From positions 1-39,803 of the IMG/VR virus record IMGVR_UViG_3300021389_002466: DNA of 39,803 bases. One strand, written 5' to 3'. Below the pieces are notes generated by a model. It had not been told where the DNA came from. It ran no database searches and saw only the letters and a program-made list of their open reading frames with translations. Of this stretch, positions 1 through 39,803 are shown piece by piece (position 1 is the stretch's first letter; every line of letters begins with the position of its first letter). The DNA comes from a virus. The position numbers were made by a program, and so were the translations under genes.

Positions 1-78
1 AAGTATTAGAATATACCCATATAGGTGTATATCGGTATAGTTAATTATATGAGGGTGTCATTATCCGTAAAAGAGGGA

Positions 79-234
79 TTATTTAGGAGCATCATCTACT
101 CTATTGATGATAGTCTTTTTTAAATCTTCGGTAAGGTCTAATATCTTATCGTTGGGGAAGGGGTTAACATGCAATTCCTCTTCTATATCACATATCTTAT
201 AGTACATATGGATGAGTTCTTTCTGAGTTATCAT
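79..234 (-). CDS. Small hypothetical protein, 51 aa
   Basis: An open frame of 51 codons begins MITQKELIHMYY and ends VDDAPK. It is acidic to neutral, probably helical, and has no membrane segment or recognisable motif. It is the last gene on the left of the window and lies beyond the terminator that closes the preceding transcript. It would therefore need its own promoter, but no copy of the TTTG-N20-TAnnTTWG promoter is seen upstream. A TATATTAG box lies about 26 nt before the start without a proper partner. Coding status rests on frame length and start context only. Confidence 0.5.
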   Translation of the reverse strand: MITQKELIHMYYKICDIEEELHVNPFPNDKILDLTEDLKKTIINRVDDAPK

Positions 235-362
235 AGGGCTGGATGGTATTATACGTTATCTAATATAACTATGTAGTCTTTGTTCTTTTTATATTCTATT
301 ACATATACTATCCTTATTACTTATATTACTATTCTTAGCTATATTATTATTAGCTATGTTTT

Positions 363-377
363 CCAACTTCGAGTTGG
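363..377. repeat. Short perfect hairpin in a gene-free stretch
   Basis: CCAACT and AGTTGG form a 6-bp stem with a three-base loop, within about 220 bases that carry no gene (235-452). The rest of the stretch is very AT-rich, with repeated TAGCTA and TATTA words and two copies of GATATCTCAT. No T-run follows, so it is not a clear terminator. Function unknown. Confidence 0.3.
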
Positions 378-452
378 TGAGATTCGGACTTGTAGGATAT
401 CTCATTCATTAAGTGGTGAAATTGAGCTTTTGGTATGATATCTCATACAATG

Positions 453-482
453 AAAAAACCCACCTTTTTCAGGGTGGGTTCT
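453..482 (-). terminator. Rho-independent terminator
   Basis: On the minus strand an 8-bp stem (AACCCACC pairing with GGTGGGTT, loop CTGAAAAA) is followed by a run of T. It lies about 25 bases after the stop of the 141-aa gene and closes that transcript. Confidence 0.85.
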
Positions 483-505
483 TTATTATTGAAAAGGTCT
501 ACAAT

Positions 506-931
506 CTAACCAACCAAATAAAACTGGTCATTAACTTCAACCTTATTAAGAACTTGAGTCAGGGTACCCAATCCAGTTACAACTCCGTTCAACTTTGGAA
601 TTGCCATTACCTTCTTTAAGGTATTGAGGTAAACACTTTTGTTTTTCCACTCAGAATAATCTCTCGTAAAAAGAATGTAATTAGAATACCCCTCCAACTC
701 TTTGTTGAATTTCTTAATCTTTTGTTTTAAATCATTAGGGGTTTTAACTTGGGATGGTGCCGAAGTTACGTGAACGATGGATTTCGTTTCATCGTTGATA
801 AGGATTTGACTCCTTAGATTCAATCTCCTAAAGCCTCTCTTTAGGAAAACGGGCTCTACAATTGTGTTGAACCTCTCGATAGCTTCTTCTCTATCTAATA
901 GTGGATTCCCACCAGAATTCAATGTTTGCAT
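506..931 (-). CDS. Hypothetical protein, 141 aa, own promoter and terminator
   Basis: I do not recognise the family. The protein is soluble and mixed alpha/beta: an N-terminal helix (DREEAIERF), a basic strand region around residues 30-45 (FRRLNLRSQ), a Lys-rich helix around 65-80 and a hydrophobic C-terminal part. It is a single-gene transcription unit, with a promoter about 85 bases upstream and a strong hairpin terminator directly after it. The long leader contains a repeated ATCGTAT word, which could be an operator. A stand-alone unit of this kind in a phage is often an early or regulatory gene, but that is only inference. Confidence 0.75.
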   Translation of the reverse strand: MQTLNSGGNPLLDREEAIERFNTIVEPVFLKRGFRRLNLRSQILINDETKSIVHVTSAPSQVKTPNDLKQKIKKFNKELEGYSNYILFTRDYSEWKNKSVYLNTLKKVMAIPKLNGVVTGLGTLTQVLNKVEVNDQFYLVG

Positions 932-1015
932 AATTTGCGTTTTTTAATGTTAATAAATAATTCAGTTTTGGGATACGATATACGATTTACAGCCCTACAC
1001 TTGAACTTGATTTCC

Positions 1016-1047
1016 TTAATATAGGAAAAATATTTTAATTATCCAAA
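1016..1047 (-). promoter_or_regulatory. Bacteroidota-type promoter (TTTG-N20-TATATTAA)
   Basis: The minus strand shows TTTG, 20 bases, then TATATTAA, with the shared sequence GGATAATTAAAATATTTTTC between them. It matches the other eleven promoters in the window and the known -33/-7 consensus of Bacteroidota. It reads into the 141-aa gene. Confidence 0.8.
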
Positions 1048-1083
1048 TAAAAATTAAACTATTTTGTTACAAATATAACAAAT

Positions 1084-1278
1084 TTATTCGGTTCTAAATC
1101 TCCATAGTGGGATATAGACCCAATGGATTAAATCGGAATATTCCTCTAGCATCTCTTCTACATCTTCCATAGGATTTCGTTTCTTATGTAGGAAAGTTTC
1201 ATCAAATAATCCACTCTTTAAAAATACAGGAGTAGATACTCCATTTTCGTTTTCTAATACTTTGGGTTTTTCAAACAT
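1084..1278 (-). CDS. Hypothetical protein, 64 aa
   Basis: A small soluble protein, acidic in the middle (MEDVEEMLEEY) with an aromatic C terminus (WVYIPLWRF). No known family recognised. It overlaps the end of the upstream metallopeptidase-like gene by 8 bases and is the last gene before the promoter of the next unit, so it is probably made by translational coupling. Confidence 0.65.
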   Translation of the reverse strand: MFEKPKVLENENGVSTPVFLKSGLFDETFLHKKRNPMEDVEEMLEEYSDLIHWVYIPLWRFRTE

Positions 1279-1663
1279 AATAAGTTAGTAATGCTTCCTC
1301 TCTTTGTTTATGATATCTTTTTGAATCAACATTTAAATCTAATAATTCGATAAGTTCTTGACCTCTATTCCAAGCATCCAATTCATTTATAAATTGGTAC
1401 ATATTATATTCTTTGGGTTTCTCCATATCATCCACATTTTTGTAATGTTCGTAAACACCTCCAACATTATTTTGAAGTACATGTCCAGCTTCGTGAAGTA
1501 GGGTAATTAATCCGTTTTTCTCTAAGTTATAATTGTGGTGAATGCAAATCGTTTGCTCATCATCGGTTTTAATATAACAACTAACTGAATCAATCATTAC
1601 ATTCACATCGTAGTATTTTAAGAAATCTACTACTTTTTGGAAATCGGTAGGAAAGGTACTCAT
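1271..1663 (-). CDS. Putative zinc metallopeptidase (HEAGH), 130 aa
   Basis: The sequence LLHEAGHVLQ holds an HExxH zinc site (H57, E58, H61). A downstream NELDAW (E94) is a good third zinc ligand, in the arrangement of ImmA/IrrE (M78)-type peptidases. Those enzymes usually cut repressors or stress regulators. Here the protein is only the catalytic domain, with no helix-turn-helix. Its start shares one base with the stop of the gene before it (TAATG), so the two are coupled. It could act on a host repressor or a phage protein; the substrate is unknown. A second, unrelated HExxH protein lies near 24 kb. Confidence 0.72.
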   Translation of the reverse strand: MSTFPTDFQKVVDFLKYYDVNVMIDSVSCYIKTDDEQTICIHHNYNLEKNGLITLLHEAGHVLQNNVGGVYEHYKNVDDMEKPKEYNMYQFINELDAWNRGQELIELLDLNVDSKRYHKQREEALLTYYV

Positions 1664-1869
1664 TATTGGATACCTCTTTCTCTTTGCTCTTTTGCTATTC
1701 TTTGTAATCTACTCCTTTGAATGATAGCTCTTCTATTGAGAATATCTCTCATCATTTGTTGGTTTCTCCAACTTCTATCTTCATGAGATAATTCAGCTCT
1801 CATTTCTCTTTCTTTCCAAAGTCTATCTTTCATTCGTTGGTCCATATTAGTAAGGGGTTTAATTATCAT
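1663..1869 (-). CDS. Small charged helical protein, 68 aa
   Basis: Very rich in Arg, Lys, Glu and Gln (RLWKEREMRAEL, RLQRIAKEQRERG) and predicted to be almost all helix. No family recognised. It is coupled by a TAATG overlap to the downstream HEAGH metallopeptidase, so the two may act together, for example as a partner or substrate. That pairing is inferred from gene order alone. Confidence 0.6.
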   Translation of the reverse strand: MIIKPLTNMDQRMKDRLWKEREMRAELSHEDRSWRNQQMMRDILNRRAIIQRSRLQRIAKEQRERGIQ

Positions 1870-1921
1870 TAACTCAACACCTCTAATCTAATAAGAATTT
1901 TTATAAAAGTCAAGCCTTTTT

Positions 1922-2131
1922 TTAATTATTTTTCAAATCATCGAAAAAATCTTCCAATGCTTTTTTGAACGCTACAGCAAATCCTATGAAAAATGCTATA
2001 ACAGGAAATGGCCAGAATAGTGCCCATCTTATTCTTACTGCCCAAGTTAGGTTTGGGTCTTTAGCCATATCTTCCATAAACATAGCCCAAATCGTTCCAA
2101 TAAATAAATAAAGTAATATAAAATCTATCAT
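1922..2131 (-). CDS. Small membrane protein, 69 aa, two TM helices
   Basis: There is an N-terminal hydrophobic helix (residues about 2-19), a short polar loop with WAVRIRW, and a second helix (about 37-54) with WPFPVIAFFIGFAVAF. The tail is acidic and basic. Two helices with a short loop would fit an inner-membrane phage protein, but it lacks any clear holin signature. Its start overlaps the stop of the preceding 59-aa gene by four bases (ATGA). Confidence 0.65.
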   Translation of the reverse strand: MIDFILLYLFIGTIWAMFMEDMAKDPNLTWAVRIRWALFWPFPVIAFFIGFAVAFKKALEDFFDDLKNN

Positions 2132-2307
2132 ATAAACTTTTTAATTTCAGTTTTTGTTTTCTTTGAAATATCTTTTAGATATTCACTCATATAATGTTTA
2201 GCATATTGTTCCATCAGAGTATCCAACATTGTATAATGGGAATATGCATCTGATTCAATGGGTCTGTTTTCCCATTCATTTTTATCTAACCATTCTTCTG
2301 CTCTCAT
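2128..2307 (-). CDS. Small hypothetical protein, 59 aa
   Basis: The open frame starts MRAEEWLDKNEW and ends in a Lys-rich helix. It fills the gap between two clear genes, sharing one base with the upstream stop (TAATG) and four with the downstream start (ATGA). This exact fit is the main reason to call it. Soluble, helical, no known motif. Confidence 0.68.
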   Translation of the reverse strand: MRAEEWLDKNEWENRPIESDAYSHYTMLDTLMEQYAKHYMSEYLKDISKKTKTEIKKFI

Positions 2308-2753
2308 TAACCTCTCATTGTTTTTATGTACTCTTCTTTGAATAAACTTTCATACCAATTCACAATTTTTGATTTGATATTTGAAATTCCATTGAATATT
2401 TTTCCTAAGTAGATATCACTTATTCCTTCTGGTGTTAAATTATCCGGATGATGCATTGGTAATATCATATCTTCCCATCCATTTTCTTGCAACCATCTCC
2501 AATCCACTTCACCATATGTTGATTCATCAATTTCAATTTCTTCACCATCAACCGAAGTTACAGTATAGATATTTTCTTCAACTGGTAAATGTCTGTGGGC
2601 TAATATATAGGATTTCAACCTATATTCTGCTGCTCTAGCATTGGTTCTACTCTCCCAACCTAAGTAAGTATTCCAAACCATACTCACAATTAGTAAAGGT
2701 ACAGCGAATCTCGTTGTAAACTTATCCCAAAATAATTTGAACTTTTTTATCAC
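2307..2753 (-). CDS. Membrane-anchored hypothetical protein, 148 aa
   Basis: One N-terminal membrane segment (about residues 16-32, FAVPLLIVSMVWNTYLGW) is followed by a polar domain of about 110 residues with acidic clusters (DGEEIEIDEST). The topology suggests an anchor with the soluble part on one face of the inner membrane. No family recognised. It overlaps the preceding exported protein by four bases. Confidence 0.65.
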   Translation of the reverse strand: MIKKFKLFWDKFTTRFAVPLLIVSMVWNTYLGWESRTNARAAEYRLKSYILAHRHLPVEENIYTVTSVDGEEIEIDESTYGEVDWRWLQENGWEDMILPMHHPDNLTPEGISDIYLGKIFNGISNIKSKIVNWYESLFKEEYIKTMRG

Positions 2754-3118
2754 AATTTTAGAATTAATTTAGTCTCTTTTTTGGTAAACTCACCAATTTT
2801 ATTACCAACCCTCACATAAATCATATCACTATCATCCCAACTGTACTTATCCAAAGCATAAGTTTCAGTTTCTATTATATATTCTGATTTTTTAGATACT
2901 TTTTTAAGATTTGATTGAAATTTATCAAAATCTTTCTGATTAAATGATAATTTTAGGTAACTTTTCACCAATGTACCGCTAATCCAACTCCCATTAGAGT
3001 TTTTATCTTCAAATGTAAACGTAGATATCCCATCGATGGTATTTAATTTGAATGATTCTCCTTCTAAATTTTGACTAAATCCGAAAACTCCTAAGAGTAA
3101 AAATATTAAGTATCTCAT
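2750..3118 (-). CDS. Exported hypothetical protein, about 122 aa
   Basis: The protein begins MRYLIFLLLGVFGFSQ, a short classic signal peptide ending near FSQ. The mature part is beta-rich and Lys/Ser-rich. A start four codons earlier is possible, but the chosen one gives an exact ATGA overlap with the nucleotidyltransferase stop and puts the charge next to the hydrophobic core. Likely periplasmic. It has no lipobox Cys. Function unknown. Confidence 0.65.
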   Translation of the reverse strand: MRYLIFLLLGVFGFSQNLEGESFKLNTIDGISTFTFEDKNSNGSWISGTLVKSYLKLSFNQKDFDKFQSNLKKVSKKSEYIIETETYALDKYSWDDSDMIYVRVGNKIGEFTKKETKLILKL

Positions 3119-3540
3119 TTCAATAACCAACTTGAGGATTGGATTTTGTTTCCTAATCCATCGATTAATTCAATACCATTTTCTTTACAAACCTCAGCTT
3201 CTGGGATTGTATCATTATTTTGGTCACCACCATTAGCGAATGCCAAATCATAAACTTCACCAAACATTTCTGAAAATTGTTTGAGGGTTTCACATTGTGT
3301 TTTATCAGTATCTTGAGAAATTAGAGCGTAATCTACATATCTAATTGCTTTTACGATTTGTAATCTTTCATCCTCATCCATAAAGTACTCAGAACCTTTC
3401 AGTTCTCTTTGCTTATCTGAATTTACAATCACCCAAAGTTTATCAGCATTTTGTTTAGCTAACTCAAATAACTCTAAGTGTCCTTTATGAAGTGGATTAA
3501 AGTATCCACTAACTATAATTGCTTTCTTTTTTGCTTCCAT
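3115..3540 (-). CDS. Cytidylyltransferase-like nucleotidyltransferase, 141 aa
   Basis: SGYFNPLHKGHLELFELAKQ carries the HxGH nucleotide-binding motif of the cytidylyltransferase fold (TagD, RfaE C-terminal domain, PPAT-like). The sequence near the C terminus (QSSSWLL) sits where these enzymes have an (I)SST/R motif. The length matches single-domain members such as glycerol-3-phosphate or sugar cytidylyltransferases. The reaction would join a nucleotide to a phosphorylated alcohol or sugar; the substrate cannot be told. It would fit the sugar-modification genes elsewhere in the window. A second protein of this fold lies at 16.4-16.9 kb. Confidence 0.82.
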   Translation of the reverse strand: MEAKKKAIIVSGYFNPLHKGHLELFELAKQNADKLWVIVNSDKQRELKGSEYFMDEDERLQIVKAIRYVDYALISQDTDKTQCETLKQFSEMFGEVYDLAFANGGDQNNDTIPEAEVCKENGIELIDGLGNKIQSSSWLLK

Positions 3541-3541
3541 A

Positions 3542-3721
3542 TTAATACTTTTTTGTTTTATCTGAAATATCCCACATTCTTCGAGCTAACATAAGTTCTC
3601 TTTTCAAATCTGAAATTTCTTTTTGTTTTTTGAACCAATCACTTCTGAGATTATCAATCTCTTCTTGCTTCTTTTTGAGGTCTTTCCTCAAACCTATATT
3701 TGTTTTGAACCATTTTATCAT
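3542..3721 (-). CDS. Small coiled-coil protein, 59 aa
   Basis: Nearly the whole length (LRKDLKKKQEEIDNLRSDW and on) is a charged heptad-like helix, probably a dimeric coiled coil, with a basic tail. It shares one base with the stop of the IMP dehydrogenase-like gene (TAATG) and fills the gap before the nucleotidyltransferase. Function unknown. Confidence 0.6.
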   Translation of the reverse strand: MIKWFKTNIGLRKDLKKKQEEIDNLRSDWFKKQKEISDLKRELMLARRMWDISDKTKKY

Positions 3722-4800
3722 TATAACAAGTGGGGTTTAGCTTCATTCTGTCCAGCATTGGTAACTACTACATATTTTGGATAGAAATTCGTTAAGTTTT
3801 CAGCTCCAGCATAAGATAGGGCTGATTTTACTCCATCTAATAATCCATTCACAATGAATTTTACTCCACCTTTGTATGGAATTGTAGTAGATTCTCCTTC
3901 AACATTTCTTGTTTGTTGTCCGTGAGTTACTTTGGTTTCCAATGATGCTGAACCTCTATATCTTTTATATAATCCTTTTGGGGTTTCCAAAATCTGACCA
4001 GGAGATTCATCAGTTCCAGCTAATAGGGAACCTAACATCACAGTTTCAGCTCCAATTGCTAGAGCTTTACTCATATCACCACTACTTCTAATACCACCAT
4101 CTGCCATAACTGGTACTCCACTCACTTTCAAAACTTCTTCTAATGAAGTTACATTTGGAACACCAAATCCAGTTTTGATTCTCGTTGTACAAAGTGAACC
4201 TCCACCAATTCCAACTCTCAATCCATCAGCTCCATAAGCTAATAAGGTTTCAGCAGCTTCTTTTGTAGCGATATTTCCAGCTATAATATCCACCATCACC
4301 AAATCATCTTGTGTTTTACACCAATGAATCATATCGATAACATTTAGGTGGTGTCCGTGAGCTACATCAATCAATAAAACGTTAGCTCCAGCTTCAACTA
4401 ATGCTAAAGCTCTATCTTTATCCTCTTCTTGAACACCAATAGCAGCCATAATTGGAACGTGATTAATTTCACCATGCCAATCATCGTACATAACTCCCCA
4501 ATCTTCAGCTATTGAAGGTTCTACAATTGTATCGTGGTGAATAGCTGTATATAATTGTTTTACAATCTTTGCTTGCTCTTCAATACTCATAAATCTATGA
4601 ATACATCCTACTCCACCCAACTCTACCATTTTCAGAGCCATATCAAACTCACAAACTGTATCCATTGGTGAAGCTACGATAGGATTTAGTAATCCATATC
4701 TTCTACTCAACATAGTTCTGAGATTGATATTTGTTCTTGATTTGATATTCGAAAACGCTGGAACCAGCTGAATATCATCATACGTCAATGCGTAATTCAT
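3721..4800 (-). CDS. IMP dehydrogenase / GMP reductase family enzyme, CBS-less, 359 aa
   Basis: This is a TIM-barrel purine enzyme. It has the N-terminal LTYDDIQLVP, the ASPMDTV strand, the phosphate-binding loop around the catalytic Cys (GIGGGSLCTTR, C204), MADGGIRSSGD, MLGSLLAGTDESPG, and a flap ending VEGESTTIPYKG. The C-terminal AGQNEAKPH resembles the IMPDH tail. The CBS regulatory pair found in the middle of cellular IMPDH is absent and the length is about 130 residues short, as in GMP reductase. The IMPDH reaction (IMP to XMP, NAD-dependent) is favoured by the flap and tail, and GMP reductase is the alternative. Either way it redirects guanine nucleotides during infection. Confidence 0.88.
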   Translation of the reverse strand: MNYALTYDDIQLVPAFSNIKSRTNINLRTMLSRRYGLLNPIVASPMDTVCEFDMALKMVELGGVGCIHRFMSIEEQAKIVKQLYTAIHHDTIVEPSIAEDWGVMYDDWHGEINHVPIMAAIGVQEEDKDRALALVEAGANVLLIDVAHGHHLNVIDMIHWCKTQDDLVMVDIIAGNIATKEAAETLLAYGADGLRVGIGGGSLCTTRIKTGFGVPNVTSLEEVLKVSGVPVMADGGIRSSGDMSKALAIGAETVMLGSLLAGTDESPGQILETPKGLYKRYRGSASLETKVTHGQQTRNVEGESTTIPYKGGVKFIVNGLLDGVKSALSYAGAENLTNFYPKYVVVTNAGQNEAKPHLL

Positions 4801-4814
4801 AACTTTTTTCCTTT

Positions 4815-5009
4815 TTATAATTTAAATACTATCTTATCTTCCAACATTTGTGGAGCATTCATTGTTTTTTCATAAACATACACTCTATGTGAACGAGCTC
4901 TCTCTTTAAATTCTCTTTCAGCATATCGTTTTGCTAAAACCAAACTATCACAAACTCCTACGGGATAGAAATCTGCTTTATTGAATGCTATTACTATGTA
5001 AATTTTCAT
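4815..5009 (-). CDS. Hypothetical protein, 64 aa
   Basis: A small alpha/beta protein: strand MKIYIVIAFN, then a helix (SLVLAKRYAEREFKERA), then strands HRVYVYEK and KIVFKL. Small phage proteins with this beta-alpha-beta pattern are common and mostly uncharacterised. It overlaps the methylglyoxal synthase stop by four bases. Confidence 0.65.
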   Translation of the reverse strand: MKIYIVIAFNKADFYPVGVCDSLVLAKRYAEREFKERARSHRVYVYEKTMNAPQMLEDKIVFKL

Positions 5010-5416
5010 ATTACTTGATTTTTAAACCATTTTATCAAAATACTAGCAGTTTTATAATTTGTTGCTAGTGGTACATTATGTACATCACATAACCTCATCA
5101 ACATATTGATATCTACATCGTGAGGATGTTTTCCTAATGGGTCTCTCATAAAAATAACTCCAGTTATTTCACCTCTACTTACCATAGCGGCAATTTCAGC
5201 ATCACCACCCATTGGACCCGATTGAACTTTTTCAACTTTATCAATCCCAGCATGCTCACAATGTAATCCTGTTGTTCCAGTTGTTACAATATCCACATCC
5301 TCTCTATTGAAAAAATCTAATCTTTTGGTTACAAAAGCAACCATATCAGCTTTTTTGTTATCGTGTGCTACTAATGCAAACTTCATTTGTGAAAAATCGT
5401 ATTTAATTTTGTTCAT
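5006..5416 (-). CDS. mgsA: Methylglyoxal synthase
   Basis: Converts dihydroxyacetone phosphate to methylglyoxal and phosphate, bypassing lower glycolysis. The family signatures are all visible: FALVAHDNKK, TTGTTG, the SGPMGGDAEIAAMV loop with its catalytic Asp, FMRDPLGKHPHDVD with the second Asp and His, and VPLATNYKTA. The 136-aa length is close to the bacterial norm (about 150). It is the first gene after a promoter and heads an operon with the IMP dehydrogenase-like enzyme. In a phage it may release phosphate from sugar phosphates or slow host metabolism. Methylglyoxal is toxic, so the benefit is not obvious. Confidence 0.93.
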   Translation of the reverse strand: MNKIKYDFSQMKFALVAHDNKKADMVAFVTKRLDFFNREDVDIVTTGTTGLHCEHAGIDKVEKVQSGPMGGDAEIAAMVSRGEITGVIFMRDPLGKHPHDVDINMLMRLCDVHNVPLATNYKTASILIKWFKNQVI

Positions 5417-5434
5417 TTTTAAATTATATTACTA

Positions 5435-5466
5435 CTAATATACGAAAAATATTTTACTTATCCAAA
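5435..5466 (-). promoter_or_regulatory. Bacteroidota-type promoter (TTTG-N20-TATATTAG)
   Basis: Exact TTTG, 20-base spacer and TATATTAG on the minus strand, about 20 bases before the mgsA start. It overlaps the 3' end of the 30-aa gene of the upstream operon. Confidence 0.88.
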
Positions 5467-5546
5467 TCTTTGTACTCTGAATATCGTAAATATCCAGATA
5501 AAAGTCCTCCAAACACAATAATTATTATAAATCCTATATCTTCCAT
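5454..5546 (-). CDS. Single-pass membrane microprotein, 30 aa
   Basis: The frame codes for a 30-residue peptide with one membrane helix (IGFIIIIVFGGLLSGYL) and a charged end (KDLDK). Its start shares one base with the SDR stop (TAATG), the coupling used by many genes here. It is the last gene of the acyl carrier cassette. Coding status is likely from this overlap but unproven. Confidence 0.5.
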   Translation of the reverse strand: MEDIGFIIIIVFGGLLSGYLRYSEYKDLDK

Positions 5547-6265
5547 TATATTGTTCCCGAATCTACGTTTATATTTTGACCTGTAATTGAATTTGAACCA
5601 TCAGATAGTAAAAATTCTATTGTACTTGCTACTGATTTGGTATCAGTTGATTTTTTAAGTGAAGTTCTTTTGTAAATTCTATTCTTTTGTTCATCACTTA
5701 ATGTACCACTCATTTCAGTTTCCATAAATCCAGCTACGATACAATTTGAACGAATTCCTATCCTTCCCCACTCTCTAGCGGTGTTCTTTGAGAACGCTTC
5801 AATCGCTCCTTTTGTAGAAGCATACATTGATAATCCATTATATCCCGTATGAACACTTATTGAAGAAATGTGAATAATTGAACCTTTTGTTTTATGAAAT
5901 AACATGTTCCTTAAACAGAATTTTGTGATAGAAATTGGTGAAAATACGTTAATTTTATACATATTTTCCAACTTTTCTACATTCATATTGGTAATTATAT
6001 CATCGTAAGCTAGCGCAGCGTTGTTAACGAATCCGTAAATTTTTTCTTTATTTCCTATATTTTCTTTAAGAAAACCTTCAATTTGTTGAGAATCTGATAA
6101 ATCGTATTTTAACCATTTGAAGCCGGGATAATCCCAAAATTCATCATTATAAGTTCTACTTATACCAATTACATCCCATCCACAATCTAATAATTTCTTA
6201 GTTGTTTCGAATCCCAATCCTTTGGAAATTCCAGTTACTATGATTTTACCTTTTAATTTTTCCAT
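5546..6265 (-). CDS. Short-chain dehydrogenase/reductase, FabG-like, 239 aa
   Basis: A classical SDR: the cofactor loop TGISKGLG near residues 11-18, NNAA around 81-84, catalytic Ser in HISSIS (about 134-135), and the YASTK motif (Y148, K152). The C terminus SITGQNINVDSGT matches FabG-type 3-oxoacyl-ACP reductases. It lies directly after an acyl-AMP ligase and an acyl carrier protein, so reduction of a 3-oxoacyl-ACP to a 3-hydroxyacyl-ACP is the most economical reading. A sugar-nucleotide or other ketone substrate cannot be excluded. It overlaps the ligase gene by 20 bases. Confidence 0.88.
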   Translation of the reverse strand: MEKLKGKIIVTGISKGLGFETTKKLLDCGWDVIGISRTYNDEFWDYPGFKWLKYDLSDSQQIEGFLKENIGNKEKIYGFVNNAALAYDDIITNMNVEKLENMYKINVFSPISITKFCLRNMLFHKTKGSIIHISSISVHTGYNGLSMYASTKGAIEAFSKNTAREWGRIGIRSNCIVAGFMETEMSGTLSDEQKNRIYKRTSLKKSTDTKSVASTIEFLLSDGSNSITGQNINVDSGTI

Positions 6266-7340
6266 TTTCAGTTAGTTCTATTGATTCTACAACTTTTAAT
6301 TTTGTTGGTATTTCCCATTTTTCCAACACATTTTTCATATTACGCTTGATATCAATCAAAGAATACCCATCGTAATGAATTATTTCACCAATTAAGATAT
6401 TTCCCAACACAGAATTCTCTTTTGAAGTGATTTTTACCAATTTTACACCATCTAATTGCTGGATTTTTGATTCAACTAGCTCTAAATTCACATTATATCC
6501 TCCAATTTTTACGATATTCGTACTTCTTCCAACGATTTTAAACTCATTTCTGTTTACAAATGTAACCAAATCACCAGTATTATACCAATCTCCATCCCAC
6601 TTCATATGAAATGATTCACCAACTATATCTTTGTGTAACCAAATTTCATCATTTTTTATCCTAATTTTATCCATAAATTTCTTAGGAATGGTAAAAGTAT
6701 CACCATTTGAAGCAAATAAACTTCCAGCTTCAGTTGATGCATAGATATTTTTCACTCTAGCATTTGGAAAATACTCTGAAATTTTGTGTTGTAATTCTTT
6801 TGAAGAGCGTTCACCACCAAATGTTATTTGTTTTACGTTAGGATATACCCTATCTAATATCATTTTGTACAAAGTTGGTGTAGCAGATATATGAGTTACA
6901 CCATAACTTACTATTCTTTGTTGTATCTCTTTATAATCATACCCATTCATATTCACCAAAGTATCTTTGTTCAAAAGAGCTTGAAAAAGAACTTGATAAC
7001 CAGCCATTCTATCAACTGAATAAAATAATCCCCAAACCATATTTTCATCCTTCAGTTTGATATTTCTAATCATCTTTTCAAACGATTGGTAAATTATCTT
7101 TGGTTCTCCTGTTGTTCCTGAAGTTCTTAATTCGATATTTCCGTTTGTATCCTCCATTACATCAATCAAATGAGAATGATTTTTAATATAAGGTTCAGAA
7201 ACTAAACGCTTGGTTGTATCCAATACAAATCTCTCCAACTCAGTATATTCAGAATCCAATATACTCAATTGTCCGTTTATATAATGAATTAAATCATTAT
7301 AGGTTATGGTATGTTTATCAATAAGAAATATCTTATCCAT
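6246..7340 (-). CDS. AMP-dependent acyl ligase (acyl-ACP synthetase-like), 364 aa
   Basis: The protein belongs to the adenylate-forming (ANL) superfamily. It has core motif TSGTTGEPK (residues 73-81), the STEAG turn, WYNTGDLV with the ribose-binding Asp, the hinge region GGYNVNLELVES and the catalytic C-terminal Lys in ENGKIKR. At 364 residues it is well below the usual 500 or so, the shortening falling in the N-terminal domain. It overlaps the acyl carrier protein gene by 8 bases. It probably activates a carboxylic acid with ATP and loads it on that carrier. The acid (short fatty, hydroxy or amino acid) is not readable from sequence. Confidence 0.85.
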   Translation of the reverse strand: MDKIFLIDKHTITYNDLIHYINGQLSILDSEYTELERFVLDTTKRLVSEPYIKNHSHLIDVMEDTNGNIELRTSGTTGEPKIIYQSFEKMIRNIKLKDENMVWGLFYSVDRMAGYQVLFQALLNKDTLVNMNGYDYKEIQQRIVSYGVTHISATPTLYKMILDRVYPNVKQITFGGERSSKELQHKISEYFPNARVKNIYASTEAGSLFASNGDTFTIPKKFMDKIRIKNDEIWLHKDIVGESFHMKWDGDWYNTGDLVTFVNRNEFKIVGRSTNIVKIGGYNVNLELVESKIQQLDGVKLVKITSKENSVLGNILIGEIIHYDGYSLIDIKRNMKNVLEKWEIPTKLKVVESIELTENGKIKR

Positions 7341-7554
7341 TCAATTTTTGTTTTATATCACCAATCGTAAAGACTAAATCTCCTTCAAAGATATCAATCC
7401 CATACTCATCCTCAATCAATACAGTTAATTCTGCTAGATTAAATGAATCCAATCCTAAATCATTCTTTAGGTGGTGAGAATCTTCAAAGTTATCAAACGT
7501 ATCTAAATCGTTCTCTTCTAATATCTGATTAATTATTTCGTAAAGCTTGTTCAT
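7333..7554 (-). CDS. Acyl carrier protein, 73 aa
   Basis: A short acidic four-helix carrier with GLDSFNLAEL; S37 in the DSF motif is the phosphopantetheine site (DSL in most family members). Hydrophobic helix III follows (LIEDEYGIDIFEGD). The length matches the family. It needs a phosphopantetheinyl transferase from the host, as none is seen in the window. It sits between an acyltransferase and an acyl ligase, overlapping both, which strongly suggests that it is the carrier for a dedicated acyl group rather than for general fatty-acid synthesis. Confidence 0.9.
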   Translation of the reverse strand: MNKLYEIINQILEENDLDTFDNFEDSHHLKNDLGLDSFNLAELTVLIEDEYGIDIFEGDLVFTIGDIKQKLNG

Positions 7555-8083
7555 ATCTTAATAATCTTTTTTGTCTGTTTCTTATTCGTTTTGCTGGAAC
7601 CCCAGTCCAAACTCCCCACTCTTCATATTCTCCATTTAATAAACTTAGAGAACCTACCGAAGTACCTTCACCTAAAATTGTGTTGGGAAGCACTACACAA
7701 TTACATCCTATAATAGAATGTTTCTTAATCAAAATTGGACCTGTTTTCACTCCTGTATATTGAGAAGGAACCATTGGGTTTGTCATTTTAAGGCCTGTAT
7801 AATCATCGTTTGAAGAATAAATAGAAACTCTCCCACTAATAGAAGTAAAATCTTCTAATGTGATAGTTCCTCCACCTATGATGGAAGCATAACATCCAAT
7901 GTGAACATAACTCCCAATGTGAAAATCATTACTTACACTCAGAATCACAAAATCATCTATCCTTACATTATCTCCAATCGTTATGGTGTGAGGTGAGTAT
8001 ATCGATGCCTTATCCGATATTAACACATTTTCACCAATGGATTTGAATCCTATTTTATTTAACTCTTCTTTACTTAAAAACAT
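7529..8083 (-). CDS. Left-handed beta-helix acyltransferase (hexapeptide repeat), 184 aa
   Basis: Multiple hexapeptide-type turns run from about residue 18 to 150 (ASIYSPHTITIGDNVRIDD, IGSYVHIGCYASIIGGGTI, KKHSIIGCNCVVLPNTILG, EGTSVGSLSLL). The ending (VWTGVPAKRIRNR) is typical of sugar O- or N-acetyltransferases of the WcaB/NeuD/VioB-like group. It likely moves an acyl group to a sugar hydroxyl or amine. It overlaps the acyl carrier gene by 26 bases, so the donor could be acyl-ACP rather than acetyl-CoA. Confidence 0.88.
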   Translation of the reverse strand: MFLSKEELNKIGFKSIGENVLISDKASIYSPHTITIGDNVRIDDFVILSVSNDFHIGSYVHIGCYASIIGGGTITLEDFTSISGRVSIYSSNDDYTGLKMTNPMVPSQYTGVKTGPILIKKHSIIGCNCVVLPNTILGEGTSVGSLSLLNGEYEEWGVWTGVPAKRIRNRQKRLLRYEQALRNN

Positions 8084-8628
8084 TATCCTTTATTTTTATG
8101 TGGAAACTCTAAATCCGTAAACTCCATATTGGGTAAGAACTCCACCAGCTTTTCAACTCCATCCTTTTCGATATCAAACTTCAATACCCTTTCACTTTTT
8201 TCTCCTACAAAGTATTCTTCTATAACTTTTTTGTGATACAACCATTCAGATTTCCAATAATCTCTTCTATCTAAGCCAGCTTGTTGAGTAAATCCAAAGT
8301 TATCAGAAAAAGCCAGGGGGTGCTTCTTATAATGTCTTTCTCTACTATCTAACCAACTATCAATATTTCTTACATTATAAATAAATTTCGATGTGGGGTA
8401 TTGTTCTGCGAATATCTGAAATTGTCTTTGAACAAACCCAATATCACTAAAAAAAACGACATGGGGGTTCGTATCATCCAAAAGGGGTTTATTCTCTTTT
8501 AGATTTTTACTGAAGTGATTATCCCATTTATAGTTATCCCAATGTACTGAGAGATATCCATTATTGGAAAAGAAATCCGAAAGGGATTTTGTGCCACATT
8601 TATTGAAACCTATTTGAAATATTTTCAT
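8083..8628 (-). CDS. Sulfotransferase-like protein, 181 aa
   Basis: The N terminus MKIFQIGFNKCGTKSLSDFF holds the 5'-phosphosulfate-binding loop of PAPS sulfotransferases. FIYNVRNIDSWLDSRERHY matches the 3'-phosphate-binding strand and helix with its Arg and Ser. The protein is short but keeps both PAPS sites, as in the compact Sulfotransfer_4-like group. It would add sulfate from PAPS to a sugar or lipid hydroxyl. It is in the same unit as the acyl cassette, sharing one base with the acyltransferase start. Confidence 0.78.
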   Translation of the reverse strand: MKIFQIGFNKCGTKSLSDFFSNNGYLSVHWDNYKWDNHFSKNLKENKPLLDDTNPHVVFFSDIGFVQRQFQIFAEQYPTSKFIYNVRNIDSWLDSRERHYKKHPLAFSDNFGFTQQAGLDRRDYWKSEWLYHKKVIEEYFVGEKSERVLKFDIEKDGVEKLVEFLPNMEFTDLEFPHKNKG

Positions 8629-9266
8629 TTTGTATAAACATCAAATTTACTCAAATCGGGATATGGTAATTCCAAATCCTCATTATGTTTTTTGGTTCCA
8701 TCCATATTATAGAATTGACCCATAAGTAATAATCCTCTAGCAGCAAGTTCGGGCATCATATAAAAGTTCCAACCAATCATATCGAAATGGTCATCGTGAT
8801 AAGACATTTCTCTTCTACCACTATATCTTGCTCTTCTAAACCAAAGATATGCATCATAATCATCCGTTAAGATTGCTCCACCCTTAGATAGTTTGAAGTG
8901 TTTGTAAGGACCTGTAAATGATACACACATATGAGTACCCTTTTTGTACATATCAGCTGTAAATGTTAGAGCTGAATCCCATACGTTTGAACCTTTCATT
9001 TCATATGCACCTTTAATAGTTTTACCCTCAACAGGTTCAAATCCTACTTTTAGACCAGCGTGAATGATTTCACAAGGTACTGATGGGTATGTTCTAGCAG
9101 GTATTGTAATCGTATCCTCAGTACGATTCATAATATGATTTTCATAATACAAAGCAAGGAATAATCCATTACTCATATTATCTAATGTTACAGCGTATTT
9201 AGCGCCTGTGTAATGAGCTAACTTTTCTTCAAACTCATCAGTAACTTTATAAATTCCGTTTGCCAT
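8625..9266 (-). CDS. Short DegT/DnrJ-type aminotransferase homologue, 213 aa
   Basis: The first 150 residues follow the PLP-dependent sugar aminotransferase pattern: FEEKLAHYTGAKYAVTLDN, a TIPARTYPSVPCEIIHAG strand-turn, NVWDSA (in place of the usual EDAA) and SFTGPYKHFKLSKGGAILTDD. In the last segment K122 or K125 should be the PLP lysine. Most family members have about 370 residues, so the C-terminal small domain is largely missing. The frame is intact and has its own promoter and good neighbours, so this looks like a compact form rather than decay. It may make an amino sugar for N-acylation by the following genes. A non-catalytic role is possible. Confidence 0.72.
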   Translation of the reverse strand: MANGIYKVTDEFEEKLAHYTGAKYAVTLDNMSNGLFLALYYENHIMNRTEDTITIPARTYPSVPCEIIHAGLKVGFEPVEGKTIKGAYEMKGSNVWDSALTFTADMYKKGTHMCVSFTGPYKHFKLSKGGAILTDDYDAYLWFRRARYSGRREMSYHDDHFDMIGWNFYMMPELAARGLLLMGQFYNMDGTKKHNEDLELPYPDLSKFDVYTK

Positions 9267-9289
9267 ACTTTTTACCTAATTTATTTTTA

Positions 9290-9321
9290 CAAATATACGA
9301 AAAATAATTGAGAATTACAAA
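9290..9321 (-). promoter_or_regulatory. Promoter of the acyl carrier cassette (perfect TTTG-N20-TATATTTG)
   Basis: A full match to the Bacteroidota -33/-7 consensus, 24 bases before the aminotransferase start. It begins just past the stop codon of the preceding sulfotransferase gene, so the cassette from 9.27 to 5.45 kb is a separate transcription unit. Confidence 0.9.
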
Positions 9322-9322
9322 T

Positions 9323-9940
9323 TTATTTCGATTTGTTTTTATGCATAAATGTAGTATAAGGACTTTCTTCTTTCATAAATTCTAAGAACTTACTATAAGA
9401 ACTCTCCTCTGCTAAATTTAAAACTAAGAAATCTTCTCTATCTCCAAAATAATCAATAACCTCTTTGTTATATTTGTTATAAGTTTTTATTAATACTTCT
9501 TTGTTATATAAATCATCATCAGTTACATCAAACAAACTCATATGAGTATCGTACATCCAACCTTTTCTGATATAAATTGCTTCTTTCAGATTTTGAGCAG
9601 TTGGTAATTTTCCATTCGAATTAAATGCTCCAGTTTTAGTTTGAAATCTAACTAATGAATCATACCATTCTTCAGCTGAGTTTCTTATTGTTAATATAAA
9701 CTTAGCATCAAATACGTTATCTATTTCTTTATAGGTATTTGGAAATGAAAATGGAAAGTCCTGAAAGAAATCGTATCGTTTACAATAATCGATTATAACA
9801 TCCCATCTTTTATTTTTCCAAGCCCAAAACTTTTGTTCAATCTCTCTTTGGTCACCTACATTATATCCCAATCTCATAAACTCAAATTTGAGACTTGTAG
9901 TACCTGTTTTGTTCATTCCAATACCAAATACTTTATTCAT
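9323..9940 (-). CDS. Second sulfotransferase-like protein, 205 aa
   Basis: It starts MNKVFGIGMNKTGTTSLKFEF, a textbook PAPS-binding loop (GMNKTGTTSL), and has FILTIRNSAEEWYDSLVRF for the 3'-phosphate site. It shares the layout of the 181-aa protein downstream but little sequence, so the two probably sulfate different acceptors. It ends the operon that begins at 13.6 kb and overlaps the GT-D-like glycosyltransferase by 8 bases. No PAPS-making gene is seen, so the phage would use host PAPS. Confidence 0.8.
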   Translation of the reverse strand: MNKVFGIGMNKTGTTSLKFEFMRLGYNVGDQREIEQKFWAWKNKRWDVIIDYCKRYDFFQDFPFSFPNTYKEIDNVFDAKFILTIRNSAEEWYDSLVRFQTKTGAFNSNGKLPTAQNLKEAIYIRKGWMYDTHMSLFDVTDDDLYNKEVLIKTYNKYNKEVIDYFGDREDFLVLNLAEESSYSKFLEFMKEESPYTTFMHKNKSK

Positions 9941-10958
9941 TATTTTGCCTCAATCGTTTTACTACATTCATATGAGTAGGTCTTGCCCAAGTTAACCAAG
10001 GATTCTCACCATATTGTTCCCAAGGTTTGTAAATACCATTTGGTAAGTTACTAAATGCCTCAGTATGTTCCTTCCTTATGAAACTTTTGTTCATATTCCA
10101 ATCTAAAGCTCTACCAACATCCATTTGAGATACATCAATTCCCCTAATCTTATCAGCTAAGTAAAATGTTAAATCATGTCCACAAGAATTGAATATAATT
10201 GTTTCTCGTTTCTTAATCGTATTTTTTAAGATATCAATAGTTTCATCAAACTTCTTAATAGCATTTGTATAAGATATAGGAATATGTATGAAGTTCTTTA
10301 TGTTATATACAGCTTCAGCTATTTTAAAGTAAGGAGCTCCAACAAATATAACATCATAATCTAACTCATTCAACAAATCAAATAACTGAAATATTTCACC
10401 AGTAACTGCATAGTGTCTAGCTAAACCCCCGTGAAAATATATCTTATCTAAATTCTGAGTTAAAGATAAAAATGCATTACCTCTACTTATTACATCTTTA
10501 TGTTCTACATTATCAGATGCTCTCCAAATTCCATTACATAATGATATTCCAAAATCAAACTCACTATCTTTATTATGAATCTCATCATAAAAGAATTGTG
10601 TAAAGAAGGTTAAGATATCAACATACTTTTCATTCATATCACCATGCCATCTTTTTAGTTGAGGATGATGATGAGCATGATACTCAGCAACTTTTTCTGC
10701 TAACTCTCTATATTGTTTATTGGAAATCTTTTCATTTAATTCATCATTACTCATTGACCTTGCGAAAGGGTCTAATAATCCGTGATTACATCTAATGAAC
10801 TTAAAGTTAGTACCATCTTTGATTAAATCTAAATAATAATCAATAGTTGGTACATAGGTCTTTATTCCAAATCCTATATTAGTTGGATTAATGTTTGGTA
10901 TTTTATTTGAACCAGCCAATTTTCTTTCCTTCTTTAATTCGTTTATCATACTCTTCAA
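9933..10958 (-). CDS. Putative GT-D-type glycosyltransferase, 341 aa
   Basis: I assign this weakly. An early FKFIRCNHGLLDPFAR segment resembles the FxRxGDGE-like start of GT-D (DUF1792) glycosyltransferases. The stretch TIIFNSCGHDLTFYLADKIRG followed by IDVSQMDVGRALDW resembles their C-terminal strand and the IDIGHIDxE-like segment. It sits next to a sulfotransferase and upstream of the acyl cassette, which fits a role in glycan building. The start gives a long 56-base overlap with the DUF454 gene, so the true start may lie further in. It may also be a different nucleotide-binding protein. Confidence 0.5.
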   Translation of the reverse strand: MKSMINELKKERKLAGSNKIPNINPTNIGFGIKTYVPTIDYYLDLIKDGTNFKFIRCNHGLLDPFARSMSNDELNEKISNKQYRELAEKVAEYHAHHHPQLKRWHGDMNEKYVDILTFFTQFFYDEIHNKDSEFDFGISLCNGIWRASDNVEHKDVISRGNAFLSLTQNLDKIYFHGGLARHYAVTGEIFQLFDLLNELDYDVIFVGAPYFKIAEAVYNIKNFIHIPISYTNAIKKFDETIDILKNTIKKRETIIFNSCGHDLTFYLADKIRGIDVSQMDVGRALDWNMNKSFIRKEHTEAFSNLPNGIYKPWEQYGENPWLTWARPTHMNVVKRLRQNNE

Positions 10959-11310
10959 CTGAACCAGGATATTTAAATGCCCAAATTATAATCAGTATAA
11001 ATGTAATAGCAGCATATCCTACAACCCTAAGAGGAACTGTAAAGAACATTGAAATTAAAGAAATACACATAACTCCTACCATAGCCCATCTACCTCTGGT
11101 TGGATAGACTTTTTTAGTTTCCCAATTGGTAAGATACTTTCCGAACAATGGATGTTCGTGTAACCACTTATTAAATTTCTCAGAAGATTTACTAAATGCC
11201 CATGCAGCTAGTATCACAAAAAATGTGGTTGGTACTCCAGGAAGAAGTACTCCGATGTAGGCACAGCCTACGAAAAATAACCCTAAAGCTATCCATAATG
11301 ATTTTCTCAT
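10903..11310 (-). CDS. DUF454 (YbaN-like) membrane protein, 135 aa
   Basis: It has the YbaN signature: GVLLPGVPTTFFVILAAWAFSKSSEKFNKWLHEHPLFGKYL and a basic segment, then two further helices (about residues 76-92 and 96-112). Inner-membrane family of unknown function, rarely expected in a phage. The close of the protein (KRIKEGKKIGWFK) is basic and cytoplasmic by the positive-inside rule. Confidence 0.82.
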   Translation of the reverse strand: MRKSLWIALGLFFVGCAYIGVLLPGVPTTFFVILAAWAFSKSSEKFNKWLHEHPLFGKYLTNWETKKVYPTRGRWAMVGVMCISLISMFFTVPLRVVGYAAITFILIIIWAFKYPGSVEEYDKRIKEGKKIGWFK

Positions 11311-11319
11311 AGTTTTAAT

Positions 11320-11964
11320 TTATTTTTTAGTTTCTAATGTTATATCAGTTTCACTTGGAAATAGTTTGAACTTACCACCAAATCTTCTCTCCAATCCTTT
11401 CAATTCTGAATATTCACTTTCATGTTTATTAACAAAATTTACTTTACTGAATCCGATATAATTTAATTTGTAGGAAAAGTCCTCCTTATCATACATATAC
11501 TTATGCCAATAATTTGGATTATTTATCATCTTAACATTACCATCTCTATCAAACTTTTTACCTTTATATCCAGCAGCTTCATAGTAAATGAAATGATTTA
11601 TAAATCTAGCCTTAGTAACTAAACCATATTCCTCTTTCCATTCATCACTAACATTATCCCAATTGTTATACACTTTCATAGCACCATCAATTGATGGACA
11701 TGATATTCTCATTACACCACCTGGTTTTAATATTCGATAACATTCATTTAGGAAAGTGTAACCATCAACTTCATCAAGGTGCTCAATCATATGTTCGTGG
11801 AATATAAAATCTACGCTATCAGATTCATAAGGTAAAGTCTGAGTAACATCAATGATTTTAATTTTTTGTTCTTGTGATTTTGTTAGGTTAGGTGGGATTA
11901 CCATATCAGTATTATCCCAACCCTCCAAGAAGTTCCATCCACAACCGAAGTGTACTTTTTTCAT
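11320..11964 (-). CDS. Class I SAM-dependent methyltransferase, 214 aa
   Basis: Motif I is VHFGCGWNFLEGWDNTD. The acidic loop follows, then FIFHEHMIEHLDEVDGYTF, a Methyltransf_11-type motif, and LNECYRILKPGGVMRIS (motif post-II). This form, starting with a short FGCG motif and carrying a large insert in the second half, is common beside glycosyltransferases and sulfotransferases in polysaccharide clusters. A sugar O-methylation role is plausible. The substrate is not readable. Confidence 0.85.
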   Translation of the reverse strand: MKKVHFGCGWNFLEGWDNTDMVIPPNLTKSQEQKIKIIDVTQTLPYESDSVDFIFHEHMIEHLDEVDGYTFLNECYRILKPGGVMRISCPSIDGAMKVYNNWDNVSDEWKEEYGLVTKARFINHFIYYEAAGYKGKKFDRDGNVKMINNPNYWHKYMYDKEDFSYKLNYIGFSKVNFVNKHESEYSELKGLERRFGGKFKLFPSETDITLETKK

Positions 11965-11967
11965 AAC

Positions 11968-12555
11968 TTAATTTAAACTGATATCATAACCACTAAACTC
12001 ACTCATATAGGAAGTGATTTTAGTTCCATACCCATCTTTAAAAACTTTTCCGTTTCTAAAGTATCTTCGTACAGAACCTTGTCCTCCTAAGTGAGCGGCT
12101 GCTAAGATACCACTCTCAGTAATATATATTCCGTTTATAGTTTTACCGTCATAAACATCAATATATTGTTGCAGTTTCTCTTTGTTATGATTTAACAAAG
12201 ACAACATTGCCTCTTCTTGTAGGTCTGGGTTACTTAGAAACTCTTTTTTAGATACTTTGTATCCTAATCCTTTTAGAGTACTTTTACCAAACTGATACTT
12301 TCCCATATAACCAAAAGTATTAGTTATATCGTATCTATTACCACTCTCTCTAAATCCTATTGCTGATAGGAAATTCTCCAATTCAACTTTGTGGTAATTA
12401 ACTATACTATCTTTTATAGCTTGTTCTTTTAACCTTCGTTCTTCCTCCAATTGTTCAATTGTTGGAAGATTTAACTCTTTGTCTTTAGAATCACTCATTC
12501 CAAAGGATAGTAGAGCTACAACTATCAATAATACAAAAATAATGTGTTTGTTCAT
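11968..12555 (-). CDS. Secreted lysozyme-like / transglycosylase enzyme, about 195 aa
   Basis: A signal peptide (MNKHIIFVLLIVVALLSFG) is followed by a charged helix (residues 30-50) and a lysozyme-fold domain. That domain has IGFRESGNRYDITN (E70 as catalytic acid), GYMGKYQFGKSTLKGLGY, and AAHLGGQGSVRRYF near the end, the pattern of phage and bacterial peptidoglycan hydrolases. An upstream in-frame start adds 18 residues but would bury the signal. The chosen Met has AAAGGGA five to ten bases upstream. It would cut peptidoglycan from the periplasm, for lysis or for blocking a second infection. Confidence 0.82.
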   Translation of the reverse strand: MNKHIIFVLLIVVALLSFGMSDSKDKELNLPTIEQLEEERRLKEQAIKDSIVNYHKVELENFLSAIGFRESGNRYDITNTFGYMGKYQFGKSTLKGLGYKVSKKEFLSNPDLQEEAMLSLLNHNKEKLQQYIDVYDGKTINGIYITESGILAAAHLGGQGSVRRYFRNGKVFKDGYGTKITSYMSEFSGYDISLN

Positions 12556-12620
12556 AGGTTTCCCTTTAGTTAAACAACAAAACCGATTTTTAAAAACTAT
12601 TCGGTTCATATAAATATCAG

Positions 12621-12854
12621 TTAATCAGATTCCTCTTTCGTATCTTTCATATACTGATATCTTAACTCATTCAAGAGTTCTTTTGTGGGTGTATCATAAT
12701 AACCCTTTTCTTCAATTTTGGTAATTAGTTCTCTTAACTTCATTACCAATTCCTCACCACCTTGCGTTAACATATTATCGATTAACCAAGCATCTAACTT
12801 CTTCAGAAGTTTTGCCTGCTCCTTATCTAATGTATGGTGAACTGAGGTTTTCAT
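12621..12854 (-). CDS. Hypothetical protein, 77 aa
   Basis: A helical charged protein (HTLDKEQAKLLKKLDAWL, LRELITKIEEKG) with no recognised domain. Its start overlaps the stop of a 57-aa gene by four bases (ATGA). Soluble and acidic at the C terminus. Confidence 0.65.
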   Translation of the reverse strand: MKTSVHHTLDKEQAKLLKKLDAWLIDNMLTQGGEELVMKLRELITKIEEKGYYDTPTKELLNELRYQYMKDTKEESD

Positions 12855-13024
12855 AGATTTTCCAAGTAGTTTACCAATCGTTCATAGGTTTCTTGTCCGC
12901 TGGTGCTCATTCTTTGCTCTTCCCAACCCAAATCACCTACCATATCAATGATTTCACTTAGAATATCTTTCACCTCATCTTGGGTGAAGATTTTTTCGGT
13001 ATATCCACTTACTTTTCCACTCAT
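12851..13024 (-). CDS. Small hypothetical protein, 57 aa
   Basis: A short frame that starts MSGKVSGYTEKIFTQDEVKD. It fills the gap between two clear genes and has an ATGA overlap with the next start. Mostly helical, acidic. The overlap and the lack of other content in the stretch support coding. Confidence 0.62.
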   Translation of the reverse strand: MSGKVSGYTEKIFTQDEVKDILSEIIDMVGDLGWEEQRMSTSGQETYERLVNYLENL

Positions 13025-13028
13025 AACT

Positions 13029-13346
13029 TTATGCTTGTACTACTGAGTATATATCACATAACCTAGTCAACTCATCTTCCAAACCTTCAACCAAAGTAGG
13101 TTCAGAAAGTACCAACTCATGTTCGATATATTCGAACTTCTCAGCAATCGAGTTCTGAGATTCCACCAAATTTTTGATACCTTTTATCAGAATATCTTGT
13201 GGGGTATAAAATACCGTATCCGAATCAACCGGCATTGTAAAGGTGTGTCCACCTTTAGGTTTCCAATGTGGAACTTCACCAAATCCATTGGCATCCACAT
13301 TATAGTTTTCATAATACTGACAATGTACTAATAACTTACCTTTCAT
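13029..13346 (-). CDS. Hypothetical protein, 105 aa
   Basis: Begins KGKLLVHCQYYENYNVDANGF, a strand followed by an aromatic turn. PHWKPKGGHTF and a long helical C-terminal half (residues 55-105) follow. I do not know a function for it. It follows a membrane protein by 11 bases in the operon starting at 13.6 kb. Confidence 0.68.
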   Translation of the reverse strand: MKGKLLVHCQYYENYNVDANGFGEVPHWKPKGGHTFTMPVDSDTVFYTPQDILIKGIKNLVESQNSIAEKFEYIEHELVLSEPTLVEGLEDELTRLCDIYSVVQA

Positions 13347-13357
13347 ACTTTTAGGGT

Positions 13358-13582
13358 TTAAATTAGAGCTTTTAAAATTTTCTTATAATCAATAGCGAAT
13401 AGGGTCATTGAACCCATTGTAAATGCAAGAATGAAACAAAATATTTCATTTAGTTCATCAGCAAAGTAAACATAGTTCTGAATTGTTCCATTAAGAATTC
13501 CATAAGCGATTCCGTAGGAAATCAAAACGATAAGGATAGCTTGATAATTTTTCATAAATAGTGTTTTAGGTTTTACTCTCAA
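13358..13582 (-). CDS. Small membrane protein, 74 aa, two TM helices
   Basis: Helix one runs over residues about 13-31 (AILIVLISYGIAYGIL) and helix two over about 45-63 (EIFCFILAFTMGSMTLF). Short basic ends flank the pair. First gene after its promoter, so it heads the operon that reaches the sulfotransferase at 9.3 kb. Function unknown. Confidence 0.68.
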   Translation of the reverse strand: MRVKPKTLFMKNYQAILIVLISYGIAYGILNGTIQNYVYFADELNEIFCFILAFTMGSMTLFAIDYKKILKALI

Positions 13583-13590
13583 TTACATTA

Positions 13591-13622
13591 CTAATATATG
13601 TAAAATATTTGATATATCCAAA
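13591..13622 (-). promoter_or_regulatory. Bacteroidota-type promoter (TTTG-N20-TATATTAG)
   Basis: Full promoter on the minus strand about 10 bases before the start of the 74-aa membrane protein, followed by GTAATGTAATTGA, which is shared with four other copies. It starts directly after the stop codon of the 42-aa gene. Confidence 0.88.
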
Positions 13623-13751
13623 TTATTTGGTACTTTTTTTTCGATTTTTTTGGATATTTTTGACCACATTTTTTAGATTTGTGTGCCCCATTCTTACCAT
13701 AAGGTTTAGGGTTCTAACTGATAATTTAAACTCTTCTTTTGGTTTAATCAT
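13623..13751 (-). CDS. Basic microprotein, 42 aa
   Basis: A 42-codon frame, MIKPKEEFKLSVRTLNLMV onwards, ending in a Lys/Arg-rich tail. Its start overlaps the stop of the 35-aa gene in the ATGA manner. Its stop abuts the next promoter. Charge suggests nucleic-acid binding, but no motif is seen. Confidence 0.5.
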   Translation of the reverse strand: MIKPKEEFKLSVRTLNLMVRMGHTNLKNVVKNIQKNRKKSTK

Positions 13752-13855
13752 TCCCACCCCAAATGCATAAGGATTTCCCAATTTTCCATCTCAGAGATTT
13801 GTTCTGAGGTAAAATCGGTATTAGCTAACATCAATTCTTCTAAGTATTCGTTCAT
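13748..13855 (-). CDS. Acidic microprotein, 35 aa
   Basis: MNEYLEELMLANTDFTSEQ followed by MENWEILMHLGWE. A longer in-frame version with 25 extra residues exists, but it would run deep into the preceding gene. The short start lies four bases after that gene's stop. Helical, acidic, function unknown. Confidence 0.5.
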   Translation of the reverse strand: MNEYLEELMLANTDFTSEQISEMENWEILMHLGWE

Positions 13856-13859
13856 ATCT

Positions 13860-14093
13860 TTACACCAATTTATAGTTATATTTGTATCCACAATCATCAT
13901 CATACCACTCATCTTCGATTGCAGTAGCATGATAATCTAAGATTTCGTTGAGTTTCACTACATCCACTCGATTCCAATATCCGAATCGTAGGTAGATGGG
14001 ATTACCACCACCATGAACTTGTCCGATTTCAAAGTTACCGAATTCGTTTTCAACTTTACTTAGAGTCTCAAAATCAATTTTATTATTTAACAT
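13860..14093 (-). CDS. Hypothetical protein, 77 aa
   Basis: A soluble protein with a helix-then-strand build (LSKVENEFGNFEIGQVHGGGNPIYL) and aromatic clusters near the end (DEWYDDDCGYKYNY). No family recognised. Confidence 0.65.
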   Translation of the reverse strand: MLNNKIDFETLSKVENEFGNFEIGQVHGGGNPIYLRFGYWNRVDVVKLNEILDYHATAIEDEWYDDDCGYKYNYKLV

Positions 14094-14096
14094 ATC

Positions 14097-14399
14097 TTAT
14101 TTTTTTACAACTTCCAATGAAGGGTTAAACATTGTAGAATAAAGTCCACTACCCATACCATTTTTCATATAGATAGAAGAAATAACAGTATCGATGAAAT
14201 CTTTTAACATATAAGTTCCATCAGAAGAACCAAAACCTTGGTCTTCATCCCAATCATTTGTCCAATCTTCAGCAACTTCAGTTGCAAGTTCTAATAAAGT
14301 GTGTTGTTGAACCTTCTCAGTTCCAATCATTTCACCAAATCCTTTGATACGAGATTTAGCGTTAAACATTAAGGTTTCAGGGTGGATTAAATAATTCAT
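14097..14399 (-). CDS. Hypothetical protein, 100 aa
   Basis: First gene after its promoter. Residues 40-60 (EVAEDWTNDWDEDQGFGSSD) are acidic and Trp-rich, and the ending resembles small soluble phage proteins of unknown role. No catalytic motif seen. Confidence 0.68.
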   Translation of the reverse strand: MNYLIHPETLMFNAKSRIKGFGEMIGTEKVQQHTLLELATEVAEDWTNDWDEDQGFGSSDGTYMLKDFIDTVISSIYMKNGMGSGLYSTMFNPSLEVVKK

Positions 14400-14445
14400 A
14401 TAACTTAGTTTTAGATAGTGGGAATATCCCCACTCAATTACAGTA

Positions 14446-14477
14446 CTAACATACGAAAAAAAGTTGAGAAATCCAAA
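14446..14477 (-). promoter_or_regulatory. Bacteroidota-type promoter (TTTG-N20-TATGTTAG)
   Basis: Same spacing and core as the other copies. The downstream bases GTACTGTAATTGAG are shared with the copies near 18.6, 23.4 and 24.3 kb, which suggests a conserved start region. Confidence 0.88.
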
Positions 14478-14517
14478 TTTTTTCCCAACTTTTTTTAATA
14501 AATTTTAGTAAATTTTA

Positions 14518-14649
14518 CTACTCCTTTTCTGATTTGATTAAATCATCAAACTTTTGTTGTAGTTTCTGAATGTAAGATTGAGCGTGCTTAGTTGCTTTAT
14601 TTAACTTAGCTTCTAAAATCTTTTTTGCTAGAGTTTCTTTAAGTCCCAT
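14518..14649 (-). CDS. Lys-rich helical microprotein, 43 aa
   Basis: MGLKETLAKKILEAKLNKA leads into a single amphipathic, Lys-rich helix ending LIKSEKE. It follows the ferredoxin-like-domain gene by 35 bases and is the last gene before the next promoter. Probably coding, function unknown. Confidence 0.5.
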   Translation of the reverse strand: MGLKETLAKKILEAKLNKATKHAQSYIQKLQQKFDDLIKSEKE

Positions 14650-14684
14650 ATTTAGATAGTGTTTATGTTAATAAATATAATATC

Positions 14685-15248
14685 TTATTCGTAATCCTCA
14701 GGATTATTCTTCTTATCTTCTAAAAACTCTAAGTAAGCACCTTCTACTTCTTTTCCTAACTCAGCTATCTTATCATGCCAAGTTTCACGATAGAAATCAT
14801 CTTCTTCATCTTTATCCCAATCGTACTCATCATCGTAATCTTCGATATCATCATAATCTTTAGCGTAGATAAAAGCTCCACATGGGTCCATCGATTCATC
14901 TTCATAAGTACCACAAATATAACAATCTTCTTTGATATCAGTTAGAACTTCTGCTAACTTCTCTAATAACTGAATTGGTACACTCCAAGCTGATGTTAAC
15001 ATTAGATGAATATGTTGAGGTTCTTCATCATATTCAAAATCAGAATAAACCCATTTAGCACCTAAGTTATCACATACCCAACCTCTATCGTATTCCTCGG
15101 GTGCTTCATCACCATACAATCTTTTATATAAATCTTCGGTGTTAGTTTCGTACTCACCTTCTGGTGGTGTGAATATATCTTTTAATTTTTCTGCTACTTT
15201 GATATCACCATTCTTAATGGTGATATACGTTTCCATATGATTTGCCAT
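14685..15248 (-). CDS. YubB/Api92-like ferredoxin-fold protein (DUF1281-like), 187 aa
   Basis: The segment NLGAKWVYSDFEYDEE, then LMLTSAWSVPIQLLEKLAE and a later EDESMDPCGAF, follows the pattern of the YubB/DUF1281 family (WGTKWD, TAWxPP, EPG..F). That family is found on plasmids and phages and has no known function. The usual N-terminal MANWC appears as MANHMETY. The C-terminal 70 residues are strikingly acidic (long runs of D, E and Y), which is not usual for the family and could mimic DNA. Confidence 0.62.
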   Translation of the reverse strand: MANHMETYITIKNGDIKVAEKLKDIFTPPEGEYETNTEDLYKRLYGDEAPEEYDRGWVCDNLGAKWVYSDFEYDEEPQHIHLMLTSAWSVPIQLLEKLAEVLTDIKEDCYICGTYEDESMDPCGAFIYAKDYDDIEDYDDEYDWDKDEEDDFYRETWHDKIAELGKEVEGAYLEFLEDKKNNPEDYE

Positions 15249-15249
15249 T

Positions 15250-15441
15250 TTAATCTAATTTATATGATGTTGGTTCGGTTTCATCCGTTGGTTCTTCACC
15301 AATCAGATTCATTTGAATATTGGTACGATGTCTCATATACTGAGATTCAGTCCAACTTGCGGTTCTATCGGTGATAAATTCCATTGAATAAGTTTCACCA
15401 TTTTCGGTTATAAGATACGTTAATTTATTCATATTAGTCAA
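15250..15441 (-). CDS. Hypothetical protein, 63 aa
   Basis: Short soluble protein, beta-rich at the N terminus (LTYLITENGETYSMEFITD), with a polar C terminus. Overlaps the upstream gene by 8 bases. No family recognised. Confidence 0.62.
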   Translation of the reverse strand: MTNMNKLTYLITENGETYSMEFITDRTASWTESQYMRHRTNIQMNLIGEEPTDETEPTSYKLD

Positions 15442-15838
15442 TTTGTACTATTCGTTTTACTCTTTCTGATGTTAGTTTCTTTTTCTTTTGTGAAGAAGGT
15501 CCTTCACCAATTCCATTAGCCATCCAACTTTTGATTTCCATCTCATCCAAAAAATCAGATACATTTGGAATGAATCTTTTACCATAATCCTCTAAGATAT
15601 GATATTCGCAGATATCCTTAACTGATACTACTTTACCATCAGAGTTAGTAATGTATTCACCAAAGATAGGAATCATTACCTCAAAGATAAAAAACATATT
15701 GTGAGTCAATGCTCTATGTCTATTATCTGAAAAGTATTTCTTACTACAATCCATTTTATTGTGAATAGAAAGATAATCTTCTTCAGTACCTCCCCACAAT
15801 CTAACAGATGATTGAGAATGTTTTAATGGATTTGCCAT
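15434..15838 (-). CDS. DUF6915-like protein, 134 aa
   Basis: Matches my memory of the DUF6915 pattern: HSQSSVRLWGGTEEDYLSIHN, the conserved DxSKKYFSDNRHRALTHN, then TNSDGKVVSVKDICEYHILED. Several conserved His and the RHRAL motif hint at metal or nucleotide binding, but no function is known. The C terminus has a KKKK run and may bind nucleic acid. Confidence 0.65.
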   Translation of the reverse strand: MANPLKHSQSSVRLWGGTEEDYLSIHNKMDCSKKYFSDNRHRALTHNMFFIFEVMIPIFGEYITNSDGKVVSVKDICEYHILEDYGKRFIPNVSDFLDEMEIKSWMANGIGEGPSSQKKKKLTSERVKRIVQID

Positions 15839-15839
15839 A

Positions 15840-16187
15840 TTATTCTACTTCACCAAAGTATTCATCAGATACACAGGTTTCAACATCTAATCGTTGTTCA
15901 CCATCATCGTAGTTATACTGAAATTTACCAGTAGTACCAGCATTATTCCAATTGTAACCAACATCAGATGCATCTAAGATTTCAAACAATAGGTCATAAT
16001 GTTCATCTAAATTCAAATCACCTTCATGTTTGAATGAATAATCTTCATTTCTGAATAAATCTATTGAATAAAAAGAACCGAAAGAATCACCACCACCTTC
16101 AAATTCAATTTCAAATCCATCTTTTTCTTGGTCAAAATCAGGATAACCTGATTTAATTACATCTAATAATTTTTGTTTTAATCCCAT
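15840..16187 (-). CDS. Acidic hypothetical protein, 115 aa
   Basis: A soluble protein with Gly-rich GGGDSFGSFYSIDLF and strongly acidic ends. Looks like a beta-rich fold with one N-terminal helix (LKQKLLDVIKSG). No recognised family. Confidence 0.66.
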   Translation of the reverse strand: MGLKQKLLDVIKSGYPDFDQEKDGFEIEFEGGGDSFGSFYSIDLFRNEDYSFKHEGDLNLDEHYDLLFEILDASDVGYNWNNAGTTGKFQYNYDDGEQRLDVETCVSDEYFGEVE

Positions 16188-16190
16188 AAC

Positions 16191-16436
16191 TTATTTTGTT
16201 AATTTATTATAAATTGACCTAACTTTTTCACCTAATGTATAATTGTTAGGATTATCTTTAATGATTTTCTCAGAAATCATTAATACTTTATCATCATCTT
16301 CGAAGTAATCATTCCAACATTCTTTACAAAGTTGTCCTGCTCCTTCTACATAATGAGAACGATACTCAATATCAGTACTGAGGTGATATGGTGTATCTGC
16401 TTTACAAGTAATACATTTTTCTCTACTCATCTCCAT
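16191..16436 (-). CDS. Small zinc-finger protein, 81 aa
   Basis: Two Cys pairs, CITCKADTPY near residue 8 and QLCKECWND near residue 37, form a four-Cys zinc knuckle around a short beta-hairpin. The remainder is helical. Probably a small nucleic-acid or protein-binding module. It overlaps the nucleotidyltransferase stop by 14 bases. Confidence 0.66.
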   Translation of the reverse strand: MEMSREKCITCKADTPYHLSTDIEYRSHYVEGAGQLCKECWNDYFEDDDKVLMISEKIIKDNPNNYTLGEKVRSIYNKLTK

Positions 16437-16923
16437 CGTATTTTAGTTGTTTAACTTTTTCTAATATATCTGGATGTGCTAACAATATTTCTGGATTTTG
16501 TTTCAAAGTTTGAATAGTAACATCATTCTTTAACTTTGTTGTACTCCAACCATGTGCTCTTGAAGTATATATAACCTTTGGTGGTAAATCATCACCAGTA
16601 AATCGTTTTCCAATATAATCCTCACCTAAGATTCTAACATCAGGTTTGAAAAAATCTATTAAGTTTCTAAGTTCTTCTTCACTTTGATAGGCATAAACTG
16701 CATCAACTGATTCTAATTCCATTAATGCGTTGTATCTTTCAGCTCTTGGTACAACGGGTGTGTACTTATTTGCCCTATCTTTTGATGGGTCATTCTGAAG
16801 AAACACCATTAAATAATCACAATGTTTCTTAGCAGTTTGAAATGTGTAGATATAACCCGGATGAAGAATATCAAAATTCCCAGCCGTAAATCCTACAATC
16901 TTTTTATCTCCGTTTATCATCAT
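16423..16923 (-). CDS. Cytidylyltransferase-like nucleotidyltransferase, 166 aa
   Basis: FTAGNFDILHPGYIYTFQTA is the HxGH-type motif with the last His replaced by Tyr (HPGY). The rest follows RfaE C-terminal/TagD-type enzymes: FLQNDPS, the conserved RAERYNALMELESVDAV, ILGEDY and, near the end, SRAHGWSTTKLK. The His-to-Tyr change at the second His could alter catalysis. It is first in its operon. With the copy near 3.3 kb it may activate a sugar or polyol phosphate. Confidence 0.8.
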   Translation of the reverse strand: MMINGDKKIVGFTAGNFDILHPGYIYTFQTAKKHCDYLMVFLQNDPSKDRANKYTPVVPRAERYNALMELESVDAVYAYQSEEELRNLIDFFKPDVRILGEDYIGKRFTGDDLPPKVIYTSRAHGWSTTKLKNDVTIQTLKQNPEILLAHPDILEKVKQLKYDGDE

Positions 16924-16929
16924 ATTTTA

Positions 16930-16961
16930 CAAATATACAAAATTATTTTTAATTATCCAAA
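16930..16961 (-). promoter_or_regulatory. Bacteroidota-type promoter (perfect TTTG-N20-TATATTTG)
   Basis: Full consensus match, eight to ten bases before the double ATG of the nucleotidyltransferase gene and starting just past the stop of the Smr-like gene. Confidence 0.9.
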
Positions 16962-17180
16962 TTAATGAGTAACTATTATTTCACCCACATTCCAAGTTGG
17001 GATATACCAATTAAACTCATGCGATTCTAACATCTCTACTACCTTCTTAGATAACCTATCCGATTTACCTGTAATGATTCTACATTGAAATGTCATATTT
17101 TGTGATAATAACAATACGAAATCCTCAGCTTTTATCAAAGCTTCATCGTGTGTTAATCCATGTAAATCAATTTCTTTCAT
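16962..17180 (-). CDS. Smr-domain-like protein, 72 aa
   Basis: Starts KEIDLHGLTHDEALIKAEDF, the Smr signature (DLHGLT), with IITGKSDRLSKKV in place of the usual xTGxG(xH) loop and an ending like the family's final strands. Stand-alone Smr domains can nick DNA or RNA, for instance ribosome-linked mRNA. Only the TGKS variant is seen here, so activity is uncertain. Overlaps the next gene by four bases. Confidence 0.75.
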   Translation of the reverse strand: MKEIDLHGLTHDEALIKAEDFVLLLSQNMTFQCRIITGKSDRLSKKVVEMLESHEFNWYIPTWNVGEIIVTH

Positions 17181-17407
17181 TCTACTTCATTAAAATCTAC
17201 ATTATTATCTAGCATAATTTGTCTCAACTCTTCTCTTAACTCTTCATACACTTCACGAGTATGTTCAGAGATACTTTCATCGTATCTGATTTTTGTACGA
17301 AGGTTTTGGTCCATTTTCCAACAAACATGCCACCAATCCGAACCCTTAACGGCAAGATTGAAATCAACTTTATCTTCTGGTAGATTAAATTCTAAGATTG
17401 CTTTCAT
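17177..17407 (-). CDS. Phage-type hypothetical protein, 76 aa
   Basis: MKAILEFNLPEDKVDFNLAV, then a Trp-rich centre (SDWWHVCWKMDQNLR) and an acidic tail. Small proteins with this N-terminal start occur widely in tailed phages. Their function is unknown to me. Confidence 0.72.
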   Translation of the reverse strand: MKAILEFNLPEDKVDFNLAVKGSDWWHVCWKMDQNLRTKIRYDESISEHTREVYEELREELRQIMLDNNVDFNEVE

Positions 17408-17408
17408 T

Positions 17409-17753
17409 TTATTTCCAAAATATTTGTATTCCTATTAGAATTGCTGCTAGAATCAAAGATACCATCGTTTTAGATGTGATACCTTCATTAAGAAAAAACC
17501 AAGTCATCCATGCAAATATTAGGATACCTGTTGCTTGTCCTATGAATCTACCAGGCCAAAGTTGTCCATTGAAGTGTTCTGCAACTAACCACGTTCCCTT
17601 AATGAAAACGTATGAGATTAGAGTACCACCAGCTAATGATACTAAAAATGGATTCTTTTTGAACCAAGGCCAAACAAACTGTCCATTGGTTTGAATCCAT
17701 ATAATTGCTTGGGCTAATGTAAACAATAGTACCCCATAGATAAGATTACGCAT
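17409..17753 (-). CDS. Four-helix membrane protein, DMT/EamA-like, 114 aa
   Basis: Four hydrophobic helices (about residues 4-18, 36-56, 70-88 and 94-112), with a middle stretch PGRFIGQATGILIFAWMTWFF that resembles half of a DMT-superfamily transporter or a SugE-like small protein. The size of a half-transporter suggests a dimer. The substrate is unknown. Confidence 0.6.
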   Translation of the reverse strand: MRNLIYGVLLFTLAQAIIWIQTNGQFVWPWFKKNPFLVSLAGGTLISYVFIKGTWLVAEHFNGQLWPGRFIGQATGILIFAWMTWFFLNEGITSKTMVSLILAAILIGIQIFWK

Positions 17754-17936
17754 TTACTTTTTTGGTTTTCTCATCTTACTCACAAAAGTTCCATCCAAAA
17801 TAGAATCTAATCTACTTTGTAACTTAGCTACTAACTCTTCATTGAAGTTTGGTTTAGCAGTTTCTGTTTGAATTGTGTGTGTAAGATTCTTAATTATTTC
17901 TTCTCTTCTCTTCTTTTTACTTTTAATTGGTGCCAT
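17754..17936 (-). CDS. Basic small protein, 60 aa
   Basis: The ends are Lys/Arg-rich (PIKSKKKRREEIIKN, SKMRKPKK) around a helical centre. Possibly a nucleic-acid-binding protein. It overlaps the upstream gene by 14 bases. Confidence 0.6.
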   Translation of the reverse strand: MAPIKSKKKRREEIIKNLTHTIQTETAKPNFNEELVAKLQSRLDSILDGTFVSKMRKPKK

Positions 17937-18264
17937 TTGATTTATTTAGATATTCGAATATTTTTTCAAAAAGAAGTCTATTATAAACTTCTTTTCCAAC
18001 CTCTTCAGGTTCAATGATAATAGATTTTGCTGCGTATTGTAGTGCATCTGCTAAATCACCATCACTATATTTTGGTTTAGTGATATCAATCTCATCATTC
18101 ACAAATGTTACATAACCTTCTGAACTTTCCCATTCTTCATATTCCATATCATACCTCAAATCAGGGTTAAAAAACCATTCGTGGTTTGGCATCCAATCCT
18201 CTCCAGCTTTCCAATCATTCAACCCATCGGGTCCATCGTACAATAGTTCCTTAACCTTTCCCAT
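17923..18264 (-). CDS. Acidic hypothetical protein, 113 aa
   Basis: Aromatic, acidic N-terminal half (WKAGEDWMPNHEWFFNPDL) and a helical C-terminal half (DGDLADALQYAAKSIII). No known family. Confidence 0.66.
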   Translation of the reverse strand: MGKVKELLYDGPDGLNDWKAGEDWMPNHEWFFNPDLRYDMEYEEWESSEGYVTFVNDEIDITKPKYSDGDLADALQYAAKSIIIEPEEVGKEVYNRLLFEKIFEYLNKSNGTN

Positions 18265-18364
18265 TTTTCTTATCTTTAAGACTTCCGATTAACAAACTTG
18301 CTAACTCATATCCAACCCAAACAAAAAAGGTTGTAGTTATTCCATAAGCAACATATCCCATCAT
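18251..18364 (-). CDS. Single-pass membrane microprotein, 37 aa
   Basis: MMGYVAYGITTTFFVWVGYE forms one membrane helix and is followed by a Lys-rich tail. It starts 7 bases after the stop of the previous gene and overlaps the next by 14 bases. Function unknown. Confidence 0.52.
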   Translation of the reverse strand: MMGYVAYGITTTFFVWVGYELASLLIGSLKDKKNGKG

Positions 18365-18371
18365 AATTTTT

Positions 18372-18587
18372 TTATTTATATAAAGTTACTACACTACCGA
18401 AGTAATGGTCAAATACTTTGATTAGGTTTTCGTAATCTCCACTCTTCATTTCATTCATAATGAATTCTGCAGGGAAATCAAGTTGTGTAGCTAATTTCTT
18501 AGCCATTCCCAATAGGTAAAAAGCGTTACCTTGTGGTCCAGTCAAATCAATTGTTATTCCGTTACTTTTTGGTTTTTCTACTATCAT
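18372..18587 (-). CDS. Phage-type hypothetical protein, 71 aa
   Basis: Residues 11-32 read TIDLTGPQGNAFYLLGMAKK, and a C-terminal EMKSGDYENLIKVFDHYFG follows. I associate this pattern with a small conserved phage protein of unknown function. It is first after its promoter. Confidence 0.75.
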   Translation of the reverse strand: MIVEKPKSNGITIDLTGPQGNAFYLLGMAKKLATQLDFPAEFIMNEMKSGDYENLIKVFDHYFGSVVTLYK

Positions 18588-18622
18588 AATTTATTTATTA
18601 GGGTTTCTCATCAATTACAGTA

Positions 18623-18654
18623 CTAACATACGAAAAATAAATGAGAATTCCAAA
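18623..18654 (-). promoter_or_regulatory. Bacteroidota-type promoter (TTTG-N20-TATGTTAG)
   Basis: Same core and spacing as the other copies, with GTACTGTAATTGA downstream. It lies between the last structured RNA of the tRNA cluster and the 71-aa gene. Confidence 0.9.
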
Positions 18655-18672
18655 TAAAAAGTGAATTATTTT

Positions 18673-18806
18673 TATAGGATAGGAATAGTTTTATCGGGAA
18701 TCTGAATTTTGTAGAACCTTCACACACCATTAGAGATTTGTGCTTAGTGTGTACCCTTGCGATAGTGTTCTCCCACTTTACTATTCTACGCTTCCTCTAT
18801 CCTATA
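18673..18806 (-). ncRNA. Candidate structured RNA D (134 nt) at the end of the tRNA cluster
   Basis: No open frame covers this segment. On the minus strand it folds on paper into a closed multi-helix RNA. P1 is TATAGGATAG with CTATCCTATA (10 bp) and P2 is GAATAG with CTATTC. Inner pairs are GGGA/TCCC, AGAAC/GTTCT and ACACAC/GTGTGT. TATCG can pair with CGATA across these and would form a pseudoknot. It starts 16 bases after tRNA-Glu. It does not match RNase P, tmRNA or 6S RNA as far as I can tell. The stem pairings are seen directly; expression and function are inferred. Confidence 0.62.
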
Positions 18807-18822
18807 TATTTATCAACTTTTG

Positions 18823-18894
18823 TAGCCCGTAGGAGAATCGAACTCCTATTTTATGGATGAAAACCATATGTCCTAACCGTTAGACGAACGGGCC
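18823..18894 (-). tRNA. tRNA-Glu (anticodon TTC)
   Basis: 72 nt. A cloverleaf is visible: acceptor GGCCCGT with ACGGGCT (G-T at the end), T-loop GTTCGATTC and anticodon loop with TTC. No CCA is encoded. It is flanked by structured-RNA candidates on both sides. Confidence 0.95.
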
Positions 18895-18899
18895 AAATA

Positions 18900-19020
18900 A
18901 GAGAGGTTTCGGGTCTTTCAAGGTTTCTGACTGGGTGCAATTAGAGATGCCTAGCTACTACAAACCTTTTTTTGCTAATTAATTCTCTCTACTTCCCAAT
19001 TACAGCTTCACTGCCTCTCT
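18900..19020 (-). ncRNA. Candidate structured RNA C (121 nt) between tRNA-Ala and tRNA-Glu
   Basis: The segment exactly fills the space between two tRNAs, five bases from each. Its ends pair (AGAGAGG with CCTCTCT, 7 bp). Inside, AAGGTTT pairs with AAACCTT and TAGC with GCTA. A loop AUCUCUAAU flanked by short GC arms also occurs in RNA D. A second copy of AGAGAG in the 5' third could pair with the same 3' strand, so a switch is possible. It is not a tRNA: no GTTCRA T-loop is present. Confidence 0.55.
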
Positions 19021-19025
19021 ATTTG

Positions 19026-19099
19026 TGGAGAATATCGGAGTCGAACCGATGACCTCTTCGGTGCAAGCGAAGCGCTCTAGCCAGCTGAGCTAATTCCCC
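19026..19099 (-). tRNA. tRNA-Ala (anticodon TGC)
   Basis: 74 nt. Acceptor GGGGAAT with ATTCTCC (one G-T), anticodon loop CTTGCAC and T-loop GTTCGACTC. No encoded CCA. It starts two bases after the stop of the 63-aa gene. Confidence 0.95.
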
Positions 19100-19101
19100 T
19101 C

Positions 19102-19293
19102 CTACATATCCCCATCGGGATAGTAACCATAATCATCAAACCTTTCTCGGTTTTTATGTTTTGGTTTTCTTTTGAAATCCTTTTTAGATTTCTCTACTTT
19201 CTCAGTCATCCTCTTTCCGATATGATGAGAAGCTTCACCTTGGGTCATGTCATCCCAATCCAACTTCTCTTTATATCTTCCCTTCTTCTTCAT
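19102..19293 (-). CDS. Basic small protein in the tRNA cluster, 63 aa
   Basis: Highly Lys/Arg-rich (KSKKDFKRKPKHKNRERF) with an acidic Tyr/Asp tail. Basic enough to bind RNA or DNA. It sits between two tRNAs and ends next to tRNA-Ala, so the mRNA and tRNA would be cut apart by RNase P. A role with the RNAs of the cluster is only a guess. Confidence 0.65.
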   Translation of the reverse strand: MKKKGRYKEKLDWDDMTQGEASHHIGKRMTEKVEKSKKDFKRKPKHKNRERFDDYGYYPDGDM

Positions 19294-19301
19294 AATACTT
19301 A

Positions 19302-19752
19302 AACTATCGTTCTTTTATTTATTTATTGTGATTGAAAAGTTTTAATAAACTCATCTAATCTTTCGTTTGACTTTTTACTTTGGTCTATAACCTTTCTAAC
19401 TTCAACTCCAGAAGCAATATCACCTCTGAATTTGTTTTCTAACTTATCTAATCTTGAATCGATAAATGCATAAATCTCTTTATCATTTCCATCCAAGTGC
19501 CTTTCCATCGAATCCATTTGGTTTACCAATTGTTCTCTGGTTTTATCAACTACGATATCGATTCTAGTATCGGTATCTTCTAAGAATGATTCTAAATAAT
19601 CTACTCTTTTTTTTAAATCAAATACACCCTTCGCCGCATACCCCAATAGGAATATAAAAATCGATGAGAATGCACCTAATACAATATATAGTGTTTCCAT
19701 AATTTTATTTTTATTTTTAAATTTAAATTCAATATTTCAATGAACGATAGTT
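19302..19752. repeat. 11-base inverted repeat bracketing the 125-aa gene
   Basis: AACTATCGTTC at 19302-19312 is the exact reverse complement of GAACGATAGTT at 19742-19752. The arms sit just outside the two ends of the coiled-coil gene. In the transcript they could pair and loop out the gene, or the right copy can fold alone (GAAC-loop-GTTC). Could be a processing site or the trace of insertion. Confidence 0.5.
19323..19700 (-). CDS. Membrane-anchored coiled-coil protein, 125 aa
   Basis: An N-terminal helix (LYIVLGAFSSIFIFLLGYAA) anchors the protein. It is followed by a long charged coiled coil from about residue 28 to 110 (FDLKKRVDYLESFLEDTDT and on). The layout is like small phage or host inner-membrane scaffolds. 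It is a protein gene set inside the tRNA array. Confidence 0.7.
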   Translation of the reverse strand: METLYIVLGAFSSIFIFLLGYAAKGVFDLKKRVDYLESFLEDTDTRIDIVVDKTREQLVNQMDSMERHLDGNDKEIYAFIDSRLDKLENKFRGDIASGVEVRKVIDQSKKSNERLDEFIKTFQSQ

Positions 19753-19754
19753 CG

Positions 19755-19839
19755 CAGAGGAAGAGGGATTCGAACCCCCGGTACCGTTAAGTACGCTTGA
19801 TTTCAAGTCAAGTCCATTCGACCGCTCTGGCATTCCTCT
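19755..19839 (-). tRNA. tRNA-Ser (anticodon TGA)
   Basis: 85 nt with a long variable arm (CGTACTTAACGGTACCG), anticodon loop CTTGAAA, acceptor AGAGGAA with TTCCTCT, discriminator G and T-loop GTTCGAATC. No CCA encoded. Confidence 0.95.
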
Positions 19840-19847
19840 AAAATAAA

Positions 19848-19982
19848 ATGAAGATGAAGGAAGCTACCCTTATGAGAACACCCGTCGATGTTTTTTCCTC
19901 ATCAAAAACTCAGTTTCGGCCCAACCTTATAGTGTCTGCAGAACACAAGGATTTTACGTTTTCCTCAACCTTCATTCTTCAT
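19848..19982 (-). ncRNA. Candidate structured RNA B (135 nt) between tRNA-Arg and tRNA-Ser
   Basis: The terminal stem is long: ATGAAGAATGAAGG pairs with CCTTCATCTTCAT (13 pairs and one bulge). Inside, CCTT/AAGG and GTGT/ACAC build a hairpin, GATG pairs with CATC, and TGAG pairs with CTCA near P1. Just inside P1 the motif GAGGAAAACGTAAAAT recalls GAGGAAGCGTAGAAT of RNA D at the same place. No protein frame on the transcribed strand explains the segment. Function unknown. Confidence 0.6.
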
Positions 19983-19983
19983 T

Positions 19984-20041
19984 GTGTAGGTTTAATCCAC
20001 CTACACTTTATTTTAATGTTAGGTTACTAACAACTAAGTTG
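19984..20041 (-). repeat. Three small hairpins between RNA B and tRNA-Arg
   Basis: The largest has an 8-bp perfect stem (GTGTAGGT with ACCTACAC, 7-base loop). The second is GTTAG/CTAAC with a 4-base loop, and the third is the palindrome CAACTAAGTTG. No T-run follows, so they do not look like terminators. They may be processing or stability elements for the cluster. Confidence 0.5.
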
Positions 20042-20051
20042 TGTTCACCAG

Positions 20052-20125
20052 TACACCCAATAGGAGTCGAACCTATAACCCTCGCCTTAGAAGGGCGATG
20101 CTCTATCCAGTTGAGCTATGGGTGC
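20052..20125 (-). tRNA. tRNA-Arg (anticodon TCT)
   Basis: 74 nt. Acceptor GCACCCA with TGGGTGT, anticodon loop CTTCTAA and T-loop GTTCGACTC. It reads AGA, the Arg codon favoured by AT-rich phage genes. No CCA encoded. Confidence 0.95.
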
Positions 20126-20137
20126 ATTCAATATGTT

Positions 20138-20239
20138 GGAGAGGGGCTACCTAACGACTGTAGCCGGCTCTTTATCTTAATATGTGTTTATTAGTGGTTG
20201 CATGGTACAAACTTATAAAGACCTCATTCTCCCCTCTCC
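20138..20239 (-). ncRNA. Candidate structured RNA A (102 nt) between tRNA-Leu and tRNA-Arg
   Basis: The ends form a 9-bp GC-rich stem (GGAGAGGGG with CCCCTCTCC), rare in this AT-rich genome. Inside, TCTTTAT pairs with ATAAAGA (7 bp), GTTT with AAAC, and GGCTAC with GTAGCC (a hairpin). The last competes with part of P1. It lies 12 bases from tRNA-Arg and 25 from tRNA-Leu. No start codon with a long enough frame is present. Confidence 0.6.
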
Positions 20240-20253
20240 TTTTATCTTTTCTA

Positions 20254-20362
20254 CGAATACTAAGTACCTCGAGCCGGAGTCGAACCGGCACGAACATTAC
20301 TGTTCATTGGATTTTAAGTCCAACGTGTCTACCAATTCCACCACCGAGGTGTTCAGTATTCG
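20254..20362 (-). repeat. 8-base inverted repeat flanking tRNA-Leu
   Basis: CGAATACT (20254-20261) and AGTATTCG (20355-20362) bracket the tRNA and would stack a further 8-bp helix near its acceptor stem in the precursor. The pairing suggests a processing signal for excision of the tRNA. Confidence 0.55.
20265..20350 (-). tRNA. tRNA-Leu (anticodon TAA)
   Basis: 86 nt with variable arm (TGAACAGTAATGTTCG), anticodon loop CTTAAAA, acceptor ACCTCGG with TCGAGGT and T-loop GTTCGACTC. It reads the TTA codon, abundant in AT-rich genes. First RNA after the cluster promoter. Confidence 0.95.
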
Positions 20363-20408
20363 TTATACTATCATTAAATCAAAGAACTTCTCTTTCCTTA
20401 TTAGATTA

Positions 20409-20440
20409 CTAATATACGAAAACTTTTTCGTAATTCCAAA
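20409..20440 (-). promoter_or_regulatory. Promoter of the tRNA/structured-RNA cluster (TTTG-N20-TATATTAG)
   Basis: Same motif as the protein operons, 59 bases before tRNA-Leu. It points the whole array, down to 18.67 kb, at one host-type promoter. Confidence 0.9.
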
Positions 20441-20457
20441 TCTTTTTTAAATCTTTT

Positions 20458-20592
20458 TTAAATACTTGTAAATCTTCTTTTAGATTCCCATTGTACTTTC
20501 TTACTCTTACTCGCCATTACTCTTTTAGAAACTAACTTATTGTAGTTATCTCTTAAAGAATTTAGTTGAGGTCCGCTGTTTTTTGAACTCAT
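20458..20592 (-). CDS. Basic microprotein, 44 aa
   Basis: A 44-codon frame (MSSKNSGPQLNSLRDNYNK, then SKSKKVQWESKRRF) with a Lys/Arg-rich end. It lies between the GT2 gene and the tRNA promoter. Possibly RNA- or DNA-binding. Coding is likely but not certain. Confidence 0.5.
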   Translation of the reverse strand: MSSKNSGPQLNSLRDNYNKLVSKRVMASKSKKVQWESKRRFTSI

Positions 20593-20618
20593 GCTTTCTT
20601 AATCTTTTTTAGTTGTTA

Positions 20619-21617
20619 TTAAAATCTTCTCCAATCAAATTTATCGTAATACTCTTTGACTGTAGGATTTGTAATTTCATTAATATTTTTTAAAGTTTTT
20701 TTAAATCTTTGCTTTAACTTATCATCTATTGTGATATTATAATTACTATCAAAGTTAATTTTTACGATTTTTGATTTAAAATTTAAACCATCTGGTCTTA
20801 AAAAATCAACTTCATCTCTAACTCTGAAGATATCATCCCATAAATTTACTCCATTTATCATTCTATCTTTATCAGTTACACTACCTTTATCATGCTTTCT
20901 AACATAAGTTAAAACCTTATTTAAAGTGTTGTAGCCTAATCCTAAGTTATCTAACGAACCTAAGAATTCTATATCATCAACAAAGTTAGAAGTCATATTT
21001 ATTTTATCTAACACTGGGAGGATTGATTTAGTTCTCATCACATATGGATGGAAGATACAAAACTGATTTAGCTTTGAGGAATGTATTATCGATGATGGGT
21101 GTTTTGGTTCATCGAAGTAATCATGTGTATGACTCCAAGGTTTATTATATGGATATCCTTCTATATAACCAGACCAAGTTGATTTAGTTTTTGGATAATC
21201 TATTGGTGTTTTTGTTTCCATCAAATCACCCAGCTCATTTCCATTAAATAAAACGGAACTTCCATAAGCAAAATCTAAATCAGGTGTTTCCGAAAATACT
21301 TTATCTACATATTCTAAACATTCTGAATCTAAAATATCATCATCATCCAAACGAATCATAATTTCACCTTGTGATATTTTTGGTGCTATCTTCCAACTCT
21401 CTTTAAATAAGTGATATTGTTTACCTGAATTTATGTAAGTTACTAAATTATCAGTTCTATTTTTAAAATCAGTTACTATCGATTGATTTTTAGATTTATC
21501 ACCATCATCAAATACAATAACTTCCCAATCTTTATGAGTTTGTAATTGTATAGATGCTAGAGCTTCTTCTAAAAAATCAGGTCTATTACAAGTCCTTACT
21601 ATAATTGATATCTTCAT
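20619..21617 (-). CDS. GT2-family (GT-A fold) glycosyltransferase, 332 aa
   Basis: N terminus KISIIVRTCNRPDFLEEALASI is the GT2 start, followed by VIVFDDGD (first Asp pair) and GEIMIRLDDDDILD, which holds the metal-binding D-x-D. A later EFLGSLDNLGLG may hold the base. It lacks membrane helices. It transfers a sugar from a nucleotide donor to a glycan or protein, with acceptor unknown. It comes last among the genes from 23.4 kb that encode proteins of known type. Confidence 0.88.
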   Translation of the reverse strand: MKISIIVRTCNRPDFLEEALASIQLQTHKDWEVIVFDDGDKSKNQSIVTDFKNRTDNLVTYINSGKQYHLFKESWKIAPKISQGEIMIRLDDDDILDSECLEYVDKVFSETPDLDFAYGSSVLFNGNELGDLMETKTPIDYPKTKSTWSGYIEGYPYNKPWSHTHDYFDEPKHPSSIIHSSKLNQFCIFHPYVMRTKSILPVLDKINMTSNFVDDIEFLGSLDNLGLGYNTLNKVLTYVRKHDKGSVTDKDRMINGVNLWDDIFRVRDEVDFLRPDGLNFKSKIVKINFDSNYNITIDDKLKQRFKKTLKNINEITNPTVKEYYDKFDWRRF

Positions 21618-21620
21618 TAA

Positions 21621-22193
21621 TTACCAAATTGAAAATCCACCACATTCTTTTAGGAATTTGATGAAAGCATCTATTCTACTTTTATAAACTTTGTGAGCAG
21701 GTTCTACAACTTTACCACTTGGTAACATAATTGATTGTCTAATTACATCACCCCATTCGTATTCTGAATTTAGTTTCTGAATCTCTTTTTTACTATTATC
21801 AACGAAACCACCTTCTAATGTACTCCAACATTCAGTAAAGATACCCATCCAATCTTCATCATCAACCCAATCAATTTTAGATGTAAATCTTTCTAATCCT
21901 TCAGCAAGTTTATTACATTCTTCTTGAGTTTCTAAACCAGCTCCATCATTGGAACCCCAATTCTCAAAATTAATATTTAATCCATAAATGTTATCTACTG
22001 TTTCACAAAGTTGAACAATAGGTCTCCATCCCCACCAATTACTTCTAAAGTAATCACCAGGATTTTCTTTGTGCCATTTATCATCCATCTCAAACCAATC
22101 ATCCTTTTCCTTATCAGAAATCTCATTCCAATTTGGGTATTCGTGTTTTGGTGTTCTGTGTATTGGATTTCTACCCGAAATATCCACTCCCAT
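21621..22193 (-). CDS. Hypothetical protein, 190 aa
   Basis: Begins MGVDISGRNPIHRTPKHE, then YFRSNWWGWRPIVQLCETVD. This MGxDxxGRNP ... NWWGWRP pattern is one I recall from phage and bacterial proteins of unknown function. The centre holds acidic-Trp stretches. Soluble, intact, likely a globular protein. Confidence 0.72.
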   Translation of the reverse strand: MGVDISGRNPIHRTPKHEYPNWNEISDKEKDDWFEMDDKWHKENPGDYFRSNWWGWRPIVQLCETVDNIYGLNINFENWGSNDGAGLETQEECNKLAEGLERFTSKIDWVDDEDWMGIFTECWSTLEGGFVDNSKKEIQKLNSEYEWGDVIRQSIMLPSGKVVEPAHKVYKSRIDAFIKFLKECGGFSIW

Positions 22194-22194
22194 A

Positions 22195-22386
22195 TTATAT
22201 ACTTAAATGTGTTAATTTTTCATGCAACCTCTTCATATGTTTACAAGCAGAGTGAGGTCTGAACTCTCTTGCTTTACATTCACAATCTGATATTTTATAA
22301 TCAGTTACTTTTACACTGTAGTAGGATAGCTTTCCAGTCTTTTTATTTCTACTACCCATCTCTCTATAATACCAACTAACTTTCAT
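22195..22386 (-). CDS. SWIM-type zinc-finger protein, 63 aa
   Basis: DYKISDCECKAREFRPHSACKHMKRL is split by the metal ligands CxC and CxH, the SWIM pattern. The N terminus has YYREMGSRNKKTG and the whole protein is basic. Such fingers bind DNA or proteins. It overlaps the zinc-ribbon gene by 11 bases. Confidence 0.75.
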   Translation of the reverse strand: MKVSWYYREMGSRNKKTGKLSYYSVKVTDYKISDCECKAREFRPHSACKHMKRLHEKLTHLSI

Positions 22387-22543
22387 CTATTTCTTTATTA
22401 CAATTTCCACAAGTACTTCTATAAGCTGCGTTTAAAGCTCCACATCCACAATTCCAACAATTATCAACTATACTACCTTCGAACTTTCTTATCTTAGGTT
22501 TAGGTTTAAAAAAACAAATAAAGCCACTTATTAATCGAACCAT
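22376..22543 (-). CDS. Zinc-ribbon small protein, 55 aa
   Basis: CWNCGCG and CGNCNKE provide two CxxC knuckles of a zinc ribbon, after a hydrophobic basic N terminus. It overlaps genes on both sides (13 and 11 bases). With the SWIM protein after it, it forms a pair of tiny zinc proteins. Confidence 0.62.
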   Translation of the reverse strand: MVRLISGFICFFKPKPKIRKFEGSIVDNCWNCGCGALNAAYRSTCGNCNKEIDES

Positions 22544-22893
22544 TGAGACCTGTGTGTTTTAAAGTTTTTAACACCAAATGTTTTCTTCAACATTTCGTTT
22601 CTTTTCTCCATCCACTCTTCATGCTTTTCTATTTCTTCATCAGACATTTTACTGTTTTCATTACCTTGCTTTTGAAGTTTTTTTAGTTCTTCAACACCCA
22701 ACATTTCTCCAGTTTTATCTTTCATATCTTGAGCTGCAAATCTTTTTAAGTGATATGCATCTAAAGGTTTTGAAAATTGTTTTAGGTAAGCCGTTTTAGA
22801 ATCTAAGTATTCTAAAAACTTATCGAAATCCTCTTTACCCAACTTATCCAACTCTTCATCGGATAGGGGATTGTTTGGGTCATACTTTACCAT
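22531..22893 (-). CDS. Charged helical protein, 120 aa
   Basis: Mostly helical and Lys/Glu-rich (EELDKLGKEDFDKFLEYLD, MSDEEIEKHEEWMEKRNEM). No recognised domain. Overlaps the preceding gene by 7 bases. Confidence 0.66.
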   Translation of the reverse strand: MVKYDPNNPLSDEELDKLGKEDFDKFLEYLDSKTAYLKQFSKPLDAYHLKRFAAQDMKDKTGEMLGVEELKKLQKQGNENSKMSDEEIEKHEEWMEKRNEMLKKTFGVKNFKTHRSQWFD

Positions 22894-23123
22894 GCAGGAG
22901 TTTCAGTTAAGATTCCAATAGAACCTAATTCATTCTTTACTTTTTTAGCACCATTGTTAATCAACTTATGTGCAGCTCCTAACTCTATCCAAGCTTTAGC
23001 TTTTTGTTCTGAGATAAACTTCTTTTCAAAAAGGTTACCTTTTACTTTTTTAGAAATAGTAACCATCTGAGGGAATTTCTCAGATGGTGTATTTTCAATT
23101 TTGTAGGTTTTGTATCTAGCCAT
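22887..23123 (-). CDS. Hypothetical protein, 78 aa
   Basis: Basic, with KFPQMVTISKKVKGNLFEK followed by a helix (SEQKAKAWIELGAAHKLIN). Function not recognised. Confidence 0.65.
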   Translation of the reverse strand: MARYKTYKIENTPSEKFPQMVTISKKVKGNLFEKKFISEQKAKAWIELGAAHKLINNGAKKVKNELGSIGILTETPAW

Positions 23124-23127
23124 ATAA

Positions 23128-23403
23128 TTATCCGTTTATAATGTTTATCATACTTAGGGGAACGTTGTAAGAACCCAAACCATTTATTAATTCACAAACA
23201 GCTTTAGTTCTATTGATTTTAGTTACTTTCAATTCATGTCCAGCCATCTTCGGATGGTCAACTGAAACGATAGCACCAACGTAAAGAGAATCTTTCTTCT
23301 CTAATGCCAATAACGATTTTTTTGATTTGATTGTTTCAACTACCATAGAGTTAAGAGTTTTTAAATCTTCAATGGTCATCGTTGATAATTCTGAATAAGT
23401 CAT
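23128..23403 (-). CDS. KOW/SH3-like phage protein, 91 aa
   Basis: After an N-terminal helix pair, residues 42-66 read VGAIVSVDHPKMAGHELKVT, a KOW-like beta segment, and the C terminus (GLGSYNVPLSM) completes a small barrel. I associate this pattern with small conserved phage proteins. First gene after its promoter. Possible RNA or protein binding. Confidence 0.68.
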   Translation of the reverse strand: MTYSELSTMTIEDLKTLNSMVVETIKSKKSLLALEKKDSLYVGAIVSVDHPKMAGHELKVTKINRTKAVCELINGLGSYNVPLSMINIING

Positions 23404-23445
23404 ATTTTAAATTTTAAGGTTTAACTTCGTTTTTCAATTACAGTA

Positions 23446-23477
23446 CTAACATACGAAAAATATTTGATATATCCAAA
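23446..23477 (-). promoter_or_regulatory. Bacteroidota-type promoter (TTTG-N20-TATGTTAG)
   Basis: Same core as the other copies and almost identical to that at 24.3 kb for more than 40 bases, including the downstream GTACTGTAATTGA. Confidence 0.9.
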
Positions 23478-23480
23478 TAT

Positions 23481-23681
23481 TTATTCAATTATTTTTGCAT
23501 CATCTACTTTATCACAAAGATAGAAATATCCATCCCTACCTCTTAGTATAGTTTCACAATGATATGCTTTACAAACTTCATTAGCCCCAAAGTGTTTTAC
23601 AATCTTTTCCCAATGTTCTATCTTAAACTTTCGTTTAACAACATATAGGTCATTTCCAACAGGTAGAATTTCTCTTAACAT
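23481..23681 (-). CDS. Hypothetical protein, 66 aa
   Basis: Begins with beta-like MLREILPVGNDLYVVKRKF and includes a helix (EHWEKIVKHFGANEVC). Two Cys lie near the C-terminal half and no clear metal motif is visible. Confidence 0.6.
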   Translation of the reverse strand: MLREILPVGNDLYVVKRKFKIEHWEKIVKHFGANEVCKAYHCETILRGRDGYFYLCDKVDDAKIIE

Positions 23682-23864
23682 TTATTGTATTTCAGTATTA
23701 TTTGTATGAGACCTAAATCCTAATACTGGTTTGATACCAGTAATTTGAATCTCTCTATTCTTCAACATTTGTGAAGTCAATTTGATTGTTTCCAAATCAG
23801 TTTCACTTTTTACCCAATCGGTAAATAAGTAAGTCAGTAGTTTTGATTTAATCTTTTTAATCAT
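23682..23864 (-). CDS. Hypothetical protein, 60 aa
   Basis: Basic N terminus (IKKIKSKLLTYLF) and a polar remainder. Starts one base before the next gene's start region, an operon spacing typical here. No family recognised. Confidence 0.55.
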   Translation of the reverse strand: MIKKIKSKLLTYLFTDWVKSETDLETIKLTSQMLKNREIQITGIKPVLGFRSHTNNTEIQ

Positions 23865-23874
23865 GTTTTAAGGT

Positions 23875-24261
23875 TTAAATAAATAGTTTATAATCTTTTT
23901 CGTAACTAATAGCTTCTTTCTCATATGGGTGAGATACATAATCATGCCCCATATTGTAGTATCTTTTGAACCAAGAAGGAGATTGTAAGTAGTGAATGTA
24001 TTCGTGAATCAAAGTTTCAATAACCATCTTTCTACTTTTCATCTGAGGATAGTAGATTGTGATTTCATTCATCATTGAACAATACTCAGCATGACACTTA
24101 TCTTCTTCACCTTCAGCACCTTCCTCACCACTATACTTTTCATAGATGTTTCTATGAAGTTCTACATAAGGAGTACATTCTTGGAATTTTGAAAACCCAT
24201 AATGTTTCTCAATTTTTGGAAGGATTTCTTCAACGATTTTATTTACACTTTCTAATTTCAT
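23875..24261 (-). CDS. Putative zinc metallopeptidase (HEYIH), 128 aa
   Basis: METLIHEYIHYLQ-type motif: H86, E87 and H90 form HExxH, with more ligands probably in YYNMGHDYVSHPYEKEAISYEKD (an E after the helix). This resembles SprT- or M78-like minimal peptidases and is unlike the HEAGH protein near 1.5 kb. Cys residues around C56 and C61 are unusual. First in its operon. Substrate unknown. Confidence 0.75.
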   Translation of the reverse strand: MKLESVNKIVEEILPKIEKHYGFSKFQECTPYVELHRNIYEKYSGEEGAEGEEDKCHAEYCSMMNEITIYYPQMKSRKMVIETLIHEYIHYLQSPSWFKRYYNMGHDYVSHPYEKEAISYEKDYKLFI

Positions 24262-24280
24262 CTCTCAATCAATTACAGTA

Positions 24281-24312
24281 CTAACATACGAAAAATATTT
24301 GATATATCCAAA
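24281..24312 (-). promoter_or_regulatory. Bacteroidota-type promoter (TTTG-N20-TATGTTAG)
   Basis: Full copy, starting about 35 bases after a strong terminator, so it marks a clean transcript boundary. Confidence 0.9.
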
Positions 24313-24346
24313 TTATTTCACACTTTTTTTCAAATTATTTTTAGAC

Positions 24347-24379
24347 ACAAAAAAAACCCAACCTTACGGGGTTGGGTTT
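24347..24379 (-). terminator. Rho-independent terminator
   Basis: On the minus strand AACCCAACC pairs with GGTTGGGTT (9 bp), followed by a run of eight T. It closes the unit that ends with the 77-aa gene. Confidence 0.92.
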
Positions 24380-24411
24380 CTATTTACTGGCCTCTTTATT
24401 CTACGACCAGA

Positions 24412-24645
24412 TTACGAACATTTTCCTTTGATTTTGTTATATAACATATTTGCATAACCTTCAGGATTTTCGATGTGTTGTTTGGTAGATTCCATCTTCC
24501 CAATCAAACACTGTTTGAAATCATGTTCATTTCCCATCTTCAGTAAGGTTTCTTCGGCACATGCCTTCATCCATCCTCTTGGGTCATTTCCCTCTACTGA
24601 AGTTTTAACTTTATCAATTGCTTTTATACAGCCTATTGCATTCAT
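24412..24645 (-). CDS. Cys-containing hypothetical protein, 77 aa
   Basis: Residues run MNAIGCIKAIDKVKTSVEGN, with Cys spaced through the protein (C6, C29, C46, C76). No recognised family. Last gene of its unit, 32 bases before the terminator. Confidence 0.62.
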   Translation of the reverse strand: MNAIGCIKAIDKVKTSVEGNDPRGWMKACAEETLLKMGNEHDFKQCLIGKMESTKQHIENPEGYANMLYNKIKGKCS

Positions 24646-24647
24646 AA

Positions 24648-24965
24648 TTAATTTTTTGTATTAGATAATGATTCTCCATCTTCCTCATCCATCTTCTGAA
24701 CTAACATCTTATCTTTATCAGTATCAGAGAACCAATAATCTATAATTTTACCATACGAACCAATAAATGCTCCTAACAATAAAAGTAATAATTCTTTCCA
24801 CTCACCAGCAACTTCTGTGCCTGTGTGTATAGATATAAGTATTCCAGTTGTAACTATTACGAAAGTATATAGAACGATGGATGTAATCAACCACCTTCTA
24901 TTCATCATTTGAATTAGTAGTTTTTGGAATCCTCCAGAATCTTGTTGTTCTTTTTTATTCTTCAT
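24648..24965 (-). CDS. Holin-like membrane protein, 105 aa
   Basis: Helix one lies at about residues 28-47 (SIVLYTFVIVTTGILISI) and helix two at about 56-72 (ELLLLLLGAFIGSYGKI). The N terminus is polar with Gln/Lys and the tail is acidic. The segment WKELLLLLLGAFIGSYGKIID is like small membrane proteins that phages use for lysis. The start was taken at MKNKKEQQDSGG. A longer frame exists but would overlap the preceding gene fully. It may be a holin, but no experiment or lysis-gene neighbour in the same unit supports this. Confidence 0.6.
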   Translation of the reverse strand: MKNKKEQQDSGGFQKLLIQMMNRRWLITSIVLYTFVIVTTGILISIHTGTEVAGEWKELLLLLLGAFIGSYGKIIDYWFSDTDKDKMLVQKMDEEDGESLSNTKN

Positions 24966-25062
24966 TTGGATTTGTAAAAGGAGATGTATCTGGTTGAGGT
25001 ATCTCACCAGTATCATACTCACTTAGGTGTTTAACACTTCCACTTACAATTACTTCTTGCAT
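24955..25062 (-). CDS. Microprotein, 35 aa
   Basis: MQEVIVSGSVKHLSEYDTG ... NEE, polar, with no domain. It overlaps the holin-like start by 11 bases and begins just after the HD-domain stop. Such overlaps are normal in this genome. Confidence 0.5.
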   Translation of the reverse strand: MQEVIVSGSVKHLSEYDTGEIPQPDTSPFTNPNEE

Positions 25063-25063
25063 A

Positions 25064-26110
25064 TTAATCTTTTTTAAATTTTTCTACTTCTTTAGCTCTT
25101 AAAGCTGGTAAAAATCTAAACTTAGCTCTTTTTAAAACTCTTTTCTTTTTTCTTACCACATTTTTATGAACTATCTTAGCTTGTTGGATTGATAAATCCG
25201 TTCTTTTCATACCAGGAAATAAATCTTTCATAAACTCATCGTAAACTTGTCTATATGCCATTTTGTATGCAATCTTTTTAAGTTTAGTAAGAGGTTTTCT
25301 TCTCTTCATTGTTCTAGCTCTTCTCCTAGCTATTTGAGCTCGTTTACCAGCCATAGCAGCTCTTCTTCTTAACTTATCAGCTGGTCTTAATTTACCTTTA
25401 CTTCTTTCTTCTAAATATGATTCTAAGATTTTATGTTTTAATGCAATCTTATGAACTTTCTTTTTTTGTGAATTATTAAGTTTATGATAATCAGGTCCAA
25501 ACTCTTTATGTGAGATTACATCCAACATATCCATCACAGTTGTTTTGTTGGTAAGTATCCTACCACCTTGAGGATGTGCGTTTGTTGGTGAATCTTCACC
25601 TAACCCACCTCTATCGTGTTTAGAAAACTTACTTAACTTATCAAATGCTCTGAATGATTTTAATTTAGCTACCTTTTTGATTCCCATATTATCCAATTGT
25701 TTGTATTTCATATGGTTCTTTACAATGTAATAAACATTAGCTGGATTACCACCAACTGATTGAATCCATTTGTGATACTTTTTAGATAACATAGCTGATA
25801 CCTTTTCGTGTCCAAAATGTGTAATGTGTCCTTTCTTTGGATGAATACCAGCAGTTACATCTTTTCCTATATCGTGGAACATAGCAGCAATAGCTATATC
25901 GATATCATCATCTTTAATTGAACGATTAACAACCATAATAGTATGTTTAAGTACATTTCCTTCTGGATGTTTATCTAACCTTTGTCCAAAGTTCTTTAAG
26001 TTATACACTCTCTTTTGTAGTTGAGGTGGCATTTTCTTAAAGAGAGATTTGAAATCGGTGATTCCTAATTCTTTCAACCCTTCATTTAATATGTTAGTTG
26101 GTTTACTCAT
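25064..26110 (-). CDS. HD-domain phosphohydrolase-like protein, about 348 aa
   Basis: The HD motif is clear: HPEGNVLKHTIMVVNRSI, MFHDIGKD, then HFGHE, and a possible last ligand in HMKYKQL. This is the pattern of HD phosphohydrolases such as tRNA nucleotidyltransferase HD domains. The C-terminal third is extremely basic (LRRRAAMAGKRAQIARRRA, TMKRRKPLTKL) and unlike the usual family. It likely binds DNA or RNA. A start 12 codons earlier has a better ribosome site but overlaps the lipoprotein gene by 44 bases. Confidence 0.78.
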   Translation of the reverse strand: MSKPTNILNEGLKELGITDFKSLFKKMPPQLQKRVYNLKNFGQRLDKHPEGNVLKHTIMVVNRSIKDDDIDIAIAAMFHDIGKDVTAGIHPKKGHITHFGHEKVSAMLSKKYHKWIQSVGGNPANVYYIVKNHMKYKQLDNMGIKKVAKLKSFRAFDKLSKFSKHDRGGLGEDSPTNAHPQGGRILTNKTTVMDMLDVISHKEFGPDYHKLNNSQKKKVHKIALKHKILESYLEERSKGKLRPADKLRRRAAMAGKRAQIARRRARTMKRRKPLTKLKKIAYKMAYRQVYDEFMKDLFPGMKRTDLSIQQAKIVHKNVVRKKKRVLKRAKFRFLPALRAKEVEKFKKD

Positions 26111-27029
26111 TTCTTCTAATGACTGATGAACTACTTCTACCAACATTTGAACTTCCTCTACTAATATTACTTCTAACAGGTGGTGAAACTCTTGTTGGTG
26201 GAGGTGTACTCCTTATATTGTTGTTATTAGGTCTTGGTACATTATAATTTCTTGAAGGTCTATTGTTAATATTACTTCGGTTAATGTTGTTGTTATTATT
26301 GTTAATAACTCTATTGGGATTTTCATATGTTCTTACCTTTCTTCCGTTATTTAAATCTCTTGCGATATCATCTATGTTTTTACGAGATATAATTTTATCC
26401 TTATATCTTCTTACATCTTCAGATATATTCACATTGTTGTTTCTACCCCTATTTCCGATTACTACATCACTTCCTCTACTACTACCACCATTTGGTGTTA
26501 CAACTACGTTAGAACCTCTCCTACCATTTATGTATGCAGTATTGGTTCTCTTTTTGTTATGATAAGCAATATCATTCATTCTATTTCTCCAGCCCCAATC
26601 ATTCCAACCCCAACTGTTGTTGTATCCCCATCTATCATATCCAAATAGTGACCATCGATTGTATCCATACAATCCAAACCTATTCCAATGGCTGTACATA
26701 AAGTAATTGTTACTTCCCCAGTGCCACCAAAAATCATTTGAGTTCCAATAGAAATCGAATGGGCTTCTAAATGGACTTCTCCACATTCTATTATCATAAT
26801 AGAAATCATAGTGCCATCTTAAACTTTGAGTAGAAGCATAACGAGAAAAATCCCATCTGAACTTACTATCAGTTCTTAACTTCCAATCAAGTTGCATTTC
26901 ATTCTCAATAACATCAACCCTTACATCATCTATGTAAACTGGGTCGTGATTTATAGTGGATAACTGATAACTTGCTCCACAAGATGTTAATAAGAATCCT
27001 AAAAATATTAAAATGATTGTTCTCTTCAT
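26103..27029 (-). CDS. W/Y/N-rich outer-membrane-type lipoprotein, 308 aa
   Basis: MKRTIILIFLGFLLTSCG is a lipoprotein signal with the Cys of LTSC. The mature part starts with 60 ordinary residues, then a stretch (about 75-150) with Trp, Tyr, Asn, Phe and Gly at very high density (WGYNNSWGWNDWGWRNR). A Gly/Ser/Asn-rich stretch follows, and the protein ends with Asn runs and Pro/Arg/Ser-rich segments. Low complexity suggests a sticky or surface protein, perhaps for host surface change. The last 100 residues have no clear fold. No database match was attempted. Confidence 0.72.
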   Translation of the reverse strand: MKRTIILIFLGFLLTSCGASYQLSTINHDPVYIDDVRVDVIENEMQLDWKLRTDSKFRWDFSRYASTQSLRWHYDFYYDNRMWRSPFRSPFDFYWNSNDFWWHWGSNNYFMYSHWNRFGLYGYNRWSLFGYDRWGYNNSWGWNDWGWRNRMNDIAYHNKKRTNTAYINGRRGSNVVVTPNGGSSRGSDVVIGNRGRNNNVNISEDVRRYKDKIISRKNIDDIARDLNNGRKVRTYENPNRVINNNNNNINRSNINNRPSRNYNVPRPNNNNIRSTPPPTRVSPPVRSNISRGSSNVGRSSSSVIRRNE

Positions 27030-27050
27030 ATACTATAAATATTAGAAAAT

Positions 27051-27078
27051 TATAAACCCCTACAAAAGTAGGGGTTCG
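27051..27078 (-). terminator. Terminator hairpin (second of a pair)
   Basis: AACCCCTAC pairs with GTAGGGGTT (9 bp, 4-base loop) and is followed by an AT-rich stretch with a weak T-run. It sits just after the first hairpin and before the start of the lipoprotein gene. Confidence 0.82.
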
Positions 27079-27089
27079 TTAAATATAAA

Positions 27090-27122
27090 CAAAAACCCCC
27101 ACAAACAAATGTGAGGGTTTTA
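27090..27122 (-). terminator. Terminator hairpin (first of a pair)
   Basis: A stem with 11 of 12 pairs (AAAACCCTCACA with TGTGGGGGTTTT on the minus strand) followed by a T-run. It ends the 78-aa gene unit. The pair of hairpins makes a strong stop. Confidence 0.88.
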
Positions 27123-27153
27123 ATAGCTATTTCTTTAAACCTTTATTGGTTTT

Positions 27154-27390
27154 TTATCCTTTGTTTTTAAGGATGTGATAAAGAACGAATGCTCCCACTA
27201 AGCCAACTAAACCTTCAGCGGATAATCCACCGATGATTCCCATAATATTATCTACTACGGAAACGTTGGGCCAGAACGGGATGTTCATTCCTTTGAAAAG
27301 TACTTCAAAAACTACACCTAGTGCAATTAAAGTTGTACCTACTTCTACTAATTGATTTGCCCAAGAGCTAATCTTTTTTAGAAAATCCAT
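27154..27390 (-). CDS. Small two-helix membrane protein, 78 aa
   Basis: Two hydrophobic segments, about residues 15-32 (VEVGTTLIALGVVFEVLF) and 48-72 (IMGIIGGLSAEGLVGLVGAFVLY). The WANQLVEVGTTLIALGV pattern and the FWPNVSVVDNIMGI loop occur in marine phages, as I recall. It has a very strong ribosome site (ACAAAGGAGAACATT before ATG) and its own terminators, so it is probably made in large amounts. Possible virion or membrane protein. Confidence 0.75.
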   Translation of the reverse strand: MDFLKKISSWANQLVEVGTTLIALGVVFEVLFKGMNIPFWPNVSVVDNIMGIIGGLSAEGLVGLVGAFVLYHILKNKG

Positions 27391-27473
27391 AATGTTCTCC
27401 TTTGTTTTAGTTAAATTCGATATAACTTCCTCCTTTACAAAAACATCGGAATTCCAAGAATAACTATGGAAAG

Positions 27474-27503
27474 AAAATAAAAAACCCTACCGAAGTAGGG
27501 TCT
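27474..27503 (-). terminator. Rho-independent terminator with UUCG loop
   Basis: ACCCTAC and GTAGGGT pair (7 bp), with loop TTCG on the minus strand, followed by a T-rich tail. It ends the 117-aa gene. Confidence 0.9.
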
Positions 27504-27541
27504 TTAATATATTAATTGAAACAATTATGAAGTTTTGTGTG

Positions 27542-27895
27542 TTAAATTGAGGTAATTTTTTTCTCCAATCTTGTGATTCGATTCCTCAATCTTTGGATTT
27601 CTAAGTCTTTATATGTGTACTTTTTATCACCTTTTGGCTTAATCCATACCATAATACCTTCTTTGTATTCAGCTTTTGTTCCCACAAAATCACTCCAAAT
27701 TCCATGCGGTCTGAATATATTATCTACTTTTTTGTAGAAACCTTTTTGTGTTACTTCTCCTTCTTCATTTACATACTTGTAAGAATACAAATTATCATCA
27801 ATTTGATGAATAACTCTTTCTTGACCAAACACATTTCCAATAGTAAGAATGAATGTAATAAAGAGGAGGTATAATACTCTTTTTCGATTTAACAT
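27542..27895 (-). CDS. Secreted small protein, 117 aa
   Basis: A signal peptide (MLNRKRVLYLLFITFILTIGNVFG) is followed by a beta-rich body (YSYKYVNEEGEVTQKGFYKK) and a C-terminal basic coiled coil (RLRNRITRLEKKITSI). The ribosome site AAAGGAGG is nearly perfect. It forms a single-gene unit between two terminators. Function unknown. The body recalls short antitoxin-type or MORN-like repeats only faintly. Confidence 0.75.
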   Translation of the reverse strand: MLNRKRVLYLLFITFILTIGNVFGQERVIHQIDDNLYSYKYVNEEGEVTQKGFYKKVDNIFRPHGIWSDFVGTKAEYKEGIMVWIKPKGDKKYTYKDLEIQRLRNRITRLEKKITSI

Positions 27896-27930
27896 AATAT
27901 CCTCCTTTATATATAAGTATATCCAATGTT

Positions 27931-27952
27931 AAGAAATTGTAAAGAAATTGTA
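27931..27952. repeat. 11-bp tandem repeat upstream of the secreted protein gene
   Basis: AAGAAATTGTA occurs twice in a row, then a partial third copy. It lies between the groEL terminator and the 117-aa gene, where that gene's promoter must be. A fitting operator or activator site is likely. No clean promoter of the window's type is present here. Confidence 0.5.
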
Positions 27953-27973
27953 AAGATTTGTGAATTTTTAACA

Positions 27974-28010
27974 TAAAAAAAGGGGAAAACCTATCAGATT
28001 ATCCCCCTTT
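27974..28010 (-). terminator. Rho-independent terminator of the groES-groEL operon
   Basis: AAAGGGG pairs with CCCCTTT around an 18-base AT-rich loop, followed by seven T. It lies about 20 bases after the groEL stop. Confidence 0.85.
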
Positions 28011-28032
28011 ACTTATTTTTGTTGATTAATTG

Positions 28033-29640
<1,608 letters not shown>

Positions 29641-29931
29641 TTATACTATCATTAAAATTTCTGATTCTCTAACTAAGTGATAATCGTTTCCATCTAACTT
29701 CACTTTCTGTCCAGCTCCGTTATTGATAAGAACCTTATCACCCTTCTTAACATTTAACTGAATAATATCACCAGTCTGTCCAACAAATCCGTTGGATACT
29801 TCAACTACTTCAGCTGTTTGAATGGTTTGTGTGGTGGTGTTAAGAATTATTCCTCCACTCGATTTTGATTCAGCTTTCTCTTCTAATTTAAGAAGAACCC
29901 TATCTGCAAGGGGTTTACCTATGTTTGCCAT
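29641..29931 (-). CDS. groES: Co-chaperonin GroES
   Basis: 96 aa. It has KPLADRVLLKL, the mobile loop (SKSSGGIILN) that docks to GroEL, EVVEVSNG and a closing strand pair (KVLINNGAGQKVKLDG, ESEILMIV). Length and motifs fit normal GroES. It overlaps neither neighbour and has the same operon with GroEL. Confidence 0.95.
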   Translation of the reverse strand: MANIGKPLADRVLLKLEEKAESKSSGGIILNTTTQTIQTAEVVEVSNGFVGQTGDIIQLNVKKGDKVLINNGAGQKVKLDGNDYHLVRESEILMIV

Positions 29932-29936
29932 AAACT

Positions 29937-30206
29937 CTAATTTACTTTTGTTTTTGTTTCTATATACTCATTTATTAAATCTCTGAAGATAGCACATAAT
30001 TCGTACTCTTCAATATCCTCATTGTAATCCATAATTAGTTTAACCCAATCTAAACCGAACCCATCAACTAATTCAAATGGGTCAGTTCCATATCTATGAT
30101 ATGAATCAATAAATTCTGCTGATAAATCCATTAACATACCTCTTTTAGGTTCACCGAAGTGTTTCCTAAAACCATCTACTGTTTTAATTTCTTCTGCGTT
30201 AAACAT
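29937..30206 (-). CDS. Hypothetical protein heading the chaperonin operon, 89 aa
   Basis: First gene after its promoter and 5 bases before groES. It is soluble with an acidic C-terminal helix (NEDIEEYELCAIFRDLINE). GFGLDWVKLIMDY may be part of a helical bundle. It could assist chaperonin function, but no known family is recognised. Confidence 0.7.
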   Translation of the reverse strand: MFNAEEIKTVDGFRKHFGEPKRGMLMDLSAEFIDSYHRYGTDPFELVDGFGLDWVKLIMDYNEDIEEYELCAIFRDLINEYIETKTKVN

Positions 30207-30212
30207 ATTCTA

Positions 30213-30244
30213 CTAATATACGAAATTTATTCCACAATTCCAAA
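30213..30244 (-). promoter_or_regulatory. Promoter of the groES-groEL operon (TTTG-N20-TATATTAG)
   Basis: A full copy of the promoter motif, just after the stop codon of the bilin reductase gene and 7 bases before the 89-aa gene start. Confidence 0.9.
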
Positions 30245-30922
30245 TTATGACAAATTGTCAGTTTTTATCTTAGGAAATAGTACTTCTGTCATAAAATACT
30301 TTGCCTTTTCCTCTCCAATATTTGCTTTTAGTGCTCCAAAGGTTCTTTTATTTGAAGCTTGGTGTTCACAATAAGTGTTTTGGTTCTTAATAATAGTTTC
30401 AATATCACTTACACTCTCAGTTAAATCTTCATCTGAGTTTAATTTATCTAACCATCTTTCAAATGCATCGAATCCAACTTCAAAGATTTTCTCATATTCA
30501 TCTTCAGTAGGTCTTACTGCTATGAAATCTTTTGAAAATACAGTTGCCCAAACTGGTAACTTTCTATCTTTGTTCCAAGTTGTATCGTGCCACTTTTCTT
30601 CGTACATAACTGGTGACCAATCCATAAACACTCCACTAATCTTAGACATTTCCTTTTCATCGTTTTGATATCCAACTACATCAAATCCATACATAGGCAT
30701 CTTAGAACATTCTCTTGGAAAACAAGTTATATGTACAACTTCTAATCCCATATGAGAATATCTTTCAACATGCGCTAATCTGAATCTATCGTTTTCATAA
30801 CGATAGTTTTCCCAACCATAATCATCAGTTTCCATCATCTCTACACCATCTTGTGCTTCAATTAATGCTTTAAATTTCTCCGAGTGGTGAAATATTCTAT
30901 CTTTTAGTTTATAGTAAGACAT
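30245..30922 (-). CDS. Ferredoxin-dependent bilin reductase (PcyA/PcyX/PebS family), 225 aa
   Basis: The family core is clear: FRLAHVERY (E53), LEVVHITCFP (H64) and MPMYGFDVVGYQ (D81) align with Glu76, His88 and Asp105 of PcyA. SGVFMDWSPVM follows the usual aDLQP strand. The ending, TYCEHQASNKRTFGALK then KYFMTEVLFPKI, matches the PcyA C terminus. The enzyme reduces biliverdin, using ferredoxin, to a phyco- or phytobilin. Which product is uncertain. The presence of His at 64 (PebS has Asn) points to the PcyA/PcyX side. It overlaps the heme oxygenase by 19 bases. No ferredoxin is seen in the window. Confidence 0.86.
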   Translation of the reverse strand: MSYYKLKDRIFHHSEKFKALIEAQDGVEMMETDDYGWENYRYENDRFRLAHVERYSHMGLEVVHITCFPRECSKMPMYGFDVVGYQNDEKEMSKISGVFMDWSPVMYEEKWHDTTWNKDRKLPVWATVFSKDFIAVRPTEDEYEKIFEVGFDAFERWLDKLNSDEDLTESVSDIETIIKNQNTYCEHQASNKRTFGALKANIGEEKAKYFMTEVLFPKIKTDNLS

Positions 30923-31422
30923 CCTTCTAAGTTTTTAAAAATCTTTATCATAAAATCGAAACCTTTATTTACTTCATCGGCCCATTCATCTTTTTGAATA
31001 GCTCTTACTGATTCCATAGATTCTCTCATATTTTCAAAATCATACATTTTACCAGGACCTGGTGTATTCTTTTTCATCATTTGACCACCAAACATAATTG
31101 CTAAGTAGTTCAAATAGATATGAGCGTTTACTTTTTCTTGTGATAACGCTTTTAGATATTCTAAATAATTTCTTGTTGCTTCATCACAAACGAAAGTATT
31201 AATACCTAAAGACATCAAATCAAATGCTACTGGTTCAACTCTACTTAATCCTTTGTGTGGAAGTTCAAAGTTATCTTCAATAGTTTTAAAAATATTTAAC
31301 TGAGAACGAAGATACCATCCATATTGTTCTGTTGTTAATTCACCTTTGAACATCTTAACATTGAATGGCATTCTCTCAGCTTCTTTATGTTTATCGTGTG
31401 TTGCTTCTTTTAATGGTTTCAT
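30904..31422 (-). CDS. Heme oxygenase, 172 aa
   Basis: LKEATHDKHKEAERMPF places the heme-ligating His at H12, as in HO-1 (LKEATKEVHTQAE). The distal helix is YLAIMFGGQMMKK, in place of YLGDLSGGQVLKK. The GG pair needed for the kink is kept, but the Asp that holds the water network is replaced. It would open heme to biliverdin, CO and iron. It overlaps the PspC gene by four bases (ATGA) and the bilin reductase by 19, so the pair is expressed together. The product biliverdin is the substrate of the next enzyme. Length is about 60 aa below cyanobacterial enzymes. Confidence 0.86.
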   Translation of the reverse strand: MKPLKEATHDKHKEAERMPFNVKMFKGELTTEQYGWYLRSQLNIFKTIEDNFELPHKGLSRVEPVAFDLMSLGINTFVCDEATRNYLEYLKALSQEKVNAHIYLNYLAIMFGGQMMKKNTPGPGKMYDFENMRESMESVRAIQKDEWADEVNKGFDFMIKIFKNLEGCLTIN

Positions 31423-31601
31423 TCTGATTCAGTTATTAAAGTTGTGATTATATATAAAATCAACATAGGTGTTGCTGGGATGAAGAATAATAACACAAAC
31501 AATAATCTCCAAAGGAGTGGGTCTGTATCAAAGTAGTTTCCTAACCCACCACAAATTCCACTTAATTTTCTATTTAGTTTACTTCTTTTGAATTTTTTCA
31601 T
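31419..31601 (-). CDS. PspC-domain membrane protein, 60 aa
   Basis: KLSGICGGLGNYFDTDPLLWRLLFVLL is split by charge but follows the PspC domain (basic N terminus, GxCgGLaxYFxxDp, membrane helix). The single TM helix (about residues 30-54) anchors it. PspC in cells senses membrane stress. A phage copy may steady the membrane or block the host response. It sits directly upstream of heme oxygenase. Confidence 0.85.
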   Translation of the reverse strand: MKKFKRSKLNRKLSGICGGLGNYFDTDPLLWRLLFVLLFFIPATPMLILYIITTLITESE

Positions 31602-31603
31602 AA

Positions 31604-32530
31604 TTAATTTGATAATGGTGCTTTAATTGCTGGATGATGTTCATACTCAATTATAGAATAATCCCACTCACCATTTAATACATCTACCGATTTTAATATA
31701 ATCTTAGGTAGTGGAAATGGTTCTCTTACAATTTGTTCTTTTGCTTGTTGAATGTGATTCTTATATAAATGTACATCACCTAAGTTTCCAATCAGTTCAC
31801 CCGGTTGTAACCCCGTCTCCTCACATAATAAAAGGAGTAGTGTTCCATAACTTGCAATATTAAATGGTAATCCTAAGAATGAATCTACACTTCGTTGACT
31901 CCACATTAAAGATAGTTTACCATCTTGAACATAACATTGGAATCCATAGTGGCAAGGTGGTAAAGTCATTTCATCTAACTCACCAACGTTCCAAGCTGAT
32001 ACCATTAATCTTCTACTATTAGGATTCTTCTTAATATCAACAATCAATTTAGCAATCTGGTCAATATGTAATAAGTAACCCTCACCTTTAGCAACGTTAA
32101 ACTTTTGGGATTCCCAATTTCTCCATTGTTTACCATAGATAGGACCTAACTCACCCCACTTAGTTGCAAACTCATTATCGGTTTTAATTTGTTCAATAAA
32201 CTCCTTCATCGATAGAATATCAGTACCGTATGAATTAGCCATTGCATATTTCTCATAGTTCTTATAAGCATCACCATCCCAAATATGACAATTGTTATCA
32301 ACTAAGTATTTGATATTAGTATCTCCTTTTAGAAACCACTTCAATTCAGTCATCATAGTTTTAACTGCCATCTTCTTTGTGGTTAGTAAAGGAAATCCAT
32401 CACTCATATCGTGTCTGATTTGTTCACCAAAGTAAGATAGTGTACCAGTTCCAGTTCTATCTCCCTTTTCTTTTCCATAAAGTACCAACTTTCTGAGGAT
32501 ACCTTGATATTGTTTTTCTATATTACTCAT
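31604..32530 (-). CDS. thyA: Thymidylate synthase (ThyA)
   Basis: Converts dUMP to dTMP with methylene-tetrahydrofolate. Motifs: GDRTGTGTLSYFGEQIRHD, WDGDAYKNY, the catalytic Cys in LPPCHYGFQ (C193), WSQRSVDSFLGLPFNIASY and GELIGNLGDVHLYKNH. The 308-aa length includes a modest insertion relative to the common 264-aa form. Phages often carry it for DNA precursor supply. It overlaps the GT25 gene by 8 bases. Confidence 0.97.
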   Translation of the reverse strand: MSNIEKQYQGILRKLVLYGKEKGDRTGTGTLSYFGEQIRHDMSDGFPLLTTKKMAVKTMMTELKWFLKGDTNIKYLVDNNCHIWDGDAYKNYEKYAMANSYGTDILSMKEFIEQIKTDNEFATKWGELGPIYGKQWRNWESQKFNVAKGEGYLLHIDQIAKLIVDIKKNPNSRRLMVSAWNVGELDEMTLPPCHYGFQCYVQDGKLSLMWSQRSVDSFLGLPFNIASYGTLLLLLCEETGLQPGELIGNLGDVHLYKNHIQQAKEQIVREPFPLPKIILKSVDVLNGEWDYSIIEYEHHPAIKAPLSN

Positions 32531-33437
32531 TTTCTTTACTTCTTAAATATATCGTTCCCCAATTTTCAATTAAATCCCCATAACTATTAGTAAATGGTTC
32601 AAATGTTACTTTTTCAACATCTATCTTAGATGAAATACTTGCGGTTTTGAGATATCTTAATGCACCTTCGGTGAAATTATCACCAAATGTAGTAGATGAA
32701 AAATACTGATTACCAAAATCCTGCAACTCATAAAGAATATATTCTTCGTGTTGTAACATCATTCTTTGAGTTTCCCATCTAAAATATCTACCAGTCTTTT
32801 GACCAAAATGAGATACTGGTGTTGAATATATTTCAACATCACTACAATGTAAATTTACATCTGCTGCAAATTCAATAGGTGAATTATTATCAATTAATTT
32901 TTGAGCTGATTCTTTGTTTATAATATAGGAATGAGCTGCATATCCTATTGGGTATCTATCCATATGTTGAAGAACAAGTGCCTCATCACATTGTGTACCA
33001 TTTATATCCTTATCAATGTGACCAACCATTACAATTCCCCAATCAATATTCTTTACATCATCAGCTAACATTTCATATCCTCTAGAACCTTCAATTAAAG
33101 TTCTCAAACCAACATTGGTTATATGAGCATCATCTTCTAATATTAATGCAGTTTTAACACTATCATCAGTTTTTAAGAATCGTTCATATACTTTTTGATG
33201 TGATAAAGCACATCCATAAATTGATTTAGTTAATGCACCATTTGGGTCTGTAAACTTATGACTTATTTTATTTTCATCCAAAAGTTCATCAATATCTAAT
33301 TTAGAACCATCAATAGCATCAACCCATTCTATTTTTTTATGGGGATAACCAGCTGATAATAAATCATCATAAACATTCTTTCTACGAATTCCATGTTTAT
33401 GCATTGATATAATATAAATCTTATCTACAAACTTCAT
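32523..33437 (-). CDS. GT25-family glycosyltransferase, 304 aa
   Basis: The start KFVDKIYIISMHKHGIRRKN, then EWVDAIDGSKLD, GCALSHQKVYERFL and ALILEDDAHI match LPS-type GT25 enzymes. A later YIINKESAQKL and aromatic tail complete the fold. It probably adds a sugar, often galactose, to a surface glycan. Acceptor unknown. It shares one base with the quinone reductase start. Confidence 0.88.
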   Translation of the reverse strand: MKFVDKIYIISMHKHGIRRKNVYDDLLSAGYPHKKIEWVDAIDGSKLDIDELLDENKISHKFTDPNGALTKSIYGCALSHQKVYERFLKTDDSVKTALILEDDAHITNVGLRTLIEGSRGYEMLADDVKNIDWGIVMVGHIDKDINGTQCDEALVLQHMDRYPIGYAAHSYIINKESAQKLIDNNSPIEFAADVNLHCSDVEIYSTPVSHFGQKTGRYFRWETQRMMLQHEEYILYELQDFGNQYFSSTTFGDNFTEGALRYLKTASISSKIDVEKVTFEPFTNSYGDLIENWGTIYLRSKENE

Positions 33438-34018
33438 TAAATCTCAAATTTTAAATCTTTTCTAATATCAGTTTTTACTCTTTGTAGATACTTTCTACGT
33501 TTCTCATCAGATACAAATGGTACTGACCAGAATTGTTTTGTTTTTCTCCACCTACTTAACTTCCAACCAAATACAAATGAGTAAACACCCAATACCAATC
33601 TTAACTTTACTGAGTTTAGATATAAAGTTCTAACTGGTAATGATGGTGCACCATGTGTAATGTAGGTTCTAACCTTTTTATCACTCAGATGTGGTTGTGG
33701 GTATGCGTACAACTTTGTAATGTTTTTAAAGTTGTATGCAAATCCTGGTGTAAATACTTCATCAAAGAACACTTCCATTCTTGGAGTTAATCTGAACCAC
33801 CATACAGGTGATACAAAATATATTCTTTCGGACCAAGTTACCAATTCTTGATACCGTTTAACCAAATCAGTTCTTGGTCTTGCAAATGAATCCCTATATA
33901 AATCAATAACTTCGATTTCTTCATTGTGTTTACGAAGTTCCCGTTTGATAGTTTTCATAATACCATTATAGCAAAATGAATCTTTATTAGGATGTCCTAT
34001 TACTATTAGGTTTTTCAC
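33437..34018 (-). CDS. Flavodoxin-fold NAD(P)H quinone reductase-like protein, 193 aa
   Basis: NLIVIGHPNKDSFCYNG is the FMN/FAD-binding start, and YFVSPVWWFRLTPRMEVFFDEVFTPGFAY is the core motif (broken here by charge) of the Flavodoxin_2 family (KefF, MdaB). The C terminus is basic. It may reduce quinones or control redox stress. It lies in the operon of heme oxygenase and bilin reductase, which need electrons, but this family is not a known donor for bilin reductases. Confidence 0.83.
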   Translation of the reverse strand: MKNLIVIGHPNKDSFCYNGIMKTIKRELRKHNEEIEVIDLYRDSFARPRTDLVKRYQELVTWSERIYFVSPVWWFRLTPRMEVFFDEVFTPGFAYNFKNITKLYAYPQPHLSDKKVRTYITHGAPSLPVRTLYLNSVKLRLVLGVYSFVFGWKLSRWRKTKQFWSVPFVSDEKRRKYLQRVKTDIRKDLKFEI

Positions 34019-34254
34019 AATTTCACCTTTTTACGAGATTTAGTTAACCTTTTCTTTTTAGGTTTTTCAGTTGGGAATCTACCCCAATTACCATGTCCAT
34101 CCATATCCATTTCATCAGAAACGATACCATCTCTGATATCATCTCTTCTCATATCTCTTCTTTGTGATTCATTTGCCCACTTAATCATGTACAAATAACC
34201 AAACAAATACAATCCGAATACAACACATCCGAATATAAAAATTCCAACAGTCAT
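34015..34254 (-). CDS. Single-pass membrane protein, 79 aa
   Basis: One N-terminal helix (VGIFIFGCVVFGLYLFGYLYM) and a charged tail with a basic end (KPKKKRLTKSRKKVKL). Function unknown. It overlaps the reductase start by four bases. Confidence 0.66.
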   Translation of the reverse strand: MTVGIFIFGCVVFGLYLFGYLYMIKWANESQRRDMRRDDIRDGIVSDEMDMDGHGNWGRFPTEKPKKKRLTKSRKKVKL

Positions 34255-34255
34255 C

Positions 34256-34459
34256 TTACTTTCTGTTTATGTGTTCTCTATAATCATTTCTTCTCTGTCT
34301 AATTGCAACAGACGCTGATAATATCGATGGAACCCAAATTCCAACGAAGATTCCTTCTAACTGATTTCCACTAAACCATAGTGTTACTGAAAACAGAAAA
34401 GATACAAATGCCAATAGGATTGGATAATACAATCCGAAAAATTCTAACGCTTTCTTCAT
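34256..34459 (-). CDS. Two-helix membrane protein, 67 aa
   Basis: Hydrophobic helices at about residues 11-29 and 34-50 (LLAFVSFLFSVTLWFSG, GIFVGIWVPSILSASV) and a basic tail (RQRRNDYREHINRK). No known family. Confidence 0.66.
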   Translation of the reverse strand: MKKALEFFGLYYPILLAFVSFLFSVTLWFSGNQLEGIFVGIWVPSILSASVAIRQRRNDYREHINRK

Positions 34460-34465
34460 TTTAAT

Positions 34466-34684
34466 TTACTTTAATTTATGTTTCTTTTTATATTTTTCAA
34501 CGAAACTATCACCAACACCCAAATCTAATATTTCATTTTCCTTTGGTATCAGAGGTTTTCGTTTAGTTGTTGATATAATATCATCAACTCTGGTATTTTC
34601 AAAGACCTCTAAATGTACTTTAGAGTTTTTACGAGGCCCTTTGTGAACCACCACAACAGGTAAAGTTCTATTTAAGTTACCCAT
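34466..34684 (-). CDS. Hypothetical protein, 72 aa
   Basis: The chosen start MGNLNRTLPVVVVHKGPRK shares one base with the preceding stop (TAATG). A longer frame would overlap the previous gene fully. Basic ends and a beta-like start. Function unknown. Confidence 0.62.
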   Translation of the reverse strand: MGNLNRTLPVVVVHKGPRKNSKVHLEVFENTRVDDIISTTKRKPLIPKENEILDLGVGDSFVEKYKKKHKLK

Positions 34685-34842
34685 TATAAGAATATAGTTG
34701 TAATTGCAGAGTATATTCCATAAACAGCGAACATTACTAAAAATGCCAAACAACCATAACCCATAGTTTTCATAGTTGATTCATATTGTTTATCACTTCT
34801 ACCTTGCCTACTTCTATACTGTCTTACTTTTTTCTTTTCCAT
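34684..34842 (-). CDS. Small membrane protein, 52 aa
   Basis: A basic N terminus (EKKKVRQYRSRQGRSDKQ) and one C-terminal membrane helix (YGCLAFLVMFAVYGIYSAI). Coupled by TAATG to the next gene. Function unknown. Confidence 0.58.
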   Translation of the reverse strand: MEKKKVRQYRSRQGRSDKQYESTMKTMGYGCLAFLVMFAVYGIYSAITTIFL

Positions 34843-34979
34843 AACTTTTTAAATTTTGTTAATTTAGATTCTTCTATTATAGAACCATCCTTATCAACAG
34901 TAGGTGCTTCCAATATACCATATGTTATAATTAGACCACTTATTAGAAAGTAAAGTCCTATGATTTCCCAAACTCCCAT
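34824..34979 (-). CDS. Small membrane protein, 51 aa
   Basis: One N-terminal helix (VWEIIGLYFLISGLIITYGIL) and a basic tail (KLTKFKKLWKRKK). It overlaps the next gene by 19 bases and shares one base with the preceding stop. Confidence 0.58.
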   Translation of the reverse strand: MGVWEIIGLYFLISGLIITYGILEAPTVDKDGSIIEESKLTKFKKLWKRKK

Positions 34980-35191
34980 TATCTTATTATATTAAATGTT
35001 TTAATTGAATCACAACTTGTACAAACAACTGTATCTATTCTACCTCTTACACAGCTATCTTGTTCCCATAGTTCTATTAGATGGTTTCCATCTTCACACT
35101 TACAATCAGTACTCTTATCAGTACAATTAACCCCACTCCATTTTCTTAGTATAGGGTCTTTAATCCACTCACTTCTTAGTTTACTTATCAT
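34979..35191 (-). CDS. Cys-rich small protein, 70 aa
   Basis: Six Cys in CTDKSTDCKCEDGN and SCVRGRIDTVVCTSC suggest a zinc site, the last CTSC being typical of a zinc ribbon. Soluble. Overlaps the preceding gene by 11 bases. Probably a metal-binding regulator or adaptor. Confidence 0.65.
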   Translation of the reverse strand: MISKLRSEWIKDPILRKWSGVNCTDKSTDCKCEDGNHLIELWEQDSCVRGRIDTVVCTSCDSIKTFNIIR

Positions 35192-35522
35192 ATCCTACAA
35201 ATTCAAATTCAGGTTTTTTAATTAACCCATCTTTTACTAACCATTCTAACTCTTCATTGATTTGATAATTCTGAAGTTGTGCAATATCTTCAAATACACC
35301 ATCGAATACTGCATCAACATCATAACCTTCACCATAAGAAGGTCCGAATGAATTAGCAATTTTGTTCATACCGGCTCTATCACCTTTTTTGTAGAACTCT
35401 TCTAATTTATTATACAAATCAATTTTAATTAGCTTTCCAACTAATTCGTTCCAATCGTACATCTTTTGATTCCAAGGTTTGGTAATCTCAATTCCGTACT
35501 TTGTTCCAATTACTTTACTCAT
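35181..35522 (-). CDS. Hypothetical protein, 113 aa
   Basis: First gene of the operon that leads to the bilin genes. Helical, soluble (KIDLYNKLEEFYKKGDRAG), with an acidic middle. No family recognised. Confidence 0.68.
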   Translation of the reverse strand: MSKVIGTKYGIEITKPWNQKMYDWNELVGKLIKIDLYNKLEEFYKKGDRAGMNKIANSFGPSYGEGYDVDAVFDGVFEDIAQLQNYQINEELEWLVKDGLIKKPEFEFVGYDK

Positions 35523-35548
35523 ATTAAGGTCTTTTTACAATTACAACT

Positions 35549-35580
35549 CTAATATAAGAAAAATATTTGAATTATCCAAA
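35549..35580 (-). promoter_or_regulatory. Bacteroidota-type promoter (TTTG-N20-TATATTAG)
   Basis: Full motif about 30 bases before the 113-aa gene. Its -33 part overlaps the last codons of the dehydratase gene upstream. It controls the operon with thyA, heme oxygenase and bilin reductase. Confidence 0.9.
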
Positions 35581-36474
35581 TGTTTCTGTAAGAAATTTTT
35601 CTAAAGTTTTTGTGGTTATGTTATAATCCTTTTTTAGATATTGAAGTTTGCTGAAATCAATTGAGTATCTTCTATCATGTCCTAACCTATCTTCAACATG
35701 CTCTAAGTTTACTTTCTTATTTAGAATCACTCCAATTTGTTGAACAATACTTCTATTAGTCCAATTATCACCACTACCAATATTCCATATTCCGTTTTGT
35801 GATATCATCAAATCATAAATTATTTGAGCATTATCTTCAACCCAAATCCATTCTCTCATTTGTTTACCATCACCATAAAGGGGAATTGGTTTATCTTCTT
35901 TAATTGAACGAGCTATTGTAGGTAAAAACTTTTCATCATTTTGATGTGCACCATAATTATTACAAGTTCTCGTAATTAAATAAGGTAATCCATAAGTTCT
36001 TCCAGCAGCTTCAACTAAGTGGTCTCCGGCTGCTTTGGTAGCTGAGTAATATGATGATGGTTTAAGTGAAGTATGTTCATCAGCTTCCATCATCTTTCTA
36101 CTTTCCATATCACCATAAACTTCATCAGTTGATATTTGTACAAACTTTTTTAGATTAGGTATTTGTTTTGCAATCTCTATCATATTAAATGTACCTTCTA
36201 CGTTTGATTTTACAAAAGGTAATCCGTTATGTATTGATTTATCTACATGAGATTCAGCAGCAAAGTTCACAATGTAATCAGCGTATCCAATATCATCTAA
36301 AGTGATATCACAAATATCTTTTTTAATAAGAGGTATATCTTTTGGAATTAGAAATGGATTAGCTGCATAAGTTAGTTTATCTATAACAACTATTTCAGTA
36401 TTTGGAACTTTATTTATAAGATTTACAAAGGATGAACCTATAAACCCACAACCACCAGTTACTACTATTCTCAT
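35572..36474 (-). CDS. dTDP-glucose 4,6-dehydratase-like protein (RmlB family), 300 aa
   Basis: An extended SDR with TGGCGFIGSSFVN (NAD site), NFAAESHVDKSI, QISTDEVYGD (the Thr-Asp-Glu of the dehydratase), YYSATKAAGDH with the Tyr-Lys pair, RTCNNYGAHQ, MREWIWVEDNA and RLGHDRRYSID. All point to RmlB. It makes dTDP-4-keto-6-deoxyglucose, the entry to rhamnose and many amino sugars. At 300 aa it is somewhat shorter than usual (about 350). It could feed the DegT homologue at 9 kb. No RmlA, C or D is seen here. Confidence 0.93.
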   Translation of the reverse strand: MRIVVTGGCGFIGSSFVNLINKVPNTEIVVIDKLTYAANPFLIPKDIPLIKKDICDITLDDIGYADYIVNFAAESHVDKSIHNGLPFVKSNVEGTFNMIEIAKQIPNLKKFVQISTDEVYGDMESRKMMEADEHTSLKPSSYYSATKAAGDHLVEAAGRTYGLPYLITRTCNNYGAHQNDEKFLPTIARSIKEDKPIPLYGDGKQMREWIWVEDNAQIIYDLMISQNGIWNIGSGDNWTNRSIVQQIGVILNKKVNLEHVEDRLGHDRRYSIDFSKLQYLKKDYNITTKTLEKFLTETFG

Positions 36475-36680
36475 TTCATTAATTTTATATTTACCAATCT
36501 ATGTATTTTAGAAATAGCTTCTTCTATTTTCAAAGTTTGAAATCTAGGATGCCATCTTCCCCATAATCCAAAAAACCATCTATCATTCCACTCAACTATA
36601 AAGACTGATTTATCTCTAAGTGAGTGTTCAATGATACGATACCTTCTCATTTCTTTATGATATCTTTTATTTTGATTCAT
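36471..36680 (-). CDS. Basic small protein, 69 aa
   Basis: Arg/Lys/Trp-rich (KRYHKEMRRYRIIEHSLRD, then FGLWGRWHPRFQTLK). Looks like a small beta-rich nucleic-acid or nucleotide-binding protein. It overlaps the P-loop gene by 14 bases and the dehydratase by four. Confidence 0.6.
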   Translation of the reverse strand: MNQNKRYHKEMRRYRIIEHSLRDKSVFIVEWNDRWFFGLWGRWHPRFQTLKIEEAISKIHRLVNIKLMK

Positions 36681-37221
36681 TATTTAAATCCAATAGAGTA
36701 ATAATTTTATCAACTGTAAACTCATCCACTTTAATAGTGTGATAGTTGAATCCATTATCATCTAATATCTTTTTACATAATGTATCGATTTCAATAGATT
36801 GTTTTATATCTTGAAATCTTTCATCATCATTATGCTGAGTTTCCCCTCTTTCTAAAAGTATGTTTATACTATTATACCTTTTGTGTAAACTGATAATAAA
36901 ATTATGAAACTCTTCTCCATAAAATTCTGCAGGATATCCTTCAGTATAATAGGTATGGTAAATTGTAGAAAATAGAATTGGTGAATCAATTACTATATAA
37001 TCTACTTTACCATAACTTTCAGCAATCCCTCTATGTTGGTTTGCAAATACATAAAGTTGGTCTTTGATTGCTGGGATGTTATTATCCCATGCTAATCTCT
37101 TTGGAAATTCATATGGGTTATTACAACTAATGTGTCTTTTCTTTAATTCATAGGTAATACCAGCTGATATGCCTGATTTTCCTATGCCTGGTCCTCCAAA
37201 TAAATTAATTAACTTGCTCAC
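36667..37221 (-). CDS. P-loop ATPase/kinase-like protein (AAA_28-like), 184 aa
   Basis: LFGGPGIGKSGISAGITYEL has a Walker A motif (GGPGIGKS, residues 9-16), and DYIVIDSPILFS is the Walker B-like strand. A later RGETQHNDDERFQD forms a lid-like region. This resembles small phage kinases or NadR-like ATP enzymes. Its start is GTG, inside the end of the nuclease gene (17 bases overlap). Substrate unknown. Confidence 0.78.
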   Translation of the reverse strand: MSKLINLFGGPGIGKSGISAGITYELKKRHISCNNPYEFPKRLAWDNNIPAIKDQLYVFANQHRGIAESYGKVDYIVIDSPILFSTIYHTYYTEGYPAEFYGEEFHNFIISLHKRYNSINILLERGETQHNDDERFQDIKQSIEIDTLCKKILDDNGFNYHTIKVDEFTVDKIITLLDLNNESK

Positions 37222-37993
37222 TAAATATATTGTTTAATAGATTTGCCAATCTGATTCCTGCTTCATATAACCTTTGTTCCACAATTGGAAAATTCTCATA
37301 AACATAATCGTATGAAAGATATGAACCTTCTTTTGTTTCATATATCTTTGGTACGAATTGATGTGATTCATTTGCCCAATCTTTTGCTGTTCTTTGTTCA
37401 ATAGGCATCGAACCATATTTGTTAATTAGATGAGTAGATAAATCTGAATGGGACATTTTAAAATCATCAATCAATCCAGCATCCCATAAATCATGTAAGT
37501 TAGTTAAACTCTCAGCATCTTTTCTACCTTTGAAGTAAACATCAATTTTGTTTCCACCCCAATCTTCTTCCCTACCAGTGTGAAGTGGTTGGTGAATATC
37601 ACCCACCATATGTACTAAATACTTTAACCAAAATTGCTTTACTGATTTCTCTGCCATTGGTGATTCCAAAATTGGAATAGCTGTGTTAATCATCTTAACT
37701 ACATTTGGTCCAATGTGAGAAACATCATCATAATCTTTATCAAGAGGTAGATTTACATAATGCCAAGTTGAATACTTATCGAACTCTGGATTACTTCTCA
37801 TCTCATCAGCCCAAGTTGATACTGATGCAAGTGATTCACCATCTAACAATTCGTAAACCTTTTCTTTAACTTCAGGTCTAAGATGTCTTTCAGCAATCTC
37901 ACCAACAGTTCGATGTCCAATTTTACCCCAAGCAGTAATCTCTGAAAACGAACTTAGGATTATAATAAATGTAAATAGTAATAACTTTTTCAT
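37205..37993 (-). CDS. Secreted S1/P1-type zinc nuclease, 262 aa
   Basis: A signal peptide ends before W22, so the mature N-terminal Trp can bind zinc as in nuclease P1. The trinuclear site is complete: WGKIGH (H27), STWADEMR, STWHYVNLP, HMVGDIHQPLHTG and NLHDLWDAGL. It cuts single-stranded RNA and DNA. Export to the periplasm suggests degradation of host or rival phage nucleic acid during entry or release, or nutrient gain. Not a usual phage gene. It overlaps the P-loop gene by 17 bases. Confidence 0.93.
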   Translation of the reverse strand: MKKLLLFTFIIILSSFSEITAWGKIGHRTVGEIAERHLRPEVKEKVYELLDGESLASVSTWADEMRSNPEFDKYSTWHYVNLPLDKDYDDVSHIGPNVVKMINTAIPILESPMAEKSVKQFWLKYLVHMVGDIHQPLHTGREEDWGGNKIDVYFKGRKDAESLTNLHDLWDAGLIDDFKMSHSDLSTHLINKYGSMPIEQRTAKDWANESHQFVPKIYETKEGSYLSYDYVYENFPIVEQRLYEAGIRLANLLNNIFSEQVN

Positions 37994-38238
37994 TGTAAAC
38001 TTGTTATAAGTGAATAAAGATAACCCATAAACCCTACTGCATTTAGTAGGGATAGGTTATATTGTTTTGTTTTTTGTGTTTGAATAGTAATCAATGAAAG
38101 TGCAACTAACATTCCTACCTTTCCATAAACTGAATCTATAAAGAATGGTGATACCATCATCAATCCAGTTCCGAAGTACAACACTCCGTATTTATATAGT
38201 TTTTCGTTAAATGATAATTTTTTATCCGTTAACTTCAT
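37990..38238 (-). CDS. Small membrane protein, 82 aa
   Basis: Two to three helices (about residues 17-34, 38-54 and 62-80: YGVLYFGTGLMMVSPFF, VGMLVALSLITIQ, LLNAVGFMGYLYSLI). Overlaps the nuclease gene by four bases. Function unknown. Confidence 0.65.
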   Translation of the reverse strand: MKLTDKKLSFNEKLYKYGVLYFGTGLMMVSPFFIDSVYGKVGMLVALSLITIQTQKTKQYNLSLLNAVGFMGYLYSLITSLQ

Positions 38239-38240
38239 TT

Positions 38241-39098
38241 TTACTTGTTAAGTGATAAAATATAATCTTTTAAACTATCTTTGGGCGCCCATTCCAATCT
38301 CTCCAAAGTATCATCATTCTCTCTAAGAGTTTGTCTATAATTTCCTGGTACATCAGGCAGATGTACTTTTTCCAAATCACCAAATGATTCTTGGAAGAAA
38401 TCAAATACTTCATTAATTGAGTAATTCATACCTGTACCCAATTCCCAAGCATCTTCATGCTTTTTATCATTTGTACCAATCTTATATAGAGCATCACAAA
38501 TATCATCTACGTGAGTGAAATCTCTTCTTTGTTCACCATCTGATATAATTGTAATTGGTTTACCTTCTTCGATTTGTTTTCTCCAAATACCAATCACAGC
38601 TGCCCATTGTCCATCAACCAATTCATTTGGTCCATATACATTATAGAATCTTGCGATTTCAAAATCACATCCATAAGCAGTTCGATACATTTTTAAAACA
38701 TCCTCACCTAACTTTTTACAAGTTGCATAAGGTGAAGTTTCTGGATTACACCATTTAGATGATGAACCACTATAAACAACTTTAACATTATTTTGTCTTG
38801 CCCATTCTGCAACCACAATCACACCTTGAGTATCTACTCTAAATGTTTCCATTGGGTCATCGAATGATGGTTGAATTCTAGCTAACGCAGCGAGATGATA
38901 ACATAAATCAAATGATTCACCTTTCCAATACAAAAGATTTTCAATATCTCCATAAACATATGTACATCCTTCCACTTCATATTCCTTTAATCCAGTTGAA
39001 AGGTCATCCAAAGAAACAACTTCATGTCCCTCCTTCAAGAGTTTTTTGATTAAGTTAGAACCGATAAAGCCGTTCCCGCCAGTTACTAAAATTTTCAT
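38241..39098 (-). CDS. NAD-dependent sugar-nucleotide epimerase/dehydratase, 285 aa
   Basis: ILVTGGNGFIGSNLIKKLL is the NAD site; HLAALARIQPSF, the YATCK motif (catalytic Tyr-Lys) and RFYNVYGPNE follow the GalE/WbpP-like extended SDR pattern. REQRRDFTHVDDICDA-like text (here GEQRRDFTHVDDICDA) is the usual sugar-nucleotide segment. Likely a UDP- or GDP-hexose 4-epimerase or related enzyme. Together with the RmlB homologue it points to sugar changes by the phage. Confidence 0.9.
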   Translation of the reverse strand: MKILVTGGNGFIGSNLIKKLLKEGHEVVSLDDLSTGLKEYEVEGCTYVYGDIENLLYWKGESFDLCYHLAALARIQPSFDDPMETFRVDTQGVIVVAEWARQNNVKVVYSGSSSKWCNPETSPYATCKKLGEDVLKMYRTAYGCDFEIARFYNVYGPNELVDGQWAAVIGIWRKQIEEGKPITIISDGEQRRDFTHVDDICDALYKIGTNDKKHEDAWELGTGMNYSINEVFDFFQESFGDLEKVHLPDVPGNYRQTLRENDDTLERLEWAPKDSLKDYILSLNK

Positions 39099-39104
39099 AG
39101 AATT

Positions 39105-39803
39105 TTAAAATTTATAAGTTATTTTCCCAAAAATGGTTCTTCCATTTTGTTGTTTTAGATAATCCACATTAGTAAAATCTAAAATATTGTTAACACCAAC
39201 ACCCACTCTCATACCTTTAATCTCAGGTGAACTTACTAATGTATTCAGTAATGTATGAGATGGTACAAATTCATTTGGGTCTTGTGTTCCACTTCTATCA
39301 ACATCTCTAAAGAAGTATTCTGATTTGTGAACTCCATTCAGAGTTACAGTCAATCCATTCTTTAATGTATAAGTTGTTGCTAGATTTATTAAGTGTGTAG
39401 GTCTTTCAGAAAGAAAGAACTCAGTTCCATCTGCTTGATTTGCTTCAGTTTCTAAATACTGATAAGAACCATCGAATCTAAATCTATCCTTTTGGATAAG
39501 AGTTTCTAATTCTACACCTTTAAATGTTGCTTCTGAGATATTTGTGTATCCGAAAAGTAAAGTTTGGTTGACAAACATTCCAGCTAATACTGATTCAATC
39601 AAATCAGTTGTGTTAGTTTGGAAGAAGTTTACACCAATTTTACTCTTACTATCTAATTTATATGATATTCCAAAATCATAAGAGATAGAAGTTTCAGATT
39701 TAAGATTTGTAATCTCATCCATTTCATATGATAAGAAAGCAATTAGATTTTGTTGAGAATAAAAGTTGATTTGTTCTTCAATATTATATGCACCCAATAC
39801 ATA
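39105..39803 (-). CDS. TonB-dependent receptor, C-terminal part (partial, runs off the window)
   Basis: The frame stays open to the last base; a TTG at 39797 is not the real start. The visible 233 residues are an outer-membrane beta barrel: NLKSETSISYDFGISYKL is a strand typical of these receptors, then GVELETLIQKDRFRF, LSERPTHLINLATTYTL, VGVGVNNILDF and the final GRTIFGKITYKF, which ends in an aromatic as barrels need for assembly. The C-terminal third resembles iron or cobalamin receptors. The ligand cannot be read. A whole receptor would need another 500-600 residues past the edge. It would be very unusual in a phage. Confidence 0.85.
   Translation of the reverse strand, partial: YVLGAYNIEEQINFYSQQNLIAFLSYEMDEITNLKSETSISYDFGISYKLDSKSKIGVNFFQTNTTDLIESVLAGMFVNQTLLFGYTNISEATFKGVELETLIQKDRFRFDGSYQYLETEANQADGTEFFLSERPTHLINLATTYTLKNGLTVTLNGVHKSEYFFRDVDRSGTQDPNEFVPSHTLLNTLVSSPEIKGMRVGVGVNNILDFTNVDYLKQQNGRTIFGKITYKF

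Follow-up and report, generated by a model that had tools for sequence, protein, structure and literature searches.

RNA C, a pseudoknotted RNA of about 120 nt encoded between two tRNA genes of a phage tRNA operon, is a previously uncatalogued RNA family that is restricted to phages within the collections searched. It belongs to a set of four non-coding modules interspersed with the tRNAs of that operon, of which RNAs B, C and D have a conserved fold and RNA A probably has one as well. At the functional level, we hold with moderate confidence that the operon carries independent RNA modules and that RNA C works in trans, countering a host factor by serving as its decoy or sponge.

Organization of the tRNA operon and its folded modules

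The window, which is the whole stretch of DNA analysed, is a linear viral record of 39.8 kb. Its gene content, including GroEL, thymidylate synthase and IMP dehydrogenase, points to a large Bacteroidota phage; the source phage has been described as marine. The tRNA cluster spans positions 18822-20350 on the minus strand (Table 1) and reads tRNA-Leu, RNA A, tRNA-Arg, RNA B, tRNA-Ser, two ORFs, tRNA-Ala, RNA C, tRNA-Glu and RNA D, exactly the order given in an earlier note on this DNA, the two small ORFs between the Ser and Ala tRNAs included. Non-coding gaps of 138, 211 and 130 nt follow the Leu, Arg and Ala tRNAs, respectively, the two ORFs follow tRNA-Ser, and a structured segment follows tRNA-Glu. 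Neither the 125-aa nor the 63-aa ORF gave a match in a Pfam search. A promoter-like repeat, with eight minus-strand copies and one plus-strand match in the window, where it shows as repeated DNA too, lies upstream of the operon at a position where it may act as a promoter. Since one such repeat precedes tRNA-Leu and the next one follows RNA D, this whole set of five tRNAs, four RNAs and two ORFs seems to form a single transcription unit.

Table 1. Features of the tRNA operon and its surroundings (positions in the window)
Feature	Position	Strand	Remarks
Promoter-like repeat	20407..20440	-	TTTGG-N17-TTCGTATATTAGTA; upstream of operon, before tRNA-Leu; putative promoter
tRNA-Leu(TAA)	20264..20350	-	ARAGORN and Rfam RF00005
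RNA A	20138..20239	-	9-bp closing stem GGAGAGGGG/CCCCTCTCC
tRNA-Arg(TCT)	20051..20125	-	ARAGORN and Rfam RF00005
Small hairpin	19984..20006	-	Upstream of RNA B, between tRNA-Arg and RNA B
RNA B	19850..19980	-	Closed-stem multi-helix RNA
tRNA-Ser(TGA)	19754..19839	-	ARAGORN and Rfam RF00005
ORF, 125 aa	19323..19700	-	Homologues in L006 (94% identical) and L007 (43%)
ORF, 63 aa, basic	19102..19293	-	Homologues 97% and 74% identical
tRNA-Ala(TGC)	19025..19099	-	ARAGORN and Rfam RF00005
RNA C	18900..19020	-	Closing stem AGAGAGG/CCTCTCT; pseudoknotted, about 120 nt
RNA C pseudoknot strands	18921..18967	-	AGGTTT (18962-18967) pairs with AAACCT (18921-18926)
tRNA-Glu(TTC)	18822..18894	-	ARAGORN and Rfam RF00005
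RNA D	18673..18806	-	10-bp closing stem TATAGGATAG/CTATCCTATA
Next promoter-like repeat	18621..18654	-	Directly downstream of RNA D

The four closed-stem segments described in the earlier note are present, at distances to the nearest tRNA that go from about 4-5 nt (RNA C, on either side) up to about 24 nt (RNA A, on its 5' side). That inventory of folded segments was nevertheless incomplete, as it overlooked the small hairpin upstream of RNA B, whose place is held by another closed-stem module in the related contig L007. The possibility that A-D are missed tRNAs was discarded, given that none of the four modules received an ARAGORN call or an RF00005 match, and ARAGORN run with introns yielded noise only, which disposes of tRNA introns. 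An Rfam search of the window region, run at the gathering cut-off and also with lax E-values, found no non-tRNA family apart from antisense echoes of the tRNAs. Kinship among the modules was likewise rejected, the models of B, C and D not matching each other's modules in the window. Blast searches of A-D against cultured phages returned tRNA or chance matches only, C being reached through divergent copies, and a DNA pattern for RNA A retrieved, beyond the copies already known, nothing but matches that are unrelated and have no tRNAs.

The proposal that the operon holds structured RNAs is supported by compensatory changes in homologues, the test that the earlier note itself had set, which are clear for B, C and D and limited to one pair in A. 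RNA A has homologues at the same Leu-Arg site in the related contigs L006 and L007, and its compensatory pair, among the three members known, falls in the closing stem. RNA B has five homologues, every one of them in a tRNA array; across five members, 98.9% of the cells are paired versus 86.3% in shuffled alignments, and 11 double changes are seen versus 4.4, the number of double-change pairs equalling the observed value in 39 of 500 shuffles. For RNA D (three members), all 63 cells are paired (100%), with five compensatory pairs versus 1.6 in shuffled alignments. Fold energy relative to shuffled sequence, a check named in the earlier note, gave z values of -2.49 for A, -2.17 for D, -1.3 for B and -0.3 for C. 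Taken alone, this measure would mislead, as C would have failed and B would have seemed doubtful; RNA C has the worst z and yet covaries most strongly, since the folding program cannot see its pseudoknot.

The same modules are differently arranged in related operons. L006 keeps A and B, lacks C between its Ala and Glu tRNAs, which lie about 20 nt apart, and has an ORF in place of D. In L007, A and B occupy their usual sites, D separates tRNA-Thr from tRNA-Cys, and two further closed-stem modules are present. These differences indicate that modules have been gained, lost and moved among tRNA neighbours. At a larger scale, the related contigs contain 772 adjacent same-strand tRNA pairs, 354 of them separated by less than 50 nt and the rest often holding non-coding modules. 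A terminal stem was significant against shuffles in 29 of 101 representative non-coding inter-tRNA gaps versus 3 of 101 control segments. A module with GGTTAAGCGATATCCTGC and a compact relative of B, 81 nt in length, are among the recurring modules beyond those named A to F.

Structure and distribution of RNA C

The members of the C family share a sequence-variable closing stem, a core formed by an A-rich loop, a GGGUUU/AAACCC pseudoknot and GAAAGACCCGAA, and an exchangeable interior hairpin. In an alignment of 64 uncultured sequences (27 pairs in five helices, the pseudoknot counted), 89.9% of the cells are paired versus 73.5% in shuffled alignments and at most 52.5% with slid structures, and there are 309 double-change cells versus 104.5 shuffled and at most 97 slid; the shuffle statistics ignore kinship, but the slid controls retain relatedness and yet fail. 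Covariation affects all seven pairs of the closing stem, four of the seven in P2, all four in P4 and three of the six in the pseudoknot, and the inner helix P3 is poorly aligned and 50% paired. A separate alignment of 13 cultured-phage sequences gave 92.3% of cells paired versus 67.1%, with 75 double changes versus 22. Both alignments show a pseudoknot of the GGGUUU/AAACCC type with compensatory changes, its pairs being formed in 93.0% of cases in the first (A8) and 94.9% in the second (A11). The earlier note had placed a pseudoknot in RNA D; the one that is well supported lies in C. Conservation is also high in mostly unpaired positions, namely the A-rich loop before GGGUUU, a GUA that follows this motif, and, ahead of the closing stem, GAAAGACCCGAA, which is replaced by GAAACACCCAAA in T5-like and T4-like copies. 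The C covariance model recovers the window at 18895-19023 with 128.8 bits, the window sequence being among those from which the model was built. Lax Rfam searches with C gave no credible match, neither to a riboswitch nor to a ribozyme family, and ten C-bearing loci compared with Rfam returned tRNAs only, plus a separate group I intron. The motif GAAAGACCC is a 9-mer that also occurs in 23S rRNA, a likeness that chance could explain and that was set aside.

The distribution of the family was established with a DNA pattern consisting of its two most conserved strands, GTGAAGCTGTA...GAAAGACCC. This pattern matched 100 uncultured viral contigs, of which 91 were judged genuine by inspection of the core motif and nine were attributed to chance because the core is absent; IMG/VR contigs may include duplicates of one virus, and counts use distinct sequences. 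In genome_contigs (257 billion bases) there were nine matches, eight of them without the core, and the single core-bearing match is a phage-like Flavobacterium MAG contig. No copy was found in 72,556 plasmids or in 5,426 E. coli genomes. Blast searches with divergent copies of C reached about 60 cultured phage records (62 listed, with duplicates included and the weakest uncertain), comprising T4-like, T5-like, Vequintavirinae, jumbo RaK2, Rhizobium and crAss-like phages. The carriers include Erwinia Hena1 and its relatives, Pseudomonas Milchi, Klebsiella IME260, RaK2 and VLCpiM5b, Proteus PL1, Pectobacterium My1 and PM2, Rhizobium RHEph12, Cellulophaga phi14:2 and T4-like phages of E. coli, among them mogra, which infects E. 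coli K-12. The model gave no credible match in T4 or T5. All 13 complete cultured records that hold C have it in single copy. No published description of C was found in the literature searched, whose scope excluded preprints and most subscription journals.

Genomic settings of RNA C and comparison with known RNAs

The context of C was surveyed in 67 distinct pattern-matched sequences by looking for a same-strand tRNA within 20 nt. Of these, 25 have such a tRNA on either side, 22 have one on a single side only and 20 have none, so that C abuts a same-strand tRNA in 47 of 67 (about 70%); an opposite-strand tRNA is found in none of the 67. As many as 15 different pairs of tRNA neighbours occur around C. 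The gap between tRNA-Gly and tRNA-Glu in Erwinia Hena1 and its relatives is filled exactly by C, and in mogra C fills the tRNA-Met/tRNA-Arg gap, at 100,444-100,546 of MN850579. Some copies that lack a tRNA neighbour have a degenerate tRNA-like sequence alongside, and others come right after a stop codon. In a single example, that of Klebsiella phage VLCpiM5b, C is lodged inside a group I intron, at its P6 loop; the intron (RF00028, 69.8 bits, 1091-1395 of L296) is located between two parts of the DNA polymerase gene.

Comparison of C loci revealed 12 pairs with similar flanks (>80%) and different middles (<62%), and 256 pairs with similar middles (>85%) and unrelated flanks. The first situation is exemplified by L188/L214 and L179/L259, with flanks 96-99% identical and interiors only about 50% identical, and the converse by L229/L182, with identical C interiors in unrelated flanks. 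In these reciprocal patterns, the part of C enclosed by its two conserved strands acts like a cassette and is exchanged between phages. The single copy, the varied settings, the location in an intron and the cassette exchange together make C a portable, self-contained RNA domain that rides on stable RNAs, and probably not a tRNA-processing spacer. It can be argued from the intron and intergenic settings that the C domain works alone and that tRNAs are merely good carriers; for C at least, a role tied solely to tRNAs is hard to reconcile with this variety of contexts.

Orphan stable RNAs in phage tRNA clusters are already known. T4 rnaC and rnaD (species 1 and 2) are Northern-validated stable RNAs of 119-139 nt encoded in the tRNA cluster (PMC3014915, PMC9697503), and GOLLD and ROOL are phage or prophage RNAs located near tRNA islands, with a role that is not established (PMC12286853). 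In view of these RNAs in or near phage tRNA clusters, and of the many related arrays that are built alike, the claim in the earlier note that there was no precedent for such an RNA after nearly every tRNA went too far. Like T4 rnaC and rnaD, the modules described here, known from sequence, neighbour the tRNAs of a phage tRNA cluster; a difference is that rnaC ends in a tRNA-like T-arm and acceptor strand. A, B and D have no sequence similarity to rnaC or rnaD, and neither of the T4 RNAs matches the C model; the tRNA region of mogra holds rnaC and rnaD alongside its copy of C. GOLLD is often longer than 800 nt, and GOLLD and ROOL form RNA cages, whereas the present modules measure 100-140 nt and give no Rfam match to either family. 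Searched against T4 rnaC/rnaD, GOLLD/ROOL and other non-tRNA Rfam families, modules A-D showed no match.

Other classes of RNA were also considered for C. The c-di-GMP-II riboswitch is likewise small and pseudoknotted, and one of its known members adjoins a group I intron, but its covariance model (RF01786) gave no match at C. With respect to group I introns, one C copy sits inside the loop of such an intron but C alone has no group I core, and RF00028 matched neither the window nor C itself in ten C-bearing loci; a separate group I intron is present in the tRNA array of L187. A type III antitoxin RNA (ToxI-like), which would consist of tandem repeats of the pseudoknot unit, was rejected by the single copy in 13 complete records.

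Possible roles of the modules during infection

According to the proposed mechanism, the modules would be co-transcribed with the tRNAs from a phage promoter at about 20,420 and freed by the RNase P cut at the 5' end of the downstream tRNA together with 3' processing of the upstream one; the tight spacing makes it plausible that tRNA-processing enzymes would release them. Once freed, they would be stable RNAs of about 120-140 nt with a tRNA-like abundance. About one third of the C copies have no recognised tRNA neighbour, so that a high abundance derived from tRNA operons is not guaranteed. RNA C would bind a host protein or a small ligand in trans, most likely as a decoy or sponge that aids infection against a host factor, and its closing stem would just anchor the domain to a stable carrier. 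A decoy or sponge is favoured among trans roles because the distribution of C is patchy, shuffled and phage-only, a choice based on context and conservation. A ribozyme, a ligand aptamer or an element conferring RNA stability would likewise be compatible with the A-rich pseudoknot core. Our ordering places the decoy or sponge first and a ligand aptamer as a close second, and a spacer, a ribozyme or a selfish element would be less likely.

As an aptamer, C would sequester a small signalling molecule, such as a nucleotide second messenger of an antiphage system. Its conserved A-rich pseudoknot core and variable outer helices resemble those of ligand-binding RNAs, its carriers could supply a high copy number, and the loop of a group I intron is a known site of a c-di-GMP aptamer in Clostridioides. 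We give this reading a fairly low probability, second to the decoy or sponge; on the other side, C matches neither the c-di-GMP-II model nor any Rfam riboswitch, has no expression platform and has no known ligand. The modules might instead be spacers acting in cis, with stems that separate adjacent tRNAs and aid their folding, processing or stability. The tight abutment of same-strand tRNAs in 47 of the 67 distinct C sequences and the enrichment of terminal stems in inter-tRNA gaps speak for this; nevertheless, the core of C is conserved far beyond the needs of a spacer, copies of C are found between ORFs and within a group I intron as well, a close relative does without it between the same tRNAs, and 354 of the 772 gaps in the same arrays need no spacer at less than 50 nt, all of which leaves a spacer role distinctly improbable.

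Somewhat less probable still is that the modules, whether mobile RNA elements or remnants of introns, are passengers of a selfish or neutral kind with no role for the phage. Patchy presence, shuffled sites, exchanged cassettes and the copy inside a group I intron would be expected of such elements, but the structure is under strong purifying and compensatory evolution, each genome has one copy with no sign of spread, the strand is always that of the neighbouring tRNAs, and C is widely carried by unrelated phages. The least probable reading is that C cleaves itself as a ribozyme and in this way processes the array transcript. It would account for the pseudoknot and for the high conservation of the strands flanking the closing stem, but cleavage in the P6 loop would sever the VLCpiM5b intron, array processing is already served by RNase P, and C matches no Rfam ribozyme.

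The orphan stable RNAs of phage tRNA clusters have been unexplained since T4 rnaC and rnaD. One RNA from this setting now proves to be a defined family with strong covariation that phages of Bacteroidota, gamma- and alphaproteobacteria share; its core is conserved, each genome has one copy and its placement is portable. The presence of C in a phage that infects K-12 (mogra) makes its expression, partner and effect directly testable. The many further closed-stem modules in the same arrays suggest that phage tRNA operons house a stock of non-coding RNA genes that has been overlooked. More tentatively, and with the doubt that this broader idea deserves, C might be a widespread counter-host RNA of phages, an abundant and portable domain resembling an aptamer, with a conserved defence protein or signalling molecule of bacteria as the target that it neutralises. 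If so, the tRNA operons of large phages would be docking sites for an exchangeable set of RNAs, comprising A, B, C, D and others.

Promoter-like repeat and neighbouring genes of the window

On its minus strand, the window has repeated copies of a promoter-like element, TTTGG-N17-TTCGTATRTTAGTA, that precede gene groups. A TonB-dependent receptor, a protein that is uncommon for a phage, is represented at the contig edge (39105-39797) by the C-terminal portion of its beta-barrel, and the same record carries an S1/P1 nuclease (37205-37993) and an IMP dehydrogenase (3721-4800).

RNA C copies, an RNA B-like module and the RNA D slot in other loci

In Klebsiella phage VLCpiM5b, the DNA polymerase gene is interrupted by a group I intron (L296:1091-1395) whose P6 loop holds a copy of RNA C, the pseudoknotted module, and in phage mogra another lies in the same region as homologues of the T4 stable RNAs rnaD and rnaC (L297:2000-2264). 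A compact module of 81 nt (L263:8375-8455) has the RNA B core GGCCGTAACTG...CTCATAAGGGTAGC in common and is too diverged or short to be reached by the model built from RNA B homologues. In L006, a relative of the window operon, the RNA D slot is occupied by an ORF (L006:6786-7166) homologous to window 2750-3130.

Further inter-tRNA modules and possible tRNA-scaffolded RNAs

Another inter-tRNA module, AATCG...GGTTAAGCGATATCCTGC, recurs at six loci and might form an ATCG/CGAT pseudoknot, and closed-stem modules are also present in the tRNA array of L007, a second relative of the operon. At five further loci, RNAs of ~100-150 nt have their middle replaced or enlarged between tRNA-type ends, and T4 rnaC (L290) finishes in a T-arm and acceptor strand of the same kind. 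Such RNAs possibly constitute a class of tRNA-scaffolded RNAs.

Positions of repeated elements and RNA modules (L-numbers, loci analysed)
Feature	Locus	Position	Remark
TTTGG-N17-TTCGTATRTTAGTA	window	5446, 9301, 14457, 18634, 20420, 23457, 24292, 30224	minus strand
AATCG...GGTTAAGCGATATCCTGC	L173	11537-11597	
AATCG...GGTTAAGCGATATCCTGC	L180	2918-2978	
AATCG...GGTTAAGCGATATCCTGC	L187	1328-1416	
AATCG...GGTTAAGCGATATCCTGC	L188	6786-6861	
AATCG...GGTTAAGCGATATCCTGC	L197	1192-1290	
AATCG...GGTTAAGCGATATCCTGC	L262	10532-10605	
Closed-stem module	L007	6315-6455	ahead of tRNA-Arg(CCG)
Closed-stem module	L007	6529-6596	ahead of tRNA-Ala
RNA with tRNA acceptor stem and canonical T-arm	L047	11830-12143	
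RNA with tRNA acceptor stem and canonical T-arm	L072	6837-7825	
RNA with tRNA acceptor stem and canonical T-arm	L054	11290-11839	
RNA with tRNA acceptor stem and canonical T-arm	L130	11752-11898	
RNA with tRNA acceptor stem and canonical T-arm	L077	7255-7369
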